In this document: positions 1 to 64,000 of the stretch, in pieces | How positions within the stretch are numbered: position 1 is the stretch's first letter | How the letters are laid out: every line of letters starts with the position of its first letter | Assembly (NCBI GenBank): GCA_021324675.1 | Contig: JAJPIR010000278.1 | Location: forward strand, 62,001-126,000 | Reading direction: 5' to 3' | From: Actinomycetota bacterium | GTDB taxonomy: Bacteria; Actinomycetota; Actinomycetes; Mycobacteriales; Pseudonocardiaceae | Length of the DNA stretch: 64,000 nt | The notes under the pieces: model-generated | Databases searched by the model: none | What the model was told of the DNA's origin: nothing | What the model saw: the letters and a program-made list of their open reading frames with translations, nothing else | Made by a program: the position numbers and the translations under genes

Positions 1-61
1 GGATCCTGCGGTGAGCGAAGGACACCCGGATCCTGCGGTGAGCGAAGGACACCTGGATCCT
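1..61 (+). repeat. 27-bp in-frame tandem repeat
   Basis: Bases 1-27 and 28-54 are near-identical 27-mers beginning GGATCCTGCGGTGAGCG, and a third, degraded copy starts at 55. The unit is a multiple of three, so it repeats nine residues at the C-terminus of the upstream gene. The array may extend left of the window. Confidence 0.85.
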
Positions 62-85
62 GCTGCGGTGAAAGGAGCTTGCTGA
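2..85 (+). CDS. C-terminal end of an upstream gene (partial)
   Basis: An open frame enters from the left edge at base 2 and ends at the TGA of 83-85. It encodes two nine-residue repeats (DPAVSEGHP, then DPAVSEGHL) followed by DPAAVKGAC. The stop overlaps the next ATG by one base (TGATG), so the two genes are probably translationally coupled. In other bacteria the amidotransferase that follows is paired with the N-acetylglutaminylglutamine synthetase gene, so this tail may belong to that gene, but nothing in these 27 residues proves it. Confidence 0.5.
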   Translation, partial: DPAVSEGHPDPAVSEGHLDPAAVKGAC

Positions 86-1866
86 TGTGCGGTATCGCCG
101 GAGAGATCAGGTTCGACGACGTTCCGGCCGACGTCGATGCGGTTACCACCATGACGGCCGCGCTGCACCGCCGCGGCCCGGATGCCTGGGGCATCCATGC
201 GGGTGGGCGCACCGCGCTCGGTCACCGGAGGCTGAAGATCATCGACCTGTCCGATCGGGCGGTGCAGCCCATGGTCGACCCAGAGCTTGGGCTGACCGTG
301 GTGTTCAACGGCTTGATCTACAACTATCGCCAGCTGCGTGCCGAGCTGCTCGCCGACGGCTACCGCTTTTTCTCGGATTCCGACAGCGAGGTACTGCTCA
401 AGGCCTACCACCGGTGGGGCACTCACTGCGTGGATCGCTTCCTCGGCATGTTCGCCTTCGCGGTACTCGAACGTGACAGCGGGCGCCTGGTGCTGGGCCG
501 GGACCGGCTCGGTATCAAACCGCTGTACCTGGCCCGGACCGGACACCGGTTGCGCTTCGCTTCCACGCTGCCCGCGCTGCTCGCCGCCGGCGGGGTGGAC
601 ACCTCGATCGATCCGGTGGCCTTGCACCACTACCTGAGCTTCCACTCCGTCGTGCCCGCCCCCCGCACGATCCTCGCCGGAGTGGAGAAGCTGCCACCGG
701 CCACGGTCCGCACCGTGCACCCCGACGGCCGCTCCGAGGACCGCTACTACTGGCGTCCGGCGTTCTCCCGCCATGCCGATCTACCCCGGCACCCCGATAT
801 CACCGACTGGCCGGCAGCGGTGCTGGCTGCGCTGCGGTTGGCAGTGGAGCGTCGTATGGTGGCCGACGTCCCGGTGGGCATCCTGCTTTCCGGCGGGATC
901 GACTCCAGCCTGGTGGTGGCACTGCTGGCGGAGGGCGGCCAGCAGCTGCGCACGTTCAGCGTCGGGTTCGAGGCTGCCGGTGGGGAGTCGGGGGACGAAT
1001 TCCAGTACTCCGACCTGGTCGCGGCGCATTTCGGCACCGATCACCAGAAGATCATGATCCCGTCAGATCGTCTCCTGCCGGCGGTGGACGCGGCCATCGA
1101 GGCGATGAGCGAACCGATGGTCAGCCATGACTGTGTCGCTTTTTACCTGCTGGCCGAGGAGGTTTCCCGCTCGGTGACCGTGGTGCAGTCCGGGCAGGGA
1201 GCCGACGAGGTGTTCGCCGGCTACGACTGGTACCCACCGCTGGCCAACGTGCCGCGAGACCGGGCCGCCGCAGCGTACGCGGCGGTGTTTGTCGACCGAC
1301 CGCACACCTCGATGAGCGACTTGCTGGAGCCCGAGTGGCTGGCCGAAAGTGACCACAGCCAGATGTTCATCGACGACCACTTTGCCGCTCCCGGGGCCGA
1401 CACAGCGCTGGATGCGGCGTTACGGCTGGATACGACGATCATGTTGGTCGATGACCCGGTCAAGCGGCTAGACAACATGACCATGGCGTGGGCACTCGAA
1501 GCGCGGGTCCCATTCCTCGATCACGAGCTGGTCGAACTCGCGGCCGCCTGCCCGCCGGAGCTCAAGCTCGCCAGCGGGGGCAAGGGCGTGCTGAAAGCAG
1601 CCAGCCGCGGGGTGGTCCCGGATACGATCATCGATCGGCCCAAGGGGTACTTCCCGGTACCGGCCATCCGTCACCTGTCAGGTTCGTTCCTGGACCGGGT
1701 CCGTGACGCCGTGACCGATCCTGTGGCCAAGGATCGGGGTCTATTCCGCTCGGACTGGTTGCATCGCATGCTTGCCAGTCCCAACACTGAGCGGACAACG
1801 CTGGGATCCAACGCCTTGTGGCAGGTCGCCCTGCTGGAAATGTGGTTGCAGGAAAGGAAGATCTAG
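85..1866 (+). CDS. asnO: N-acetylglutaminylglutamine amidotransferase (asparagine-synthetase-like)
   Basis: This 593-residue glutamine amidotransferase is predicted to amidate the C-terminus of N-acetylglutaminylglutamine, a dipeptide osmolyte. The ATG at 85 is chosen because it puts cysteine at position 2, the class-II glutaminase nucleophile; the earlier TTG at 79 would bury it. AAAGGAG lies at 71-77. The N-terminal half is the Ntn glutaminase domain (MCGIAGE, RRGPDAWG, HRRLKI). The synthetase domain carries the ATP pyrophosphatase loop SGGIDSS near residue 270. Stretches such as GDEFQYSDL, SEPMVSHDC and QSGQGADE resemble the NAGGN subfamily more than ordinary AsnB. Known NAGGN loci pair it with a synthetase and an M42 peptidase; here an S9 peptidase follows directly. 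Confidence 0.85.
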   Translation: MCGIAGEIRFDDVPADVDAVTTMTAALHRRGPDAWGIHAGGRTALGHRRLKIIDLSDRAVQPMVDPELGLTVVFNGLIYNYRQLRAELLADGYRFFSDSDSEVLLKAYHRWGTHCVDRFLGMFAFAVLERDSGRLVLGRDRLGIKPLYLARTGHRLRFASTLPALLAAGGVDTSIDPVALHHYLSFHSVVPAPRTILAGVEKLPPATVRTVHPDGRSEDRYYWRPAFSRHADLPRHPDITDWPAAVLAALRLAVERRMVADVPVGILLSGGIDSSLVVALLAEGGQQLRTFSVGFEAAGGESGDEFQYSDLVAAHFGTDHQKIMIPSDRLLPAVDAAIEAMSEPMVSHDCVAFYLLAEEVSRSVTVVQSGQGADEVFAGYDWYPPLANVPRDRAAAAYAAVFVDRPHTSMSDLLEPEWLAESDHSQMFIDDHFAAPGADTALDAALRLDTTIMLVDDPVKRLDNMTMAWALEARVPFLDHELVELAAACPPELKLASGGKGVLKAASRGVVPDTIIDRPKGYFPVPAIRHLSGSFLDRVRDAVTDPVAKDRGLFRSDWLHRMLASPNTERTTLGSNALWQVALLEMWLQERKI

Positions 1867-3768
1867 GTGGATGCGAGCTCGGAGAGAGCCAGTGACCTTG
1901 CGCGTCGCCGGCGAGACCGGCTCGCTGCTGCGTCACCGGGTCTTGACTGGCTCGCTGCTGCGTCGCCGGGTCTTGACTGGCTCGCTGCCGAGACCTGTAT
2001 CTCGCCGGTGCTGTCCCCCGATGGCCGCACCCTTGCTGTGGTCTCGGACCGGGATGGCGCTCCCCGGGTCTGGCTGACCCCGGTCGCTGAGCCGGGCGCA
2101 CCCGCGCGGCTGGACACCGGCCCGGACTATGTACGGGCGGTCAGTTGGTCACCCGATGGTGAGTGGCTGTGCCTGACGACGGCGGCCAGCGGCGGCGAGC
2201 GGACTGTGGTCCGTGCCCTGCGGCCAGACGGCTCCGATGCCCGCATCGTCGCGGGAACTGCGGCGGGCGTGGCGTCGCTTGGTCCCTGGCAGCCCGGCGG
2301 GCATGTCGTCGGTCTGGTGGAAAGCAGTGCAGGCGACCCAGCCTGGCTTACCGCGTACGCGGTCGACGTGTGCTCCGGACGTCGCCACCCTCTGGTGAGC
2401 GGTTCCGCGGCGGTGGTGTGCACCTTCAGCCACGATGGGCGTTACGCCGTGGTGCGGGTCGGCCGCCGCGGTGCTCGCCGGTTGCTGCTCATTGACACCC
2501 GGGCCAGCAGCTACGTTGAGCTGCTCGGTGCCGATGCCACCGTCGCCGACGCTCGTTTCGCCCCTGACAGCCGGATGATTTACCTGCATACCGACGCCGG
2601 TCGCGAGTTCGCCGCGCTGCTGGCGCTGCCTCGAGTGGCCGCTGGCTATACCGATGCTGCCCAACTGGTGGCCGCACGCGAGGGCGTCGAGCTGGACGGG
2701 TTTGCCCTCGAGCCCACTGGCCGCGCGATCCTCGCGGTGTGGAACGTCGACGGGCGCAGCGAGCTGGAGCTCATTGACCTGGCTGGAGGGCAGCATCGGG
2801 TATTGCCGCCTCCGGCCGAGGTGGTGACGGGCTGCGCCTTCGCCCAGGACGGTGGGTCGCTCGTTCTCGCCGTGGAATCCAGTGCCGAACCACCGCACGT
2901 TCTGCGCTACCCGCTGCACCCGGCTGAGCCGATGCGGATGGCTCCGTCATCGGCTGCCCCGTGGCCGCTGGATGCGCCAGCCCGGCCAGAGATACACCGC
3001 TGGCAGGCCCGAGACGGTCTGCGGCTATCCGGGTGGCTTTACCGGCCAGCCGGGGCCTTGGGGCCGGTGCCCACCCTGATCTGGTTGCACGGCGGTCCGG
3101 AGGCGCAGGAGCGGCCCGTTTTCAACCCGCTCTATCAAGCGTTGGTCAGCCACGGCGTCGCGGTATTCGCGCCCAACGTGCGCGGTTCATCAGGCTTTGG
3201 GCACCGGTTCGTCAATGCGGACATCGGCCATCTTCGGTTCGCCGCGATCGATGATGTCGCCGATTCGGTTCGGTACTTGGTGGACGCCGGGCTCGCCGAT
3301 CCCGGCGCGATTGGCTGCGGCGGCCGCTCCTACGGTGGTTACCTCACCCTTGCCGCGATGGTGGCTTATCCCACGCTATTCCGGGTCGGCATCGACGTGT
3401 GCGGTATTTCAGATTTTCACACGTTTTTCGCGCATACCGAGCCATGGATCGCTGCCGCGGCAGTGACCAAATACGGGGATCCACGACGGGATGCGCAACT
3501 TCTGCGTGAGCTGTCGCCGATCCACAGCATCGGGCAGCTGAGGGCTCCGCTCCTGGTGGTGCACGGCGCGTACGACACCAATGTACCGATCATTGAGGCC
3601 GAGCAACTCGTCGCAGCACTACGCGACCATGGCGCCTCCCCTGGCTACCTGGTGCTGGACGGCGACGGGCACGAAATTCTCAGTACTGCTAACCGGGCGG
3701 TGTTCGTGCGGGAAACCGTGCATTGGCTGACCGCTCATCTGCTTGGCATCACCGAGCGCAGCGCCTGA
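1867..3768 (+). CDS. S9-family prolyl oligopeptidase-like serine peptidase
   Basis: This 633-residue protein has a beta-propeller-like N-terminal half with repeated SPDG-type blades (LSPDGR, WSPDGE, FAPDSR) and a C-terminal alpha/beta hydrolase domain. The catalytic triad is visible: Ser488 in GGRSYGGY, Asp570 in HGAYDTNVP and His602 in DGDGHE. The GTG start directly abuts the stop of the amidotransferase, so the two genes form one transcription unit. A dipeptide-cleaving role in osmolyte turnover would fit, but that is inference. The N-terminus contains a ten-residue tandem duplication (LAAASPGLDW, encoded at 1921-1980). No signal peptide is seen, so it is probably cytoplasmic. Confidence 0.88.
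   Translation: MDASSERASDLARRRRDRLAAASPGLDWLAAASPGLDWLAAETCISPVLSPDGRTLAVVSDRDGAPRVWLTPVAEPGAPARLDTGPDYVRAVSWSPDGEWLCLTTAASGGERTVVRALRPDGSDARIVAGTAAGVASLGPWQPGGHVVGLVESSAGDPAWLTAYAVDVCSGRRHPLVSGSAAVVCTFSHDGRYAVVRVGRRGARRLLLIDTRASSYVELLGADATVADARFAPDSRMIYLHTDAGREFAALLALPRVAAGYTDAAQLVAAREGVELDGFALEPTGRAILAVWNVDGRSELELIDLAGGQHRVLPPPAEVVTGCAFAQDGGSLVLAVESSAEPPHVLRYPLHPAEPMRMAPSSAAPWPLDAPARPEIHRWQARDGLRLSGWLYRPAGALGPVPTLIWLHGGPEAQERPVFNPLYQALVSHGVAVFAPNVRGSSGFGHRFVNADIGHLRFAAIDDVADSVRYLVDAGLADPGAIGCGGRSYGGYLTLAAMVAYPTLFRVGIDVCGISDFHTFFAHTEPWIAAAAVTKYGDPRRDAQLLRELSPIHSIGQLRAPLLVVHGAYDTNVPIIEAEQLVAALRDHGASPGYLVLDGDGHEILSTANRAVFVRETVHWLTAHLLGITERSA
1921..1988 (+). repeat. 30-bp in-frame tandem duplication
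   Basis: Bases 1921-1950 and 1951-1980 differ at one position, and a partial third copy runs to 1988. The unit begins CTCGCTGCTGCGTC. It adds ten residues (LAAASPGLDW) near the N-terminus of the S9 peptidase without breaking the frame. Confidence 0.9.
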
Positions 3769-3868
3769 TCCCGGACGGTTGCCGTTACAATTCGTGGTTA
3801 ATTCTTCACTAACAGGATTGCGTTACAGAATTGTTACCCCTGTGAAAACGCTGCGGTGCGGTGCTTGG

Positions 3869-4324
3869 ATGTCCGTTATTGGACATGTGAGTATCGAAGG
3901 CGTGAAGGTGTCACCAGCCGACGTCGCCAAGATTCCTGCGGGCAATCTGCGGGTCTCGCGGGCCGAGTTTGTCGCGCTGTGGCAGGCAGCGGAGCAGTGT
4001 CACGACGAGCAGCTGCGGCGCGGTGTACCCGACTGGTACGGCGCCGGCGTGGTGGAAACCTGCCGCTGGTTGGCGATCGTGGAGCCGAAGACCGAACCGT
4101 GGCACCTCGCACCGTCGCCGGTAACGCGACGGACCCAGGTCGCCTACGGCGATTTGATAGAGGCGGAATGTCACGTTGCAGGGCAACTGGCGGGGAGCCG
4201 CCCGCTGCCTGCCCGGCTGCGCAGCCGCCCGGGATGGATCGAAGGCGTGGTGGCGACGTTGAACTGGGCATGGCGACGCCACGGAAGCCCGCCGCTGGAT
4301 ACCAGGCGCTTCGCCTGGGGCTGA
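3869..4324 (+). CDS. conserved hypothetical protein
   Basis: The frame encodes about 150 residues rich in Trp and charged residues (SRAEFVALW, GVPDWYGAGVV, RWLAIVEPKTEPWH, ATLNWAWRRHG). The composition and codon use look like a real actinobacterial gene, but I recognise no family with confidence. ATG 3869 is a reasonable start; GTG 3842 and GTG 3902 are alternatives and no strong ribosome site decides. It faces the next gene convergently with 22 bases between stops. The last codons carry one copy of a 13-bp direct repeat that is repeated after the stop. Confidence 0.6.
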   Translation: MSVIGHVSIEGVKVSPADVAKIPAGNLRVSRAEFVALWQAAEQCHDEQLRRGVPDWYGAGVVETCRWLAIVEPKTEPWHLAPSPVTRRTQVAYGDLIEAECHVAGQLAGSRPLPARLRSRPGWIEGVVATLNWAWRRHGSPPLDTRRFAWG

Positions 4325-4339
4325 TCGCGCTTCGCCTGG
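4306..4339 (+). repeat. 13-bp direct repeat straddling a stop codon
   Basis: GCGCTTCGCCTGG occurs at 4306-4318 and again at 4327-4339, on either side of the TGA at 4322-4324. It looks like a local duplication of the gene end. Confidence 0.7.
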
Positions 4340-4346
4340 TCGCGCG

Positions 4347-4838
4347 CTAGTCGTCCGTCGCGAAGGCTCGCCGCGCCGCAGCCCGCCGCACCACCTCAAG
4401 GCGCCGCCGCTGATCTTCCGCCCGGTCGAGGAGCTTTTGCAGGTCAACGGTGGCGAGATGCGGGTAGGAGGAGGCGACCTCGCTGAGAGCCAGCCAGAGG
4501 CAACGCTTACCTTCCACTCCCAGGGCCAGGGTTTCGGCCTGCAGCATCCGGCTCAGGTACGGACTTCCGGTGCGAGGCTCCGCGATTGCCAGCCGGTGGG
4601 CCTTTTCCGCCACCCACCCTGCGGCCTGCTTGATGGGATGGTCAGTGGCGCCCATCGCCTCGAGCAGATCCCGCAGCGTGTTGAGGTCCTCTTCGATCTC
4701 TTCCGGTAGCCGGCCGAGCACTTCGGCCTCCGGTTCTCCCTGGATCTCGTCGTGAAGCTGACGAGCCATCTCCACGCCAGCGTTGGCGCCACCCAGGTGG
4801 TCGTTGAGATACGTGCTCAGTTGCTCGTTTGCCGTCAT
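4347..4838 (-). CDS. conserved hypothetical helical protein
   Basis: This 163-residue, acidic and mostly alpha-helical protein has no membrane segment or signal peptide (MTANEQLSTYLNDHLGG, RQLHDEIQGEPEAE, LEAMGATDHP). The start at 4838 is chosen because GGAG lies nine bases upstream; the longer reading from 4868 lacks a site. A four-helix, ferritin-like fold is possible from helix spacing, but no metal ligands are obvious. It lies directly downstream of the paired inverted repeats at 4875-4936, which may control it. I do not assign a function. Confidence 0.7.
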   Translation of the reverse strand: MTANEQLSTYLNDHLGGANAGVEMARQLHDEIQGEPEAEVLGRLPEEIEEDLNTLRDLLEAMGATDHPIKQAAGWVAEKAHRLAIAEPRTGSPYLSRMLQAETLALGVEGKRCLWLALSEVASSYPHLATVDLQKLLDRAEDQRRRLEVVRRAAARRAFATDD

Positions 4839-4874
4839 GAACGCTGTCTCCAAAGTTGGGCGACTCAAACTACT

Positions 4875-4936
4875 GCAGTCTGGATGCAGAATGCTGTTTG
4901 AGAGGCCTCGATAAGTGCAGTCTGCATCCAGACTGC
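4875..4936 (-). promoter_or_regulatory. pair of operator-like dyads
   Basis: GCAGTCTGGATGCAGA at 4875-4890 has its exact reverse complement at 4921-4936, giving a 16-bp perfect inverted repeat. The right arm also sits inside a smaller dyad at 4917-4936 (GCAGTCTG, CATC, CAGACTGC). Read as direct repeats, the two sites share GCAGTCTG-4 nt-CAGA and start 42 bp apart, about four helical turns. The region lies upstream of the hypothetical gene ending at 4347 and after the stop of the F420-type gene, so it could be an operator pair, a terminator or both. Confidence 0.55.
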
Positions 4937-4973
4937 GGTAGAGGTCGGATTTTGCTACTGCCCAACCCGGACG

Positions 4974-5954
4974 TTAGGTGAACTCGGCGCGCATCGCGGG
5001 CAGCAGCTTGTCCTGGGCGTAGTCGAAAAATGGCTCCTGGTGCTGCGGCGCGCCGCCGATCTGTACCAGCGCGAGGTGGGTGAATCCCGCCTCGGCGAAG
5101 GATCGGGCTGCCGCAACATGTGCCTCGACGTCAGGCCCGCAGGAGATGTTGTCGGCGACGTCGTCCGGTCGAACGAACTGCGTCGCGGCGGCGAATCCGG
5201 CAGTGGAGGGCATCTCGGCGTTGACCTTCCAGCCTCCGGCGAACCAACGGAACTGCTCGTGGGCCCGAGCGATCGCAGCCTGCCGATCAGTGTCGAAGCA
5301 GATCGGCAACTGGCCGATCCGGCGGCTGGTGCGCTTTCCGGGGCGCGCGGCGTCCCACATTTTGACCAACTCGGCGTTCGGCTCGACGGCGACCATGTCG
5401 TCGGCCAGCGGGGCGAACAACTCGCACGACTCAGCACCAGACACTGCGATGGCGATCGGCACCCGCTGCGCCGGCAGATCCCACAGCTTCGCCGAGTCGA
5501 CGTGGTAGAAGGGGCTGCGTCTGGTCACATAGCCGCCGTCGAAGAGCGCACTGATGATGTGCACCGCCTCGACGAGCATCTCGTGGCGCACTGAGACCGG
5601 CGGCCAGCCGTGCACTACCACGTGCTCGTTGAGGTTCTCTCCCGATCCCAGGCCCAGGGTGAACCGGTTGTCCGACAGCAGCCCCATCGTGGCCGCTTGC
5701 TGGGCTACCACGGTGGGGTGGTACCGCATGCTCGGGCAGGTCACATAGGTCATCAGCTCGACTCGTTCGGTCGCGTGCGCAACCGCGCCCAGCACGGTCC
5801 ATGCATTTGGTGCGTGGCCCTGCGCGTCCAACCACGGGAAGTAATGATCACTGCAGACCTCGAAGGTGAATCCAGCCTGCTCGGCGGCCACCGCGTAGCG
5901 CACCAGGTCGTTCGGCCCCGATTGCTCGGTCATCAGGGTGTATCCGATCTCCAT
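4974..5954 (-). CDS. LLM-class F420-dependent oxidoreductase (G6PDH-like family)
   Basis: This 326-residue luciferase-like enzyme is predicted to use coenzyme F420 for hydride transfer. Family features include an N-terminal beta strand (MEIGYTLM), SDHYFPWLDAQGHAP, the SGENLNEHVV segment typical of the F420-dependent G6PDH-related group, and a C-terminal RPDDVADNISCGPD. Its substrate is unknown; many members do not oxidise glucose 6-phosphate. The start at 5954 has GGAG six bases upstream. It is divergent from the SDR gene at 6079, and the 124 bp between them should hold both promoters. Confidence 0.85.
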   Translation of the reverse strand: MEIGYTLMTEQSGPNDLVRYAVAAEQAGFTFEVCSDHYFPWLDAQGHAPNAWTVLGAVAHATERVELMTYVTCPSMRYHPTVVAQQAATMGLLSDNRFTLGLGSGENLNEHVVVHGWPPVSVRHEMLVEAVHIISALFDGGYVTRRSPFYHVDSAKLWDLPAQRVPIAIAVSGAESCELFAPLADDMVAVEPNAELVKMWDAARPGKRTSRRIGQLPICFDTDRQAAIARAHEQFRWFAGGWKVNAEMPSTAGFAAATQFVRPDDVADNISCGPDVEAHVAAARSFAEAGFTHLALVQIGGAPQHQEPFFDYAQDKLLPAMRAEFT

Positions 5955-6078
5955 GCCGCACTCCATCCCCCGGCGATAAGTCACGTGACATTGTCGGTGA
6001 CGCTGCGGTGGATGTCCTGCTGGCGAGATGATCTCCAGGTAGCGTGCTGCTGGCTGCCATCGCAGGCACTATGGGGTT

Positions 6079-6810
6079 GTGCAGCGATGGGATCCAGCAG
6101 GCAAGATTGTGATCGCCACCGGGGCGTCCTCGGGGATCGGTGCGGCGACAGCGCGGCTGCTGCATCAAGTCGGTGCGCATCCCGTCCTGGCGGCCCGCCG
6201 TGGTGACCGGCTGGAAGGTCTGAGTAGCGAACTCGCCGGCGCGCTGGCGGTGCCTACCGATGTCACCGACCGTGCGGCGATCCAGCGGTTGGTCGAGGCG
6301 ACGTTGGACCGGCACGGTCGCATCGACGGGCTGGTCAACAACGCCGGTGTCAGCCTGTACGGGCGTCTGGATGAGCTGGACCTTGACGAGTTCACCCGCG
6401 TACTGGCCCTCAACGTGGTCAGCATCGTGGCCATGACACAGGCCGTCTTGCCGGCGATGCGGGCTCAACGGTCCGGCCGGATGGTCAACATCAGCTCGGG
6501 CACCACGCGAATGGTGCCGCCGGGTGTGGGCGGATATGCCGCGACGAAGTCTGCGGTCAACATGCTGACGTTGGTTTCCCGCAAGGAACTGGAGGCTGAC
6601 GGCATCGTGGTGTCGCTGGTGTTGCCGTCGATCACGGGGACCGAGTTCGGCGATGGCCGCTACCAGGTGGGCAAGGAAGCTCGGCCGGGGATGGTCGCGC
6701 ACCGGCCCGAGTACGTAGCCCAGGTGATCCTGCGCGCATTGCGCACGGGTGAGGAGCGCATCGACATACCCCACGGCGCAGAACAACCTGAGCTCACCAC
6801 CGTGCCGTAG
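6079..6810 (+). CDS. short-chain dehydrogenase/reductase (SDR)
   Basis: This 243-residue classical SDR is an NAD(P)-dependent oxidoreductase of unknown substrate. It has the TGASSGIG cofactor-binding motif near residue 14, NNAG in the central strand, the catalytic serine in ISSGT, and YAATK as the catalytic Tyr-Lys pair. The GTG start at 6079 gives the usual family length. It is divergent from the F420-type gene, so the two redox enzymes may be co-regulated. Confidence 0.9.
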   Translation: MQRWDPAGKIVIATGASSGIGAATARLLHQVGAHPVLAARRGDRLEGLSSELAGALAVPTDVTDRAAIQRLVEATLDRHGRIDGLVNNAGVSLYGRLDELDLDEFTRVLALNVVSIVAMTQAVLPAMRAQRSGRMVNISSGTTRMVPPGVGGYAATKSAVNMLTLVSRKELEADGIVVSLVLPSITGTEFGDGRYQVGKEARPGMVAHRPEYVAQVILRALRTGEERIDIPHGAEQPELTTVP

Positions 6811-6828
6811 ATTCTGCTCGCGGTCCTT

Positions 6829-7266
6829 TCAGTGGGAATCGCTACGGGTTACGGGCATGAGACCGAGCTGGGTGAACAGGTCGAATCGATCGAAGGAAAT
6901 GCGCGAGACCATAAACTTGTTGTGATGAATGGTGTGAACCTGAATGACCGGCAGGCATGTGTGCCGGCCGGTGGCCGGAATCTGTCTGCCGTTGGCAAGC
7001 GGCAGGGCGCCGGTGTGAGTGGCCTCGATGGTCAGCTGGGCGTAAGCCCGGTCACCCGCGCCGAAGATATCCTTGATCGTGCCCTTGTTGTCTGCGAAGG
7101 CGCCCTGCCAGAGCTCCCAGAATTTTTCAACCCCTGACAGGCCGTGCACGATCGTCCCATCCGGCCCGACAATCTTCGAGTCCTCGGTAAAATTTTCGAG
7201 AAATGCTTTCTTGTCTTTTCTGTTCCACTCGTCCACGCTTTTTTGAACGAGTTCGATAACGCTCAT
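6829..7266 (-). CDS. SnoaL-like/NTF2-fold protein
   Basis: This 145-residue protein has the alpha+beta cone pattern of the SnoaL/NTF2 superfamily: an N-terminal helix (ELVQKSVDEWNRKD), FLENFTEDSKIVGPDG, the helix EKFWELWQGAF and a run of long beta strands. Members act as small cyclases, isomerases or ligand-binding proteins, so the substrate cannot be read from the sequence. AGGAG lies five bases before the ATG. It has more Lys and a lower GC than its neighbours, which may mark acquired DNA. Its end converges with the SDR gene. Confidence 0.8.
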   Translation of the reverse strand: MSVIELVQKSVDEWNRKDKKAFLENFTEDSKIVGPDGTIVHGLSGVEKFWELWQGAFADNKGTIKDIFGAGDRAYAQLTIEATHTGALPLANGRQIPATGRHTCLPVIQVHTIHHNKFMVSRISFDRFDLFTQLGLMPVTRSDSH

Positions 7267-7587
7267 GATGCTCCTGTTCGGTAGCTATGTGCGCTCCGGT
7301 CAGCTGTATGAGCCTCGCGGAGCGGCGCTGGCTTACACCGACCAAGAGTCGCGGTGACCGGCGGTTAATACCCTTGCTACAAGATTTTCCGGTTTGTCGC
7401 CGATCGTGTTGCCATCCTGCGATGGCGTGGCCTGCTCGTTCTTCCCGGCGCACCGAGGGCAACGACTCAATCCTGGAGTAAAGAGTTCGTGCCGTGGTGG
7501 GAGGAGCTTGCCGTCAGGATTGGCCACGCTGTCGGGTTGGCCACGTTGTCGCCCGAGATTGTCAGAGTCCTGCTCTACAGTCGGGCT
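7267..7587. other. intergenic stretch, no gene supported
   Basis: These 321 bp lie between the divergent SnoaL-like gene and the 13E12 relic, and should hold the SnoaL promoter. In the frame of the relic the reading is open back to 7489, but those extra residues do not look like the family N-terminus. I see no clear RNA or repeat. Confidence 0.4.
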
Positions 7588-8822
7588 ATGTCGGTGGCGC
7601 CGGTGTGGCAAAGCAGTGATGAACAGCTGCTTGCCGATCTGGGTGCGCTGGAAACCCCATTGCATGCCACGTGGGCGCAGATGTTGGCAGTCGTTGGAGA
7701 AATCGATTCCCGTGGTATTGCCACGGCTAAGGGGTACGGGTCCACGGCCGAGCTGGTGCGAGCCGTCGCGCGCGTGCCGCGGAGTGAGGCGCGGGCGCGA
7801 GTCGACGCCGCGGCTGATGTCCTACCGACCCGTGGACTGGATGGCGCGTCGTTGGAATCGCGACTTCCCGAGACCGCGGTTGCAGTGGCGAGCATGCCAT
7901 CGGCGCGGCGGATGTGGCGGTGATTCGCTCCGTCATGATGCGCATCCCGACGCATATCGACACCCAACAGCGCGTGCAGGTTGAGGCCGAGTTGGCCCGG
8001 CAGGCCCGCATTCTGGATGCGAGCCAGCTGGCAGTGTTGGGCAGACGGATGCTGGCCTACCTCGATCAAGACGGCCGGCCGCCGAAGGACCAGCCGGAGG
8101 CCCGCCGCCATCTGCGTTGGCATGACCGTGACGGCGGCTATGAGCTGAGCGGATGGCTCGACCGGGAAGCCGCCGAAATCCTGCGGTCGGCGCTGAGCCC
8201 GCTGGCCGCGCCGCGACCCACCACCGACGTCGAAGTCGACCTGCGCACCGCAGCCCAGCGCGACGCCGACGCTCTTGTCGACCTGGCCCAGCGCGCCTTG
8301 GACAGCGGGGAACTTCCCACCGAAGGTGGCCAGTGCCCCGCATGTTGTCGTCACAGTCAGCTTGCCCGTGCTCCAGGGCCGCATCGGCTCCGCATTGATG
8401 GCGCTCGGTGGCCCGATCAACGCCGAGACCGCACGCCGCATCGCCTGCGACGCCGAAATCATCCCGGTGGTGCTGGGCTCCGTGGTGAACCGCTCGACGT
8501 CGGGCGTGCCAGCCGCATCGTGCCGGCAGCGATTCGCCGTTCGGTGATCCTGCGCGACGGCGGCTGCGCCTTTCCTGGCTGTGCTGTCCCGGCCCGCTGG
8601 TGCGACATTCATCACGTTGTTCATTGGGCCCAGGGAGGAGCTACCCGCCTCACCAACTGTGTGGCACTCTGCGGCCGTCACCACCGACTGCTGCACCATT
8701 CCGACTGGCGCATCGACATGACCGGCGGCATTCCGCAATTCCACCCACCACCCTGGCTGGGTGGATCCCCGCGCCGCAATCCAGTCCATGCCGTACCGGC
8801 GCTCATCCGAATCCGCGAGTAA
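7588..8822 (+). pseudogene. 13E12-type DUF222/HNH endonuclease relic, frameshifted
   Basis: Together the fragments give a full-length DUF222 protein with a C-terminal HNH nuclease domain, a multicopy actinobacterial family. The first frame (SDEQLLADLGALETP onward) ends at a TGA at 7921. The expected continuation EHAIGAADVAVI is in the frame starting near 7893. A second shift lies near 8330-8337, where APHVVVTVSLPVLQG moves to another frame, and a third near 8485 returns to GEPLDVGRASRIV. The HNH signature (CAFPGC, CDIHHVVHWAQGG, NCVALCGRHH) is intact. Three shifts argue for a decayed copy rather than programmed frameshifting. Confidence 0.88.
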
Positions 8823-8848
8823 CCGAAGCGCGCGAGTAACCGAAGCGC
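8815..8848 (+). repeat. 17-bp tandem duplication over a stop codon
   Basis: GCGAGTAACCGAAGCGC occurs at 8815-8831 and again at 8832-8848. The first copy contains the TAA that ends the 13E12 relic. Confidence 0.9.
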
Positions 8849-8874
8849 GGGCATCCCCAGCGATATGCCGTTCG

Positions 8875-9258
8875 CTACTGGCAGTCGGCCGGGCGACGTT
8901 CGCACCATGGGATGGCGCCGGGGAATCGGTAGCGGTTGTTGGCCACCCACTGGTACAGCCACTCCTGCGCGTGCTGAGTCAGCCGGTACACCACCAGCGG
9001 GGCGCGGGTGCCCAGGGCCGCGGCCAATGCGGCATTGATCGCTTCGGCCGCTGCGGCTCGGGACGAGTCGGCGCCCTGCCAGCGCACTGCCGCCAGGCAT
9101 TCCTCGACTGTCGCTCCTACCCGGGCCGGGGCGCCTGGTTGCTGCAGCGGCAGCAGCTCGACCCGCCGGTGCCGATCCAGGCTGCGCAGCCATCCAATGC
9201 TGCGGGTGCAGAATCCGCAGCGCCCGTCGAATACCAGCACCCCGGTGCTCACCGTCAC
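8875..9258 (-). CDS. DCC-family (DUF393) thiol-disulfide oxidoreductase-like protein
   Basis: This 127-residue protein starts with a strand and DGRCGFCTRSIGWL, the DxxCxxC motif of the DCC thioredoxin-like family, with both cysteines present. The C-terminal part (WLYQWVANNRYRFPG) also fits the family. The role is probably redox, possibly membrane-associated, but partners are unknown. It stands alone, reading towards the 13E12 relic. Confidence 0.85.
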   Translation of the reverse strand: MTVSTGVLVFDGRCGFCTRSIGWLRSLDRHRRVELLPLQQPGAPARVGATVEECLAAVRWQGADSSRAAAAEAINAALAAALGTRAPLVVYRLTQHAQEWLYQWVANNRYRFPGAIPWCERRPADCQ

Positions 9259-9543
9259 CTCCGGTGGATCAGTGCACAGACAGCGGCAAGATCCACTCTA
9301 CGCTGTGGCGACAAGGCCGAGGCTCGTGCACGGTGCTCTGCCGTACTCCTGGTTACGGTGCGGCGAACAAATGACACCGGCAGCGCCGGGCGAACTTAGA
9401 CGTCTCAAACCACGATGCCACCCAGCGACATTGATCAGCCTGCGCGCGTGGGCATACGGGCCTCCTGCTCAGCGGGGCCGGTTATGCTGTTTTCACCTGC
9501 TCTGTGGTTCATCCGTCGCAGCAACTTCACCCGGTATCCCAGA
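9259..9543. other. intergenic stretch, no gene supported
   Basis: This region lies between the divergent DCC-family gene and the broken ligase gene. It shows no convincing coding frame and should contain the two promoters. The only clear structure is the palindrome at its right end, listed separately. Confidence 0.4.
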
Positions 9544-9573
9544 TACATCAGGTGATGTAGGGCAGCTACATCA
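9544..9573 (+). promoter_or_regulatory. palindromic operator with extra half-site
   Basis: TACATCAGGTGATGTA at 9544-9559 is a perfect dyad (7-bp arms, 2-bp centre), and a third TACATCA occurs at 9567-9573. It ends 17 bases before the ATG at 9591, overlapping the expected promoter and leader. This layout suits a repressor site, perhaps for a GntR- or TetR-type regulator. No such regulator gene is adjacent. Confidence 0.55.
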
Positions 9574-9590
9574 ATCGAGGTAGGAGCGAG

Positions 9591-10098
9591 ATGGCCCGTG
9601 AGGATGACGATCAGCGTCCGAAGTCGCGGATAGGGTTTTTGGGCAGAGCTGCTCCGCAGCCAGCGGAGCGGTTGCCGGTGTCAAATCTCCGCAGACCGCG
9701 CTTACCAAACCAGGCAATTCGGCCTGGGCCATTTAGTGTCATTTTATCCCGATGGCTAATTCATGAGTTACCGCAAGCTGAGCGATCAGGCCCTCGCGGT
9801 CGCTGCCGCAGTGGGAAAGGTCAACGTGCATCCCGATGACCGGGTACTCGTTATGCTGCCCGACGGTCCCGATTTCATCGAGGCATTCGCCGGAGTGATG
9901 CAGCAGGTTGCGCTGCCGCTGCCGGCGAATCCGTTGCTCCCGGCGCACGACATCGTGGCTGTCGCTGCCGAGGCAGGCGCCCGGGTCGTGCTGGTCTCGG
10001 CGGATCGGATTCCCGCGCTAGCCGACCTTGACGCGGAGCCGCCGGTACTGATCGATGGGCCTTGCGGGTCCTGGGCGGCCGTGCTTCGACTTCGGTGA
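9591..10098 (+). pseudogene. N-terminal remnant of an acyl-adenylating (ANL) enzyme
   Basis: An ATG at 9591 with a good AGGAG site opens a frame (IGFLGRAAPQPAERLPVSN) that loses homology near 9690-9705. In another frame the text continues QFGLGHLVSFYPDG, then a TAA at 9757-9759, then FMSYRKLSDQALAVAAAV and DDRVLVMLPDGPDFIEAF, typical of the N-terminal subdomain of AMP-forming ligases. It stops at 10098 after about 165 residues. The ATP-binding motifs and C-terminal domain are absent. This is a dead fragment: one frameshift, one nonsense codon and loss of the 3' two thirds. Confidence 0.75.
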
Positions 10099-10164
10099 GC
10101 AGCGGCGTGGCCGCGTCACCGTCAAGCCACCCTGCCAGGCCTCTTGACCGGGATACCTCTCCGT

Positions 10165-10180
10165 ACGTGCAATAGCACGT
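10165..10180 (+). other. small perfect hairpin
   Basis: ACGTGC, AATA, GCACGT form a 6-bp stem with a 4-base loop, 45 bases before the small gene at 10225. It may be an operator or a leader hairpin; no U-tract follows. Confidence 0.3.
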
Positions 10181-10224
10181 GCAAACGGTATGTACCGGAC
10201 AAGTGGAACATGGGGGGACGTCTC

Positions 10225-10422
10225 ATGCCGTGGTACCTGCGTTCGCTGTCCGACCGGGACACCCACTACGGCGATCTGCAGCCCGACGGGCAGGTGATTG
10301 CCGTCTGTGGCGCGGTCTTCAAACCCCGACCCTTGCCTTATGACCGTCTCGCGCTAGCCGCGTCGCCACCGGATCCTGACCAGATCTGCCCACGGTGCCA
10401 GAGCGGCAAGCCCACGAGCTAG
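10225..10422 (+). CDS. small putative zinc-binding hypothetical protein
   Basis: The 65-residue product (MPWYLRSLSDRDTHYGD at the start) contains a single cysteine in AVCGAVFKP and a C-terminal CPRC pair after PPDPDQI. This spacing resembles short actinobacterial proteins with a degenerate zinc site. GGGGGG with short spacing precedes the ATG at 10225; a longer reading from 10144 is possible but unsupported. The function is unknown. Confidence 0.6.
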   Translation: MPWYLRSLSDRDTHYGDLQPDGQVIAVCGAVFKPRPLPYDRLALAASPPDPDQICPRCQSGKPTS

Positions 10423-10609
10423 GTCCGGCTGCCTCCGGTGCGCGGACCGAGAGCAGCCGGACCGGCCTCTGGCTGTCGCGCAGCCTCCCTCGCGTCCCGG
10501 CGGATAAGCCCAGCAATCAATCGCGATAGAGTGCCGCGCCGGAATCGGGAGTGACTGCCTGTGTCCAGGTCGTCACTTAACGACAGCGCCGGCGGGGTGA
10601 GCAGCGGAT

Positions 10610-12436
10610 ATGCGCAGAAATCCAGTCCATACAGGTCGGACGCGCAGGCAGTTTCTCCGCGACACGGCACTGGCGGGTTTGGCGACCGTGTCCGGGTTGG
10701 TGGGTGCACCGGCATCGGCTGGGGCAGCACCGTCCGGACCGCGGGTGGCCGTACTGGGTGGCGGGGTAGCTGGGTTGTCTGCGGCGCTCGAACTGGCCGA
10801 GCGGAACTTCCGGGTTACGGTCTACGAGCGCAAGGAGCTCGGCGGGAAAGCGCGGAGCATCCCGGTGCCACAGAGTGCGACTGGCGGGCGTGGGCCGCTG
10901 CCTGGCGAGCATGGATTCCGGTTCTTTCCTGGTTTTTATTGGAACCTTGGTGACACCATGCGTCGGATCCCATTCACCGGTAATCAACAGGGCACCTGGA
11001 GTAACTTGGTGCACGTAAGGGCATACCGGATCTCACGTTCGGGTGGTCCTGATTTCACGGTTCCCTTGCCGTTCCCGTTCTCGCGTGATTCGGTGCCATA
11101 CACGCCAGAAAGTTTGGTCGAGACCATCGCGGCGGGGATCGTCGAAGCTTTCCGGCTGCCTGCTCAGGAGGCTGTTTACTTCGCCCGCCGGGTCCTTGTG
11201 TACGTGACGAGCTGTGACGAGCGTCGATTCGGCCAGTGGGAGCATGTCACCTGGAACGACTTCCTTCGCGCCGACAAAATGTCGCAAGACTACCGCCGGC
11301 TGTTTGCAGACGGTGCCACCCGGAACTTGGTCGCCACCAAGTCGCGCGAGGCAAGCACGCATACCATCGGGTTGATCAGCGAAGCCATCATATGGAGTTT
11401 CCTGGGTCGAGGCAACGAGCCTGGCGGCAGCGTGGACCGAGTGCTCGATGGGCCAACCAATGAGCGATTAATCGAGCCATGGGTGGCCCATCTGCGTGCG
11501 CTCGGTGTTGAATTCCGCGTAGGCGATAAAGTCGAGAGATTTCACCTGACGGATAATAGGATATCCGCGGTGACGGTACGTGAGCCTTCCGGACAAACCC
11601 GGACCGTTACCGCGGATTGGTTCCTGTCGGCGATACCGGTCGACCGTTTCGTGCCGCTGCTCAGCCCGGAAGTACTTGCCGCCGACCCTGACCTGGGAAG
11701 GGCATGCCAACTCCGTACCGACTGGATGAACGGATTGATGTTCTATCTGCGGCGCAAGCTACCGCTAACAGGGCATGTCAATTATGTCGATTCACCGTGG
11801 TCGCTTATCTCGAGCAACGAAGCCCAGTTCTGGCGGCGTAGCTTCCGCGACTACGGCGATGGCACCGTTCTGGACTGCTTGTCCACCGTAATCTCCGACT
11901 GGGTTACTGTCGGGAGCGTCATCAACAAACCTGCCAAAGAATGCACTCCCGACGAGATAGCTCAAGAGGTGTGGGCGCAGATCAAGGCTCATCTCAACGA
12001 TACCGGTGACGATACGCTGACCGACGATCTTCTTCATTCCTGGTTTCTCGACCCCGCCATCACCGGATCCGGCACTCCGAACGTGGCCAACAGCGAGCCA
12101 CTGTTTATCCAGAACGTCGGCTCCTGGGCCAACAGGCCCGAATCCGCCACAGCGATCCGGAATCTGTTCCTTGCCGGCGACTGGGTCCGTACCAACGTCA
12201 ACGTCACGTCTATGGAAGGAGCGAACGAGAGTGCTCGCCAGGCCGTCAATGCCCTGCTGGACGCGGCCGGCTCGGTCGCTCCCCGCTGCAGCCTGCACGG
12301 GCTATTTCGTCCGCCCGAGTTTGAACACCTCAAGTCGGTTGATCGCGCCCGCTACCGTCGGCAACTGCCAAACCTCTTTGATAACGACGATCCATTACGC
12401 GGCCAAATCCTCGCTGAACCGACGAAGAGCAACTAG
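10610..12436 (+). CDS. Tat-exported FAD-dependent desaturase/amine-oxidase-like enzyme
   Basis: This 608-residue flavoenzyme starts with a Tat signal (RTRRQFLRDTALAG, then a hydrophobic stretch ending near ASAGAA). The dinucleotide-binding motif VAVLGGGVAGLSAALELAER is followed by an ELGGKA segment typical of phytoene-desaturase and hydroxysqualene-dehydroxylase relatives. The C-terminal FAD motif is FLAGDWVRTNVNVTSMEGA. Such enzymes act on terpenoid or carotenoid chains, but the substrate here is not determined. The Tat signal would place it outside the membrane, which is unusual for this group. Its stop overlaps the stop of the opposing P450 at the palindrome CTAG. Confidence 0.85.
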   Translation: MRRNPVHTGRTRRQFLRDTALAGLATVSGLVGAPASAGAAPSGPRVAVLGGGVAGLSAALELAERNFRVTVYERKELGGKARSIPVPQSATGGRGPLPGEHGFRFFPGFYWNLGDTMRRIPFTGNQQGTWSNLVHVRAYRISRSGGPDFTVPLPFPFSRDSVPYTPESLVETIAAGIVEAFRLPAQEAVYFARRVLVYVTSCDERRFGQWEHVTWNDFLRADKMSQDYRRLFADGATRNLVATKSREASTHTIGLISEAIIWSFLGRGNEPGGSVDRVLDGPTNERLIEPWVAHLRALGVEFRVGDKVERFHLTDNRISAVTVREPSGQTRTVTADWFLSAIPVDRFVPLLSPEVLAADPDLGRACQLRTDWMNGLMFYLRRKLPLTGHVNYVDSPWSLISSNEAQFWRRSFRDYGDGTVLDCLSTVISDWVTVGSVINKPAKECTPDEIAQEVWAQIKAHLNDTGDDTLTDDLLHSWFLDPAITGSGTPNVANSEPLFIQNVGSWANRPESATAIRNLFLAGDWVRTNVNVTSMEGANESARQAVNALLDAAGSVAPRCSLHGLFRPPEFEHLKSVDRARYRRQLPNLFDNDDPLRGQILAEPTKSN

Positions 12437-13782
12437 CCGGCACCGTTCGCTCGTCGAGTTGCGCGCATCCGCAGGCCGCGTGGATACAGCACGGCAGATC
12501 GCGAGGGTCGGACGTGCTGGCCGGGAAGCAGCTGCAAGCGCCAGCGCGCGGCGAGGGTGGACAGGGCCAAAGTGGCCTCGGTGACGGCGAACGTATCGCC
12601 GATACATTTGCGCGCCCCGGCAGCGAAGGGGATGAAGGCTTCGCGCGGTGGCGGCGCATGGTGGCCCTCAACCCAGCGGTCGGGGTCAAACCGATCATGA
12701 TCGGGATAGCAGTCGGGCAGGTGGTGGAGCAGGTAGGGACTGTAGATCAGGATGGTGCCCGCGGGGATGGGATGCTCCCCCAGGTACGTATCGGTGGTGG
12801 CGGTGCGAGCCAGTGACCAGGCAGGCGGATACATCCGCAGTGTCTCGGTAACGACCCGGCTGGCCAGCCCCAGTTTTGTCAGGTCCTCGAAACGGGCCGC
12901 TGCCCGTCCGAGAACCTCATCGACTTCTGCGTGGAGTTGCTGTTCGACGTCGGGGTGACAGGCCAGCAGGTAGACCGCCCATGCCAAGGCATTGGCGGTT
13001 GTTTCCGAGCCTGCGAGGAAAAACGTGCTGACCTGATCCACGATCTCGCTGTCGGACAGTCCCTGGCTTTCTGTTGGGTCGCGGGCGGCCAACAGCGCTG
13101 AGAGCAGATCGCCACAGTCGGCGCCCCCGGCCCGGCGGTCGGCGATCACGCCACGGACAATGTCTTGTAAGTGGGTCCGGGCTTGGTCGAAACGGCGATT
13201 GCTGCCAAGAAGGAACCTGTCCAAGGGTGGCGGGACGATCGAGCGCGTGTAGATGCCTGCCAGCAGAGCGTGCAGATCGTTGATCACTGCGTGCAGCGTG
13301 GCTGGCGGCAGTGCGTCAGAGAACATGGTGTCGATTGCAATTCTGGCGCTTAATGTCGTCATCTCGGGCAAGATGTCGAGGATCTGGCCATGTTGCCAGG
13401 ATGCGGTGACCTCGGCGATGTGTTTGGCCATGATCTGGGCATAGCCAGGAAACCGCGCCGGGTGGAACGTGGGTTGAATCAGGCGCCGTTGCCGCCGATG
13501 CAGGCTGTGCGGGCACGTCGCCAGCCCATCACCGAATGCCTCCCGGACGCGATCAAAGAAAGGTCCGGTCTTGTCAAAGACGCGGTCATTGAGCAGAACC
13601 TGGCGTACCAACTCCGGTGTGCACACCACAATCGCTTCGAAGGGACCGAACCGGACACGTACCAAATCACCGTGGGCGGGCAGGGAGGTCAAAAAGCTCA
13701 GCGGATCACGCAATACTGACAAGGTATGACCGAGTAACGGCAATGCCCCAGGTGCAGTGACCGCCGTAGACTTCGCCCCCAT
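12433..13782 (-). CDS. cytochrome P450
   Basis: This P450 of about 449 residues has the oxygen-binding helix motif AGSETT, the ExxR motif ETLR, the RFDPDRW meander and the heme loop FAAGARKCIGD, whose cysteine ligates iron. The overall pattern resembles bacterial P450s that look eukaryote-like, such as terpene hydroxylases, but I cannot name a CYP family. The ATG at 13782 is chosen because GGAGG lies five bases upstream; the open frame extends to 13797. It converges with the flavin desaturase-like gene with a 4-base overlap of the stops. A shared pathway is possible but not shown. Confidence 0.9.
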   Translation of the reverse strand: MGAKSTAVTAPGALPLLGHTLSVLRDPLSFLTSLPAHGDLVRVRFGPFEAIVVCTPELVRQVLLNDRVFDKTGPFFDRVREAFGDGLATCPHSLHRRQRRLIQPTFHPARFPGYAQIMAKHIAEVTASWQHGQILDILPEMTTLSARIAIDTMFSDALPPATLHAVINDLHALLAGIYTRSIVPPPLDRFLLGSNRRFDQARTHLQDIVRGVIADRRAGGADCGDLLSALLAARDPTESQGLSDSEIVDQVSTFFLAGSETTANALAWAVYLLACHPDVEQQLHAEVDEVLGRAAARFEDLTKLGLASRVVTETLRMYPPAWSLARTATTDTYLGEHPIPAGTILIYSPYLLHHLPDCYPDHDRFDPDRWVEGHHAPPPREAFIPFAAGARKCIGDTFAVTEATLALSTLAARWRLQLLPGQHVRPSRSAVLYPRGLRMRATRRANGAG

Positions 13783-13803
13783 CATTTCCTCCAGCAATTG
13801 ATC

Positions 13804-15240
13804 TTACGATCTTTGCGCCGGTTCTCGCAGCGGAAGGCGAACTCGGAACCGGGTATCACCGGCGCGGGATTGCACCTGGATGTCTCCGTGGTGCCGGTTG
13901 ACCACCACCCGCCAGCTGACGTCGAGTCCCAACCCGGTTCCCTGACCGACGGGTTTGGTGGTGAAGAAAGGCTCGAAGATCCGCTGGATGGCATCGGGTG
14001 GGATACCGGATCCGGTGTCACCGATCTCGACGAGAGCGTACTCGCCGTCGCGGGCGGTACGAACGGTGAGCGTGCCCTGCCCCTGCATGGCGTCGATGGC
14101 GTTGACGATGAGGTTGGTCCACACCTGGTTGAGCTCGGCCGGGTAGGCGGGTACGGCGGGTAGCTCGCGGTCGTAGTCCTTGACGACCCGGACGCCGTCG
14201 CCGAGCTTGCGGGCGAGCATCACCAGGGTGGCGTCGAGGCCGTCATGCAGGTCGATGTCCTGGTACGGGGCGCGATCCAGCTGGGAGTACTGCTTGGCGG
14301 CGTCCACCAGCGCGGTGATCCGCCCGATGGCGTCACCGATCTCGCGGAGCAGGTTTTCGGTTTCCACCGTGTAGGCCAGCCAGCGCAGCGCGCCTTCCAG
14401 CGACTCGTCGGGCACGGCGGCAGCGACTTCCTCCAGGTCGGGCACTCGCAACCCACCCGCGACGAACACCGCCGCCAAGTCCCAACCCTGGCTGATCTGG
14501 TGGTCGTCGAGCCAGTCGGCCAGCTCGTCTTCGAGGTCACCGGTCTGCAGCGCGGTCAGCGTCGGTGCGCTGTCCCCCAGGTCCACGAATCGATCTTGCA
14601 GCTCGGTCAGGGAGCACAGCATGGTCTTGTCCAGCCGGCCCTGGGCGAGCGCAGCCAGCTTGTGCCGCATCCCGGCCAACCGTTCCCGCAAGGTCTCAGC
14701 CGCCCGGCTGGCTGCTGCCGCCGGGTTGTTCAACTCATGGGTCAACCCGGCAGACAGCTTGCCCAGGGCGAGCAGCCGCTCGCGCTGCCCGACCAGGGCG
14801 TTCGTATTGGCCAGGCCGACGAAAAGGCCCTGCAGCAGGTGCACCGCCATGGGGTACCAGCGGTGGAACACCTCACGGAACTCGCGGCTGGGCAGCGCCA
14901 GAACCGTGCCATCACTCAGCGCCCGCACTGATGCCGAGTAGATCTGGTCAACCTGATCACCGAGGTAGAACTGGACGGCACCGAAGTAGGACCCGCGCTG
15001 GTCGGTGCGGGTGATCTCCACTTCCTCCCTGGAAACCAGCCGGGTCATCCGGATCGTTCCCGACAGCAGCACATAGAAGCAGCGGGCCGGCTCACCTTCG
15101 CGGACCACGATCTCGCCGTCACTGATCGGCACGATGTCGCCATGGTCGCGAACCCAGTCCAGCTGGGTGTCGGTCAAGTCGGTGAACAGAAACAGCTCAC
15201 GCAGCTCGGTGTGGGACAGCCGTGGGGCAGTGCTGGTCAT
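13804..15240 (-). CDS. cNMP-binding-domain sensor histidine kinase
   Basis: This 478-residue kinase has an N-terminal cyclic-nucleotide-binding (Crp-like) domain, roughly residues 15-130 with the beta-roll GEIVVREGEPARCFYVLLSG. A dimerisation region carries His168 in LTHELNNPAAAA. The C-terminal ATPase has the N box (NLIVNAIDAM), G1 (GDTGSGIP) and G2 (GTGLGL). No transmembrane segment is seen, so it senses a cytoplasmic signal. Its start overlaps the stop of the response-regulator gene by ATGA, which strongly suggests the two are partners. Confidence 0.92.
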   Translation of the reverse strand: MTSTAPRLSHTELRELFLFTDLTDTQLDWVRDHGDIVPISDGEIVVREGEPARCFYVLLSGTIRMTRLVSREEVEITRTDQRGSYFGAVQFYLGDQVDQIYSASVRALSDGTVLALPSREFREVFHRWYPMAVHLLQGLFVGLANTNALVGQRERLLALGKLSAGLTHELNNPAAAASRAAETLRERLAGMRHKLAALAQGRLDKTMLCSLTELQDRFVDLGDSAPTLTALQTGDLEDELADWLDDHQISQGWDLAAVFVAGGLRVPDLEEVAAAVPDESLEGALRWLAYTVETENLLREIGDAIGRITALVDAAKQYSQLDRAPYQDIDLHDGLDATLVMLARKLGDGVRVVKDYDRELPAVPAYPAELNQVWTNLIVNAIDAMQGQGTLTVRTARDGEYALVEIGDTGSGIPPDAIQRIFEPFFTTKPVGQGTGLGLDVSWRVVVNRHHGDIQVQSRAGDTRFRVRLPLREPAQRS

Positions 15241-16904
15241 TGATCCTCCAGGTAGCGGTGCACCAACGTCACCGCCATGGCTCCCTCACCGACAGCCGAG
15301 GCGACCCGCTTGACGGACTCGGCGCGCACGTCACCGGCCACGAACACCCCCGGCAGGCTGGATTCGAGGTAGTAGGGGTCGCGGTCCAAGCCCCACCCGG
15401 GTGGTCGGCGCCCGTCGACGAGGAGATCCGGTCCGGTCTTGATAAATCCACGCGAATCTCGATCGACCACCCCGTCTAGCCAGTCGGTTCGCGGCGCCGC
15501 GCCGATGAAGATGAACAGGTGCTCGGTGGCAACGTCTTCGGTGGTGCCGGAACGGGTGTCATGCAGGCTGATGCGCTCCAGGTGCTCATCACCATGCGCC
15601 GCGGTGACTTGGGTGCAGGTGCGCACCGTGACGTTCTCCAGGGTGGCCAGCTGCTGGATGAGGTAATGCGACATCGACTTCGCCAGCGAATCGCCGCGCA
15701 CCAGCAAGGCGACTCGGCGGGCGTGGCGGGAGAAGAACACCGCGGCCTGACCCGCGGAGTTAGCGCCACCGACCACGCAGACGTCCTGACCGGCGCAGGC
15801 GGCAGCCTCGGTCATCGCCGAGCCGTAGTAGACGCCGCGGCCGGTGAGTTCGGCGACGCCGGGCGCGTGCAGGGCACGGTAGGAGACGCCGGTGGCCAGG
15901 ACCACGGCGTGCGCAGCGAGCTCGCTGCCGTCACCGAACTGCACCACCCGTGACGATCCACGGGCCACCAACCCGACGACCTCGCGGGCAGACAACGCCT
16001 CCGCGCCGAACTTCTGCGCCTGCCGCCGGGCCCGATCGGTCAGCTGCGCGCCCGACACTCCGTCGGGAAAACCGAGGTAGTTTTCGATCCGGGAGCTCTG
16101 CCCGGCCTGCCCGCCACTGGCCAGGCGCTCCACCAGCACCGTGCGGAGCCCCTCGGAGGCGCCGTAGACCGCCGCACCCAAACCCGCCGGACCGGCACCG
16201 ACCACGATGAGGTCATAGAATTCGGCCGCCGGTTGGGTGGACAGCCCCACCGCGGCGGCGATTTCGGCGCCGGTGGGTTGGCGCAGGGATCGACCCTCCG
16301 GAGTGATCACAACGGGGATGTCCGCGGGACTCAGCCCAGCCGCGTCGAGCAGCCGTTGACCCTCCGGTTCCTCCACGCTGTACCAGCGGTACGGAACCGC
16401 GTTGCGGGCCAAGAAATCCCGCACCTTGAATGACGGCGCGGACCACCGGTGCCCCACCACCTTGGTTTCCTCGACGCTGCTGTCCCCGACGGCGCGCCAC
16501 ATTTCCACCAGCGCATCCACCACCGGGTAGAGCTTTTCCTCCGGAGGATTCCACGGTTTAAGCAGGTAATGATCCACGTCGACGACGTTGATGGCCTGGA
16601 TTGCCGCGTCGGTGTCAGCGTAGGCGGTCAGCAGCGCTCGGCGGGCCCGCGGAAACAAGTCCATTGCCTGCTCGAGGAACTCGATGCCGTTGAGCTGCGG
16701 CATCCGGTAATCGGCCAGGATCACCGCAACGGGCTCGCCCCGGCGCTTGATCTCTTTGAGCGCGTCCAGACCATCCAGCGCCGACTCGGCCCGCACCACC
16801 CGGTACTGCTCGCCGTAACGGCGACGCAGGTCCCGCGCCACCGCCCGGGACACACCCGGGTCATCGTCTACCGTCAACAGCACCGGTTTGGCGATCTGGG
16901 TCAC
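15237..16904 (-). CDS. response regulator fused to a thioredoxin-reductase-like flavoprotein
   Basis: This 555-residue protein begins with a receiver domain (TVDDDPG acidic pocket, phosphoacceptor Asp65 in ADYRMP, Lys in LLKPW). A linker follows, then a two-dinucleotide-binding flavoprotein domain with VVGAGPAGLGAA for FAD, VVGGANSAGQAA for NAD(P)H, and a C-terminal VAGDVR motif. The active-site CxxC expected between the two in thioredoxin reductases is missing; GVYYGSAMTEAAAC occupies that place. It may therefore sense redox cofactors rather than reduce thioredoxin. It is co-translated with the cNMP-domain kinase. Confidence 0.92.
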   Translation of the reverse strand: MTQIAKPVLLTVDDDPGVSRAVARDLRRRYGEQYRVVRAESALDGLDALKEIKRRGEPVAVILADYRMPQLNGIEFLEQAMDLFPRARRALLTAYADTDAAIQAINVVDVDHYLLKPWNPPEEKLYPVVDALVEMWRAVGDSSVEETKVVGHRWSAPSFKVRDFLARNAVPYRWYSVEEPEGQRLLDAAGLSPADIPVVITPEGRSLRQPTGAEIAAAVGLSTQPAAEFYDLIVVGAGPAGLGAAVYGASEGLRTVLVERLASGGQAGQSSRIENYLGFPDGVSGAQLTDRARRQAQKFGAEALSAREVVGLVARGSSRVVQFGDGSELAAHAVVLATGVSYRALHAPGVAELTGRGVYYGSAMTEAAACAGQDVCVVGGANSAGQAAVFFSRHARRVALLVRGDSLAKSMSHYLIQQLATLENVTVRTCTQVTAAHGDEHLERISLHDTRSGTTEDVATEHLFIFIGAAPRTDWLDGVVDRDSRGFIKTGPDLLVDGRRPPGWGLDRDPYYLESSLPGVFVAGDVRAESVKRVASAVGEGAMAVTLVHRYLEDQ

Positions 16905-17201
16905 CTTGGCGAAAGCCCCCTCATGCCGTGCCCGTCAGCAACCATGGTTCACCTCACTATTCAAGAGTAGAACCGGGCGGCCACTCTGCTCCCGGACAAC
17001 AATGCCGCCATCGTCGCGTACTGCTCGAACATTGCCAGCCCCACAGCAGGCAGCTGGCGGCCATGCTGGAGAGCCTGGCCTAGGTGCGATGTGTGCGAAT
17101 ACGCCGAAGGACTGCCGGGACTGGATCGAGGCAGGCCCTCTGACGAATCCGGCGCCTCGGCATCTCGTTGAGCGCTGAACCTGCTTTCGTGCTGACGGCG
17201 G

Positions 17202-17519
17202 TCAACCTCTCGACGCGGCAGACTCTTCAAACCGCCCTGAGCTCATGCTCTCGGCGTAGACCAGGTGCTTGTACGCGGACAGCCAGACTGTGCACGGTGC
17301 AACCCAGGGGCGCCACAGGCTCGAGCAGGCCGGGCAGCGACCCCGGAGATCCGGCGAGTGATGAGCCAGCACGGCGCGCCACCCAGCGACCAATCGAGGC
17401 AACTCGCTGCGCGCCACCAGCAACACGGAGTCGTCGTCAGTGCTGCTTGCCTCTTGCTCCAGCATGTGCAGCCGATCCCACACCGCTGCGCGGAGCACCT
17501 CACCCAGCACTCGATCCAC
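17202..17519 (-). CDS. small actinobacterial hypothetical protein with cysteine pair
   Basis: This 105-residue protein has a helical N-terminus (GEVLRAAVWDRLHMLEQ) and a cysteine-rich segment RGRCPACSSLWRPWVAPC that could bind zinc. GGGAGG lies seven bases before the GTG at 17519. Similar short proteins are, as far as I recall, common in Pseudonocardiales-type actinobacteria and have no known role. About 300 bp without recognisable features separate it from the redox two-component pair. Confidence 0.6.
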   Translation of the reverse strand: MDRVLGEVLRAAVWDRLHMLEQEASSTDDDSVLLVARSELPRLVAGWRAVLAHHSPDLRGRCPACSSLWRPWVAPCTVWLSAYKHLVYAESMSSGRFEESAASRG

Positions 17520-17733
17520 CGCGACACCTCCCGCCGTCCCGGTTTCCTCTCGACGATGTTCGTGACCAACCCGCCCATCGGTGAGCCGTCATGCCATGCC
17601 CCTATAGCCGCGGAACTAAACCTCATTGCTGTCCCCGCCGCGACTCAGCACGCCGGAGCAGCGGACGTTGGTGTGAGATCTGGTCACGGGACACGCCGGC
17701 GGGCATCCCGGTGGACTGCCGGCCCCAGCCATC

Positions 17734-17823
17734 GGATGCACGGTGACCGGATGCACGGTGACCGGATGCACGGTGACCGGATGCACGTTGAGCGGATGCA
17801 CGTTGAGCGGATGCACGCTGATC
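17734..17823 (+). repeat. six-copy 15-bp tandem repeat
   Basis: Six consecutive 15-mers start at 17734, 17749, 17764, 17779, 17794 and 17809. The first three are GGATGCACGGTGACC, the next two GGATGCACGTTGAGC and the last GGATGCACGCTGATC, so the array shows stepwise divergence. It lies in the 491-bp gap between the small hypothetical gene and the exporter gene, where I see no convincing gene. The exporter promoter probably lies in the lower-GC stretch that follows (17824-18000). Confidence 0.92.
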
Positions 17824-18010
17824 GGATACCACACCCTGAACGCTATTGATCGATTCGACACGGACGGTGACAAGCTTTTCGCATTCGGTACAAGAGCTGC
17901 TGTGAAAAACCTCATTCGGATTGCCGGGTTATCGGAACCTGTTACTTTAGTTGTGTGAAGCAAGTACATTTCTCGGCGCGTGAGCGACGAAGCACTCTAC
18001 GGAGTCGCAG

Positions 18011-19735
18011 GTGAGCTCGCCCGCCAGGGCAACAGCTCGGCCTACCGCTGCAGCGGCCGCCAGGCAGGACGTGCAAAGCGGATGGGGATTACCGCTGCTG
18101 GTGCTTATCATCGGGATGTTCATGTCGGTGCTTGACACCAGCATCGTTAACGTGGCCATCCCCACCATCCAAAACGAGTTCGGGGGCACCACCGACGATG
18201 TTGAGTGGGTGGTCACTGGTTATACATTGACGTTGGGTGTGGTGGTGCCGATCACCGCCTGGCTGGGGGATCGGGTCGGGTTAAAACAGCTCTATAACCT
18301 CGCGCTGCTGGCATTTGCCGGCGGATCGGCACTGTGTGGGCTCGCCGGAGACCTGAACAGCCTGGTGATTTTCCGGATACTCCAAGCAGTTCCTGGCGGC
18401 ATCCTGCCGGTGATCACTCTGGCCATATTGTTGCGGATCGTGCCCCGCCACCAGCTGGGAGCCGCCATGGGGCTGTACGGGCTCGGGATCGTGTTCGCCC
18501 CCGGAATCGGACCCGTATTGGGCGGGTACCTGGTGGAATATGTCAACTGGCGGCTGATTTTCTACATCAACGTACCGATCGGGATCCTGGGCGCGCTGGC
18601 CGCTACATTGGTGTTGCCCCAGTTCCCGCGGTTGGCCGGGCGGCGTTTTGACGTCCTGGGCTTCCTTACCATTGGTAGCGGATTGTTCACGCTGCTGCTG
18701 GCAACCTCCGAAGGCGAGACCTGGGGCTGGTACTCCTACCCGATCCTGGGCCTGTACACCTATAGCATCTTCAGCCTGGCGTTGTTCGTGGTGATCGAAC
18801 TCGAAGTCGATGATCCGTTGCTGGATATCCGGATATTCCGTTATTTTCCCTACACCAACTCATTGGTACTGATCGCCGTGCTGATGACTGTCATGTACGG
18901 GATCTTGTTCTACGTTCCGCAGTTCCTTCAACTAGTTCAGGGATGGGGCGCGTTCAACGCCGGGCTCACCGTGCTACCGCAAGCAGCGGTGATGGCGGTG
19001 CTCATGCCGCTGGCCGGCCGGATCTATGACCGCATCGGACCTCGCTGGCCGGCGACCATCGGCTTGACGATCGTGGCCGTCAGCACCTACCTGCTCCACA
19101 GCCTTACTGTCGACACCCCTCGCCCGCACGTTATGTGGCTGATGACCATGCTGGGCGCCGGTCTGGGTCTCGCTTTCATGCCCATTTTGACCGGAGGGGT
19201 CGCGGTCATCCCGCTCACCCGGACCAGTGCCGCCAGCGCCCTGAACAACGTCGTCCAACGCGTCTCCGGCGCGATCGGGCTGGCCGTGCTTACCGCGATC
19301 CTGACCAACCAGCGTGCTGAACAGCTCGCCGGACGTGCCGCTCTCGTTCCCGCCAATACCCCCACCCCGCACGTCGGTGGCCCATCGGTCCCCGATTGGT
19401 TGAGCATCTATGCCCTCTACCAGCAGACCCAGCAACAAGTGTTCGTGGGAGCCATTGATGACTTATTCCTGATCGCCGCCGGACTCAGTGCCCTGGCGGC
19501 CTTGGGAGCGCTACTGCTTCGATCGGGACCTGCGGTGACGAGCTCAGCAGTTGATTCCCCGCCGGCGGCTGGTTCCCCGCCGTCCACGCAGCAAACCACG
19601 CCCTCTTCGGACGGGAAATTCAGCATCGACGGCCAGCCCGGCTCACAGATCACCGCGCCGGACAGCGTCACGAACAACGTCCCGTCCGCCCAGCACCAAA
19701 CGCGCAATCAGCAGAACGCAGATAGGCGAAGCTAA
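18011..19735 (+). CDS. DHA2-family (EmrB/QacA-type) drug exporter
   Basis: This 574-residue membrane protein has about fourteen hydrophobic segments. Conserved motifs include LDTSIVNVAIPTI in the first segment, WLGDRVG in the first loop, and a motif C-like stretch (LYGLGIVFAPGIGPVLGG) of proton antiporters. It is expected to export hydrophobic drugs or metabolites using the proton gradient. The C-terminal 70 residues are soluble and rich in Ser, Pro and Thr. GGAG lies six bases before the GTG. No regulator is adjacent. Confidence 0.92.
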   Translation: MSSPARATARPTAAAAARQDVQSGWGLPLLVLIIGMFMSVLDTSIVNVAIPTIQNEFGGTTDDVEWVVTGYTLTLGVVVPITAWLGDRVGLKQLYNLALLAFAGGSALCGLAGDLNSLVIFRILQAVPGGILPVITLAILLRIVPRHQLGAAMGLYGLGIVFAPGIGPVLGGYLVEYVNWRLIFYINVPIGILGALAATLVLPQFPRLAGRRFDVLGFLTIGSGLFTLLLATSEGETWGWYSYPILGLYTYSIFSLALFVVIELEVDDPLLDIRIFRYFPYTNSLVLIAVLMTVMYGILFYVPQFLQLVQGWGAFNAGLTVLPQAAVMAVLMPLAGRIYDRIGPRWPATIGLTIVAVSTYLLHSLTVDTPRPHVMWLMTMLGAGLGLAFMPILTGGVAVIPLTRTSAASALNNVVQRVSGAIGLAVLTAILTNQRAEQLAGRAALVPANTPTPHVGGPSVPDWLSIYALYQQTQQQVFVGAIDDLFLIAAGLSALAALGALLLRSGPAVTSSAVDSPPAAGSPPSTQQTTPSSDGKFSIDGQPGSQITAPDSVTNNVPSAQHQTRNQQNADRRS

Positions 19736-19916
19736 TAGTTCTGTGCGATTCATTCCGTGCGATGAAGAGTAATCGTTGACCGCATCTCGTGATCAACATG
19801 GGAATACGCTGCAAACTTCCTGGGGATTCGCTGGATTGCTTGCATGGCAGCGCCCGTAACAGGTACTTCGTGTGGTGTGTGACTGGAAGGCCGGGCTGTG
19901 GACGGAAGGTGAACAG

Positions 19917-21170
19917 ATGAGCCTTAAAGAGGCGTTCGTGATCGCGCTGCGCGCGGTGCGCGCCCACCGGCTGCGTTCTGCGCTGACCATGCTCGGTCTG
20001 ATCATCGGTGTCTCGGCGGTGGTCTTGCTGTCCGCGTGCGGCCTGGGGGTGCGAAATGCCGTCGATGCGCGCATCGAACCGATCTCCAACAACATCACCA
20101 TCGTGCCCAAGACTGCCGATGTGCCGGGAGCCCCGACAGCGCAGCCGCTGACCGAAGGTGACGTTGCGGCGTTGCAGGGTGCAGCCGACATCGCCACCGT
20201 CACCCCGGCTGTCGCCGGTTCGACCGGCAGCACCACCATCCAGACCAGCTTGGCCCAATTCCTTTCCGGCAACGTCATCGGCACCACTGACCAGTGGGCC
20301 ACGACCAACAACCGCGCCCTCACCGCCGGGTCCTTCTTTGACGAAAACCAGGCCAGCTCGGGCGCCAAGGTGGTCGTCCTGGGCCCCAGCGTCGCGCGCA
20401 CCCTGTTCGGTCGCGACCCCGACGCAGCGCTGGATCAGACCGTCCAGATCAACCATGTGCTGTTGCGAGTCATCGGAGTGATGGCCAGCTACGGTCAGCA
20501 ACAGGACAACACCGCAGTCGTGCCGCTGGAAACGGCCCGGCGCTACCTCATCGGCCTGGGCATCGGCAGCACCGGTGATCAGGTCAACCAGATCACCGTG
20601 CAAGCCACCCAGCAGGCCAGGGTGCCCGCCGCCATGGCGGAAATCAACAACATTCTGGATGCTCGCCATCACATCACGAATCCTCAAATGCGAGATTTCC
20701 AGATCCAGTCTCTGGGGTCGCGGCTGGCGAGCTTCAATCAGATCGTGACCATCCTGGTGCTGTTCACCCCGGCCGTTGCCGGGCTGTCTTTGGTGGTCGG
20801 GGGAATCGGCGTGTTGAACATCATGCTGGTCTCGGTCACCGAACGAACCCGGGAGATCGGCATCCGCAAAGCCATCGGCGCCACCAGCCGCGCGATCCTG
20901 GAACAGTTCCTTCTGGAATCCACCGTGCTCGCCGGTGTCGGAGGGCTGCTCGGCGTGGGAGTCGGTATCGGACTGGCCCTTGCCATCCGCACCGTGGCAC
21001 CGAACATCGACCCCGCATCCGGTGCCCTGGCAGGTTTTAGCCCTGTCCTGTCTGCCGCGCCCGTGCTGGTAGCTTTTGCGGTGAGCCTGCTGATCGGACT
21101 TATCGCCGGTGGTTACCCGGCTTACCGCGCCGCCCGGCTACGCCCGATCCAAGCCCTCCGGTACCAGTAA
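19917..21170 (+). CDS. MacB/FtsX-family ABC transporter permease
   Basis: This 417-residue protein has the MacB-permease layout: an N-terminal membrane segment (LTMLGLIIGVSAVVLL), a large extracytoplasmic domain and three C-terminal segments with ERTREIGIRKAIGA between the first two. Such permeases work with a cognate ATPase in export or mechanical signalling across the envelope. No ATPase gene lies next to it here. The ATG at 19917 is chosen because GGAAGG lies upstream; the open frame starts at 19872. Confidence 0.88.
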   Translation: MSLKEAFVIALRAVRAHRLRSALTMLGLIIGVSAVVLLSACGLGVRNAVDARIEPISNNITIVPKTADVPGAPTAQPLTEGDVAALQGAADIATVTPAVAGSTGSTTIQTSLAQFLSGNVIGTTDQWATTNNRALTAGSFFDENQASSGAKVVVLGPSVARTLFGRDPDAALDQTVQINHVLLRVIGVMASYGQQQDNTAVVPLETARRYLIGLGIGSTGDQVNQITVQATQQARVPAAMAEINNILDARHHITNPQMRDFQIQSLGSRLASFNQIVTILVLFTPAVAGLSLVVGGIGVLNIMLVSVTERTREIGIRKAIGATSRAILEQFLLESTVLAGVGGLLGVGVGIGLALAIRTVAPNIDPASGALAGFSPVLSAAPVLVAFAVSLLIGLIAGGYPAYRAARLRPIQALRYQ

Positions 21171-21183
21171 CGGGGTAATCACA

Positions 21184-21372
21184 GTGCAGACTCTGGTCTT
21201 TACGTTAGGTCTGACCAGCGTCCTGCTGCTGCTTGGAATCGTCGGCACGATTGTCGGGATCACCCGCCTTGCCTACCCGTCGAACGATCGATACCGGCAG
21301 CCGAAAAGGGTTGAAACAGGCATCCGGCGGCGTAGGAAGTTGACCGAAGAGGGTCACAATAGGGGTGATTGA
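21184..21372 (+). CDS. small single-pass membrane protein
   Basis: A 62-residue frame from GTG 21184 encodes one hydrophobic segment (TLVFTLGLTSVLLLLGIVGTI) followed by a basic tail. It begins 13 bases after the FtsX-type permease stop on the same strand, so it may be an accessory subunit. Its function is unknown, and the frame could also be chance. Confidence 0.5.
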   Translation: MQTLVFTLGLTSVLLLLGIVGTIVGITRLAYPSNDRYRQPKRVETGIRRRRKLTEEGHNRGD

Positions 21373-21394
21373 CGACCAGTTGCCGGCGCGCCGC

Positions 21395-22015
<621 letters not shown>

Positions 22016-22267
22016 CTACCTTTTCATACCCGCGCTGCACCTTTTGCGGCCAGCGGTGCAACACAAGCGGTGAGTTGTCGTTTGATGACTAGCGCGTCTG
22101 ATCTCGTGTACGGGCCTGGGAGCTGATCGGGATAGCCAGGAATACCCGCACCTTCATACCGCTATTCGGGTGATACCCGACTGAGCCAGCTAGGCGCCTG
22201 GTCGCAAGCCTGCGCACTGCAAAAGTTACCCCTGGTGAGCTGGAAGAAAATACCGCATCATACCTCT

Positions 22268-23011
22268 ATGAGGGGACATTCTTCGCGCGATCCGCATCAC
22301 ACTGCCCGCACAGAAGCCGGAGCTTACCGACCGGGCGCCGTTGGTCGATTGCTGCGCCGACGGCTCACACTTGCCACAATCACAGCCGCCCTAGCCCTCA
22401 TGCCGACGGCGTGTGCCTACAAGGGCCTCTCCCTGGCCTCGGTGACGGCGATGACCCTGCATGCTGACGGGACGCTGGCCCAGCCAACCCCAGAGTCGGC
22501 TGCAAGACCCAATACCGGCACCCTGGCATTCACCTACAACCCGGCATTGGCGCCACCGGGAGCGCATGTGAGCGTCCTGATGACGCCTCACAATGAGTCC
22601 ACCACAGCGGAGATGACCGTCTCCGGCCTGCTGCCCAACCGGGGTTATGCAGCGCATGCGGATGTCAACGCCTGCTCTCCTAACCCCGCTGCCGAAGGGC
22701 CGACCTACCAAAACCGTATCGATCCTGCCGTCAGTCCGACAGCGATTGGTCAGCAGAAGTCGACAAATCCGGAATACGCCAATCCGAGCAATGAAGTGTG
22801 GTTAGACGTGCGCACTGATGCAAGCGGCTCGGGTACCTCACGCACCACCGTGCCCTTTGTCTTCACCGACCGAGGGCCAGGGGCAGTCGTGCTCTACGAC
22901 GGAGAGGTGACTAACACGGCTCCAGGCCAAGCGGGTCAGGCGGGTAACCCCATCGCCTGCGTTTCCCTCTCGGCCGTGCAACCCAGAGAACACCCGCGCG
23001 GTTCCATGTAA
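22268..23011 (+). CDS. secreted lipoprotein-like protein, divergent Cu/Zn SOD fold
   Basis: The product has a basic N-region, a hydrophobic core and a lipobox-like LMPTAC near residue 50, then a beta-rich domain with GLLPNRGYAAHADVNACSP resembling the metal-site loop of SodC-family proteins. Several expected His ligands appear replaced (AHAD, GPTYQN, NEVWLD), so superoxide dismutase activity is doubtful. ATG 22268 gives a long N-region; GTG 22235 is another option. It is divergent from the rpf gene. Confidence 0.7.
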   Translation: MRGHSSRDPHHTARTEAGAYRPGAVGRLLRRRLTLATITAALALMPTACAYKGLSLASVTAMTLHADGTLAQPTPESAARPNTGTLAFTYNPALAPPGAHVSVLMTPHNESTTAEMTVSGLLPNRGYAAHADVNACSPNPAAEGPTYQNRIDPAVSPTAIGQQKSTNPEYANPSNEVWLDVRTDASGSGTSRTTVPFVFTDRGPGAVVLYDGEVTNTAPGQAGQAGNPIACVSLSAVQPREHPRGSM

Positions 23012-23021
23012 TCGGCTGTGC

Positions 23022-23084
23022 ACATCAGTGGCGCGATGCCGGCTTGTCGCCGTGAGCACGCAGCCGCGATCGCGCCACTGATGT
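23022..23084. terminator. bidirectional stem-loop between convergent genes
   Basis: ACATCAGTGGCGCGAT at 23022-23037 is the exact reverse complement of 23069-23084, a 16-bp perfect stem that can extend outwards through GGCT/AGCC. It sits just after the SodC-like gene and before the end of the oppositely oriented small gene, so it probably terminates both. No T-tract is seen. Confidence 0.6.
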
Positions 23085-23129
23085 ATAGCCATTTGTGGCA
23101 CGCTTGACTGATGATAGCGCGGTCGTCGT

Positions 23130-23348
23130 TTACCAGACTCCGGTTGCCCACGTTACTGCGAGCAAGACACAGGTCACCAAAGCTATACCCACCGCAAGTA
23201 GTGCCCAGGCGGCAGCTCCGCCCCGAGGATCGTCGGTGCGGCACAGCTCCGGAAAGCGTGGCTGAGGTACTGCGGCGGTGTGGGTATTGCATTCGTTGAC
23301 AGGGCTTCGTTCGGTACGGGGTGAAGCAAGGGCCGGATCTGTGCTCAT
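23130..23348 (-). CDS. small membrane protein
   Basis: A frame of about 72 residues has a polar N-terminal half (MSTDPALASPRTERS) and a single C-terminal membrane span (WALLAVGIALVTCVLLAVTWA). It follows the MntP-like gene's reading direction but lies on its downstream side. I recognise no family. Confidence 0.5.
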   Translation of the reverse strand: MSTDPALASPRTERSPVNECNTHTAAVPQPRFPELCRTDDPRGGAAAWALLAVGIALVTCVLLAVTWATGVW

Positions 23349-23399
23349 GGAGATCACTTTCTCGCATTCATGAGTTGACGCGGATTACCCTGCCCAGGC

Positions 23400-24323
23400 C
23401 TAGTTAGGTGGTGTAAAACCACCGATCGTGACCGGGCTGCCGCGCTCTGGACGGAGAGCTAACTCCCTCTGGTAGGCGATGCACCCGATGCCGTCCTTGC
23501 CCTGACCTGCATGTCCGGGTGTTTCCAACGCTGATGAAATCAGCACGGGATCGCCCAGCTTGGCGGGGGGCGCGGTGTTTGACGACACGTACGGTGACGA
23601 TGCTTGCGTAACGGGGTGTGTGCCGCGCTGGGTGGGTCGGCGCACCATGATGACCGTGGCAAGAACCAGAATCAGGGTGGCGCCGATCGCGATTTCCAGG
23701 GCGGTGACCAACCCGGCGTTCATCAGTGTTCCGGTGAGCTCGTAGCCCCCCAGGCAGGCCAGGCCGGGGCTGGTCAGGTGTTCGATGCGTTCCCGGAGGC
23801 GGTTGCTGACGCGAGCGCCCAGCGACAGCCCAAGTTGGGAAACGATCAGGGTTTGGACGGCGATGGCGGCGATGATGACGGCAGGTCGAACAAGGCCTTG
23901 GCCTTGGTGGGAGCCAAGGCCAAGACCAAGACCAATCGCCCACTCATCGAGGCTGATTGACAAGGCAAGCCCGACCAGGGCCAGGCCCCGCGCGCTGGAC
24001 AGCCGCCGGGCCTTGGCGACCTCACCGTCGTCATCGTCATCGTCGTCATCGTCACGGTCGGCCCATCTCAGGTAGCCGGCCAGGGCGATGAGTAGGCCAC
24101 CGGAGAGGTAGTCGGCGGTGTCGCCGATGGCGTGTCCCACGGATGCGCCCAGGGCCAGACCGACCAGCGGCATACCGCCTTCGAAAATCACGAACATCGC
24201 CGAGATCCGCCACCGAGCCCAGCCGGTTAACCGGCTGGTACCACCGACTACGGCAGCGATCGCGAAGGTGTCCATCGCCAGTGGCAAGATAGCCAAGAAG
24301 AGGCTGAGCAATCCGCTGGTCAT
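23400..24323 (-). CDS. mntP: MntP-like metal efflux protein with poly-Asp loop
   Basis: This protein of about 307 residues matches the two-repeat MntP layout of six membrane helices. The first repeat has LAMDTFAIA and the second LSISLDEWAIG, with acidic residues placed as in manganese exporters. Between the repeats lies a run of nine aspartates, encoded by repeated GAT/GAC codons at roughly 24030-24055. A C-terminal tail of about 80 residues is not part of the usual family. Manganese export is the family function, but the unusual loop and tail make the substrate uncertain. The start is placed at the ATG of 24323. Confidence 0.75.
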   Translation of the reverse strand: MTSGLLSLFLAILPLAMDTFAIAAVVGGTSRLTGWARWRISAMFVIFEGGMPLVGLALGASVGHAIGDTADYLSGGLLIALAGYLRWADRDDDDDDDDDGEVAKARRLSSARGLALVGLALSISLDEWAIGLGLGLGSHQGQGLVRPAVIIAAIAVQTLIVSQLGLSLGARVSNRLRERIEHLTSPGLACLGGYELTGTLMNAGLVTALEIAIGATLILVLATVIMVRRPTQRGTHPVTQASSPYVSSNTAPPAKLGDPVLISSALETPGHAGQGKDGIGCIAYQRELALRPERGSPVTIGGFTPPN

Positions 24324-24733
24324 CAAGCAGACCACCGGCAAACCTCAAGCGTCAGCGCTACGGGTGATGCCGTCTGCGGCTGCTGTCGCACCGGCGAACC
24401 GTATGAAATAGCGGATACCCAGCCCACACACCTAAGAGCGTTGCCAGGTCGTCGTCGTCCACGCGACGTTCCTGCGCGACGAGTGTCAACGAACTAGCCC
24501 GAACGGCGCATGCCCATGAGGCCAGTTGCTCTACCCGTGCACCCATCATTGGCCGTCCCCGGCCGGCGCGAACGGATGCCCTCCCGTTCCTCGCGGGACC
24601 GCGGCCGTACGGCGCAAGATTGTTGTCGCTGTCTGCCTGCGGGCACCGATCGGTCAATACCGCATTCGTGCGGCTGGTCCAGGACGTTCGGTCATCGTGC
24701 TAGATCCGGACATCACCGGCGTGCTGGGCCGGC
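24324..24733. other. intergenic stretch, possible gene debris
   Basis: These 410 bp separate the MntP-like and FhuF-like genes. Short frames exist on both strands, and one plus-strand frame around 24600-24760 reads protein-like (RKIVVAVCLRAPIGQYRIR), but it has no convincing start, overlaps the FhuF-like gene and matches nothing I recognise. It may be a remnant. Confidence 0.35.
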
Positions 24734-25552
24734 TCAAAGCGGATCACGGGACAGTATGCAGTCCCCGCAAACAGCGGCTGTCGCGGTTGGCGCAGCCCGG
24801 TAAATCAGGCAACAGCTCCGGCGACGGAATCCTCCTGTCGTTGTTGTGATGCTGGTGTTTCGCAGGGGTGGTTGATCCAGCAGGAGTGACGCCAGCACCC
24901 GTGATCGTTGCGCCCATGGTGGTTGGCGGGTTGCCATCATCGACAAGGCTCCATTGACCGCAGAGGCGACGTTTCCCCACAGAATGCGTGGGGACAGCGA
25001 CAATGGCAGGGTGGCCTGAACGAGGTCCCGGATCGGTCCGTTCAGAATGTGCTGCGCGACCAGGTGGGCAAGAAGTTTCATGTCGTGGTCGCGGGTACCC
25101 GTGTCCGCGGGCAGCGGCACCGACAGGGGAAAAGCGCCGCCCAGCATTCGTTGCCACCGCGTGCTCCCCAGATCAAGCTTCAGTAGCTGCCCTGTGGTAA
25201 CTGCCACCGCTAATGCCGGCGAGACCAGGCGAGCGACGAGACCCAGCTGTGTCACGGACACGGCTACCCGCAACTCCACGGCCTGGGGTGATCGTCCGGT
25301 CGTGGCGGCCAGCCGTGCGCGGACGGCGGCCACCCGATGGTGGAGGATGTGGGGATCTTCGACCAGTTCGCTCATCGGATGCCACGGCTGGTGCGCTACG
25401 GAGCCTCCGAGATGCGTGTCCACCACGAAGAACGAGCCGAATCCGGCGAGATCGCGCAGCGCGGTAGCCGTGAGCGCCACGAGGCCAAGATGGTTTCCGC
25501 GCCGCTGCGGCGCGTTGTGGTCACCCGCGGACCGGATTTTGCCCCACCACAA
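24734..25552 (-). CDS. FhuF-like ferric-siderophore reductase (2Fe-2S)
   Basis: The product of up to 272 residues ends with RRRSCCLIYR and CGDCIL, the CC-x10-CxxC cysteine pattern of FhuF-type proteins, which bind a [2Fe-2S] cluster and reduce ferric siderophores. The rest is helical (HHRVAAVRARLAATTGR, SVTQLGLVARLVSPALAVAV), as in that family. The frame overlaps the end of cbtA by 32 bases; an internal GTG at 25480 would remove the overlap. It is on the same strand as cbtBA and may be co-transcribed under the cobalamin riboswitch. Confidence 0.75.
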   Translation of the reverse strand: MWWGKIRSAGDHNAPQRRGNHLGLVALTATALRDLAGFGSFFVVDTHLGGSVAHQPWHPMSELVEDPHILHHRVAAVRARLAATTGRSPQAVELRVAVSVTQLGLVARLVSPALAVAVTTGQLLKLDLGSTRWQRMLGGAFPLSVPLPADTGTRDHDMKLLAHLVAQHILNGPIRDLVQATLPLSLSPRILWGNVASAVNGALSMMATRQPPWAQRSRVLASLLLDQPPLRNTSITTTTGGFRRRSCCLIYRAAPTATAAVCGDCILSRDPL

Positions 25553-26378
25553 CTGCGGGACGGCTGGGGCGCAGGAGCCGTTCGGCTTGGGGCGCGAAGA
25601 CCAGCCCGATGGTTCCCCAGAGGATCAATTGTGCGGCGACGGAGTAAAGCCGGAAGTCGAACAGCACGTCGGCGGGAAAGCCCGGGTAGACGATCGCGCC
25701 GCTGGCGTTGATCAACGGCAGCGGTGTTTCAGTGGCGCGGTCACCGAACTGCTGCGCGTTGGTAGCCAGGTGTCCCAGCGAGGGCAGCATCGCCATCACA
25801 ATGCCGGTCGCGACCATGAACGCCGCACCAGCCAGCAGGCTGGCATTCCAATTCCCCCACCGCGCCTGCAAGCGCTGGCCCAGCCACACCGCCAGGACGA
25901 GGAACACCACGGAACATAACACCATCAGCAAATACAGCCCGCCACGTTCGGTGATGGTGTCAGGGTGCCCGATCGACGGTGGGTTGGCGGGATACTTGAC
26001 GAACGGCACCAGGTATAAGCTCACAAACCCACCCGCGGCCACCAGCAGTGCCAGGGTGCGCGGTCGGAGGTTGCCGACCCGGCCCAGGCAGACGGCGTAG
26101 GTGACGGCGACCAGGGCACCCATCGCGATACCGAAAAGAATCATGCCGACCCCGATGCCGAGGGTGGCTTGAATGGTCCGGCTGAATATATCCGTCCCTG
26201 CCGGTCCGGTGGGCATGCCGGCGGCCTTATCCAGCGCGGTCTGGGCGGCATCCCGGCCGCTCTCGTAGTCGATCCCTGCTTGGATTTGGGGCTCGGCGAA
26301 GATCCGCGCGAACACAAAAGCCAGCAAGCCGGCTATCGCGCCGGCAAGCAAGCCCCGGAGCACGAGTTGTTTTGCCAT
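25521..26378 (-). CDS. cbtA: CbtA cobalt transporter subunit
   Basis: This 285-residue protein has five or more hydrophobic segments and the CbtA pattern: an N-terminal segment RGLLAGAIAGLLAFVFARIFAEP, a loop with DYESGRDAA, and later GIGVGMILFGIAMGALVAV. CbtA and CbtB are a predicted cobalt uptake system often found behind B12 riboswitches. The start at 26378 fits the family; the longer frame to 26486 would overlap cbtB. It begins 22 bases after cbtB. Confidence 0.88.
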   Translation of the reverse strand: MAKQLVLRGLLAGAIAGLLAFVFARIFAEPQIQAGIDYESGRDAAQTALDKAAGMPTGPAGTDIFSRTIQATLGIGVGMILFGIAMGALVAVTYAVCLGRVGNLRPRTLALLVAAGGFVSLYLVPFVKYPANPPSIGHPDTITERGGLYLLMVLCSVVFLVLAVWLGQRLQARWGNWNASLLAGAAFMVATGIVMAMLPSLGHLATNAQQFGDRATETPLPLINASGAIVYPGFPADVLFDFRLYSVAAQLILWGTIGLVFAPQAERLLRPSRPAVVVGQNPVRG

Positions 26379-26400
26379 ATTCGGTCCGCCCGTAACAAAT

Positions 26401-26616
26401 TCAGTGGCAGGGAAAACCGAGCAAGTGGCGGGCGTCGTGGATGAACTCGTGGATATGCATGTCGCTGCCGAACACCGACGTCGCACCCTGATCGATGCCG
26501 ATGAAATAGTACAGTGCCAACCCGATGATCACGGTGCCCACCAGCCACAGTGCTGCCTTGGTTGCCGGCAGCACCACCGGAGTGGGCCTGGCGGTCGATA
26601 CGGGGATACTCGTCAC
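26401..26616 (-). CDS. cbtB: CbtB cobalt transporter subunit
   Basis: This 71-residue protein has one membrane span (ALWLVGTVIIGLALYYFIG) and a histidine-rich C-terminus (HIHEFIHDARHLLGFPCH), both typical of CbtB; the His motif probably binds cobalt. GGAGG lies a few bases before the GTG at 26616. It is the first gene after the cobalamin riboswitch. Confidence 0.9.
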   Translation of the reverse strand: MTSIPVSTARPTPVVLPATKAALWLVGTVIIGLALYYFIGIDQGATSVFGSDMHIHEFIHDARHLLGFPCH

Positions 26617-26663
26617 GGTGAGCCTCCTTCAGGGATCCTGCGTCCCTTGATGTAGTGGGGCCT

Positions 26664-26760
26664 CGTGATGGCGAAGTATCTGACTCACCAACCACCTCGG
26701 TGACTGGCTCACAGTGGCGCGACCGTGCTGGACTTCCACCAGCTTCCTTGCGCCATCACG
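26664..26760 (-). promoter_or_regulatory. cobalamin (B12) riboswitch
   Basis: On the minus strand the leader contains GGTGGAAGTCC, then CGGTCGCGCCACTGT and AGCCAGTCACC, which match the conserved core and B12 box of cobalamin riboswitches. A P1-like closing stem pairs 26751-26760 with 26664-26673 (CGTGATGGCG with CGCCATCACG). It lies 48 bases before cbtB, which transports the cobalt of the ligand. Repression of cbtBA by adenosyl- or methylcobalamin is expected. Confidence 0.92.
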
Positions 26761-26772
26761 CAAACAAATTGG

Positions 26773-26800
26773 ACGTTACGGCACGGTCTCGCCACGTCAA
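26773..26800 (-). promoter_or_regulatory. predicted promoter of the riboswitch-cbtBA operon
   Basis: Read on the minus strand, TTGACG (26795-26800) and TAACGT (26773-26778) are separated by 16 bases. Transcription would start near 26766, just before the riboswitch P1 stem. Confidence 0.55.
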
Positions 26801-26813
26801 TCCACCATCGGTG

Positions 26814-29462
26814 CTAGCTGCTGTGCGGGCCGTCCGGCTTGATTTTTGGGCCGGGCGTGTGTCCTGGCGCAGGGGTCACAGTGCCGGCGTCACCATCGAC
26901 GGTGACGAGCTGGCCGCTGCTCAGCCGCTGGGTGGCCACGCCGGTACCCAGCACGGCGGGGATGCCGTACTCGCGGGCCACGATCGAGCTGTGGCTTAGC
27001 GGTCCGCCGACGTCGGTGACCACACCGGAGGCCATGGCGAACAGCGTCGTCCACGCCGGGGTTGTCATGCGGGCGACCAGAACATCACCCGGTTGCATCT
27101 GGCCGAACTCCTCGGGGCCGGCGAGAACCCGAGCCGGGGCGGTGACCTGCCCGGAGCTGGCGCCGACGCCGGTGATCGTGGCACCAGCCTGCTTCTGATC
27201 ACCCGCGGGCATGGCCCAGCCGAACGCGCGAGTCATCCAGGTCATCTCGGGCAGCAACTGCGGGGCGGTGGCCATCCGTTGACCGCGCCAGAGCATTGTG
27301 CGCTGCTGCACAGCAGCAGTGAGCGGGGCAGGGACGCAATCTCCGGCGCCGGGCGCGAGCTCCGCGCGGCGCAGCCAGAACACGTCGGCTGGGTCGGTGA
27401 TGGCCCCGGCCGTAACCAGCCGTTGCCCGAGCTCCAACAGCATGCGGCGCATGATCGGCCAGGCCAGGCCGACATCTGCCAGGGCGTCCTCGCGGACCGG
27501 AGCGGTGGACTGGGCCCAGCGCAGCAGCCGGGTGAACCCGGCGCGGCGGACGGGGTCGAGCCGTCCCTGGATCACTCGGGTCTGCTTGTCGCGACGTGCG
27601 GCTGAGTCGGCTTGGCGCCGGTACGGATCATTACCCTCCCCTCGCAGGTAATACCGCAGGATGTCCAGTACCGGAGCGGGGTCGTCGGCGGGCACCGGGC
27701 TGGCGAAGTCGAGGTTGTAGACCACGTGCCCGTGCCGCCGCAGGTGCTCGCGCAGCCGGATGTGCCAGGCCTGCCACAGCTCGCCGGGCACCCCGGCGGG
27801 AGCGGTCCCGGTGCGGATCGCGCTGGCCAGCGCATCCGGCCCGGTCTGGGTCAGCGCGCCGGCGAGCTCCGGGTGTTGCCGTGTCCACGCAGCGAGGTCG
27901 TAGAGGGACTTCTCGGCCCGGATGGGTTCGCTGTCGTAGCCCAGCAGGAACGTCACCGCCGGCGGGTCGCCGGCACGGCGGACCAGCCGCTCGTAATAGG
28001 TCCGGAAGGCCATCTCGCTGGTAGCCGCGATCGGCACGACGGACTGCACGGCGGTGTAGTAGACGGTGCCAGCATCCAGCAGGGCGGACACCCCATCGAG
28101 CAGCTCGGAGTTGGACAGCGCAGCGACGGGTTTGGCGGCCCAAGCCTCTACGGCCTGCCTGTAGCGCGGGTGGGCCTGCTCTCGCCACCCTGCCACCCCC
28201 AGGTTCGCGTCGCCGGTGAACAGCTTGATCAGCTTGGTTGGCGAGCGGCCTAACAACCGCCACAGTGCCGTGGTGCGGTAGAAGTAGTAGGCGTAGCCGT
28301 TGATCGTGGGAAACGCGATGTCGCCGTCGCGCAGCGTCCCGGTGCCGAAGACCTGCTCCATCAGCGCGGCCAGCGACCGGGTCACCGAGCCGTCGATCAG
28401 GTCCGCGAACAGCGGGGTCAGCGGGTCGGGCAGCTGCTCGACGATGCTGGCCCGGAAGTACATCCCCTTCGAGTAGGGAACCGGCCAGTCGGTGGGGATG
28501 TCACCGGTGGGCTGAGGCAAGGCGGTGATCGGCCGGGACTGCACGACGAAGAACTCACCGTCGGCGTCCACCCATTCGATGTCCTGCGGGCAGCCGTAGT
28601 GCGCCGCGATTCGCGCGCCGATACTGCCCAGCCGGGCGAGCTCCCGGTCACCGAGCACCGGGCGGTTGCGGCGTTGCGGCGGCACCGCGAGCTCCTCGGT
28701 GCCCTGTTCGGCAGGGACGGTCATCGCTGCCTTGTCGGCGATGTGCCGGGACAGGATCTTCCCTGTCGTGCTGTCGAGCACGTAGTTGTCGGTGCTGACC
28801 GATCCGGATACCACCGATTCGCCCAGCCCCCATGCGGCGCTGATCACCAGCTGGTCTTGGCGCCCGTTGGCGGGATTGGCGGTGAACATCACGCCCGCGG
28901 CGTCGGCCTCGACCATCACCTGCACGACGACGGCCAGGCGCACCGAGGCCGGGTCGATGCTGTGGTGGGTCCGGTAGGCCATCGCCCGCGCGGTCCATAA
29001 CGATGCCCAACAGCTCCTGACCGCGACGAGCAACGCCTGCTCGCCGCGGACATTGAGGTAGGTGTCCTGCTGGCCGGCGAAGCTGGCCTCGGCGAGGTCC
29101 TCAGCGGTAGCCGAGGAACGCACCGCTACTGCCGCGTCCTCGCCCAGCCGGCGGTAGGCCGCGATGAGCTCGGCTGCCAGCGCCCCTGGCAGGTCATGGC
29201 TGGCGAACAGGGTGCGGACCTTATCCTCGGCTCGCTCGTAAGCCGACGGCTCGGCATCCGTGGCCAGCGAAGCCAGGGCGATGATGTCGGCGCTGATGCC
29301 GCTGGCCCTGACGAACTCGTCGTAGGCCGCGGTAGTCAGCACGAATCCAGGCGGGACCGGGAACCCTGCCCCGGTCAACTCCCCCAGGTTGGCCGCCTTG
29401 CCGCCGGCCAGGTCGATGTCGGTCTTGCGCAGCTCGGTGAGCAACACGGTATGCGCGGGCAT
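26814..29462 (-). CDS. PEP-synthase-related phosphotransferase with rifampin-phosphotransferase-like layout
   Basis: The 882-residue protein has an N-terminal ATP-grasp domain (GGKAANLGEL, VRSSATAEDLAEASFAGQQDT, QDIEWVDADG, VQSRPITA), a middle domain starting near VPYSKGMYFRASIVEQLPDPLTPLF, and a C-terminal swivelling phosphohistidine domain with GGPLSHSSIVAREYGIP (His near residue 823). True PEP synthases place this His domain in the middle and end in a PEP-binding barrel, which is absent here. The layout matches rifampin phosphotransferases, which transfer the beta-phosphate of ATP to the antibiotic, but the substrate here is unproven. The TetR gene 38 bases upstream probably controls it. 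Confidence 0.85.
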   Translation of the reverse strand: MPAHTVLLTELRKTDIDLAGGKAANLGELTGAGFPVPPGFVLTTAAYDEFVRASGISADIIALASLATDAEPSAYERAEDKVRTLFASHDLPGALAAELIAAYRRLGEDAAVAVRSSATAEDLAEASFAGQQDTYLNVRGEQALLVAVRSCWASLWTARAMAYRTHHSIDPASVRLAVVVQVMVEADAAGVMFTANPANGRQDQLVISAAWGLGESVVSGSVSTDNYVLDSTTGKILSRHIADKAAMTVPAEQGTEELAVPPQRRNRPVLGDRELARLGSIGARIAAHYGCPQDIEWVDADGEFFVVQSRPITALPQPTGDIPTDWPVPYSKGMYFRASIVEQLPDPLTPLFADLIDGSVTRSLAALMEQVFGTGTLRDGDIAFPTINGYAYYFYRTTALWRLLGRSPTKLIKLFTGDANLGVAGWREQAHPRYRQAVEAWAAKPVAALSNSELLDGVSALLDAGTVYYTAVQSVVPIAATSEMAFRTYYERLVRRAGDPPAVTFLLGYDSEPIRAEKSLYDLAAWTRQHPELAGALTQTGPDALASAIRTGTAPAGVPGELWQAWHIRLREHLRRHGHVVYNLDFASPVPADDPAPVLDILRYYLRGEGNDPYRRQADSAARRDKQTRVIQGRLDPVRRAGFTRLLRWAQSTAPVREDALADVGLAWPIMRRMLLELGQRLVTAGAITDPADVFWLRRAELAPGAGDCVPAPLTAAVQQRTMLWRGQRMATAPQLLPEMTWMTRAFGWAMPAGDQKQAGATITGVGASSGQVTAPARVLAGPEEFGQMQPGDVLVARMTTPAWTTLFAMASGVVTDVGGPLSHSSIVAREYGIPAVLGTGVATQRLSSGQLVTVDGDAGTVTPAPGHTPGPKIKPDGPHSS

Positions 29463-29500
29463 GGTGGGTGTCCTTAAGCGGGGAGCATGGAGGTCACAGC

Positions 29501-30217
29501 TCACGCCGGCTCGATTCGCGCGGGCGTGACGTCGCCGGCTGCGCTCGCCATGCGGTGCCGGAATTGCTGGTACATGGCGATCACTCGGGGAGCCAGCGCG
29601 GCCAGCACACCGGTATCGGGAGGTGCCAGCGGCTGCACCGCGTGGCGGATTGCGTGGGCCAGCGCGGTCGCGGCCATCTCCGGCGAAGTGGATGGCATGG
29701 CGACCGGGGGGTAGAGGTAGAACCCGGTCTGGATCGCGTTGAGCACATAACGCTGCGTCTCAGTGTCCAGGTCGGTGCGCATCAGCCCGCGTTCCCGGAG
29801 CAGCTCGAACAGCTCGTCAGCCAGATCAACCTTCAGCGCGCGAAGCGGCTGGCCGGCTGCATCCCCGGCCAGCTCACCCAGCACCTCGACGTCGCGGGCG
29901 AACATGGCCCGCAGCAGTGGGCGGCTCATCACTGCCAGGTAGGTCAACCGGGCCTGCTCTGCGGGCAGGATCGCCGCGGGATCGGCACGCATGGCGCCGA
30001 TCAACTCATCGACCAGGACCAGCGACTCGCGCATGAGTACGCCCGTGAACAGTGCCGCCCGGGTGGAGAAGTGGAGGTAGACCGTGCCCTTGCCGATCCC
30101 GGCGTGGCGGGCGATCTCCTCGATGCTCACCCGCTTGTAACCCCAGCGCAGCAGCAACTCGGCCGCCGCGTCGAGGATCCGCTCGGCTCGCTGCTCGGGC
30201 TTGACCACCACCGCCAT
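29501..30217 (-). CDS. TetR-family transcriptional regulator
   Basis: This 238-residue regulator has a typical N-terminal helix-turn-helix (ILDAAAELLLRWGYKRVSIEEIARHAGIGKGTVYLHFSTRA, split here over helices 1-4) and a helical ligand-binding C-domain. It lies directly before the phosphotransferase gene on the same strand. A near-palindromic 25-bp site 27 bases upstream is a likely autoregulatory operator. The ligand is unknown. Confidence 0.92.
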   Translation of the reverse strand: MAVVVKPEQRAERILDAAAELLLRWGYKRVSIEEIARHAGIGKGTVYLHFSTRAALFTGVLMRESLVLVDELIGAMRADPAAILPAEQARLTYLAVMSRPLLRAMFARDVEVLGELAGDAAGQPLRALKVDLADELFELLRERGLMRTDLDTETQRYVLNAIQTGFYLYPPVAMPSTSPEMAATALAHAIRHAVQPLAPPDTGVLAALAPRVIAMYQQFRHRMASAAGDVTPARIEPA

Positions 30218-30244
30218 CCACCACCCGTTCCTGGCCGTATGACC

Positions 30245-30269
30245 ATGACCATATTTCGAAAATAGTCAT
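30245..30269. promoter_or_regulatory. probable TetR operator
   Basis: The 25-bp site begins ATGACCATATTTC and ends AAATAGTCAT. Its arms ATGAC and GTCAT are exact, and most inner positions are symmetric. Wider still, GTATGAC and GTCATAC form matching arms. It is the only AT-rich dyad between the TetR gene and the CYTH-CHAD gene and could control both. Confidence 0.6.
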
Positions 30270-30426
30270 ACAGTCAATGCTGGTGTCGCAGCGACCGATC
30301 AATGAGCACCGGCGCGCGCCTGGTGACGCGTTACGCGGCGCCGAAGGCGGACAAAGTGAATGAAAGGCAAACAAGCGACCACGCGCCGGTTACGCAAGTG
30401 GTGGTGGATCGGGTATCTCTAGAGCT

Positions 30427-31968
30427 ATGGCGAAGCGAGACGGCGTGACGATGGTGCGGGAGACCGAGCGCAAGTACGAGGCAGTCGAGGACTGGGAGCT
30501 GGCCGACCCGGCAGGGTTGCTCGGCTTCGCCGCCGGAACCGGCCCGGACGAACAGGAATTGGCGGCGGTGTACTTCGATACCCCTGACCTGCGCCTGATC
30601 CGCGAGGGCATCACGCTGCGGCGTCGAGAAGGTGGGTCCGACGCGGGCTGGCACCTCAAGCTGCCGGCAGGCGCGGACAGCCGGCAGGAGTTGCGGCTAC
30701 CGCTGGGAGGCACCGCCCGCCGCCCGCCAGCGGAACTGGTGGCGTTGACGCGGGTCTATACCCGCGGCGCCGCGCTGGCCCCGGTGGCTGAGCTGACCAC
30801 TCGGCGGCGCCGCTGGGTGCTCGCCGACGATGGCGGGCAGGCGATCGCGGAACTCGTCGACGATCACGTGACTGCCCGGAGCATGGGTGAGCAGACCACC
30901 ACCGTGTCCTGGCGCGAGGTGGAGGTTGAACTCGCCGAACACGCCCAGGCCAAACTACTGGACCGCATCGAACGCCGGTTGCTCCAGATGGGCGCCCAGC
31001 GTGCGGGCTCGTCGTCCAAGTTGGGTCGGTTGCTGGCCGATCGGACACCGGCCGGCGTCAGCGCTGCCAAGGCCAAGCGGACTCGGTCGGCGGGCGATGT
31101 GGTGCGGGCGTACCTGGCGTCACAGGTTCGGCAGCTGCGCCGGTATGACCCGCTGGTGCGGCAGGACGCGCCCGACGCGGTTCACCAGATGCGGGTGGCC
31201 GCTCGCCGGATGCGCAGCACGCTGCAAGCCTTCGGTCGCATCCTCGACCGGGACCAAACCCGGGACGTCACCACGGAGCTGAAGTGGGTGGCCGGCGAGC
31301 TGGGCGGGGCCCGAGACGCCGAAGTGATGGCCGAGCGTTTCACGGCGATACTCGCCGAATTCCCCGACGAGCTTAAGCTCGGGCCCGTCGAGGCTGCGTT
31401 CACCCGCTCTTTTGAGCGCCGGCAGGCCGACGCCCGCGCCGCCGCTCTCGCGGCCTTAAACAGTGACCGCTACCTGGCCTTGCATGACCGGCTCGACGCG
31501 TTGCTGGCTGATCCGCCGCTGACCAACCGGGCCAGCCGCAAAGCCAAGACGGAGCTGCCCAAAAGTGTCCGGCGTGCCTACCGTCGCGTCGAATCCCGGA
31601 TGGCCGACGCTGACCGCCAACCTCCCGGGCCGGAACGTGACGTGGCCCTGCACGAAACCCGCAAGGCTGCCAAACGCCTGCGCTATGCCACTGAGGCCGT
31701 CGAGCCCACGCTTGGCAAGCCGGCCGCCCGGTTACGCAAACGCCTCAAGGCCGTCCAGCAACTCCTTGGCGACCATCAAGACACCGCTGTGTCGCGACCG
31801 GTGCTGCGCGAACTGGCCGTACAAGCCCATCTCGATGGTGGCAACGGCTTCACCTACGGTCTCATGTACGCAGCCGAAGCTGCGCGCGCCGAGCAGGCCG
31901 AAAAAAGCCTTCCAGCTACGTGGAAGCAGATGCGCAAGCGCAAAAACACCGCCTGGCTATACGCATGA
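30427..31968 (+). CDS. CYTH-CHAD domain protein
   Basis: This 513-residue protein joins an N-terminal CYTH domain (ETERKYEA, VYFDTPDLRLIREGITLRRR, WHLKLPAG; triphosphate-tunnel fold) to a C-terminal CHAD domain rich in His, Arg and Lys (DAVHQMRVAARRMRSTLQAF, LHETRKAAKRLRYATEA). CHAD proteins bind polyphosphate and often sit near polyphosphate or nutrient-storage genes. The CYTH part may bind or hydrolyse triphosphates or polyphosphate. An ATG at 30451 is an alternative start. Confidence 0.9.
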   Translation: MAKRDGVTMVRETERKYEAVEDWELADPAGLLGFAAGTGPDEQELAAVYFDTPDLRLIREGITLRRREGGSDAGWHLKLPAGADSRQELRLPLGGTARRPPAELVALTRVYTRGAALAPVAELTTRRRRWVLADDGGQAIAELVDDHVTARSMGEQTTTVSWREVEVELAEHAQAKLLDRIERRLLQMGAQRAGSSSKLGRLLADRTPAGVSAAKAKRTRSAGDVVRAYLASQVRQLRRYDPLVRQDAPDAVHQMRVAARRMRSTLQAFGRILDRDQTRDVTTELKWVAGELGGARDAEVMAERFTAILAEFPDELKLGPVEAAFTRSFERRQADARAAALAALNSDRYLALHDRLDALLADPPLTNRASRKAKTELPKSVRRAYRRVESRMADADRQPPGPERDVALHETRKAAKRLRYATEAVEPTLGKPAARLRKRLKAVQQLLGDHQDTAVSRPVLRELAVQAHLDGGNGFTYGLMYAAEAARAEQAEKSLPATWKQMRKRKNTAWLYA

Positions 31969-32179
31969 GTCGGTGCAGCAAACCGTTGATCTAGTAGCGA
32001 GCCGTTATCCCGGCGCCCCAGGCCACGCCGGGCGCGAATGAAGGGGTTGGCCACCTCGGTGCAAGCTGATTTCCGTATCCACAGGACCGAGCCGCGGCCG
32101 CCGTGATGTCGGCACCATCGGGGCCGGGGTCGGCCAAAGCGCCCCGGGTGTCTTCTGCTGTTCCGGGTATCGTGGCCCG

Positions 32180-32452
32180 GTGCATGAGCCCGAGCCTGGC
32201 GTGGAACTTGTCAAACCAGGCGACGGACTGATCGGACCAGACGACGAACTGATCGGACCAGACGACGCCGAGATGCTGCTGACCGTCGATACTCGCGGCC
32301 ACGCCGACGCCATCATCGTGGCGGCGACCGGTGAAGTCGATGTCCTCACCGCTGCCCGACTGCCCGCCGCGCTGGGGTTGGCGCTGCGTCGCGCAGCGAC
32401 CGGCGGCGTGATCGTCTGCGATCTGACCGGTGTCGCACCGTGGACGAGGCCG
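32180..32452 (+). pseudogene. truncated STAS (anti-sigma antagonist) domain
   Basis: The frame encodes the first half of a STAS domain (AIIVAATGEVDVLTAARLPAALG, GGVIVCDLTGV) but stops matching exactly where the conserved serine motif (usually F-L-D-S-A-G) should follow; APWTRPCMKN stands there instead. The switch serine is therefore missing. The frame stays open into the ATPase gene downstream, so a fused product cannot be excluded. Its N-terminus holds a 21-bp tandem duplication. Confidence 0.6.
32228..32269 (+). repeat. 21-bp in-frame tandem duplication
   Basis: Two copies, each beginning CTGATCGGACCAGACGACG, lie at 32228-32248 and 32249-32269 and differ only in the last codon. They encode LIGPDDE and LIGPDDA. 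Confidence 0.9.
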
Positions 32453-32572
32453 TGCATGAAAAACCATGATTCACCGCGTATAGCTACCCCACCGCAGGCT
32501 CAGACAACTGATGCATCGAATTACGCAATACCGTGCATGACGCACGTTGGTGCAATCGATCAGGGTGAGGGG

Positions 32573-33022
32573 ATGGACCAACCAACGGCGGCGCTGAACT
32601 ACTCGGTGAGCAGCGAACCCGCTGCGGCCTCGATCGTCCGTAGCCGATTACGCCGCTGGCTTTCCGGCGTGGAGTGGCCCACCGGCGAGGCAGACGACCT
32701 CATCTACGCGGTTTCCGAAGCCGTGACCAATGCCGCCGAGCACGCTTACGTGCACGCCGACGCCGACGGCGCCATCACCATCGATGCACATCACCAACTG
32801 GTCGACCACGCCCGCCGCAGAGTTGTGGTCACTGTCAGCGACCGTGGTCGGTGGAGACCACGGCCTGTCGATCCCGGGTTTCGAGGCAGGGGCATCACGA
32901 TGATGCGTGCCTTCACCGACGCGCTGCACATCGACGCCGGACCGGGCGGAACCCGAGTCCACATGATCAGCCGAGCCGTACCATTACGTGCTGGTACGCC
33001 TCTCGACTGCAACACAAATTGA
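32573..33022 (+). CDS. RsbW-like anti-sigma factor ATPase
   Basis: The 149-residue product is a GHKL-type ATPase with the N-box helix SEAVTNAAEHAYVH, the G1-like VTVSDRGRW and G2-like GRGITMMRAF. Such proteins bind a sigma factor or phosphorylate a STAS antagonist. A close paralogue is encoded at 54444-54947. AGGGTGAGGGG precedes the ATG at 32573. The broken STAS domain directly upstream may be the remains of its partner. Confidence 0.82.
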   Translation: MDQPTAALNYSVSSEPAAASIVRSRLRRWLSGVEWPTGEADDLIYAVSEAVTNAAEHAYVHADADGAITIDAHHQLVDHARRRVVVTVSDRGRWRPRPVDPGFRGRGITMMRAFTDALHIDAGPGGTRVHMISRAVPLRAGTPLDCNTN

Positions 33023-33226
33023 CCACTCGACGCCGCCGCTTTGCCGGTCCCGTTCCCACCGTGGCGCACTCGACGCAGCGATGATCCCGCTGCGTCCCCG
33101 GTGATCGTGGTTGGTCGGTGAGCCCCTACTCTACGGCCGCCGACTTTGCGCCGACAGCGGGACGGACATGGCGCCTGCGGCGTTTAGCCATTGCTTCTTG
33201 TCCTTGGTGCACTCTGTGGGTCCGGA

Positions 33227-33763
33227 TTAGGGAGCTACGGCAATCGATCGCTCGGCACGGTCCACGCAGCCATCGGGAATGGCGGGAAGTGATAACCTGC
33301 CATTATCGTCTGAAGGAAGGGTGAACAATACATCGTCACATGAGCTGTCCGCCTGCAATGCAATCAGGGTGATATTGCGCCCTTTGCTGACAATGTTACC
33401 CGTTGGCTTGCTGGTGAGCTGCCAAGTGCCGTCATGATAGGCGACCGGCCTGTCCTGGGCGAGATAATAAAGTCCGTCAGGATCCGGATCGGACCTCAAG
33501 ATAATCCACAGTCGATCTCCGGGGGGCAAGCCTGCGACTGTTCCATCTACCGGAAGGTCTTCACCGGCCTGCATCACCGATCCGGCAGCTGGTCGGATAA
33601 TTGCCACTTGCGTGCCGGGTGAAACATTCGTCAATGGCGCATTCCCTTGTGCAGCAACCATGGAAGCGACGGCAACTGGTACGCCGATCATTGCTGTCAC
33701 CGCGCTCACGGTAACCGCCTTCCGAAATGCGCGCCAGATCTGGCGCGCAGAATGTAAAGTCAA
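33227..33763 (-). CDS. secreted or membrane-anchored protein of unknown function
   Basis: This 178-residue protein has an N-terminal hydrophobic segment after basic residues (RKAVTVSAVTAMIGVPVAVASMV), then a beta-rich domain (VAIIRPAAGSVMQAGEDLPVDG, RLWIILRSDPDPDGLYYLAQ). The pattern suggests an extracytoplasmic sandwich domain. Two cysteines (SSCDDV, DGCVDR) could form a disulfide. The DNA is clearly less GC-rich than the surroundings, as is the 190 bp upstream, which suggests acquired DNA. Confidence 0.65.
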   Translation of the reverse strand: MTLHSARQIWRAFRKAVTVSAVTAMIGVPVAVASMVAAQGNAPLTNVSPGTQVAIIRPAAGSVMQAGEDLPVDGTVAGLPPGDRLWIILRSDPDPDGLYYLAQDRPVAYHDGTWQLTSKPTGNIVSKGRNITLIALQADSSCDDVLFTLPSDDNGRLSLPAIPDGCVDRAERSIAVAP

Positions 33764-33956
33764 AGAAAAAGATGGCAGCCGCCTTATCGCCTCGCGCTGC
33801 GTTACGCCGATGCTAGCATCATCCGGTTCCTCTGTCTAGGTCAGTGTGAGCCGATAGATGCAATAGCGGATCAAACTGCTAAAAAGTGTACGGGGACGCT
33901 TATCTTAGGTGTCGACGCTGAGGCTCCTTCAGGCTGATTAAAAGGAGCAATCGTCA

Positions 33957-34094
33957 ATGCGTTGCCCGTTGATGCAACTCAGAATGCGCCGTTCCGGTGG
34001 CTGTGGGTGGGGAGCGTGCCGGCGTGCTGCGATGGCTCCGGCACTGGAAATAGTCCAGAAGGATGGTCGTTCGCCGATCGCTCGCGGTCGTTGA
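33957..34094 (+). CDS. possible short peptide gene
   Basis: An ATG at 33957 with an AAAAGGAG site nine bases upstream opens a 45-codon frame. The peptide is basic with a Gly/Cys-rich core (RRSGGCGWGACRR). The ribosome site is one of the best in this low-GC stretch, but nothing else supports the gene. It overlaps an alternative longer frame of the next gene. Confidence 0.3.
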   Translation: MRCPLMQLRMRRSGGCGWGACRRAAMAPALEIVQKDGRSPIARGR

Positions 34095-34146
34095 CGGCAG
34101 ATACCTCAAACGTACGCTCGCGGACTCGCTCGGGTTACTGGACGAT

Positions 34147-34464
34147 ATGACGGTGCGGGTTGCGAGGTCGGCATGCGTCACGATGCTGGTGGTCGCGGTT
34201 ACCGCGGTGGTGCCGGTGCCTGCTTCAGGTGCCCTGCCCAGTGGGGGCAAAGGCACGGGTGACGACGTCGTTGGCGACCGGTTGCTGGGGGAGCGCATCA
34301 AGAATCTTCACGACCCGATGGTGACCTGGCAGGGCGCACCGGGTGATCCGTCGATGAGCACGGTCACTGGCGCTGACGGTATCGGTTGCTGGTCGCAGCG
34401 CAAGGATGACGGCTCCACGGAAAGGACATGTAGCGAACTCATGCTGCACACCGTGACGGTGTAA
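34147..34464 (+). CDS. possible small secreted protein
   Basis: From ATG 34147 the 105-residue product has a signal peptide (RSACVTMLVVAVTAVVPVPASGA) and a mature part with two cysteines (IGCWSQ, RTCSEL) that could form a disulfide. I recognise no family. The frame is open back to 34063. The ribosome site is weak. Confidence 0.45.
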   Translation: MTVRVARSACVTMLVVAVTAVVPVPASGALPSGGKGTGDDVVGDRLLGERIKNLHDPMVTWQGAPGDPSMSTVTGADGIGCWSQRKDDGSTERTCSELMLHTVTV

Positions 34465-34631
34465 CCGGGCAGATCCGATGGTGTAACCCGGTCAGGTCGG
34501 CTGCGCATGAGCGCAGGAGCGCGCGCCCCTTCCGCCGCCCTCGTTCGTGCCCTCGCCGCGCTTGGCTGGTACTGCAATTCCCACCGGACACGGGTCGCCG
34601 GCGGGTTTGATGGCCGGCGCAAGCTGGACGC

Positions 34632-35522
34632 ATGACTGTCATGGAACGCTTTTCCCTAGGTCCGTTTCCCGTGGCACGAATCGGCTTTGGCGCCATGCAA
34701 CTGCCCGGGCCGGGGGTGTTCGGGCCTCCCCGCGACCGCGACGAAGCCTTGACGGTGCTGCGCCGCGCCGTGGAACTGGGCGCCAACCACATCGATACCG
34801 CCCAGTACTACGGCCCCAATGTCGCCAACGAACTGATACGCGAGGCGCTGTATCCCTATCCCGACGACCTGGCCATCGTCAGCAAGGTGGGCGGCTGCCG
34901 CGACGGCACGGGTGCATGGCTGCCCGCCGACGAGCCCGACGAACTGCGCCGCGGTATCGAAGACAACCTCCAAACGCTCGGCGTCGACCAGCTTGCCGCG
35001 GTCAATCTGCGAGTGATGGACAGCGACGCAGCCGATCCCGGCCAGCCGGGGCAGCTACGCCGAGAGCGGTTCGCCGCGCAACTGACCGCGATGGTCAAGG
35101 CGCGCGATGAGGGCCTGATCGCCGGCATTGGACTCAGCAACATCACCCGTGAACATCTGCTGTTCGCGTTGCAGCGCACCGAGATTGTCTGCGTGCAAAA
35201 TGCTTACAACCTCATCGACCGGTCCTCGCAGCCGGTGCTTGACGAGTGCACCGCGCGCGGCATCGCCTTCGTGCCGTTCTTTCCGCTCGGCTCCGGTTTC
35301 GCCCACGACAACCCCATCCTGGGCAACGACCTGGTAAACCGCACCGCGGCGCGGATGGGCCGAACCCCGGCCCAGGTCGTGTTGGCCTGGACCCTCACCG
35401 TGGCGCCCAACGTGCTGCTCATTCCCGGCACATCATCGCTACCCCACCTGGAGGAGAACATGGCTGTCGCCGGCATCGAACTCGATGACGACACCCGCCG
35501 GCAGCTCAGCGCCCTCGCCTGA
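34632..35522 (+). CDS. aldo/keto reductase
   Basis: This 296-residue NADPH-dependent reductase has GFGAMQLPGPG at the first strand, HIDTAQYYG (catalytic Asp and Tyr), SKVG (Lys) and a C-terminal NADP-binding IPGTSSLPHLEENM. The usual active-site histidine is replaced in AAVNLRVMD, as in some bacterial subfamilies. The substrate is unknown. It converges with the hydrolase operon. Confidence 0.88.
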   Translation: MTVMERFSLGPFPVARIGFGAMQLPGPGVFGPPRDRDEALTVLRRAVELGANHIDTAQYYGPNVANELIREALYPYPDDLAIVSKVGGCRDGTGAWLPADEPDELRRGIEDNLQTLGVDQLAAVNLRVMDSDAADPGQPGQLRRERFAAQLTAMVKARDEGLIAGIGLSNITREHLLFALQRTEIVCVQNAYNLIDRSSQPVLDECTARGIAFVPFFPLGSGFAHDNPILGNDLVNRTAARMGRTPAQVVLAWTLTVAPNVLLIPGTSSLPHLEENMAVAGIELDDDTRRQLSALA

Positions 35523-35556
35523 CCCTACCCGCCAGGCGCAAGATTTGATCTTGAAT

Positions 35557-36444
35557 CTACCGGTGGCTGGCTTCGGCGCGGTCGGCGAGCCGGCTGATGG
35601 CCGCGACCAGCGTCGGCCACACGGGTCGGGGCAGGTTGTGTCCCATGCCGGGGATCACCAGCAGCTCGGCGTCGGGCAGGGCCGCGGCGGTGGCTAGGCC
35701 ACCGGCGAGCCGGATGAGCGGGTCGGCGTCGCCGTGGACAACCAGGGCGGGTGCTGTGACGCGGGCCAATGCTTTGGTGCGATCGCCAGAGGCCCAGATC
35801 GCCAGTTGCTGGCGAGCCACGCCGAGCGGGTCGAAGCCGCGGTCGTAGGCCTGCCCGGCGACCTCGCGGATCCAGGCCTCATCCGGCGGGTAGCCGGGCG
35901 AGCCGAGGATCTTCTGATTCCGCACGGCCCGCTCGATTGCCTGCGTGCGGTTGGTCGGTGGCGGGGCCATCAACGCGGCCCGGGCCTCGGGCGTCGGCGA
36001 GCCGATGCCAACCCAGGGCGTGGACATCATGGAGGTGAGGCTGCGAACACGCTCGGGATGGGTAATAGCCATCGTTTGGGCGATCATTCCGCCGAGCGAG
36101 GCACCGACAACATGGGCCCGGTCGAGGCCGAGTGCGTCCAGCAACCCCACCGCGTCTTCGGCCATATCCTCGAGGCGGTAGGACGCCGAGGAGAAATCGC
36201 CATTCCACGCGGCGAAGAGGTTCGGCCGCGGTGCGTGGTGAAGGTGCGTAGACAGCCCCACGTCGCGGTTGTCGTAGCGAATGACGAAGAAGTCCCTGGC
36301 GGCCAGCGCTTCGCACCATTCGGGATGCCAGGCCAGCATCTGCGCACCCAGCCCCATCACCAGCAGCAGCGGGCGAGCATCTGGTGCTCCGAAGGTCTCG
36401 TAAGCGATCTCAATGCCATTGCTGGCGACGGTGGCCGGATGCAC
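35557..36444 (-). CDS. alpha/beta hydrolase
   Basis: This 295-residue hydrolase has the nucleophile elbow GASLGGMIAQ, the acid in VVHGDADPLI and the histidine in GMGHNLP. It starts at GTG 36444, whose first base is also the last base of the preceding gene's TAG, so the genes are coupled. It is the third gene of a dioxygenase-esterase-hydrolase operon and may act on ring-cleavage products. Confidence 0.88.
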   Translation of the reverse strand: MHPATVASNGIEIAYETFGAPDARPLLLVMGLGAQMLAWHPEWCEALAARDFFVIRYDNRDVGLSTHLHHAPRPNLFAAWNGDFSSASYRLEDMAEDAVGLLDALGLDRAHVVGASLGGMIAQTMAITHPERVRSLTSMMSTPWVGIGSPTPEARAALMAPPPTNRTQAIERAVRNQKILGSPGYPPDEAWIREVAGQAYDRGFDPLGVARQQLAIWASGDRTKALARVTAPALVVHGDADPLIRLAGGLATAAALPDAELLVIPGMGHNLPRPVWPTLVAAISRLADRAEASHR

Positions 36445-37094
36445 TACACCGATTCTCCGGAGAAAGCGCGAAGCTTGCCCAGCCAGGCGGCGGCCTGGGC
36501 GAGGATGTGGGGATCGATCCGGTGCCCGCCAGGGTGCCACCGCAGTTCGACGGACGCACCGCACTCGATGAACTGTTCGGCGAGGCGTTCGGCCTGTTCA
36601 GCTGGCGCAATACGGTCGGCGCGCCCGGCGGCGAGGAACACCCCCACCCCGGACAGGTCGGCCCTCGGTGGGTCATCCAGAGTGACCATCGGAGCGAACA
36701 GCACGGCGCCCCGTAGCAGATGAGGGTGGCGGAACAGCAGCGTAGCGGCGATGTTGGCGCCGTTGGAAAACCCCACCGCGACCAAGCGGGAAGCATCCAG
36801 CCGGTAATGCTCGACGGCGTCGGTGATGAAGGTGGCGAGCTGGTCGGTGCGGGCGAGCAGGTCGTCAGTGTCGAAGACGCCTTCAGCGAGGCGGCGAAAC
36901 CACCGGTTGGCGCCCTGCTCGCTGACTTTGCCGCGGGGAGACAGCAATGCTGCCTGGTCGTCGAGGGCACGGCCGACCTGGAGCAGATCGTTTTCGTCAC
37001 CGCCGGTGCCGTGCAGCAGCAGCAAGGTCAGCGCACCCGCGGTGGGCGGCGGGATAAATCGGTGGGTGAACGCCTCCACTCCGCTGGTGCTCAT
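36444..37094 (-). CDS. phospholipase/carboxylesterase (MhqD-like)
   Basis: This 216-residue hydrolase has LLLHGTGGDENDLLQ, the serine elbow GFSNGANIA, a later Asp in GRADRIAP and His in HPGGHRI. It resembles the MhqD-type carboxylesterases linked to quinone resistance. Its start overlaps the stop of the dioxygenase gene by ATGA. Confidence 0.88.
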   Translation of the reverse strand: MSTSGVEAFTHRFIPPPTAGALTLLLLHGTGGDENDLLQVGRALDDQAALLSPRGKVSEQGANRWFRRLAEGVFDTDDLLARTDQLATFITDAVEHYRLDASRLVAVGFSNGANIAATLLFRHPHLLRGAVLFAPMVTLDDPPRADLSGVGVFLAAGRADRIAPAEQAERLAEQFIECGASVELRWHPGGHRIDPHILAQAAAWLGKLRAFSGESV

Positions 37095-38071
37095 GTGCCG
37101 CCGGTCCCGCCGACAACCAGTTCCTCGTCAGGGCCGGGGACTTTCAGGGTGGGCAGCGCGTGTTCGATGTCGGCTCGGGAAGGCTCCAGCCACGGCGGCA
37201 GTTTCAACGCCCGGCCCAACTGCATCAGCGGTTCGTCAATGGTGAACCCGGGTGGGTCGGTGGCGATTTCCAGCAGCACCCCGCCGGGCTCGCGGAAGTA
37301 AATCGAGTGGAAATATTGCCGATCGATAATCGGGGTCACGTTGAGTCCCTGCCCGAGCAGAACGTTGCGCCACTCGACCTGCTCAGCCTCGCCGGGAGTG
37401 CGCCAGGCGATGTGATGGACCGTGCCCGCGGCCACCAGGCCCTGGGGTGCCTCGGGCCGGCACAGCACGTCGACCAGTGACCCGGCACGGCCCTCACCCG
37501 TCGCGAACCGGAAACGGTCGCCGTGTTCGGCCGCGAGCCGGAAACCGAGCGTGCCGGTCAGTAGCTCGGCGGTGCGTTCGTAGCCAGCCTCGGTCAGCGT
37601 GACCGAATGCAGGCCGCGGATGGCGTGTTCGGGCGGGATCGGCCCGTCCTCCCAGGCCGGTGCCAATCCAGCCTGTGTGTGGGCGACCAGCTCCAGTGCC
37701 AACCCGTCCGGGTCGCGCACCGAAAAGGCCTCTTCTTCTGCCCGGCTTGCCACCGCCCCCAGCTCGACTGCCTGGGCCTGCAAGTGGTCTCGCCACCAGC
37801 CCAGCGAACCCTGCGGCACCGAAAGCGACACCGTGGTGGCTTGCCCCGCCCCGCGCCGCCCCCGTGGGGCCCCGGGCCACGGGAAGAACGTGATCAGCGT
37901 GCCGGGCCGGCCTGATTCACCACCGAAGTAGAGGTGATAGGTGTCCGGCGCATCAAAGTTCACCGTCACCTTGACCAGCCGCAATCCCAGCATCCGATAG
38001 AAATCCACATTGCGTTGCGGATCGGTGGCGATCGCCGTCACATGATGCAATCCAGCCGGTGGGGTCGGCAT
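37091..38071 (-). CDS. ring-cleaving dioxygenase of the glyoxalase fold (MhqO/MhqE-like)
   Basis: This 326-residue protein contains two vicinal-oxygen-chelate modules. Metal ligands are seen in GLHHVTAIA, GTVHHIAWRT and the Glu of GGVLLEIATDPPG. In Bacillus, MhqE/MhqO dioxygenases with MhqD hydrolases give resistance to methylhydroquinone and catechol. The gene order here is dioxygenase, esterase, hydrolase with overlapping ends. The start at 38071 (MPTPPAGLHHV) is favoured over 38113. A long inverted repeat lies upstream. Confidence 0.88.
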   Translation of the reverse strand: MPTPPAGLHHVTAIATDPQRNVDFYRMLGLRLVKVTVNFDAPDTYHLYFGGESGRPGTLITFFPWPGAPRGRRGAGQATTVSLSVPQGSLGWWRDHLQAQAVELGAVASRAEEEAFSVRDPDGLALELVAHTQAGLAPAWEDGPIPPEHAIRGLHSVTLTEAGYERTAELLTGTLGFRLAAEHGDRFRFATGEGRAGSLVDVLCRPEAPQGLVAAGTVHHIAWRTPGEAEQVEWRNVLLGQGLNVTPIIDRQYFHSIYFREPGGVLLEIATDPPGFTIDEPLMQLGRALKLPPWLEPSRADIEHALPTLKVPGPDEELVVGGTGGT

Positions 38072-38133
38072 GCTCGGCTCCCCTCTCGTCGCCAGCTCCT
38101 CCGCAAACTTCACTCCCGGGCGGGAACCGGCCG

Positions 38134-38195
38134 CCGTGAACTCGACGCTACCGGCATTTTAGGTGCCGTAGATGTCGGTCCCGTCGAGTTCACGG
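38134..38195 (-). promoter_or_regulatory. 14-bp inverted repeat upstream of the dioxygenase operon
   Basis: CCGTGAACTCGACG at 38134-38147 is the exact reverse complement of 38182-38195. An inner imperfect pairing (CTACCGGCA with TGCCGTAG) lies in the loop. It begins 31 bases after the E1 stop and ends 63 bases before the dioxygenase start, so it is either the E1 terminator or an operator for the quinone-type operon. Confidence 0.55.
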
Positions 38196-38225
38196 GCTTG
38201 CGCTTATCACGTTGGAAAGTTGGCG

Positions 38226-40547
38226 TCAGCTGGTGGCGACGTCGAGCCCGGCGCGGACGATGCTGTCGGTGTCGATGCCGTGGTAGCGGTAGACGTCTTC
38301 AAGCGATCCGGACTGGCCGAACCGTGTCACGCCGAGCAAGGTGCTGGGTACCTGGTTGATGGTGGCCAGGAATGCCAGCGTGTGCGGGTGGCCGTCCAGC
38401 ACGGTGACCAGAGGCGTGGCGCGGGAGGGTGGGAACACCTGGTCCAGGATCCAGGTCGGCGCGTCGGTGTGGCCTTGGCGAGCGAGCAGGCTCTTGAACA
38501 GCAGGCCGGGGCTGGTCACGCAGATGACGTCGGCGGGAACGCCGAGGGCGCCGAGGCGTTCGGCAGCGGTCAGCGCTTCGGGGACGAGCGCCCCCATCGC
38601 GGCGATGGTCACCTGCGGGGTGGGCGAGCGGCGCAGGCAGTACGCGCCTGCGATCACCTGCCGGCGCCGGCGCTCGCGGGCGGCGGGATCGGCAGGCACG
38701 GCGGCAAGGCTCTGGTCGATTGGTCGGGTGGATAGCCGAAGGTAGGCGGAGGTGCCGCCGGGCTTGCCCAGCCGGGCCAGGCACGCCAGCAGCGTCCATT
38801 CCACGTCGATGGCGAAGGCGGGTTCGTAGCTGATGCAGCCTGGCTGCTCGATCCCGATCGATGGCGTGGTGATCGACTGGTGCGCGCCGCCCTCCGGTGC
38901 GAGCGTCACGCCGGAGGGGGTGCCCACGAGGATGGACTGGCCGCCGGCGTAGATGCCGAACGACCACGGTTCCAAAGTCCGTTCAACGAACGGGTCATAC
39001 AAGACGCCGATCGGCAGCAGGGGCTGCCCCCAGCGGCTCCAGGTCGCGCCCAGCTCGCCGAGCAGGCCCGCAAGGTTGGTTTCGGCGATGCCCAGCTCGA
39101 TGTGCTGGCCGGTCGGCTTCTCCCGCCAGTGCAGAACCGTCTCGTTGTCGTCTGCGAACCAGTCGACCCGGTCACCGGCGGACCACACGCCGACCTTGTT
39201 GATCCAGCCGCCGAGGTTGGTCGACGAGCTGACGTCCGGGCTGACCGTCACCACCCGGCGGGCAGCCTGCGGTGCTTCCCTGGTCAGGTCGAGGAGCACG
39301 CGGCCGAGCGCGGCCTGCGTGGAGGCGGTGCCGGCCGGTGTGCGGCCGATGTCCGACGGCAGGGCGGCCGCGGAGTGGAGGGAGTAAGCGGGTCGCCGCA
39401 GCCGGCGGGCGGTGGCGGCGCAGAGCCGGCCCGCCTCGCTGCCGGGGGCGAACCGGATCCAGGGGCGGGCGGGATCGGTTCCAAGCTGGCCGGCCAGCTC
39501 CCGCATCTGCTCGGTGGTCAGCAGCGCGGAGTGGTTCTGCGGGTGACCTTGGGTGGGCAGCCCGTATCCCTTGATCGTGTACGCGAAGATCACGGTAGGC
39601 CGGGTGTCTTCGATGGCGGCGTATGCCTGGTCCAGCGCGGCCAGGTCGTGACCGCCGAGGTTGCGGACCGCCGCGGTCAGCGTCCGATCGTCCAGTTCGC
39701 GGATCAGGGCGGCGACCGGCGCGCTGCCGCCTGGCAGCCGTTCCCGCAGCTGGTCGGGGGTGCAGCGGAGCAGGCGCTGGTACTCGGGGTTGGGCATCTG
39801 GTCGATGCGCGTGCGCAGCTCGTTCCCGCCTGGCCAGGTAAACAGCTCTGCCAGCAGGTGCCCGTATTTGACGGTGACCACCTGCCAGCCGGCGCTGGCG
39901 AACATTCCCTGCAGCCGGCCGGCCGCGATATTGGGCACGATGCGGTCCAGCGACTGCCGGTTCAGGTCCACGACCCAGACGATCTCGCCCAGTTCCGTGA
40001 CACTCGGTTCGAGGATTGCCTCCCACACCGCGCCTTCATCCAGTTCGGCGTCGCCGAGCAGCGAGTACTGCCGCCCGGTGCCGGCGCCGCCGGCGATCGC
40101 CTCGACGTACCTGCGGGCCAGCGCACCCCAGATCGGCGCGGTCGCGCCGATGCCCACCGATCCGGTTGAGTAGTCGACGGGATCGGGGTCCTTGGACCGG
40201 CTGGGGTAACTCTGCAGCCCGCCGAAGGCGCGCAGCGTTCCCAGGTATTCCTCATCGAGCTCGCCGAGCAGGTAGTTGATGGCGTGCAGCGCCGGAGAGG
40301 CGTGCGGTTTCACCGACACCCGGTCCTGCTTGCGCAGGTGCCTGAACCACAGCGACGTCATGATCGACACCATGGACGCGCTGGAGGTCTGGTGACCGCC
40401 CACCTTCAGGCCGGTTCGGTTGGGCCGCACCTGATTTGCCACGTGCACGATCGCCGTCGACAGCCACAGCACCCGGCGCTCGATCTCCCGCAGAGCGCCC
40501 AAAGGGTCAGTCTGTGGCTGTGCTTGGACAGCAGCGGTGCTGGTCAT
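38226..40547 (-). CDS. AceE-type pyruvate dehydrogenase E1/transketolase-like protein
   Basis: The 773-residue ThDP enzyme has a full transketolase-like layout: VGGHQTSSASMVSIMTSLWF near the N-terminus, the ThDP motif GDAELDEGAVWEAI ending in DLNRQSLD, a central domain with EKPTGQHIELGIAETNL, and a C-terminal domain. This resembles homodimeric E1 rather than ordinary transketolase. It is shorter than typical AceE (about 890 residues), so the oxo acid and any E2 partner are uncertain. It follows the pyrimidine-reductase-like gene by 13 bases. Confidence 0.82.
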   Translation of the reverse strand: MTSTAAVQAQPQTDPLGALREIERRVLWLSTAIVHVANQVRPNRTGLKVGGHQTSSASMVSIMTSLWFRHLRKQDRVSVKPHASPALHAINYLLGELDEEYLGTLRAFGGLQSYPSRSKDPDPVDYSTGSVGIGATAPIWGALARRYVEAIAGGAGTGRQYSLLGDAELDEGAVWEAILEPSVTELGEIVWVVDLNRQSLDRIVPNIAAGRLQGMFASAGWQVVTVKYGHLLAELFTWPGGNELRTRIDQMPNPEYQRLLRCTPDQLRERLPGGSAPVAALIRELDDRTLTAAVRNLGGHDLAALDQAYAAIEDTRPTVIFAYTIKGYGLPTQGHPQNHSALLTTEQMRELAGQLGTDPARPWIRFAPGSEAGRLCAATARRLRRPAYSLHSAAALPSDIGRTPAGTASTQAALGRVLLDLTREAPQAARRVVTVSPDVSSSTNLGGWINKVGVWSAGDRVDWFADDNETVLHWREKPTGQHIELGIAETNLAGLLGELGATWSRWGQPLLPIGVLYDPFVERTLEPWSFGIYAGGQSILVGTPSGVTLAPEGGAHQSITTPSIGIEQPGCISYEPAFAIDVEWTLLACLARLGKPGGTSAYLRLSTRPIDQSLAAVPADPAARERRRRQVIAGAYCLRRSPTPQVTIAAMGALVPEALTAAERLGALGVPADVICVTSPGLLFKSLLARQGHTDAPTWILDQVFPPSRATPLVTVLDGHPHTLAFLATINQVPSTLLGVTRFGQSGSLEDVYRYHGIDTDSIVRAGLDVATS

Positions 40548-40560
40548 GTGCCCACCAGCT

Positions 40561-41310
40561 TCAGCATGGTCGCATGCGCAGGAAAAGGAAACCGTCTTGT
40601 TCGCAGACTGAAACCGGTCGCAGCGGGCGAGGCGCCGGTAGCGGTGGTCCGGCGAGGATCCGCCGGGCATCTCCGCCAACCAAGTGCGGCGACACGGTCA
40701 GGCAGAGCTCGTCGATGAGATCGGCTGCCGCGAGCTGCGCGTTCAGCGTGGGACCGCCTTCGGCGAGGACTGCTCGGTAGCCTCGGATCCCCAGTTCGGA
40801 CAGGACCCTGCGCAGGTCGACGTCACGCTCGCCGGCCACGATGACGCCGGCCACCCGGCTGGCCCGCTCCCGGCGGTCAAGCGGGGCGTCGGCAACGGTG
40901 AACACCAGTGGGGTCGTGGGGGCATCGGCGAATAGTGGTGAATCGAGGTCGAGCCGGCACGAGCGCGTCACGATGGCCAGCGGTACCGCTGATGGGCCGT
41001 AGCGCTCGGCGCGGACGGTGCCGGCAGCGACCAGGACCACATCGGCTTGTGCGCGGAGCACCCGGAACAGCTCGTGATCCGCGTCGCCGCCGAGAGCGCC
41101 GGAACGGCCCGCTACCGCGGTCGCCCCGTCGATGCTCGCGATCATGTTGAGCCGGACCGAGGGACGGTCGCTGGTCAGCGGGAGATCGGCGTAGACGCTG
41201 GCGGGATCCACCGGGTCTACGAACTGCGGCAGCAGCTGGCGCATCCTGCTCGCCTGGTCCCCGGGTGGCCGGGCGACGTCCACGGCCGAGCTGATCCGAT
41301 CTGCGGTCAT
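40561..41310 (-). CDS. RibD C-terminal/dihydrofolate-reductase-like protein
   Basis: This 249-residue protein has the pyrimidine reductase fold: RLNMIASIDGATAVAGRSG, VVLVAAGTVRAERYGP and a C-terminal LAEGGPTLNAQLAAADLIDELCLTVSP, split across strands. It binds NADPH in that family and may reduce a pterin or pyrimidine-like substrate. Its start overlaps the preceding gene's stop by ATGA. No other riboflavin genes are nearby. Confidence 0.85.
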   Translation of the reverse strand: MTADRISSAVDVARPPGDQASRMRQLLPQFVDPVDPASVYADLPLTSDRPSVRLNMIASIDGATAVAGRSGALGGDADHELFRVLRAQADVVLVAAGTVRAERYGPSAVPLAIVTRSCRLDLDSPLFADAPTTPLVFTVADAPLDRRERASRVAGVIVAGERDVDLRRVLSELGIRGYRAVLAEGGPTLNAQLAAADLIDELCLTVSPHLVGGDARRILAGPPLPAPRPLRPVSVCEQDGFLFLRMRPC

Positions 41311-41990
41311 GATGACGTTGCCGTCCGCTCGCGGCCCTCGACGAAGAATGCGACCAGGTCGGCAACGGTCGGCACCTCGCTGGCGAGGCGTGCCGCGCCG
41401 AACGGCCGGTTGAAAAATGTGTCCAGCTCGCGGCTGGGCCGCTCCCACGGCCCGACATAGGCGTATGGCTCAGAGATCGCCGCGTCACCCGGCGAGACTC
41501 CGTAGTTGACCTGGTCCGCAGTGACGCCCAGGTCGAAATGTTCGGGCCACAGCCGGGGCGCCGACTCCGGGGCGAACTCGGATAGCGCCTGGGCGCCGAG
41601 ATCGAACCATCCTGCAAGCCTCGCCGCCGAATCGGGATCGATGCGCAGCAGCTCATCTGGCTGGCACGGCGTGGCCGGCGGGTAAACACCTGGCGGCAGC
41701 CCCGGCTCGATGCCTACCGCCGCTGCGGCCTCGTTCAGGGTGCGGGGCGTTGACCGGGTTTGCCGCCCGTTGCGGGTCACCACCAGTTCGGCACCGTCCA
41801 TCGCCAGCTCCACTGGCGGGGAGCCGAAGCGTGGCGTGCCGAAACCGCCCGGAGCCGGGCGCAGCCAGATATGCCCATCCACCGCGTAGCGGGCCGGGGC
41901 GAGAACATGTTCAGCGAGCTGGTGCCACGCCTTTCTGGTGCTGAGCAACTGATCGGTCGCCCGTGATGCGCTCGTGCCGCTGGTGTTCAT
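41307..41990 (-). CDS. conserved hypothetical protein
   Basis: This 227-residue protein has strong composition but no family I can name. Notable segments are GHIWLRPAPGGFGTPRFG, LWPEHFDLGVTADQVNYG and YAYVGPWERP. It is the first gene of a three-gene unit with the reductase-like and E1-like genes. AGGAG lies four bases before the ATG at 41990. Confidence 0.7.
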   Translation of the reverse strand: MNTSGTSASRATDQLLSTRKAWHQLAEHVLAPARYAVDGHIWLRPAPGGFGTPRFGSPPVELAMDGAELVVTRNGRQTRSTPRTLNEAAAAVGIEPGLPPGVYPPATPCQPDELLRIDPDSAARLAGWFDLGAQALSEFAPESAPRLWPEHFDLGVTADQVNYGVSPGDAAISEPYAYVGPWERPSRELDTFFNRPFGAARLASEVPTVADLVAFFVEGRERTATSS

Positions 41991-42088
41991 GCTGCTCCTG
42001 ACTTGTTGTTAGCGCAGCACGTTACGTGCTGCTGCGGCCTGCCCGGCCGGGTGACCGCCGTCCATTCCGACGTCCAGGAAGTCTCAAA

Positions 42089-42140
42089 CGATGCACGCTG
42101 GACACGTTGACGATGCACGCTGGACACGTTGACGATGCAC
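42089..42140 (+). repeat. 22-bp tandem duplication
   Basis: Two copies of a 22-mer beginning CGATGCACGCTGGACACG lie at 42089-42110 and 42111-42132, with a partial third copy to 42140. It is intergenic, just past the end of the antiporter gene. The GATGCACG core is also found in the 17.7-kb array. Confidence 0.9.
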
Positions 42141-42151
42141 CCGGGCGCGGG

Positions 42152-43402
42152 CTACGAGGTCTTTTCCGGGACGGTCCCCGTAGCTGCCGCCTCGGTAGCT
42201 GCGGCCCCGGTGGGTCCCACTACGGCAGGTGGGTCCTGGGCGGGTGCCCCGCGCAGCAACCCCAGCGCGATGGCCGGGAAGAACAGCACCGAGACCAGCC
42301 CGGCGGCGACCAGCGCGGCGCCAGTCGCGGGCGCCAGCGCGTGCAGCCGTTCGCCAATGGCCACCGAGGCGACGATGAACGGCAACGAGGTGGCTTGCAG
42401 GAACGCCGCCGCGATGGTCTGGCGGGTGCCTAGCCGGGTCCGGTAGAGCACGGCCGGAACCCCGCGCACCAGCAGCAGCGCGAGCAGGAATAGCGGCACT
42501 TGCACGACGGTCGACGCCGAGGCGAACAGTGCACCGGCGTCGAATCGCACCCCGCTGGTCACGAAGAACACCGGGACGACGAACCCGTAGCCGATGGCGT
42601 CCAGCTTGGCCTGGGTCAGCGGGTGGCTCATGGCCGCGTCCCGGTCGACCAGCCGCAGCACCGCACCGGCCAGGAACGCGCCCAGGATAGCCTCGAATCC
42701 CAGCCCCTGGGCCAGCGCCACGAACGCGACCAGCAGCAGGACCGCGAACCGGATGCGGATCTGCGCGGTGGTGTCGGCCAGCATGGTGAACACGCTCATC
42801 ACCCGGGGCGCCGCGCGCATCATCGCGAGCACCACCAGCGCCGCGACCACAGCGAGCCCCACCAGTAATCCGATCTTGGTGCCGACCCCCGAGCTGGATT
42901 CGGAGAAAAACAGCGACAGCAGGATCACCGAACCGAAGTCGGCGATCGACGCTGCCGCCACGATGAGCTGGCCGGTGTCCCCGGCGATCTGCCCTGCATC
43001 CTTGAGCACCGGCACGACCAGGCCCAGCGACGTCGCGCACAGCACGATCGCGACCAGCAGCGGCGCCCGGGTGTAGCCGCCGGCGGCCAGGCCGAACCCG
43101 GCGCCCACGGCGATCACGAAGGACGCGACGAAGCCCGCCAGCGCCAGCCGCAACGGGCGGCCGCGCAGCCGGTGCACGTCAATCTCCAGGCCAGCCAGGA
43201 ACAGCAGGAACGCCAACCCGATCAAGGCGAGTACCTCGACCGGCGCATCGACCACGACGACACCCAGCACCGAAGGCCCGAGCACGATCCCGGCGACGAT
43301 CTCCAGCACCGGCGAGGGCATCCGCACCACCGGGATCGCGCGCACTACCAGCGGGGCACCGAACGCCACCGCGCTGACGACCAACAAATTGAGAAACGAC
43401 AT
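42152..43402 (-). CDS. CPA2-family cation/proton antiporter
   Basis: This 416-residue membrane protein has about twelve hydrophobic segments. Family features are the N-terminal LEIVAGIVLGPSVLG, LFLAGLEIDVHRLRG, and the ion-site-like AASIADFGSVILLSLFF. It exchanges K+ or Na+ for protons in related systems. No soluble nucleotide-binding (TrkA-N) domain is attached, unlike KefB/KefC. It may serve pH or salt homeostasis. Confidence 0.9.
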   Translation of the reverse strand: MSFLNLLVVSAVAFGAPLVVRAIPVVRMPSPVLEIVAGIVLGPSVLGVVVVDAPVEVLALIGLAFLLFLAGLEIDVHRLRGRPLRLALAGFVASFVIAVGAGFGLAAGGYTRAPLLVAIVLCATSLGLVVPVLKDAGQIAGDTGQLIVAAASIADFGSVILLSLFFSESSSGVGTKIGLLVGLAVVAALVVLAMMRAAPRVMSVFTMLADTTAQIRIRFAVLLLVAFVALAQGLGFEAILGAFLAGAVLRLVDRDAAMSHPLTQAKLDAIGYGFVVPVFFVTSGVRFDAGALFASASTVVQVPLFLLALLLVRGVPAVLYRTRLGTRQTIAAAFLQATSLPFIVASVAIGERLHALAPATGAALVAAGLVSVLFFPAIALGLLRGAPAQDPPAVVGPTGAAATEAAATGTVPEKTS

Positions 43403-43534
43403 GGCTTGCCTCTACCGCTCATGCTTTCCAGGGCTGGCGTTACGCCCGCTCGCGGCCCTGCGCAGGCCGCTCCGAGCGGGTTGGCTCGTCGTCGGATCCA
43501 TCACGACCTCCCGGTCAGCGTGCACCGGCCGCCG

Positions 43535-45112
43535 TCATACCAGCGCTGCGGCCGTCGGCCGGTGGGCACCGAGGCGCTCGGCGAGGTGATCGGCCACCCG
43601 CAGCGCGTTCGCGATGATCGTCAGCGTGGGGTTGACCGCCGAGCTGGACACGAAGAAGCTGGCGTCTGCCACGTAGAGGTTGTCCAGGTCGTGCATCCGG
43701 CAGTTGATGTCCAGCGCCGAGGTGGCCGGATCCGTACCGAAACGGATGGTGCCGTTCTGGTGCGCCACCCCAGCGATGCCCAGCCGACCGCCGCGGTAGC
43801 TGTAGTTCTCCAGCACGTCACGCGCGCAGCGCATGGCCTCCAGCAACCCGATGAACCGCTCGCGTAGGACGGCGTGCGCGGCCAGGTTGGTGGGCCGGTA
43901 GCGCAGGGAGATCTCGCCCGCGCGATCGATCATGACCTGGTTGTCGCGCATCGGTAAATCTTCGGTGGTCAGCCAGAAGTCCATCGCATGGCGGGCCAGC
44001 GCTTGCGGATCCTCGGCTTCGGGCGCGTCGAAGGAGATCAGCACGGCGTCGGACTTGCCCAGCATCTGGATCGCGCCCAGCGGGTAGGGGTAATGCCCGA
44101 CCGGGTCGCCGAAGTAGAAGTCATTGACTCCAAGCGTCTTCTGAAACCGGGTCGGGTTGGGCACCGTGGAAAACGCGATCAGTGAGCTGTTGTTGTGCAT
44201 CATCAGGTTGCGCCCCACCACCCCGGAGGAGTTGCCCAATCCCTGCGGGTGGCGCGGTGACGCCGAACGCAGCAGCAGCGCGGCGCTGTTGATCGCGCCG
44301 GCGGCGAGCACCACGAGATCGGCCGAGTACTCCTCCCGGGCACCGTCGCGCTGAACCACCACGCGCTCGACCGAGCCTCCGGACGGTCTGGTCTCCAGCC
44401 GGGTGACCCGGGCACCGGTCAGCAAGGTGACGTTGGGATTGCGCATCGCGGGCTCCACGCACACCGTCTGGGCGTCGGCCTTGCCATTGACCAGGCAGGG
44501 AAACCCGTCGCACGTGGCGCAGCGCACGCACGCCGACCGGTGCGGTACCGCCTCGTCGAGCAGGATGCCGTTGGGCAGCTCGAACGGATGCATCCCGGCG
44601 GCGTCCAGGTCCGCCCGCAGTTGCTCGATACGAGGTTCGTGACTGATCGGTGGGTGCGGGTACGGCGTGTCCGACGGCGCGTCGGTCGGGTCTACCCCGC
44701 GTACCCCGTGTACCTGGTAGAGCTGCTCGGCTGCCGTGTACCACGGTTCGAGATCCGCATACGAGATCGGCCACGCTGGTGACACTCCATCGACGTGCTC
44801 GACCACGCCGAAGTCGCGCTCGCGCATCCGGAACAGGATCGCGCCGTACACCTTGGTGTTGCCACCCACGTAGTAGTGCTGCTTGGGGGTGAACCGCTGG
44901 CCGGTGTCCAGATCCGTCCACTGCCCGGAGTTGCGGTAGCGACCCTCCCGCCACACCGCCGCCGGGCTCCAGTTCTCCGGCTCCCTCGGCAAGAACCCAC
45001 CGCGTTCCAGCAGCAGGATGCGCTTGCCGGTCGCGGCGAGGGCGTAGGTGACCGTGCCGCCCCCCGCGCCGGAGCCGATCACGATGACGTCGTAGTGGTC
45101 GGTCATGGACAT
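43535..45112 (-). CDS. GMC-family FAD oxidoreductase
   Basis: The 525-residue enzyme has the FAD motif VIVIGSGAGGGTVTYALA, GGNTKVYGAILFRMRE, and a C-terminal block DLDNLYVADASFFVSSSAVNP, split here, which carries active-site residues of glucose-methanol-choline oxidoreductases. A cysteine cluster CVRCATCDGFPC may bind a metal or cofactor. The substrate is probably an alcohol or sugar. ATG 45112 or 45106 is the likely start; the frame is open much further. It is divergent from the short ORF and the GH15 gene. Confidence 0.88.
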   Translation of the reverse strand: MSMTDHYDVIVIGSGAGGGTVTYALAATGKRILLLERGGFLPREPENWSPAAVWREGRYRNSGQWTDLDTGQRFTPKQHYYVGGNTKVYGAILFRMRERDFGVVEHVDGVSPAWPISYADLEPWYTAAEQLYQVHGVRGVDPTDAPSDTPYPHPPISHEPRIEQLRADLDAAGMHPFELPNGILLDEAVPHRSACVRCATCDGFPCLVNGKADAQTVCVEPAMRNPNVTLLTGARVTRLETRPSGGSVERVVVQRDGAREEYSADLVVLAAGAINSAALLLRSASPRHPQGLGNSSGVVGRNLMMHNNSSLIAFSTVPNPTRFQKTLGVNDFYFGDPVGHYPYPLGAIQMLGKSDAVLISFDAPEAEDPQALARHAMDFWLTTEDLPMRDNQVMIDRAGEISLRYRPTNLAAHAVLRERFIGLLEAMRCARDVLENYSYRGGRLGIAGVAHQNGTIRFGTDPATSALDINCRMHDLDNLYVADASFFVSSSAVNPTLTIIANALRVADHLAERLGAHRPTAAALV

Positions 45113-45226
45113 CTCAGACCGCACCGGGAGCCGGGCGTTACAGGCGATGCCACCGATGGCGGCCCGAGCCGCCCTGGGAGACGATGCACAAGGCGTAACG
45201 CCGACGGTGAACCGGGAGGTCCGCTG

Positions 45227-45370
45227 GTGATGAACAGCGACGCGACGAATTCTCCACCGCCGGACGGCGCGTTGCCCAAGCCGGCCGCTCAGCGCATCCC
45301 GGACACCGAGGGCGAGCTCGGCCCCGACCTCGAACTGCGCCTGCTGCGGGTGTTCCAGCACTGGGTGTGA
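45227..45370 (+). CDS. possible 47-residue protein
   Basis: GTG 45227 (followed by ATG 45230) has GGGAGG seven bases upstream. The product has a Pro-rich start and an acidic helix (TEGELGPDLELRLLRVFQHW). It lies between the GMC and GH15 genes in the direction of the latter. No family is recognised. Confidence 0.4.
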   Translation: MMNSDATNSPPPDGALPKPAAQRIPDTEGELGPDLELRLLRVFQHWV

Positions 45371-45440
45371 CGGCGACCGGACCGCGTAATGCTGCGCGCT
45401 TGTTCAGCTGTCTGGTGTTCAGCAGCGTCGAGGAGGAACC

Positions 45441-47272
45441 ATGCCGAGCATCCCGATTGCGGACTACGCGCTGCTGTCTGACCGGCACACGGCAGCGTTG
45501 GTGAGCCGGGCGGGCTCGGTCGACTGGTTCTGCGTTCCCCGCTTCGACTCGCCGTCGGTGTTCGCCCGGCTGCTCGACGACGATGCAGGGCACTTCTCGG
45601 TGCGTCCGGTTGAGGTGCCGGCCGGTAGCAGCCGCCGCTATCTGGACGGCACGATGGTGCTCGAGACGACCTGGGTGACCAGCACCGGCACTCTGGTTGT
45701 GCGCGACGCGCTGGCCACCGGGGCTTCCGGCAGTCCGCACGGACTGGGCTCGCGGGCGCCCCGGCTGCTGGTCCGGTCGCTGGAATGCCCTTCAGGTTCG
45801 GTCGCCGTGGCCGTCGAGTTCACCCCGCGCCCGGAATACGGGCTGGTGGAGCCCCTGCTGCAGGCGGTACCTGGTGGGGTCACGGCGCGCGGCGGTGCGG
45901 ATGTGCTGGCGCTGAGCTGCCCGGTGGCGCTGGTCATCGGCCCGCGTTCGGCCACCGGCACGCTGACCCTGCGCACCGGGCAGCGGATCACTCTCGGGCT
46001 GCGGCACCGCACCACGTCCGAGCCGTACCCCGAGCCGTCCGGTGCCGGGGAGCTGGAGGAGGCACTGGCGACGACTGTGCAAGCTTGGCAGGGCTGGTCC
46101 CGGCAACACCAGAGCTACCGGGGCCCGTGGCGCGGCCTGGTGCACCACAGCGGCCGGGTGTTGCAGGCGCTGTCCTACCAGCCGACCGGGGCGGTGGTGG
46201 CCGCCGTGACGACGTCGCTGCCCGAGAAGGTCGGTGGCGGGCGCAACTGGGACTACCGCTACTCGTGGGTGCGCGACGCGTCCTTCACCCTCGAGGCGCT
46301 GTGGGTTGCCGCCTGCCCTGATGAGGCACACCAGTTCTTCGACTACCTGGCAGCCAGCTCGGCCGGCCAGGTACAGGGCGGTCGCAACCTGCAGATCATG
46401 TTCGGTGTCGGTGGTGAGCACGACCTGACCGAGCGCGAGCTCGAGCACCTGTCCGGCTGGCGGGACAGCCGCCCGGTCCGGGTGGGCAACGGGGCGTGGA
46501 AGCAACGTCAGATCGACGTCTACGGCGAGCTGCTCGGCTCGGCGCACCGGCTCGTCGAGCAGTTGAACCCAGACCATCCCGGCGCGGGCCCGTGGCGCGA
46601 GTTCCTCACCGCCTGTGCGGACACCGCGGCCCACCGCTGGCGTGAAGCTGACCAGAGCATCTGGGAAATGCGCGGGGAACCCCGCCACTTCCTGTACTCG
46701 AAGCTGATGTGCTGGGTCGCCCTCGACCGCGCCATCGCGATGGCCGGCACGCTGCGCGCCCAGGACCGGGTGGCGAAATGGCGCAGGGCCGCCGGCGAGA
46801 TTCGTGACGAGATCCTCACCCATGGTTGGAGCGACGCCGCCAAGTCGTTCATCCAGTCCTTCGGATCCACTGACCTCGACGCGTCGAATCTGATGATCCC
46901 CATCGTCGGGTTCCTCCCTGCCACCGATTCCAGGGTGCTGGCGACCATCGATCCGTCGCCGAGCGGCTCACCGACTCCCGGGGCCTGGTCTACCGCTACC
47001 GCACCGGAGCCGGCGACAACGCCGACGGATTGACCGGGCAGGAAGGCACGTTCCTGCTCTGCACATTCTGGCTAGCTCAGGCGCTGGCGGTGTCCGGCCA
47101 GGTCGGGCGCGCCCGCACGGTGTTCGAGCGGGCCGCGCAGTACGCCAACGACGTGGGACTGCTGTCCGAGGAGGTGGACCCGGATTCCGGTGATCTGCTC
47201 GGCAACTTCCCGCAGGCGTTTAGCCACATGGGTCTGGTCAACGCGGCCTGGGCGATCGCGCAGGCGCAATGA
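45441..47272 (+). pseudogene. GH15-family glucoamylase/trehalase-like enzyme, one frameshift
   Basis: The N-terminal frame matches GH15 proteins of the actinobacterial type: ADYALLSDRHTAALVSRAGSVDWFC, GGRNWDYRYSWVRDASFTLEALW with catalytic-site residues, and ASNLMIPIVGFLP. At about 46951 the frame is lost (ATCGATCCGTCGCC). Adding one base there would read IDAVAERLTDSRGLVYRYRTGAG and continue to the normal C-terminus (GQEGTFLLCTFWLAQAL) at 47272. The lesion looks like a single-base deletion or sequencing error. If repaired, the enzyme would be about 610 residues and would hydrolyse alpha-linked glucosides. Confidence 0.85.
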
Positions 47273-47349
47273 CGGCCGGGTGCGCCGCTTCGAACGTTGG
47301 CAGCCCGTCATCTGGCTTCCAGTTAAGGGCCGATCGGCCCTAACCGGAG

Positions 47350-49589
47350 GTGGTCCGGTCGCGGCAGGCTTGCCTGGTGACCCTCACCGGCGTCGACCGA
47401 GTGCTGCTGGAGACCAAGCTGCACCCGCCGGCCCCGCGCAGGCTGGTGCCGCGACCCGGCCTGGTCGACCGGCTGTCCCCCACCGGCCGGCGGCTGACCG
47501 TGCTCGGCGCCCCAGCTGGCTGGGGCAAGACGTGCCTGGTGGCGCAGTGGGTGGCCGCCACCAACGTGCGAGTCGCCTGGCTCGGGTTGGATCGGGGCGA
47601 CGACGACCCGGTGCTGTTCTGGACCTACGTGATCGCCGCATTGCGCACCCGGTTACCGGGGATCGGCGAGGCGGCGCTTGCCGCGATGGGCGCGGGATGG
47701 CGGGCCCTGCGCGAGGCCGCCATCCCATCGCTGCTCAACGACCTGCTGGCAGAGCCGGACCCGATCGTGCTGGTCCTGGACGACTACCACGTGGTCAGCA
47801 ACCCGCAGGTGCACGCGACACTGGCCCTGCTGCTGGAGCGGATGCTGCCGGCACTGCACCTGGTGGTCTGTTCGCGCGGCGAGACCCCATTGCCAGTCGG
47901 CCGGCTGCGTGCCGAAGGGGAGCTGCTCGAGCTGCGCGCCGAGGAGCTGGCCCTCGACATTGCCGAGGTCGCGCGGGCGCTCGACGGAATCCCGGGGGTC
48001 ACGCTGTCCGAAGCCGATGTCGCCCGGTTGCGGCGGCGGACCGAGGGGTGGCCGGCCGGGGTGTCGCTGGCCCGCGCCTCGCTCGCCGCCCGCCCGGCCG
48101 CCGCGGCGTCGTTCGTTGACGCGTTCACCGGCACCGACCGGTACGTGCTGGAGTATCTCGGCAACGAGGTGCTCACCGGGCTGCCGGAAGACCAGCGGAC
48201 ATTCCTGCTGCACACCTCGATCCTGAGCAAGTTGTCGCCGCCGCTGTGCTCCGCGGTGACCGGCCGCCCGGATGCTGCGGCCATGCTCGACCGCCTGGAA
48301 CGCGGTGGGCTTTTCGTCACGGCCACCGACTCGGCCCGGCAGTGGTTCCACTACCACCGGTTGTTCGGCGAGCTGCTGCAACACGAGCTGACGCTCGCCG
48401 CGCCCACGCTGATGCCTGAACTGCACCGCCGCGCCGCCGCGTGGTGGTCGGACTACGGCGACCTCACCCAGGCCGTCGAACACCAGCTCGCCAGCGGGCA
48501 CACCGACCAGGCCGCCGAGACGGTTGCCGAGCACTGGAACGAGTGGTTCAACCGGGGGTTGCTGGGCACCGTCAGCGGCTGGCTCGATCGGCTTCCCGCC
48601 GCCCGGATCCGGGCGGATCACCGGCTGTGCGCGGCGCGGGCCTGGCTCATGCTCGACCACGGTGACCTGGACGCCGCCGGTCCCTGGATCGCCGCCATCG
48701 AGACCGCTGTCGATCCGCAGGACATAGCCGCCCTGCGTGATCTGGCCGTGCTACGCAGTGTGCACCGCTTCAAGATCGGTGACCTGGGAGCGTCCCGGAC
48801 CGCTGCGCACCGCGTACTGGAACTGGGCGGCGATGAGGTCGGCTTCGCCGCCACCGTGGCGCACTTGATCAGCGGGATCACCGCGCACTGGAGCGGGCAA
48901 CGCGAGGCGGCCCGCCGCCCACTCGCCCAAGCCGTCCGGCTGGCCAGGCGCACCGCCAATCCCCTGGCCGAGACCTACGCCCTGGGCTACCTCGCGTTGA
49001 ACACGATCGATGCCGGCGCGCTGGACGACGCGGCTCGCGCCGTGCCGGTCGCCTTGGAGGCCACGGCCAACCCCGGGGTGGCCGAACACTTCGTGGCCGC
49101 CTTTCCGCACCTCGCCCGCGCCAGCCTGATGGCGGCCTGCGGCCGACCACGGCCGGCCGCGGACGCGGCAGCCCGGGCGCTGGCGCTGGCGCGGCGCGGG
49201 GCAGGGCGGCTCGAGGTTGCCATCGTGCTGGGCATGCGCGCGCAGACCGCGGCAGCACTCGGCGCGACGGGCAGCAGTGGCTCGACCAGGCCCGCTCGCT
49301 CGCACGGTCCTGCCCCGATCCCGGCTTGGTGCCTACCCGGCTGTCCCGGATGCGGATCCCGGGCCACTCGCCAGCCCCGGTCCCGGCAGGCACCTGCGCA
49401 CCACTGAGCGCCCGGGAACGGGAACTGCTGCCGCTGCTCGCCGGCTCGCTGTCCCAGCGGGAGATCGGGGCGGCGCTGCATCTTTCACTCAACACCGTGA
49501 AATCCCACACCCGCGTCCTGTTCCGCAAGCTGGGCGTGTCCTCGCGAGCCGAAGCCGTCGACCGGGCCCGTGAGCTCGGGCTGCTCTAG
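47350..49589 (+). pseudogene. MalT-like LuxR regulator, one frameshift
   Basis: The first 640 residues carry a P-loop ATPase (GAPAGWGKTC, Walker B IVLVLDDYH) and helical repeats as in MalT/LAL regulators. Near 49264 (GGCGCGACGGGC) the frame is lost. One extra base would give DGQQWLDQARSLARSCPDPGL and continue into a complete LuxR helix-turn-helix (LSARERELL, GSLSQREIGAALHLSLNTVKSH) ending at 49589. GTG 47377 is a possible start. It follows the GH15 gene by 77 bases, fitting a maltose-type control of sugar use. Confidence 0.85.
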
Positions 49590-50216
49590 CCCATGACTGT
49601 AGGGCTCCAGCAGCTCGCGCAGCTTGCAGCGGGCCCGGTGCAGCAACACCCGCTGGTTGCTGGTCGACAGCAGCAGCAGCTCACGTACCTCACCGGAGGT
49701 CCAGCCCTCGACATCGCGCAGCACGACGACGGCGTGTTGCCGCTCGGGCAATTCCTCCAGAGCCGAGCTCAACGCCGACCACATCTCACCGGCTAGGGCG
49801 TGCTGCTCGGGGCTCATCGGGTCGGTTCGCGCCCGGGTGCCCGCCGCGGCGTCCCAGATCGGTGCCTCACCGGGCAAGGATGACCAGCACACGGTCCGTG
49901 ACTCACGAAGCCGGCGGGTCCGCGCGATGTTCACCAGGATCCGCATCAGCCAGGTCTTGAACAGCGAGCGCCCTTCAAAGCCGTCTATGTGTCTGAGCAC
50001 GGCAAGCCACGTGTCCTGCACGACATCTTCGGCGACGTCGCCGGCAAGGTAGCCGCGGGCCACCCGCAGCATCAGCGGGGTGTAGCGGCGCACCAGGGTC
50101 AAGTACGCTGCCTCGTCCCGGCCGCGCAGCCCGGCGACGAGCTCGGCATCAGAGTCGGCATCGGGGTAGTCCGGCGTGACGGCGACCGGCGGGCGGTTGA
50201 GGGTGAGGGTCGGCAT
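49485..50216 (-). CDS. ECF sigma-70 factor
   Basis: This protein of about 243 residues has region 2 (AAYLTLVRRYTPLMLRVARG, DVVQDTWLAVLRHI, FKTWLMRILVNIARTRRLR) and region 4 (LPERQHAVVVLRDVEGWTSGEV, STSNQRVLLHRARCKLRE). The C-terminal 35 residues overlap the opposing LuxR domain by 105 bp, an unusually long convergent overlap, and may be non-native. The start at 50216 has GGGAGG upstream. No anti-sigma gene is adjacent. Confidence 0.88.
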   Translation of the reverse strand: MPTLTLNRPPVAVTPDYPDADSDAELVAGLRGRDEAAYLTLVRRYTPLMLRVARGYLAGDVAEDVVQDTWLAVLRHIDGFEGRSLFKTWLMRILVNIARTRRLRESRTVCWSSLPGEAPIWDAAAGTRARTDPMSPEQHALAGEMWSALSSALEELPERQHAVVVLRDVEGWTSGEVRELLLLSTSNQRVLLHRARCKLRELLEPYSHGLEQPELTGPVDGFGSRGHAQLAEQDAGVGFHGVE

Positions 50217-50401
50217 GCGCTCCTCCCGGATAAGTCCCCGGATATCAAGGCACTCATCACCCTGCGCGAATCTGCGCCGGGAAGTACGCGATGCGCAGGG
50301 GCTCACCCGGGTGAAACACCGGGGTGAGCCGGTGCGTAACGCCAGGCCACCCCGCCGGTCGGTACCGGGGACAGCACAGCGACCGACGGAGGGAACCCGG
50401 C

Positions 50402-50905
50402 ATGACCGCGCAGCTGATCAGCATCCCGTACCACCTGCCGAACGGTGGTGGCCCAGCGTTGTGGCACTTGGGAGCTCTACTCACCATCAAGGCCACCGCA
50501 AGCCAGACCGGCGGGCGGCTCTGGGCCAAGGAGCTGCTCGCCGAGCGGGGGATGGCCACCCCGGTGCACCGCCACAGCCGGGAAGATGAGGTGTTTTACG
50601 TGCTCGAAGGCGAGATCAGCGTGCACGTCGGCGAGGAGGTCCTGCAGGCGCGGGAGGGTGACTTCGTGTGGGCCCCGCGCGATGTCGGGCACGCGCTCTG
50701 CGTGGAGTCGGCGCTGGCGCGGGTGTTGGTGTTGTCCACCCCGGCCGGGTTCGAGCAGTTCTTCTTCGACACCGGCCAGCCCGCCACCGAGCTCATCGTG
50801 CCACCCACCGATACCCCGGCATCCGACGCTGATTCGCTGGTCAGCGCGCTGGCCGGCTACGGGGTTGAGGTGTTGGGGCCGCCGCCACGCCCGACCACAG
50901 CCTGA
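50402..50905 (+). CDS. cupin-domain protein
   Basis: This 167-residue protein has cupin motif 1 (TPVHRHSREDEVFYVLEGE) and motif 2 (GDFVWAPRDVGHAL), giving likely metal ligands His, His, Glu and His. It may be a small dioxygenase or isomerase or a regulator. GGAGGG lies before the ATG. It starts a co-oriented cluster with the Rieske-ThDP gene. Confidence 0.88.
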   Translation: MTAQLISIPYHLPNGGGPALWHLGALLTIKATASQTGGRLWAKELLAERGMATPVHRHSREDEVFYVLEGEISVHVGEEVLQAREGDFVWAPRDVGHALCVESALARVLVLSTPAGFEQFFFDTGQPATELIVPPTDTPASDADSLVSALAGYGVEVLGPPPRPTTA

Positions 50906-51059
50906 TGGCTCGGCGCCGCCACGGTGGCCGTGTAACGCCGGCGGTTCTCGCGTCACTAAGAGATGACCGGGCACCTGGTCAATCAGTCCCGGCGGCTCTG
51001 ACGACTTTAACGACTTTAACGGCTTAACGGCTTTTGCGTCCGGGGTAAGGAGGCGCTCC

Positions 51060-52991
51060 ATGTCCGTGAACCAGTGGCACCGGGTCGACCCAGCCGACAT
51101 CCCTGACGAGGGTCGGGTGCGCACCGTTGTCGTCGACGGCCACGCCGTTGCGTTGACTCGCTGCGCTGGACAGCTAGGCGCCCTGGACAACCGGTGCCCG
51201 CACCAGGGCGGCCCGCTCGGTGAGGGATCGATCGAGAAAGGATGGCTGCGCTGCCCGTGGCATGGCTATGACTACCACCCGACGACGGGCCGGCCACCGG
51301 AAGGCTTCTCCGACGGGGTAGCGACGTACCCGGTGGACCAGCGCACCGATGGCGTCTATATCCAGCTGCCGGAACTGACCTCGCCACCGCGCACGGTGGC
51401 TGATGCCATGGTCGAGACGCTCGTGGCCTGGGGTGTGCGGACTGTGTTCGGGATGGTCGGCCATTCGAACCTGGGATTCGCCGACGCGCTGCGGCGGGCC
51501 GAACAACGCGGTGACATCACCTTTGTCGGTATCCGTCACGAGGGCGCGGCGGCATTCGCGGCCAGCGCCTACGGCAAGCTGACCGGCCGACCCGCTGCGT
51601 GCTTTGCCATCGCCGGGCCTGGATCGACAAACCTGCTCACCGGGCTGTACGACGCCAAGCTCGATGGTGCGCCGGTAGTGGCGATCTCCGGCCAGGTGCC
51701 GTCGAAGGTGCTCGGCCGGGGCGCCTTCCAGGACTTGAAACTGTCCACCGTGTTCGGCGACGTCGCAGTGTCCAGCACCACCGTCACCGCTGGCAGCGAT
51801 CATGCTGAGCTCGCCGCGCTGGCCGTCAAACACGCCATAGACGGTCGCGGCGTCGCCCATCTCGTGCTACCCGACGAGGTACAAGCCCAGCCAAGCACCG
51901 CGCCCCCGCGCCTGCCAGACGGGCGCGCCGCATGCCACCGGATCCTGCCGGCACCCAGCGAGTTGACCGCCGCCGCCACCCTGGTCCGTGATGCCCGACG
52001 CCCGGTGCTGATCGCGGGCCACGGCGCACGGCAGGCAGCCGAGGACGTGCGGAAGCTCGCCGAGCGGCTCAACGCCCCGGTACTGACCACCTTCAAAGCC
52101 AAAGGACTCATCCCCGACACCCACCCCCTGGGGGCCGGCGTGCTCGGCCGCAGCGGCACCCCGGTAGCCAGCTGGCTGATGAACGAATCCGACCTTCTGA
52201 TCGTGGTCGGCGCGTCGTTCGCCAACCACACCGGGATCGCGCCGTACAAACCAATCCTGCAGATCGACGACGATGTCTCCGCAGTCGGCCGCTTCGACCC
52301 GGTGACCCTGGCCCTGCTCGGTGACGCCCGCCTGACCGTATCCGCACTGGCTGAGATGCTGGGCGAGGTCAAGGCCGAGGACCAGCGACCCGACGTCGCG
52401 ACCCGCTGGAGGATCTGGCGCGCGGAAAAGGCCCGCCGGGTACGCGACGACCGGGGCCACGGCGTCGGTGCGGCGGCGGTGTTCGATGCGCTGTCACGGC
52501 ACCTACCGACAGATGCGGTGCTGACGGTGGACGTCGGCAACCACGCCTACTCCCTGGGCCGTTACCTGGAGTCGCAAGGCCAGCCGGTACTGATGTCGGG
52601 GTATCTGGGCTCGATCGGTTTCGGGTATCCCGCCGCTCTCGGCGCCTGGGCGGCCGCACCGGGCCGGCCGATCGTCGCGGTGACCGGGGACGGCGGTTTC
52701 GGGCAGTACGCCATGGAGCTGACCACGGCAGTGAAGTACCGCATGGGCATCAAGCACGTGCTGCTCAACAACAACGCGCTGGGCAAGATCAGCAAGGAAC
52801 AGCTGGCCGAGGAGTACCCCGTCTGGCAGACCGACTTGCGCAATCCCGACTGGGCCCGCTACGCCGAGCTGTGCGGCGCGACCGGGATCCGAGTCGACGC
52901 CAGCGACCAGCTCGACGACGCGATGAGCGCGCTTTTCGCCGCAGACGGACCGGTCCTGCTGTGCGTCGAGCAGGACGTCGCGCTGCTCTAG
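51060..52991 (+). CDS. Rieske ferredoxin fused to a ThDP-dependent enzyme
   Basis: The 643-residue product begins with a Rieske domain of about 100 residues (CPHQGGPLGEG and CPWHGYDYH supply two Cys and two His). A complete ThDP enzyme of the acetolactate synthase/pyruvate oxidase family follows: GIRHEGAAAFAASAYG with the catalytic Glu, IAGPGSTNLLTGLYDA, and the cofactor motif GDGGFGQYAMELTTAV ending in LNNNALGK. Fusion of the two is unusual; the cluster could draw electrons from the oxidised ThDP intermediate. Cupin and flavodoxin-like genes flank it on the same strand. The substrate is not known. Confidence 0.88.
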   Translation: MSVNQWHRVDPADIPDEGRVRTVVVDGHAVALTRCAGQLGALDNRCPHQGGPLGEGSIEKGWLRCPWHGYDYHPTTGRPPEGFSDGVATYPVDQRTDGVYIQLPELTSPPRTVADAMVETLVAWGVRTVFGMVGHSNLGFADALRRAEQRGDITFVGIRHEGAAAFAASAYGKLTGRPAACFAIAGPGSTNLLTGLYDAKLDGAPVVAISGQVPSKVLGRGAFQDLKLSTVFGDVAVSSTTVTAGSDHAELAALAVKHAIDGRGVAHLVLPDEVQAQPSTAPPRLPDGRAACHRILPAPSELTAAATLVRDARRPVLIAGHGARQAAEDVRKLAERLNAPVLTTFKAKGLIPDTHPLGAGVLGRSGTPVASWLMNESDLLIVVGASFANHTGIAPYKPILQIDDDVSAVGRFDPVTLALLGDARLTVSALAEMLGEVKAEDQRPDVATRWRIWRAEKARRVRDDRGHGVGAAAVFDALSRHLPTDAVLTVDVGNHAYSLGRYLESQGQPVLMSGYLGSIGFGYPAALGAWAAAPGRPIVAVTGDGGFGQYAMELTTAVKYRMGIKHVLLNNNALGKISKEQLAEEYPVWQTDLRNPDWARYAELCGATGIRVDASDQLDDAMSALFAADGPVLLCVEQDVALL

Positions 52992-53036
52992 GTCACCAGG
53001 CACCGTGAACGGATCCAGCCCCGAAGGAGAATCCGC

Positions 53037-53753
53037 ATGTCCAGCATGGAAAAACGCTATGACGACCTGCGCGCCATGTTCATCAACTGCACCCTCAAAC
53101 GCTCCCCCGAAATCAGCAACACCCAGGGCCTGATCGACCTCAGCCGCACCATCATGGAGAAGAACGGCGTGCAGGTGGACGTGATCCGTGCGGTTGATCA
53201 CGACATCGCCACCGGCGTGTGGCCGGATATGACCCGACACGGGTGGGCCAGCGACGAGTGGCCAGCGCTGTACCCGCGAGTGCTGGGCAGCGACATCCTG
53301 GTCATCGCCGGCCCCATCTGGCTGGGCGACAACAGCTCGGTCACCAAGCGGGTGATCGAGCGGCTCTACGGCTGCTCGCACCTGCTCAACGAAGCCGGCC
53401 AGTACGCCTACTACGGGCGGGTAGGGGGCTGCCTGATCACCGGCAACGAGGACGGCGTGAAGCACTGCGCGATGAACGTGCTGTACAGCTTGCAACACCT
53501 GGGCTACACCATCCCGCCGCAAGCCGACGCAGGCTGGATCGGCGAAGCCGGCCCCGGCCCGTCCTACCTGGATCCTGGTTCCGGGGGCCCGGAGAATGAC
53601 TTCACCAATCGCAACACCACGTTCATGACCTGGAACCTGATGCATCTGGCCCGGATGCTGCGCGACGCAGGAGGAATCCCCCCGCACGGCAACCAGCGTT
53701 CAGAATGGGACGCCGGCTGCCGCTTCGATTTCGCCAATCCCGAACACCGCTGA
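53037..53753 (+). CDS. flavodoxin-like NAD(P)H-dependent oxidoreductase
   Basis: This 238-residue protein has the FMN-binding layout of the NADPH-dependent FMN reductase/flavodoxin family: FINCTLKRSPEISNTQGL, the loop AGPIWLGDNSSVTKRVIERLYG split over the helix, and GCLITGNEDG. It starts 45 bases after the Rieske-ThDP gene and may pass electrons to or from it. AAGGAG lies before the ATG at 53037. Confidence 0.87.
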   Translation: MSSMEKRYDDLRAMFINCTLKRSPEISNTQGLIDLSRTIMEKNGVQVDVIRAVDHDIATGVWPDMTRHGWASDEWPALYPRVLGSDILVIAGPIWLGDNSSVTKRVIERLYGCSHLLNEAGQYAYYGRVGGCLITGNEDGVKHCAMNVLYSLQHLGYTIPPQADAGWIGEAGPGPSYLDPGSGGPENDFTNRNTTFMTWNLMHLARMLRDAGGIPPHGNQRSEWDAGCRFDFANPEHR

Positions 53754-53869
53754 ACCGTCCACAATGGGGTTACTCCTCAACCTGGAGAAAGGTATCCAGG
53801 CATCGTTCATCCATCGTTGAGCAGGCGAGCTACGCCACTGGCTGGTCGCTCATGGACCCGGCAGATCTG

Positions 53870-54292
53870 TTAACAGCTGGCCAAGCGACGTGCCGTGTCC
53901 CTGATCACCTCGATCAGGCAACGCTGGGCCGCTGCACTCATGTCCGTGACCACCACGTGCAGCCGACGAGCAGTCTGCAGGTCAATCTTGCCCAACATGG
54001 TGACCGCGCTGGCCGTCACGGTGAGCATGATCCGTCGTCGGTCAGCGGGATCTGGCCTGCGGCAGACCAGCCCAGCGCGAGCCAGCCGATCAACCATTGC
54101 GGACGTCGCGGGCGGTCGCAGACCCAAAGCGTGTGACAAGGCCATCAGGGTCATCGGAGCCTTGGCGCTGATGAAATGTAGTGCCAGCAACTGTGCCAAG
54201 GTGAGCTCGCTGTCCGCCCAATTAGCGGGACGCCTTGACACCATCTTGCGCAGGTGTTCCGCAAGCCAGCGGGCATCCTCGACCGCAACCAT
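53870..54292 (-). CDS. MarR-family regulator
   Basis: This 140-residue protein has the winged helix pattern TLMALSHALGLRPPATSAMVDRLARAGLV (split) and the wing RRPDPADRRRIMLTVT. It faces the flavodoxin-like gene convergently and may regulate nearby redox genes; its ligand is unknown. Confidence 0.9.
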   Translation of the reverse strand: MVAVEDARWLAEHLRKMVSRRPANWADSELTLAQLLALHFISAKAPMTLMALSHALGLRPPATSAMVDRLARAGLVCRRPDPADRRRIMLTVTASAVTMLGKIDLQTARRLHVVVTDMSAAAQRCLIEVIRDTARRLASC

Positions 54293-54443
54293 CGCCGTGA
54301 GACTCTCCGTCAGCTCGAAGAACCGTCGGTGAATGACGTCAATAAATAGCTACCCGGAGACAGAGCCGCTACACCTCACATGCCGTGATAATGCAGGCAG
54401 GTTGGCCGGTGGCCGGGTCAGCTCGCGCCGCCTCCCCCAACCG

Positions 54444-54947
54444 TCATCCGCTCGCCGCGGGAACGGTCCGGCTGCGCAGCACCACCTGGGTGCCCGCTCG
54501 ATCATCGGTAGCTGGTCCGATGGTGACGGTGTCCATGCAGGCCCGCATGAGCGGGATCCCGCGCCGCTGGCCGTCGTCGTCACGACGTGGCGGGCGCCAG
54601 TGTCCGTGATCGCGCACGGTCAGCGCGACCCCGCGTTGCCCACCTGGTGTGATCTCGACCCGCCCGGAAATCTCGATCATCCCGGGGGCGCGGTCATGGT
54701 AGGCGTGTTCCGCGGCATTGCTGACCGCTTCGGTGACGGCCAGCAGGATGACATCGAGCTGACCCGTTGGCCAGGCCAGGGCGGTCAGCCAGCGGCGCAC
54801 CTGAGTCCGGGCCATCGAGGGCGCCACCGGGTCGGCCGGCAGCTGCAACCGCATCAGTGGACGCAGCTGTTTCGACGCTGCCTCGGCGGCAGCTTGAGGT
54901 AAGGACTCGGGACGCAAGGTGCCGTCCGGGTTGCCTGTCACTGGCAT
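54444..54947 (-). CDS. RsbW-like anti-sigma factor ATPase
   Basis: This 167-residue protein has the GHKL motifs (TEAVSNAAEHAYHD, VRDHGHWRP, RRGIPLMRACMD). It is a paralogue of the protein at 32573-33022, sharing RRWL-WPTG and NAAEHAY. It lies 404 bp from a group-2 sigma gene on the same strand, which is a candidate target. Confidence 0.88.
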   Translation of the reverse strand: MPVTGNPDGTLRPESLPQAAAEAASKQLRPLMRLQLPADPVAPSMARTQVRRWLTALAWPTGQLDVILLAVTEAVSNAAEHAYHDRAPGMIEISGRVEITPGGQRGVALTVRDHGHWRPPRRDDDGQRRGIPLMRACMDTVTIGPATDDRAGTQVVLRSRTVPAASG

Positions 54948-55350
54948 AGTGCCAGCCAGTGTGGCTGTCGCTGGGGTTACCCGCCATGTGGATCAGGTCA
55001 CAGATTTGCGGTGCATATCACGTCTACCGGCTTGCGGGCAGTGTTTCGGGTAATCGGGTTGTCAGCGTCGCGCCCCGCAGCGCGGCGTCGCCGGTGCGCA
55101 ACAGCGGGCGTGGCGACCTGCTGGCCGGGAACACGATGGGCTCGGTTTCTGCGGAGGTTTGACCCAGATATAGTCCGCGTTCGCGGTGAAGGACCGGCGC
55201 CTCGTGTGCGCGGGTCCTTCCACCGCAGGTGTTCCAGTGTTGCTGTCGGCGTGGCCAGTCATCCACGGCCGACCCACCTCCAGCGGCGGGCGCTCGCCGA
55301 CCCACCGGGCGCCCGCCGCGCTTGCGCGTGCTGGGGGACCAGAGCGACCG
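54948..55350. other. intergenic stretch, no gene supported
   Basis: These 403 bp lie between the anti-sigma ATPase gene and the end of the sigma gene. Open frames exist on both strands but none has a ribosome site or recognisable domain. It should contain the promoter of the ATPase and the terminator of the sigma gene. Confidence 0.4.
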
Positions 55351-56472
55351 TCAGTCGAGGTAGCTACGAAGGGCCTCGGATTGGCAGTGGCGGCGTAGCT
55401 TGGCCATCGTCCTGATTTCGAGTTGCCGGATGCGCTCCCGGGTGACGCGGTGAATCTGGCTGATCTCATCCAGGGTGCGTGGTTGGCCGTCGGCGAGCCC
55501 GAAGCGCAGCCGGACGATGCTGGCTTCGCGCTCGGGCAGCGTGGCCAGCACCGACCGCAGCTCGTCTTGCAGCAGGGCGGACGAGACGGCATCGACGGCA
55601 ACCACGGCCTGGTCGTCTTCGATCAGGTCGCCGAGTGGTAGGTCGTCCTGGTCACCGACGGTCTGGTCCAGCGAGATGGGCTCGCGGGCGTAGTGCTGGA
55701 GTTCTCGCACTTTGTCCGGGGTGATTTCCATCTCCTTGGCGATTTCCTCACAGGTGGGCTCGCGGCCCAGGCCCTGGAGCAGCTCCCGCCGGATCCGACC
55801 GAGCTTGTTGATCACCTCGACAATGTGGATCGGGATCCGGATGGTGCGGACCTGATCGGCGATCGCCCGGGTAATGGCTTGGCGGATCCACCAGGTGGCA
55901 TAGGTGGAAAATTTGTAGCCCTTGGTGTAATCGAACTTTTCCACCGCACGAATCAGGCCGAGGTTGCCTTCCTGGATGACGTCTAGCAAAGCCATGCCGA
56001 GGCCGGTATAACGCTTGGCGATCGATACCACCAGGCGCAGGTTGGCCTCCAGCAGGTGGGTCTTGGCGCGCTGGCCATCCCGGAGGATCCATCGCAGATC
56101 CCGGCGCAGCTGCGGGGGCAGGTCCTCGGTGGTGCGCTCCGCCCGGTGCAGCCGCTCGGCGGCATACAGCCCCGCCTCGATCCGTTGGGCCAGTTCCACC
56201 TCCTCCTCGGCGCTGAGCAGGGCGATCTTGCCAATCTGCTGGAGGTATACCCGGACCGAGTCAGCCGAGGAGCTCAGTTCGGGACCCTGGCGGGCTTGGC
56301 GCGAGGCCGGCGAGTTTTCTGGACCCCTGATAACATCCTGCGCGCCGGGAACATCAGCAGCATCTAGCCTGCCGGCCTCGATACTGAGTTTCTCGACCTC
56401 ACCATCGACAAGATCCGCAACATCCGAGACCACCAGGACGGCCTGGTGAGCTGGGTCCAGGTCAGTAGTCAT
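55351..56472 (-). CDS. group-2 sigma-70 factor (SigB/HrdD-like)
   Basis: This 373-residue RNA polymerase sigma factor has region 1.2 ([17 protein letters not shown]), region 2 ([48 protein letters not shown]) and region 4 ([34 protein letters not shown]). The short N-terminus and divergent [10 protein letters not shown]-like start argue against the primary sigma factor. It is probably a stationary-phase or stress factor; two RsbW-type genes in the window are candidate regulators. Confidence 0.92.
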
Positions 56473-56873
56473 GTCGACCTCGGCTCGACCTCCAGACGGT
56501 TAGGGCGCTCGACACGTGCTCACCTACCGGGTGGGTCGAACGCCAAACGTCTAATTCCCGCTACTCACCGGCTTTAATCCGGCCAGCAGCACACCCGATG
56601 GGACACCCTAATCGGGTGACGCGCGACGGCGCCGACGACGCTGCATGCACTGCCCCTCGGCTCAGTGGCCGATGACGCCGATCTCGCCGAGTCGGAGGAG
56701 CAAACACACACCCCACAGGAAGTGCCGAGTTATATCAGAGGCGGCATGGTGCAACGTGAAGCATCGGTGGGATATCTCCCTGCGACAACACCGATCTCGC
56801 ACCGGGTTCGGGAGTTGCGGTTTCCGGCTTCAGCTGGCGCGGTAATCGGGGAATCGAAGGATCGGTGAGGCTC
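56473..56873. other. divergent intergenic region
   Basis: These 401 bp separate the sigma gene and the HAD-GH65 gene, which diverge. Both promoters should lie here. Short frames are present but none is convincing. I see no strong palindrome. Confidence 0.4.
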
Positions 56874-59800
56874 ATGGCATACCTAGGTGCGATCTTCGAC
56901 GTAGACGGAGTGCTGGTGGACTCGCCGCACGAGCTTGCCTGGCGCGAGGCCCTGAAGGATCTGATGGAGGGTGACTGGCGCGCCATCCGAAAGCAGACCA
57001 GCTGGACCGCCGAGCGCTTCACCCCGGCGGTGTACCAGCAGGTGATGGCGGGAAAGCCGCGCATGGCCGGCGCCCGGGCCGCGCTGGAGTACTTCGGGGT
57101 GCCCGATGTGGACCGCCGGGCCGAGCAGTACGCAGCAACCAAGCAGCAGCACATCGTCGAGCTCATCGAGCAGGGCCGGTTCATGGCCTTTCCCGACGCG
57201 CTGCGCTTCATCCTGGCGGTCAAGGATAGCGGCATCCGGGTCGCGGCGGCGTCGTCATCGAAGAACGCCAAACTGTTCCTGGAGCGGATCCGGCTCGACA
57301 CCTTCGCCGCCGGGCAGCGCCTGAACTACGACTTCGTCCATGAGGGGATGACCCTGGAGGAGTTGTTCGACGCCGACATCTCCGGCCGTGACTTCCCGCG
57401 CGGCAAACCCGACCCGGCGATCTTCCTGACCGCTGCCGAGGAACTCGGCCTGTCACCAGGCGATTGCTTCGTGGTAGAGGACGCCACGAGCGGGATCCAG
57501 GCCGCCAGAGCCGGGGGCATGACCGCGATCGGGGTGGCGCGCCTAAGCGACCAGGAGCTGCTGGCCCGAGCCGGCGCCGACCTGGTGGTGACCACCCTCG
57601 ACGACGTCTGCGTGCCAGCGCTCGCCGAGGGCCGGTTGCAGGAACGGCGGGCCGCCGGGGAGATCCGGCGCCGGCATGCGGAACGACCACCGAGCGTCTG
57701 GACGCTGGTCTACGACAGTTTCGACCCTGCGCGCCAGGGACTGCGCGAGGCGCTGTGCGCGCTGGGCAACGGGTATTTCGTCACTCGTGGTGCCCTGCCC
57801 GAGGTCGACGCTGACCGGATCCACTACCCGGGCACCTACGTCGCCGGCCTCTACAACCGGCTGGTCAGCGACATCGCCGGGCGGCAGGTTGAAAACGAGG
57901 ATCTGGTCAACGTGCCCAACTGGCTCCCGCTGCGGTTCCGCATTACCGGTGGGCCCTGGTTCGACGTCGGGCAGGCCGACGTCGAGGAGCACCGCTTCGA
58001 GCTGGACATGCGGCACGGAACGCTCACCCGGCAGTTGACCTGGACAGACGCCGGGGGTCGGCGGACCAGCCTCGTCCAGCGCCGGTTCGTCAGCCGCAAG
58101 GATGAACACCTGGCCGGCCTGGCCACGGAGTTCACCGCCGAAAACTGGTCGGGCACCGTTGAGGTCCGCTCGGGCCTGGACGGCAGGGTGATCAACGCGG
58201 GCGTCAAGCGGTACCGCGACCTCAACGGCCACCACCTGGTGACGTTGGGCCAGGCCGAGGTCGACAACGAAACGGTCGACCTGCAGGTCGAGACGACTCA
58301 GTCACACGTGCGTATCGCTCTTGCGGCCCGTACCAGGTTGCTGCGCGACGGCGAGGTGGCCGAGGTCGATCGCAGGCTGGTTGACGAGCCCGGCTTCGTA
58401 GCCCACCAGCTCACCTTCCCGCTGGAGCAAGGGCAGCCGGCGACCGTCGAGAAGGTCGTTGCCCTCTACACCTCCCGCGACCGCGCGATCGCGGAAAGCC
58501 GGCAGGACGCACGCCTGGCGATCGCGCGTGCCGACGACTTCGCCGGGCTGCTGGCCCGCCATGAGAGCGCCTGGCGCACCGCCTGGAACCGGTTCGACAT
58601 CGAGATGGACAGCGCCAACGAGTGGACCGAGACGGTCCTGCACCTGCACATATTCCATCTAATGCAGACCGTCTCGCTGCACACGGCTCACTTGGATGTC
58701 GGGGTGCCGGCCCGGGGTTGGCACGGGGAGGCATACCGGGGGCATGTCTTCTGGGACGAGCTGTTCATCTTCCCGTTTTTCAACTTCCAGCGGCCAACAC
58801 TGGCCGCCACGTTGCTCGAGTACCGGCACGCTCGGATCGGGATGGCGCGAGCGGCGGCGCGGGCGGCGGGGTTCGCGGGTGCGATGTTCCCCTGGCAGAG
58901 CGGCTCCAACGGGCGGGAGGAGACTCAGCAGCTACACCTCAACCCGAAGTCCGGGCGCTGGCTGCCCGACCGCTCGCACCTGCAACGCCACGTCAACATC
59001 GCGATCGCGTACAACGTCTGGCAGCACTATCTGGTCACCGGGAGTATCGGGTTCCTGCGTTTTTCCGGCGCCGAGCTGCTGATCGAGATCGCCCGGTTCT
59101 GGTCCAGCATCACCACATACAGCCCCGACCAGGACCGATACGAGATCCACGGTGTGATGGGTCCCGACGAGTACCACGAGGGCTACCCCGACTCCGATGA
59201 GGAGGGTCTGCGCAACAACACCTACACCAACGTGATGGTGGTCTGGGTGCTGCAGCGGGCGTTGCAGGCTCTGGACGAGCTGCCGCCGCACTACCGCCAG
59301 GAGCTGGTCGAGGAGCTGACGATCCGCGATGAGGAGCTGACCCGGTGGCGCGACATCACCCGCAAGATGAAAGTCGTCTTCCACGCCGACGGTCTGCTGA
59401 CCCAGTTCGAGGGCTACGAGCAGCTGCCCGAGTTCGACTGGGAGGGCTACCGGGCGAAGTACGGCAACATCCAGCGGCTGGATCGCGTGCTCGAGGCCGA
59501 AGGCGACAGCACCGATCGCTACAAGGTGTCCAAGCAGGCCGACGTGCTGATGTTGCTGTTCCTGCTGTCGCGGCACGAACTACGCCAGTTGCTGGCCGAC
59601 CTCGGCTACGAGGTAACTGACAAGCAGCTGGCCCGGACCGTCGACTACTACCTGGAGCGGACCTCGCACGGCTCGACCCTCAGTGCGGTGGTCAGCGCGT
59701 GGGTACTGGCGCGGTACCACCCGAACGAGGCGTGGCGATTCCTGCTGCAGGCATTGGACAGCGACGTCGCCGACGTTCAGGGCGGAACCACTGCCGAGGG

Positions 59801-60095
59801 CATTCACCTGGGGGCGATGGCCGGTACGGTCGATCTTGTGCTCCGCTGCCTGACCGGGCTGCGAGCCCGCGGGCAGGTGCTGCGGTTCGACCCGGCCCTG
59901 CCGGCGCAGGTCAAGCAACTGCGCTTCAGCGTCCATTACCGGGGCCACCGCGTGGAGGCAGCGTTCGCCGAGGACCGCCTGGAGGTCAGCTCGCGCCCCG
60001 GCCCGGCAGCACCCATCACCATTTTGGTCCGCGACCAGACCGTCGAGCTGAACCCAGGCGCCCGGCACGTATTCTCGCTGGCACACCGGCCCTGA
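56874..60095 (+). CDS. HAD phosphomutase-GH65 disaccharide phosphorylase fusion
   Basis: The 1073-residue protein joins a beta-phosphoglucomutase-like HAD domain (AIFDVDGVLVDS, ATSGIQAARAGGMTAIG) to a complete GH65 domain (FWDELFIFPFF, the catalytic Glu in GVMGPDEYHEGYPD, and STLSAVVSAW). GH65 phosphorylases split trehalose, maltose or kojibiose into glucose and beta-glucose 1-phosphate, which the HAD domain can convert to glucose 6-phosphate. In mycobacteria the two activities are, as far as I recall, adjacent separate genes. The start at 56874 gives the intact HAD motif. Confidence 0.9.
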   Translation: MAYLGAIFDVDGVLVDSPHELAWREALKDLMEGDWRAIRKQTSWTAERFTPAVYQQVMAGKPRMAGARAALEYFGVPDVDRRAEQYAATKQQHIVELIEQGRFMAFPDALRFILAVKDSGIRVAAASSSKNAKLFLERIRLDTFAAGQRLNYDFVHEGMTLEELFDADISGRDFPRGKPDPAIFLTAAEELGLSPGDCFVVEDATSGIQAARAGGMTAIGVARLSDQELLARAGADLVVTTLDDVCVPALAEGRLQERRAAGEIRRRHAERPPSVWTLVYDSFDPARQGLREALCALGNGYFVTRGALPEVDADRIHYPGTYVAGLYNRLVSDIAGRQVENEDLVNVPNWLPLRFRITGGPWFDVGQADVEEHRFELDMRHGTLTRQLTWTDAGGRRTSLVQRRFVSRKDEHLAGLATEFTAENWSGTVEVRSGLDGRVINAGVKRYRDLNGHHLVTLGQAEVDNETVDLQVETTQSHVRIALAARTRLLRDGEVAEVDRRLVDEPGFVAHQLTFPLEQGQPATVEKVVALYTSRDRAIAESRQDARLAIARADDFAGLLARHESAWRTAWNRFDIEMDSANEWTETVLHLHIFHLMQTVSLHTAHLDVGVPARGWHGEAYRGHVFWDELFIFPFFNFQRPTLAATLLEYRHARIGMARAAARAAGFAGAMFPWQSGSNGREETQQLHLNPKSGRWLPDRSHLQRHVNIAIAYNVWQHYLVTGSIGFLRFSGAELLIEIARFWSSITTYSPDQDRYEIHGVMGPDEYHEGYPDSDEEGLRNNTYTNVMVVWVLQRALQALDELPPHYRQELVEELTIRDEELTRWRDITRKMKVVFHADGLLTQFEGYEQLPEFDWEGYRAKYGNIQRLDRVLEAEGDSTDRYKVSKQADVLMLLFLLSRHELRQLLADLGYEVTDKQLARTVDYYLERTSHGSTLSAVVSAWVLARYHPNEAWRFLLQALDSDVADVQGGTTAEGIHLGAMAGTVDLVLRCLTGLRARGQVLRFDPALPAQVKQLRFSVHYRGHRVEAAFAEDRLEVSSRPGPAAPITILVRDQTVELNPGARHVFSLAHRP

Positions 60096-60236
60096 CTGCT
60101 TGGCTTCGGCGTGCGCGGCGGTGCTCAGTTCCCTGGTCTCGGGCCGGTCAGCCAGGAAAAGTCCGACATCATGCCAACGGCGCCACAGCCTCCGTACCAG
60201 GACACCAGCCCGGGATGCGCTAAGACGCGGAGCAAT

Positions 60237-60560
60237 TCACGGCCCCAGAGCGCCTTTGTAGAGCGTGACATCCCGGCGATCGAGCAGCGGACGGATGCGG
60301 TCTCGTGCGATCGACAGATAGTGCGGCGACGCGCAGTGCTGATCGAACGCGGTCCGGTCGCGGTACCGTTCGCACAAGACGAACTCGCGCGGGTCCTCGT
60401 AGGCTTGGTGCGCGGAGAAGGCAGCACAGCCCGGTTCCTCGCGGACCAACCCGCTGTACTCGGCGAGAAGCGCAGCGACGGTCTCTTCGGCGCCTTCCTG
60501 CGCACGGTAGTGCGCTACCACAACAACGGCCTGATCGACAACTTCATGGTCATTTGTCAC
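60237..60560 (-). CDS. antibiotic biosynthesis monooxygenase (ABM)-domain protein
   Basis: This 107-residue protein has the ABM pattern VVVVAHYRAQEGAEETVAALL, EEPGCAAFSAHQ, FVLCERYRDRTAFDQHCASPHY (split). Such proteins oxidise quinols or aromatic substrates without a cofactor. It lies 126 bases after the L22-like gene on the same strand, so it may extend the monooxygenase operon. Confidence 0.87.
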   Translation of the reverse strand: MTNDHEVVDQAVVVVAHYRAQEGAEETVAALLAEYSGLVREEPGCAAFSAHQAYEDPREFVLCERYRDRTAFDQHCASPHYLSIARDRIRPLLDRRDVTLYKGALGP

Positions 60561-60580
60561 ACGGCCCTCCCGAACACCTC

Positions 60581-60610
60581 AACAATGGTTGCCGGAACAA
60601 TGGTTGCCGG
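60581..60610 (+). repeat. 15-bp tandem duplication
   Basis: AACAATGGTTGCCGG occurs at 60581-60595 and 60596-60610, between the ABM and L22-like genes. Confidence 0.9.
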
Positions 60611-60686
60611 CTGGACGCGGCAAGCGCCCGCGGTGTACTGCCCGATCGAGAGAATCCGGACGTCGGCAGGAGTACCGGGCTCCTCC

Positions 60687-61100
60687 TCATCGCGCGTGCG
60701 CCTGGTGGCCCCGCACCACGCGCAGCTTGATCCTGATGTCGGTAGTTTCGGTCGTGATCCAGCCGGCTGTTCCGTGCGCCTGCCGGCGTACCCGGACGAT
60801 GGTCTCGCCGTCGCCGACTTCGCCGGTAGCGATCACCAGCGCGTCTGGGCCGACGCCGAAGGCATGCTCAGCCTGCACGACGGCCTGCGCAACAATCCGG
60901 GCCACCGGGGCGCAGACGGTCCCGGGGGCGAACCGCAACGCCCACAGCGCCTGGGTGGCGGTCATACCCTGCACGCGGGCCAGGACGCGGCGGGCCTCGG
61001 CCTTGCTGAGCCGGGCTTGGCTGTTGTGCCCGATCACCGTCGTCTCGGGCGACCTGGTGGCCTCATCGGGCACATCACCGTCGGTGCGCAGTGTCCTCAC
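60687..61100 (-). CDS. divergent ribosomal protein uL22-like protein in a monooxygenase operon
   Basis: The 137-residue product aligns by eye with bacterial L22 over about 100 residues: KAEARRVLARVQGMTA, ALRFAPGTVCAPVARIV, AQAVVQAEHAFGVGPDALVIAT, and RVRRQAHGTAGWITTETTDI. The strongly basic tail and the TSHITVVV strand of true L22 are changed (TTDIRIKLRVV), and no other ribosomal genes are near. The GTG start overlaps the reductase stop as GTGA, so it is translated with the monooxygenase genes. It may be a repurposed RNA-binding or assembly protein; the role is unknown. Confidence 0.75.
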   Translation of the reverse strand: MRTLRTDGDVPDEATRSPETTVIGHNSQARLSKAEARRVLARVQGMTATQALWALRFAPGTVCAPVARIVAQAVVQAEHAFGVGPDALVIATGEVGDGETIVRVRRQAHGTAGWITTETTDIRIKLRVVRGHQAHAR

Positions 61101-62332
61101 CTCATGACCGCTCGGGCCAGGCGTCGCAGGTCGACGGACTCGTCGCGCAGGGTCGCGGCGCTGACCCGCACCCCGGATGCGATCAGCTTGCGAGCCGCGA
61201 TGATGTCGCGGCCGCGGTTGAGCGCGACCACGGCACGGACGCGGCCGTCGGCGAGGAGGAACCGGGCGAACGATCGCTCGGCGATCGATCCGCGCACCAC
61301 CACCTCGTCGCACCCCTCGCCGAATCCCATCGACTGCAGGCTGTGCTCGTACTGATCGGACCAGAACCAGTGCGGATCGTCGTAGGCGACGTCCTCGCCG
61401 AGCATGTTCCTGGCCGCCACCGCGCCATGCTTGATCGCGTTGTCGTGGTGCTCGACGCGCAGGTGACGCCTGTACAGCGGGTGAAAGTGCGCCGCGACAT
61501 CGCCTGCGGCGTAGATGCCGGCAACGGCTGTGCGGCAATGCTCATCGACGACGATGCCGTTGTGGCACTTCACCGAGGTACCGGCGACGATTTCGGTGTT
61601 CGGCAGCATCCCGACCGCAACCAGGAGCAACCCGCACTCCAGCCGGCTGCGACCGGTGGTCACCACCAGCCCGTCCGCCGTCTCGGACACCGATTGCACC
61701 TGCTCTCCGGTACGGAAGTCGACGCCGGCATCCCGGTGGATCTCGGCCAGCTGGCTGCCGACCTGCGCACCCAGTGCCCGCTCGAGCGGGACCTGTGCCA
61801 TCTCGAGCACGGTCACCTCGGCACCGAGCCGGCGCGCCGAGGCAGCGACCTCGCACCCGATGAACCCGCCGCCGAGCACCACCAGCGGCTCGCCCTGCCG
61901 CAAGCGTTCGGCCAGCCAGTCGGCGTCAGCCCGGGTGCGCAGGTAGGCCACCCGCTCGCCACCTACCGATCCCTGGAGGCTCTCGAACGGTCGCGGCCGT
62001 CCCCCGGTGGCCAGCAGCAGCGCGTCGTAACCCAGCCGCTCGCCTCCCGCCAGCTGGACCACCCGCTCGCGGTCGTCGATCCCCTCAGCGCGCTCACCGA
62101 GCCGCAGCTCGACCTCCTGCTCGGCGTACCAGCTCGCGGGCCGCACCGGTAGCTGAGCGCCGTCGAGGTGGCCGGTCAGGTACTCCTTGGACAGTGGTGG
62201 CCGCTCATACGGCACCGCAGGCTCGCTCGCGACGACGACCAGCCGGCCGTCGAAGCCGGCTGATCGCAGGGTCGCCGCGGCGGAGGCGGCGCACGGACCT
62301 CCACCGACGATGACGAACACCGGTGGGGTCAC
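61097..62332 (-). CDS. ferredoxin reductase (rubredoxin/putidaredoxin reductase type)
   Basis: This 411-residue flavoprotein has an FAD motif VIVGGGPCAASAA, VPYERPPLSKEYL, an NADH motif VVLGGGFIGCEVAASA and a C-terminal IYAAGDVA. It should pass electrons from NAD(P)H to the Rieske ferredoxin encoded just upstream. Related toluene and isoprene monooxygenases use a different reductase type with a built-in plant-like ferredoxin domain. GTG 62332 overlaps the ferredoxin stop by GTGA. Confidence 0.9.
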   Translation of the reverse strand: MTPPVFVIVGGGPCAASAAATLRSAGFDGRLVVVASEPAVPYERPPLSKEYLTGHLDGAQLPVRPASWYAEQEVELRLGERAEGIDDRERVVQLAGGERLGYDALLLATGGRPRPFESLQGSVGGERVAYLRTRADADWLAERLRQGEPLVVLGGGFIGCEVAASARRLGAEVTVLEMAQVPLERALGAQVGSQLAEIHRDAGVDFRTGEQVQSVSETADGLVVTTGRSRLECGLLLVAVGMLPNTEIVAGTSVKCHNGIVVDEHCRTAVAGIYAAGDVAAHFHPLYRRHLRVEHHDNAIKHGAVAARNMLGEDVAYDDPHWFWSDQYEHSLQSMGFGEGCDEVVVRGSIAERSFARFLLADGRVRAVVALNRGRDIIAARKLIASGVRVSAATLRDESVDLRRLARAVMR

Positions 62333-62655
62333 GGCACCGCCACGCAGATCATCCCGTCCTCGTCCACCTTCACGGGGAAGGAACGCAACGCGCAATCGTC
62401 CGGGTTGACGCCCTTGCCAGTGAGGGCATCGAACACCCAGTGATGGTTCGCGCAGGTCAGTTCCCGGCCGTCGAGATCACCTTGATCCAGCGGCCATGCC
62501 TGGTGTGGGCAGCGATTCTCGTAGGCGCGGATCTGGCCGTCGACGTTGACCAGCAAGATCTTCGCCGTACCGACCTGCACCCCGGTCAAGTCGCCCTCCC
62601 ACAGCTCGTCGAGCTCCATGACCGGGGTCCACACCCATTGCCGGGCTTCGGCCAT
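62329..62655 (-). CDS. Rieske ferredoxin of a diiron monooxygenase
   Basis: This 108-residue protein has CPHQAWPLDQGDLDGRELTC, split, and CANHHWVFD, giving the two Cys and two His of a [2Fe-2S] Rieske centre. The layout is like TmoC of toluene monooxygenase. It starts two bases after the beta-subunit stop. Confidence 0.92.
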   Translation of the reverse strand: MAEARQWVWTPVMELDELWEGDLTGVQVGTAKILLVNVDGQIRAYENRCPHQAWPLDQGDLDGRELTCANHHWVFDALTGKGVNPDDCALRSFPVKVDEDGMICVAVP

Positions 62656-62657
62656 GA

Positions 62658-63713
62658 TCAGCTCGCTGCGGCGGCATCGGCCGAGGCGAGGCCGGGTGAG
62701 GCTTCGGCGAGCAACCGTTCGCGGGCGGCCGCAGCCGCTGCGGCTACCTCCGAGGCCGCCAGGTCCCGCAGGGAATAGTTCTCCAGCACCGAGCCCAGCC
62801 CCGCAGCCGACTCGTCGGCCAGCGGCGACCACTTGTCGATCCACTTCCGCAGCACGCCGGCGTTTCCCGGTCGTTGCGCGACCACGAAGCGCGCGAGTTC
62901 CCCGCTCCACCTCTCCCGCCGTTGCGCGTCGCGTCGCAGGAACGAGGTCAGCAGCCAGGTGAGGTCATCGCCACTGTCCCTGGCGACCTCCCCGAGCTGG
63001 CGGAGCAGCACGTCGTCCAGCGACGGCAGCAGCACGAGGTTCATCGCGGTGAACGCTTCGCCCCAGTCGTAAGCGGTCAGTGCCAGCTCGATGGCACGCC
63101 TGGTCGGTTGCCAGGCCTCGTCCAACTCCCAGATGGCTCGCTCGCCGGCGGCGAAGCCGTCGTCCGGCCAGGCCAGCTGCAGTTCCCGGGTGCGGTAGGA
63201 CACCAGCGTCACCCGGCGCAGCATGTCGGCGGCGGACAACGCTGCGGGGTTGGTGATGTAGGGCGACGGTGCCATCAAGCCGATGTAGGCCTGCACCTGC
63301 TGGGCACCGTGCAGTGGGTACCGCGTCGTGGTGAACAGCCGGGCCAACGTCGCCCGCCACTCGGGCGCCAGCTGGGCGTCGGCGTTCGCGGCGGCGTACT
63401 GCTCGAGTACCCCGCCGACCTGCGTCTCCTGCTCGTGCTGCTGGGTCACGTAGGCCCGGTAGCTGAGCATGTCCGGGTCACGGAAGCTTTCCCAGTCGTC
63501 GACCTGCAGCGGGGAGTCATCCCGGTAGGTCCGCATCCACAGGTTGGCCGGCGACGACGGGTTCTGCTCGAACGGGGCTTTCCGGCCCTCGCGCAGGGTG
63601 TAGTTCATGCCCTGCGTGCCGATCTCGTAATCGGACGGGCGGCGCTTGATGTCGCCGAAGGCACTCCACGTGCGCAAGCGGCGCTTGGCTGGCTGATCGG
63701 TTGTCGCTGACAT
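62658..63713 (-). CDS. diiron monooxygenase hydroxylase beta subunit (TmoE-like)
   Basis: The 351-residue protein resembles beta subunits of soluble diiron monooxygenases: RLRTWSAFGDIKRRPSDYEIG, LNYTLREG-like MNYTLREGRKAPFE, SPLQVDDWESFRDPDMLSYRAYV, and later LDEAWQPTRRAIELALTAYDWGEAFTAMNLVL. Beta subunits have the ferritin-like fold but no diiron ligands, as here. The ATG at 63713 has GGGAG six bases upstream. The alpha and gamma subunits are probably beyond the right edge. Confidence 0.88.
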   Translation of the reverse strand: MSATTDQPAKRRLRTWSAFGDIKRRPSDYEIGTQGMNYTLREGRKAPFEQNPSSPANLWMRTYRDDSPLQVDDWESFRDPDMLSYRAYVTQQHEQETQVGGVLEQYAAANADAQLAPEWRATLARLFTTTRYPLHGAQQVQAYIGLMAPSPYITNPAALSAADMLRRVTLVSYRTRELQLAWPDDGFAAGERAIWELDEAWQPTRRAIELALTAYDWGEAFTAMNLVLLPSLDDVLLRQLGEVARDSGDDLTWLLTSFLRRDAQRRERWSGELARFVVAQRPGNAGVLRKWIDKWSPLADESAAGLGSVLENYSLRDLAASEVAAAAAAARERLLAEASPGLASADAAAAS

Positions 63714-63724
63714 GTCGTTCTCCC

Positions 63725-64000
63725 TCAACCAACCGGTGCCTTGGCCGGGCCGAGTGACCACTCGACGGCGTCCGATGTCGTGTTGATCCGCCCCGCGAAG
63801 GCGGACATCATCGCCTCCAGCGAGCGGATCTCGAAGTCCGGCCCCAGGTGGCGTTTGAGCGATTCCGCGGTCACCCGCAGGTGGCCGGACGCGTGAATCC
63901 GCACGTAGGCACCACGGTCCGTTACTTCAATCTCGGTGCCTGGGTTGTCGTCGTAGATGGCGGCGACGACCTGATCGACCTCATCGCTTGACCGCAGGAT
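63725..64000 (-). CDS. monooxygenase coupling/effector protein (partial)
   Basis: Ninety-one residues of the C-terminal part are present, ending at 63725; the N-terminus lies beyond 64000. The text (EIEVTDRGAYVRIHASGHLRVTAESLKRHLG, split, and DFEIRSLEAMMSAFAGRI) matches MmoB/TmoD coupling proteins, which bind the hydroxylase and tune oxygen activation. The gap to the beta-subunit start is 11 bases. Confidence 0.88.
   Translation of the reverse strand: MLRSSDEVDQVVAAIYDDNPGTEIEVTDRGAYVRIHASGHLRVTAESLKRHLGPDFEIRSLEAMMSAFAGRINTTSDAVEWSLGPAKAPVG

Follow-up and report, generated by a model that had tools for sequence, protein, structure and literature searches.

The window, by which we mean the whole 64,000-nucleotide stretch of actinobacterial DNA analyzed here, encodes a protein in which a Rieske iron-sulfur module precedes a thiamine diphosphate (ThDP)-dependent enzyme. 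The locus raises two questions: is this fusion genuine, and does its cluster lie on the path of electrons leaving the ThDP site? The first-pass annotation described a Rieske domain fused to a complete ThDP enzyme, with the reading frame uninterrupted across the junction near residue 105, and both statements were borne out. The sequence aaggagg (51047-51053) stands directly 5' of the start codon, and no stop interrupts the 643-aa open reading frame (ORF; Table 1). Four Pfam domains were called above their gathering scores, namely Rieske (PF00355; residues 10-79, E 1.5e-14), TPP_enzyme_N (PF02776; 112-225, E 1.3e-35), TPP_enzyme_M (PF00205; 303-430, E 3.4e-34) and TPP_enzyme_C (PF02775; 491-634, E 4.4e-32), placing the Rieske module at residues 1-105, the ThDP enzyme at 111-643 and the junction at about residues 105-111. 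In an alignment of 53 rows, comprising the window protein and 52 of the 80 related loci introduced below, C46, H48, C65 and H68, which make up the C-x-H and C-x2-H ligand pairs of a Rieske center, are identical throughout, as are E161, H135, G543, D544, N571 and K576, with G545 retained in 52 rows. The C-terminal part has the catalytic Glu, the GDG...N motif and the three domains of the ThDP superfamily with the POX/AHAS fold. An AlphaFold2 model of the monomer without cofactors, with the 53-row alignment as input, reached a mean pLDDT of 90.2 and a pTM of 0.88; among the PDB matches listed, no chain spans both the Rieske and the ThDP parts. The protein is a ferredoxin-type Rieske module with intact ligands, joined to a pyruvate-oxidase-fold ThDP enzyme in which the catalytic Glu and the cofactor motif are intact.

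Table 1. Features of the Rieske-ThDP locus in the window (coordinates count from the first letter of the window)
Feature	Position	Strand	Basis and remarks
hyp209, 227-aa uncharacterized protein	41307..41990	-	Family conserved beside the fusion
Na+/H+ exchanger-family antiporter	42152..43402	-	tblastn with neighbors of other loci; Pfam on the L029 homologue; motif at 43436-43443 upstream
ECF sigma factor	49485..50216	-	Sigma70_r2/r4; family beside the fusion in 23/82 loci, window included
Cupin	50402..50905	+	Cupin_2; GTAACGCC about 60 nt 5' (50336-50343); tied to the fusion by the motif alone
GTAACGCC motif 5' of the fusion	50932..50939	+	Putative ECF-sigma promoter element
Rieske-ThDP fusion protein	51060..52991	+	643 aa, ATG start, no internal stop
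Rieske [2Fe-2S] module	51060..51374	+	Pfam PF00355; ligands C46 (51195), H48 (51201), C65 (51252), H68 (51261)
ThDP enzyme module (PYR, middle, PP domains)	51390..52988	+	Pfam and structural match to PoxB
Key residues of the ThDP module	E161 (51540), H135 (51462), GDGG...N571 (52686-52772), K576 (52785)	+	Alignment
Flavodoxin-like FMN_red protein	53037..53753	+	Pfam PF03358; 45 nt 3' of the fusion; candidate electron partner in this lineage

To judge the spread of the fusion, we compared the best 80 of 404 relatives found in genomes of named species, a set ranked on whole-protein similarity and hence biased toward fusions. All 80 match from residue 1-7 to residue 639-643 at 57-85% identity, and the match lies within a single ORF in every locus except L070, where it is interrupted near residue 443. 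As labelled, these relatives come from Actinomycetota, Acidobacteriota, Calditrichota, KSB1, Gemmatimonadota and Bacteroidota, the members outside Actinomycetota all being metagenome bins. The fusion is also borne on plasmids of Mycobacteroides abscessus (68%) and four haloarchaea (about 54%), where it is annotated merely as 'thiamine pyrophosphate-binding protein', the haloarchaeal genes measuring 1983-1989 nt. A draw of 396 genomes from the window's phylum was less biased and, at E <= 1e-110 with only three candidates scored per genome, returned 20 loci: 12 full-length Rieske-ThDP proteins in 11 genomes, 5 proteins of a rubredoxin type and 3 plain ThDP enzymes. In a phylogenetic tree, the 60 Rieske-ThDP rows form a single group with an SH-aLRT support of 100, with the caution that long branches join at its base. 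The first-pass annotation would have been overturned by relatives in which the two parts are separate genes, pointing to an assembly error; instead, the relatives are unsplit and the fusion recurs in archaea. That an assembly or gene-calling artifact joined two genes is vanishingly improbable: nothing was found in its favor, both parts are matched in all 80 loci, which derive from other assemblies, and the lengths of the annotated archaeal plasmid genes also speak against it. The fusion is real and old, and is conserved in bacteria and archaea.

The plasmid loci contain further features of note. The proteins of the M. abscessus plasmid and of Mycobacterium sp. ST-F2 (L108 and L057, respectively) have identical ThDP parts, which suggests spread of the fusion via plasmids. 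All four haloarchaeal plasmid loci (L109, L110, L111 and L112) carry annotated genes of the merA or dihydrolipoyl dehydrogenase type, with TauE/SafE sulfite exporter genes annotated in L109, L111 and L112 and DsrE-family genes in L110 and L111.

The ThDP module has its best structural match in E. coli PoxB (3eya_D; Z 43.0, 513 residues aligned, rmsd 2.5, 30% identity), which aligns structurally over residues 110-642 and in sequence over residues 111-636 of the fusion. PoxB (3eya/3ey9), Lactiplantibacillus plantarum POX and Corynebacterium glutamicum PQO (9ev6) share the fold and the domain order of residues 111-643; the catalytic Glu and the ThDP motif are common to POX, PQO and the fusion, and the middle domain aligns with both POX and AHAS. 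Compared with the pyruvate oxidases, the fusion has an extra Rieske module at the N-terminus, and its chain stops at the PP domain, whereas PoxB (572 aa) continues. The 3ey9 alignment halts at PoxB residue 525, 7 residues short of the end of the query, so that the C-terminal extension of PoxB past the PP domain, a membrane peptide, is absent from the fusion. Phe465 of PoxB, which sits near ThDP and FAD, has no counterpart in the fusion, where K576 is aligned with it, and H135 is aligned with PoxB Asp27; both positions differ again in the rubredoxin-ThDP forms. Because H135 and K576 replace PoxB residues and are both invariant, the enzyme may carry out a reaction other than pyruvate oxidation. 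Pyruvate serves only as a default guess at the substrate, which could be another compound and need not be common to the Rieske and rubredoxin forms. Scores against curated families fall far under the respective cut-offs (393.5 vs 742 bits for pyruvate oxidase NF006377, 291.7 vs 637.85 bits for pyruvate oxidase TIGR02720 and 294.4 vs 538.35 bits for acetolactate synthase TIGR00118), and the protein thus has the pyruvate-oxidase fold without qualifying for the curated pyruvate oxidase or acetolactate synthase families. The original label of 'acetolactate-synthase/pyruvate-oxidase-like' accordingly stands at the level of the fold and fails under the curated family cut-offs.

In known ThDP enzymes of the pyruvate-oxidase fold, FAD takes up the electrons and hands them on to oxygen or quinone; the ThDP enzymes known to use iron-sulfur outlets are the unrelated 2-oxo acid:ferredoxin oxidoreductases. 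In pyruvate:ferredoxin oxidoreductases, iron-sulfur clusters oxidize the ThDP intermediate, a concept shared with the fusion; however, these enzymes constitute a different protein family, and none of their Pfam domains was matched in the fusion.

The Rieske module itself is closest, among PDB chains, to the ferredoxins of dioxygenase systems (5bok and 2qpz nearest; T4moC is of the same kind), which are free-standing, whereas the Rieske module of the fusion is joined to a ThDP enzyme. Examination of relatives showed that the N-terminal position can be filled differently. In the 396-genome draw, the five rubredoxin-type relatives match the window protein from residues 46-60, and a CxxC...CPxC module replaces the Rieske module. 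Pfam called Rubredoxin in the two proteins scanned (L125, E 6.9e-10; L129, E 7.2e-5, barely above the cut-off), and C6, C9, C31 and C34 are invariant in all five. The ThDP parts of these proteins are 37-39% identical to that of the window enzyme (three compared), and in the tree all five fall together with the Rieske forms (SH-aLRT 100). When the ThDP part was used on its own to search 82 Calditrichota-group genomes, 13 loci were recovered. Three of these (L185, L177 and L178) encode CDGSH-Fer4_19-CDGSH-Rieske-ThDP as a single ORF of 869-885 aa, four encode the Rieske form of 650 aa (L175 and L176 from their sequences, the others apparently so from frame length), and six were set aside as ordinary acetolactate-synthase-like enzymes, judging by their N-termini. 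The long CDGSH-Fer4_19-CDGSH-Rieske N-terminus also occurs in L120 and L121, two loci that share the phylum of the window but come from another class. Next to the rubredoxin-ThDP genes of L128 and L129, CDGSH-Fer4_19-CDGSH is encoded by a separate, divergent gene, and this is the same block that is fused to the enzyme in Calditrichota. From these sequences, we infer that the N-terminal position takes exchangeable one-electron outlets, either Rieske or rubredoxin. Beyond the transfer of single electrons, the Rieske, rubredoxin and CDGSH/[4Fe-4S] modules share little, and this is our main reason for placing the cluster on the electron path. Combinations of CDGSH with Fer4_19, Glu_synthase and Rieske_2 are described in PMC5859297, whose CDGSH proteins draw on the same module toolbox as the fusion and its partner described next; the main text of that article uses neither 'thiamine' nor 'TPP'.

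In 21 of 82 loci (the best 80 relatives, L010 and the window), we found a protein of about 540 aa combining a Rieske module with a glutamate synthase FMN domain (Rieske-GltS; Pfam run on two). Its gene lies directly upstream of the fusion on the same strand in 20 of these 21 loci, with a 4-nt overlap of the two genes in, for example, L049 and L054. The FMN domain (Pfam Glu_synthase) is shared with ferredoxin- and NADPH-dependent glutamate synthases and contains C452-x5-C458-x4-C463, invariant in 19/19, a spacing typical of [3Fe-4S] ligands. The partner differs from these enzymes in its length of about 540 aa and in carrying Rieske, rubredoxin or CDGSH at the N-terminus, and its PDB matches cover the FMN part alone (profile 216-525). 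The substitutions in the partner resemble those in the fusion: tandem CDGSH takes the place of Rieske in L100 (672-2288), and in L128 (2015-5301) and L129 (785-4071) a rubredoxin-ThDP gene overlaps a rubredoxin-GltS gene. Rieske-GltS is present on three of the four haloarchaeal fusion plasmids and absent from the M. abscessus fusion plasmid. Among the 396 genomes, full-length Rieske-GltS occurs in 7, of which 5 are among the 11 with Rieske-ThDP (Fisher p 1.2e-7, kinship ignored); the 2 genomes with Rieske-GltS and no Rieske-ThDP count against the pairing. Also against it, three of the five rubredoxin-ThDP loci had no GltS neighbor in the stretch read, and GltS-like proteins with a rubredoxin-like N-terminus (CxxC...CPMC by eye) are encoded in at least two genomes (L140, 1240-2682, and L141, 1504-2997) with no rubredoxin-ThDP match. 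A search of the window's genome found no Rieske-GltS, the best match lying in a 1526-aa frame and covering profile positions 216-492 only. We rejected a recent duplication as the origin of the Rieske modules of the two enzymes, their mean identity (BLAST) being just 32%. Gene order and co-occurrence make the Rieske-bearing glutamate-synthase-like enzyme a probable functional partner of the fusion.

The first-pass annotation took the cupin and flavodoxin-like neighbors on the same strand to suggest a small redox pathway, and these two fared differently: the flavodoxin-like gene is conserved, whereas the cupin is not conserved by sequence and shares only a promoter motif with the fusion. The FMN_red family is present in 23 of 85 loci compared (60-89% identity in the alignment). 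Across these loci, 21 contain GltS and 23 contain FMN_red, with none containing both. Extending the count to whole genomes, for 50 of the genomes from the set of 80 with the fusion, we found the iron-sulfur GltS in 24, an FMN_red orthologue in 21, both in 2 and neither in 7; this count leaves out three GltS rows without the N-terminal part (E 9e-101 to 7e-103 to 1e-103) and eight FMN_red rows with E weaker than 1e-52, and the GltS call in genomes G530, G531 and G535 rests on fragments at contig ends. The avoidance between GltS and FMN_red gave a raw Fisher p of 3e-6, but a phylogenetic pair test with 7 independent pairs gave a median p of 0.25. Mutual exclusion as a law was thus lost once phylogeny was considered, and two genomes have both. 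The distribution nevertheless suggests that FMN_red substitutes for GltS as the partner. Two window genes were rejected as conserved partners based on tblastn: the cupin, for which no other locus was positive, and a MarR gene (53870-54292), which was found in the window only.

Another conserved neighbor is hyp209: members of its family adjoin the fusion in 38 further loci, frequently with divergent transcription. Homologues of hyp209 had no match in Pfam or NCBIfam; W148, H151, D153 and an SPGD motif are invariant. The AlphaFold2 model of this protein is confident (pLDDT 95.2), but the best matches from Foldseek (E 0.099) and VIA (Z 7.7 over 97 residues) were too weak for the fold to be named. 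In the window, hyp209 adjoins a RibD/dihydrofolate-reductase-like gene (40561-41310, labelled by eye), and dihydrofolate reductase genes are annotated beside haloarchaeal Rieske-GltS in L109 (13373-13858) and L112 (15670-16152). Elsewhere in the window, on the minus strand at 61097-63713, a gene for a small Rieske protein (62329-62655) lies between a reductase-like gene and a gene for a toluene-monooxygenase-like subunit, both labelled by eye.

An ECF sigma factor and the GTAACGCC motif accompany the actinobacterial loci. The ECF sigma factor gene is usually accompanied by a gene for a 77-aa anti-sigma protein of the zinc type (about 20 loci), and the GTAACGCC octamer, on either strand, occurs within 160 nt 5' of the fusion or of GltS in 22 of the 23 loci with the ECF gene vs 1 of the 59 others (Fisher p 1e-17, kinship ignored). 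The window contains seven occurrences vs 1.2 expected, a number never reached in 100 shuffles. Apart from the sites in Table 1, the octamer is found at 45134, upstream of the oxidoreductase-like gene at 43535-45112, at 45195, upstream of the gene at 45441, and in two further places. The GTAACGCC sites 5' of five genes or operons in the window probably constitute one ECF regulon, and the actinobacterial fusion operon is probably switched on by the ECF sigma factor.

Considering these observations together, we favor, with moderate confidence, the reading that the fusion is an iron-sulfur-wired ThDP oxidoreductase in which the Rieske cluster serves as the electron outlet to a partner. The conserved Glu would activate ThDP, and the ThDP site would bind a 2-oxo acid-like substrate and decarboxylate or cleave it; the resulting ThDP-bound carbanion/enamine would be oxidized by one-electron steps, possibly via a middle-domain FAD, and the Rieske cluster would export the electrons to a partner protein. 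The acceptor would be the flavodoxin-like FMN_red protein in the window's genome; many other lineages would use the glutamate-synthase-like FMN enzyme with its Rieske module, and Calditrichota and some Actinomycetota the CDGSH/[4Fe-4S] chain fused at the N-terminus. The probable ECF control in Actinobacteria suggests that the enzyme might be induced under stress to bypass the usual oxo-acid dehydrogenases. The idea of an electron path, raised in the first-pass annotation, is strengthened by the exchange of Rieske for rubredoxin, by the CDGSH-[4Fe-4S] extension and by the pairing with Rieske-GltS. The 7 of 50 fusion genomes with neither GltS nor FMN_red count against it.

Other roles for the cluster have to be weighed against the same evidence. 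The ECF sigma factor and its zinc-type anti-sigma protein, together in about 20 loci, make redox control plausible, and the cluster might accordingly sense redox state or oxygen and turn the ThDP enzyme on and off while lying off the electron path; we consider this unlikely because a rubredoxin replacement and a CDGSH plus [4Fe-4S] extension share little beyond one-electron transfer, and because a partner enzyme carries a similar module. Electrons might instead flow inward, from FMN_red or another reductase through the Rieske cluster to a reductive or radical ThDP step such as reductive carboxylation or reductive coupling. Ferredoxin-type Rieske modules, the nearest PDB chains, classically donate electrons to oxygenases, and the FMN_red family is named after NADPH-dependent reductases, but the closest structures to the ThDP module are oxidases and oxidative dehydrogenases, and the commonest partner is GltS-like, known glutamate synthases being consumers of electrons, so that inward flow seems to us distinctly improbable. 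The case that the Rieske fold merely stabilizes the oligomer of an ordinary acetolactate-synthase-type carboligase draws on the fold and motifs held in common with acetolactate synthases; with all four Rieske ligands invariant in 53/53 rows and the slot filled in relatives by the structurally unrelated rubredoxin, a purely structural fusion is very improbable.

The reading of the cluster as an electron outlet permits a more specific proposal, which we put forward as speculative and more doubtful than likely. Rieske-ThDP and Rieske-GltS, or their rubredoxin counterparts, could form a closed two-enzyme module in which 2-oxo acid oxidation at ThDP would drive reductive amination at FMN via matched one-electron carriers, without NAD(P)H, quinone or soluble ferredoxin. 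Which carrier is used would match the oxygen exposure of the cell, and the flavodoxin-like protein would be a stand-in acceptor where GltS is lacking.

Our survey of the open-access literature, with subscription journals and preprints outside its scope, found no description of a Rieske-ThDP or rubredoxin-ThDP fusion, and passages of PMC8097209, a review of iron-sulfur flavoenzymes, mention neither. If the electron-outlet reading is true, the problem solved by the 2-oxo acid:ferredoxin oxidoreductases would have a second, separate solution in a pyruvate-oxidase fold whose outlet is built in and can be exchanged among Rieske, rubredoxin and CDGSH-[4Fe-4S] types. The fusion also directs attention to the glutamate-synthase-like enzyme with its own Rieske module as a probable functional partner. 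With conservation that extends from Actinobacteria to haloarchaea, these enzymes with interchangeable outlets would offer a natural series in which the type of carrier can be related to electron transfer from the ThDP intermediate.

Follow-up and report, generated by a model that had tools for sequence, protein, structure and literature searches.

A uL22-like protein linked to one clade of TMO-like diiron monooxygenases and its predicted partnership with a DUF59 protein

A paralogue of the ribosomal protein uL22 was found to be encoded in a diiron monooxygenase operon in the window (the whole stretch of DNA analysed, 64000 nucleotides), and this uL22-like protein is strictly linked to one monooxygenase clade. 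As most of its relatives, found in some soil actinobacteria, carry a fused iron-sulfur assembly domain, it probably helps in the metal loading of the monooxygenase. The reading preferred here, to which we assign a probability a little under 0.6 on the basis of sequence comparison and analogy, is that the paralogue acts off the ribosome as a fixed accessory of one TMO-like diiron clade and, with a SufT-type DUF59 protein, would form a dedicated maturation factor.

The uL22-like gene and its ribosomal relatives

The uL22-like gene lies on the reverse strand at positions 60687–61100, and its GTG start at 61100 overlaps the TGA of the FAD reductase gene by 4 bases, in agreement with the GTGA overlap reported in the preliminary description. 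The frame of the 137-residue product given there was also confirmed, though the start is less certain. Residues 1–21 carry one synonymous and five non-synonymous changes relative to a sibling genome, hence no synonymous excess, and do not align to the fused homologues described below; as codon 22 is also a GTG, the true start may be at that codon. A 283-codon reading of the same frame (60687–61538) was rejected, as it would overlap the reductase gene by more than 400 bases and the conserved domain begins only at about residue 22–28 of the short form.

Residues 27–126 of the predicted protein match Pfam family PF00237 (Ribosomal_L22) with an E-value of 4.7e-17 and 62.5 bits against a cut-off of 28, covering positions 4–103 of the 104 in the profile. 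The score against the NCBIfam rplV equivalog (TIGR01044) was 62 bits, under the cut-off of 73.65. A search of the PDB with the family profile retrieved ribosomal uL22 chains, mycobacterial ones first (71 bits), with other actinobacterial uL22s among the best matches. An AlphaFold2 model built from a two-row alignment (window and sibling; mean pLDDT 63.5, pTM 0.60, termini unreliable) reproduced the uL22 order of elements, and the top Foldseek and VIA-align matches to it were uL22, the best with a Z score of 9.4 among the matches listed. The L22 resemblance first noticed by eye is thus confirmed, with the protein assigned to the uL22 family by its domain match and predicted fold.

Between the window and sibling genes, which are 89% identical, there are 17 non-synonymous and 18 synonymous changes, a synonymous excess that was significant for the whole frame (Fisher p = 0.002) and for residues 22–137 (p = 0.0003). 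The dN/dS ratio was 0.33, compared with 0.26 for the FAD reductase gene, 0.20 for the tmoE-type gene and 0.18 for rplV. By these substitution counts, the frame is a real gene under purifying selection.

The canonical rplV of the window genome is intact on another contig (C131), where it scores 141 bits and adjoins rpsS and rplB. The uL22-like gene is therefore a paralogue; it is neither in the S10 operon nor the sole uL22 copy of the genome. No ribosomal gene adjoins it, as had been stated from the start, its neighbours encoding the FAD reductase, a Rieske protein, a TmoE-type hydroxylase subunit, an MmoB/TmoD protein and an ABM-domain protein.

When 16 distinct L22-like domains and 23 ribosomal uL22s were placed in one tree, they fell on the two sides of a single branch with support of 100/100. 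The L22-like family has the same domain, fold and hairpin length (without gaps) as ribosomal uL22, but its mean net charge is +2.8 compared with +10.0. The preliminary description had placed the loss of basic residues at the C-terminus; charge has indeed been lost, but across the whole domain and the hairpin. Of the 13 positions with a basic residue in 90% or more of the ribosomal uL22s, the L22-like family has kept three (R30, R68 and R103) and lost five (35, 102, 114, where R is replaced by W, 117 and 118), the other five being mixed; R106 has been gained. Residues C63, R106, H109 and W114 are invariant in the L22-like family without being so in ribosomal uL22, and L40 and R68 are further residues of this kind, with V104 nearly invariant (comparison of 15 of the 16 homologues, one divergent duplicate being left out). 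That so many conserved basic residues are missing speaks against a role in the ribosome, and from this pattern of conservation it is likely that rRNA binding has been lost.

The monooxygenase operon and its distribution

All of the operon genes in the window are on the reverse strand. Upstream of the uL22-like gene are those for the FAD-dependent ferredoxin reductase (61097–62395 as the longest frame, conserved from about 62329), a TmoC-type Rieske [2Fe-2S] ferredoxin (62329–62664), the TmoE-type hydroxylase beta subunit with a Phenol_Hydrox domain (62658–63761, longest frame) and an MmoB/TmoD effector protein (63725–64000, truncated where the window stops). The contig itself ends inside the operon, 53 bases past the window. 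Downstream, at 60237–60560, is a gene for a small ABM-domain (antibiotic biosynthesis monooxygenase-like) protein, which also follows the uL22-like gene in most relatives. The two other Phenol_Hydrox loci in the window genome were considered, and neither is the alpha subunit that the truncated operon lacks.

The whole operon was found in the sibling genome (locus L029), in the order AraC, DJ-1/PfpI, two SnoaL-like proteins, TmoA, TmoB, MmoB/TmoD, TmoE, Rieske, FAD reductase, uL22-like and ABM, the genes for AraC, DJ-1, both SnoaL proteins, TmoA and TmoB being visible only there. The sibling thus has the complete TMO/ToMO-type set of alpha, beta, TmoB, effector, Rieske and reductase, and the nearest solved structures to its alpha subunit are ToMO TouA (578 bits) and T4MO TmoA (545 bits). 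The toluene/o-xylene and toluene 4-monooxygenase systems share these components; here the order is A-B-D-E-C-reductase, followed by uL22-like(-DUF59) and ABM. An identical gene order was found on a plasmid of Rhodococcus koreensis R85.

Other features of the window were recorded on the forward strand. A frame at 51060–52991 encodes a Rieske [2Fe-2S] domain N-terminal to a complete three-domain TPP enzyme of the acetolactate-synthase type, a fusion that looks unusual, and is followed at 53037–53753 by a gene resembling NADPH-dependent FMN reductases. A long frame at 56865–60095 appears by eye to combine an N-terminal part like HAD phosphatases with a following part resembling glycosyl hydrolase family 65; its counterpart in the sibling is 92.8% identical and is also near the monooxygenase operon, with other genes between.

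In every locus read, the uL22-like gene comes after the FAD reductase gene of the same operon, which bears out the conserved linkage to monooxygenase genes that the preliminary description had asked about. Among 99 genomes of two genera (80 and 19), the gene was present in all 10 that have this monooxygenase clade, with alpha subunits 73–80% identical to that of the sibling, and absent from the remaining 89; in seven of these 89 the sole TMO-type alpha subunit is one of 46% identity. In a sample of 399 genomes of the order, it was found in 2 of 2 genomes with an alpha subunit of the clade versus 0 of 5, the window genome, whose alpha subunit gene lies off the contig, being counted apart. Neither the L22-like nor the DUF59 gene was present in seven sister TMO-type operons that were read (three from another family of the order and four from the two genera). 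The linkage spans two genera plus Rhodococcus, and together with the profile and fold matches and the separate rplV it upholds the original proposal that a uL22 paralogue shares an operon with a diiron monooxygenase.

A family profile separated L22-like proteins (at least 104 bits) cleanly from ribosomal uL22 (at most 79 bits). As scoring in the large samples was limited to the top candidates of each genome, presence is firmer than absence there; class- and phylum-wide samples yielded no further member among the best 10 candidates per genome, which makes absence outside the order weak evidence. A sequence-pattern scan of genome contigs retrieved the sibling only, reflecting the limit of that method. 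Phage records gave no match to the L22-like family, and plasmid records gave one true homologue, that of R. koreensis. A match on a Nonomuraea plasmid was rejected, its score being within the ribosomal range, and one on a Tsukamurella plasmid was rejected as an S10-type ribosomal cluster with ordinary rplV. The T. tyrosinosolvens NCTC13231 records named 'plasmid 22' and 'plasmid 5' (L027 and L082) carry such an S10-type cluster together with a SUF operon, which suggests that they may be pieces of chromosome mislabelled as plasmids.

Fusion and separation of the candidate DUF59 partner

In R. koreensis, the uL22-like position of the operon is occupied by WP_206017194.1, which is annotated as an iron-sulfur cluster assembly protein and consists of an N-terminal uL22 domain (59 bits) and a C-terminal FeS_assembly_P/DUF59 domain (60.7 bits). 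This uL22-DUF59 fusion was found in most homologues, being present in nearly all of the other relatives, and two adjacent genes replace it in one genome (G784) and in one operon tail of another (G826). The protein in the window has no DUF59 domain, and the uL22-like gene stands alone in the window's genus. There, the sibling carries a DUF59 gene ~10 kb from the uL22-like gene in a divergent operon with the order acyl-CoA ligase, DUF59, CoA-transferase, and the same arrangement was found in the window genome, outside the window at the end of contig C20, which also holds genes for an aldehyde dehydrogenase, an acyl-CoA dehydrogenase, an APH-type kinase and an SDR. The neighbouring ligase, CoA-transferase and dehydrogenases suggest that the monooxygenase substrate may be routed through CoA thioesters. 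As the DUF59 protein is unfused and encoded in another operon in this genus, its predicted partnership with the uL22-like protein there is drawn from relatives.

Two loci have rearranged operon tails. In one (L037; G357:C1:3355000–3373000), a second, decayed tail at ~7650–11060 has the TmoE and reductase genes in pieces, a DUF59 part that is apparently frameshifted and a uL22-like part that is still open. In the other (L057; G826:C23), there are tandem tails at 8200–12000, where the split uL22-like and DUF59 pair precedes what is left of a reductase gene and a divergent fused copy with an eroded RVRRxAHG motif.

The monooxygenase-linked DUF59 domains retain the motif cysteine (TLTSxACP). Among other proteins the SufT of SUF operons is closest to them, sharing DUF59 homology and the conserved T-x-x-x-C-P region, but they are apart from the SUF-operon SufT branch with support of 100/100. 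The monooxygenase-linked copies were not strongly supported as one clade in the DUF59 tree, and a single clade was not rejected (AU p 0.61).

Candidate roles and their alternatives

In the proposed mechanism, a former ribosomal uL22 would have been recruited as an accessory of one TMO-like soluble diiron monooxygenase clade, and the uL22-like and DUF59 domains, fused in most relatives and encoded by neighbouring genes in the window's genus, would form one dedicated maturation unit for the diiron and/or [2Fe-2S] centres. The DUF59 half may use its conserved cysteine to pass on iron or an Fe-S unit obtained from the SUF system, and the uL22-like half may be an adaptor for recognition of either the hydroxylase or the pair formed by the Rieske protein and the reductase. 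A hyperactive DUF59 cysteine is known to mediate the binding of SufT to SufS, SufU and client proteins (PMC9045647). The PaaABCE diiron monooxygenase cannot do without the DUF59 protein PaaD in vivo but does not need it in vitro (PMC4498308), as a maturation factor would be expected to behave. PaaD of the phenylacetyl-CoA epoxygenase is likewise tied to a single diiron monooxygenase operon, but it has no uL22 domain, the DUF59 domain here is nearer in sequence to SUF-operon SufT, and the hydroxylase here is of the TMO/ToMO type. Counting against the maturation reading, other TMO-type enzymes manage without such a protein, and we know of no metal- or client-binding function for the uL22-like part.

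The preliminary description had offered an assembly factor, an RNA-binding regulator of the operon and a ribosome variant as possible roles; the repeated SufT/DUF59 fusion favours the assembly factor, and the loss of basic residues disfavours the ribosome variant. The strict position after the reductase and the strict co-occurrence with the hydroxylase clade would also fit a structural or activity-controlling subunit of the assembled monooxygenase, for example one bridging the reductase and the Rieske protein or capping the hydroxylase, with DUF59 attached for another reason. This seems unlikely, as a SufT-type domain that retains its cysteine is repeatedly fused to the uL22-like domain or encoded next to it, which points to maturation, and the standard TMO components are all present already. 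Its uL22 ancestry, a hairpin still at ribosomal length without gaps, the three arginines kept and the one gained would suit a uL22-like domain that binds the 50S subunit, perhaps close to where the tunnel opens or replacing uL22, and holds DUF59 beside the nascent monooxygenase for co-translational metal loading. That is rather improbable given that 10 of the 13 conserved basic positions are lost or mixed (five each), that the mean charge has fallen so far and that the canonical rplV is present. If such a module had kept the ability to recognise the translating ribosome or the nascent chain and brought the DUF59 carrier to one diiron enzyme, this would amount to client-specific, co-translational metallation, for which the odds are similarly long.

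Ribosomal proteins commonly regulate their own mRNAs, and this gene is within the operon that it might control, so that an RNA-binding regulator with a DUF59 domain sensing Fe-S supply can be envisaged; the loss of basic residues and the AraC-type regulator already at the operon flank make it more doubtful still. A non-functional relic or a recent stray duplicate of rplV might be suspected from the faster evolution than rplV (0.33 versus 0.18) and from the decayed second copy in one relative (L037), but is contradicted by the purifying selection, the private invariant residues and the strict linkage across two genera plus Rhodococcus, leaving it scarcely credible.

A literature search, mostly without subscription papers, found no link of L22 to such a monooxygenase or to DUF59 in one protein, and no ribosomal-protein fusion is mentioned in the main text of a survey that covered 761 SufT homologues and nine architectures (PMC4982691). 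The sequences of the L22-like family are already public. Dedicated DUF59-type maturation factors of diiron monooxygenases are known; a uL22 building block is unexpected, and the recruitment of a universal ribosomal protein into a metabolic operon seems, in this case, not to have been described before. PF00237 matches outside ribosomal operons should therefore be checked before they are named L22. To our knowledge, there is little understanding of the way in which soluble diiron monooxygenases obtain their iron in the cell, and their heterologous expression can fail. A clade-tied factor that joins a formerly ribosomal protein to an Fe-S assembly domain would provide a direct handle on iron acquisition by these monooxygenases.
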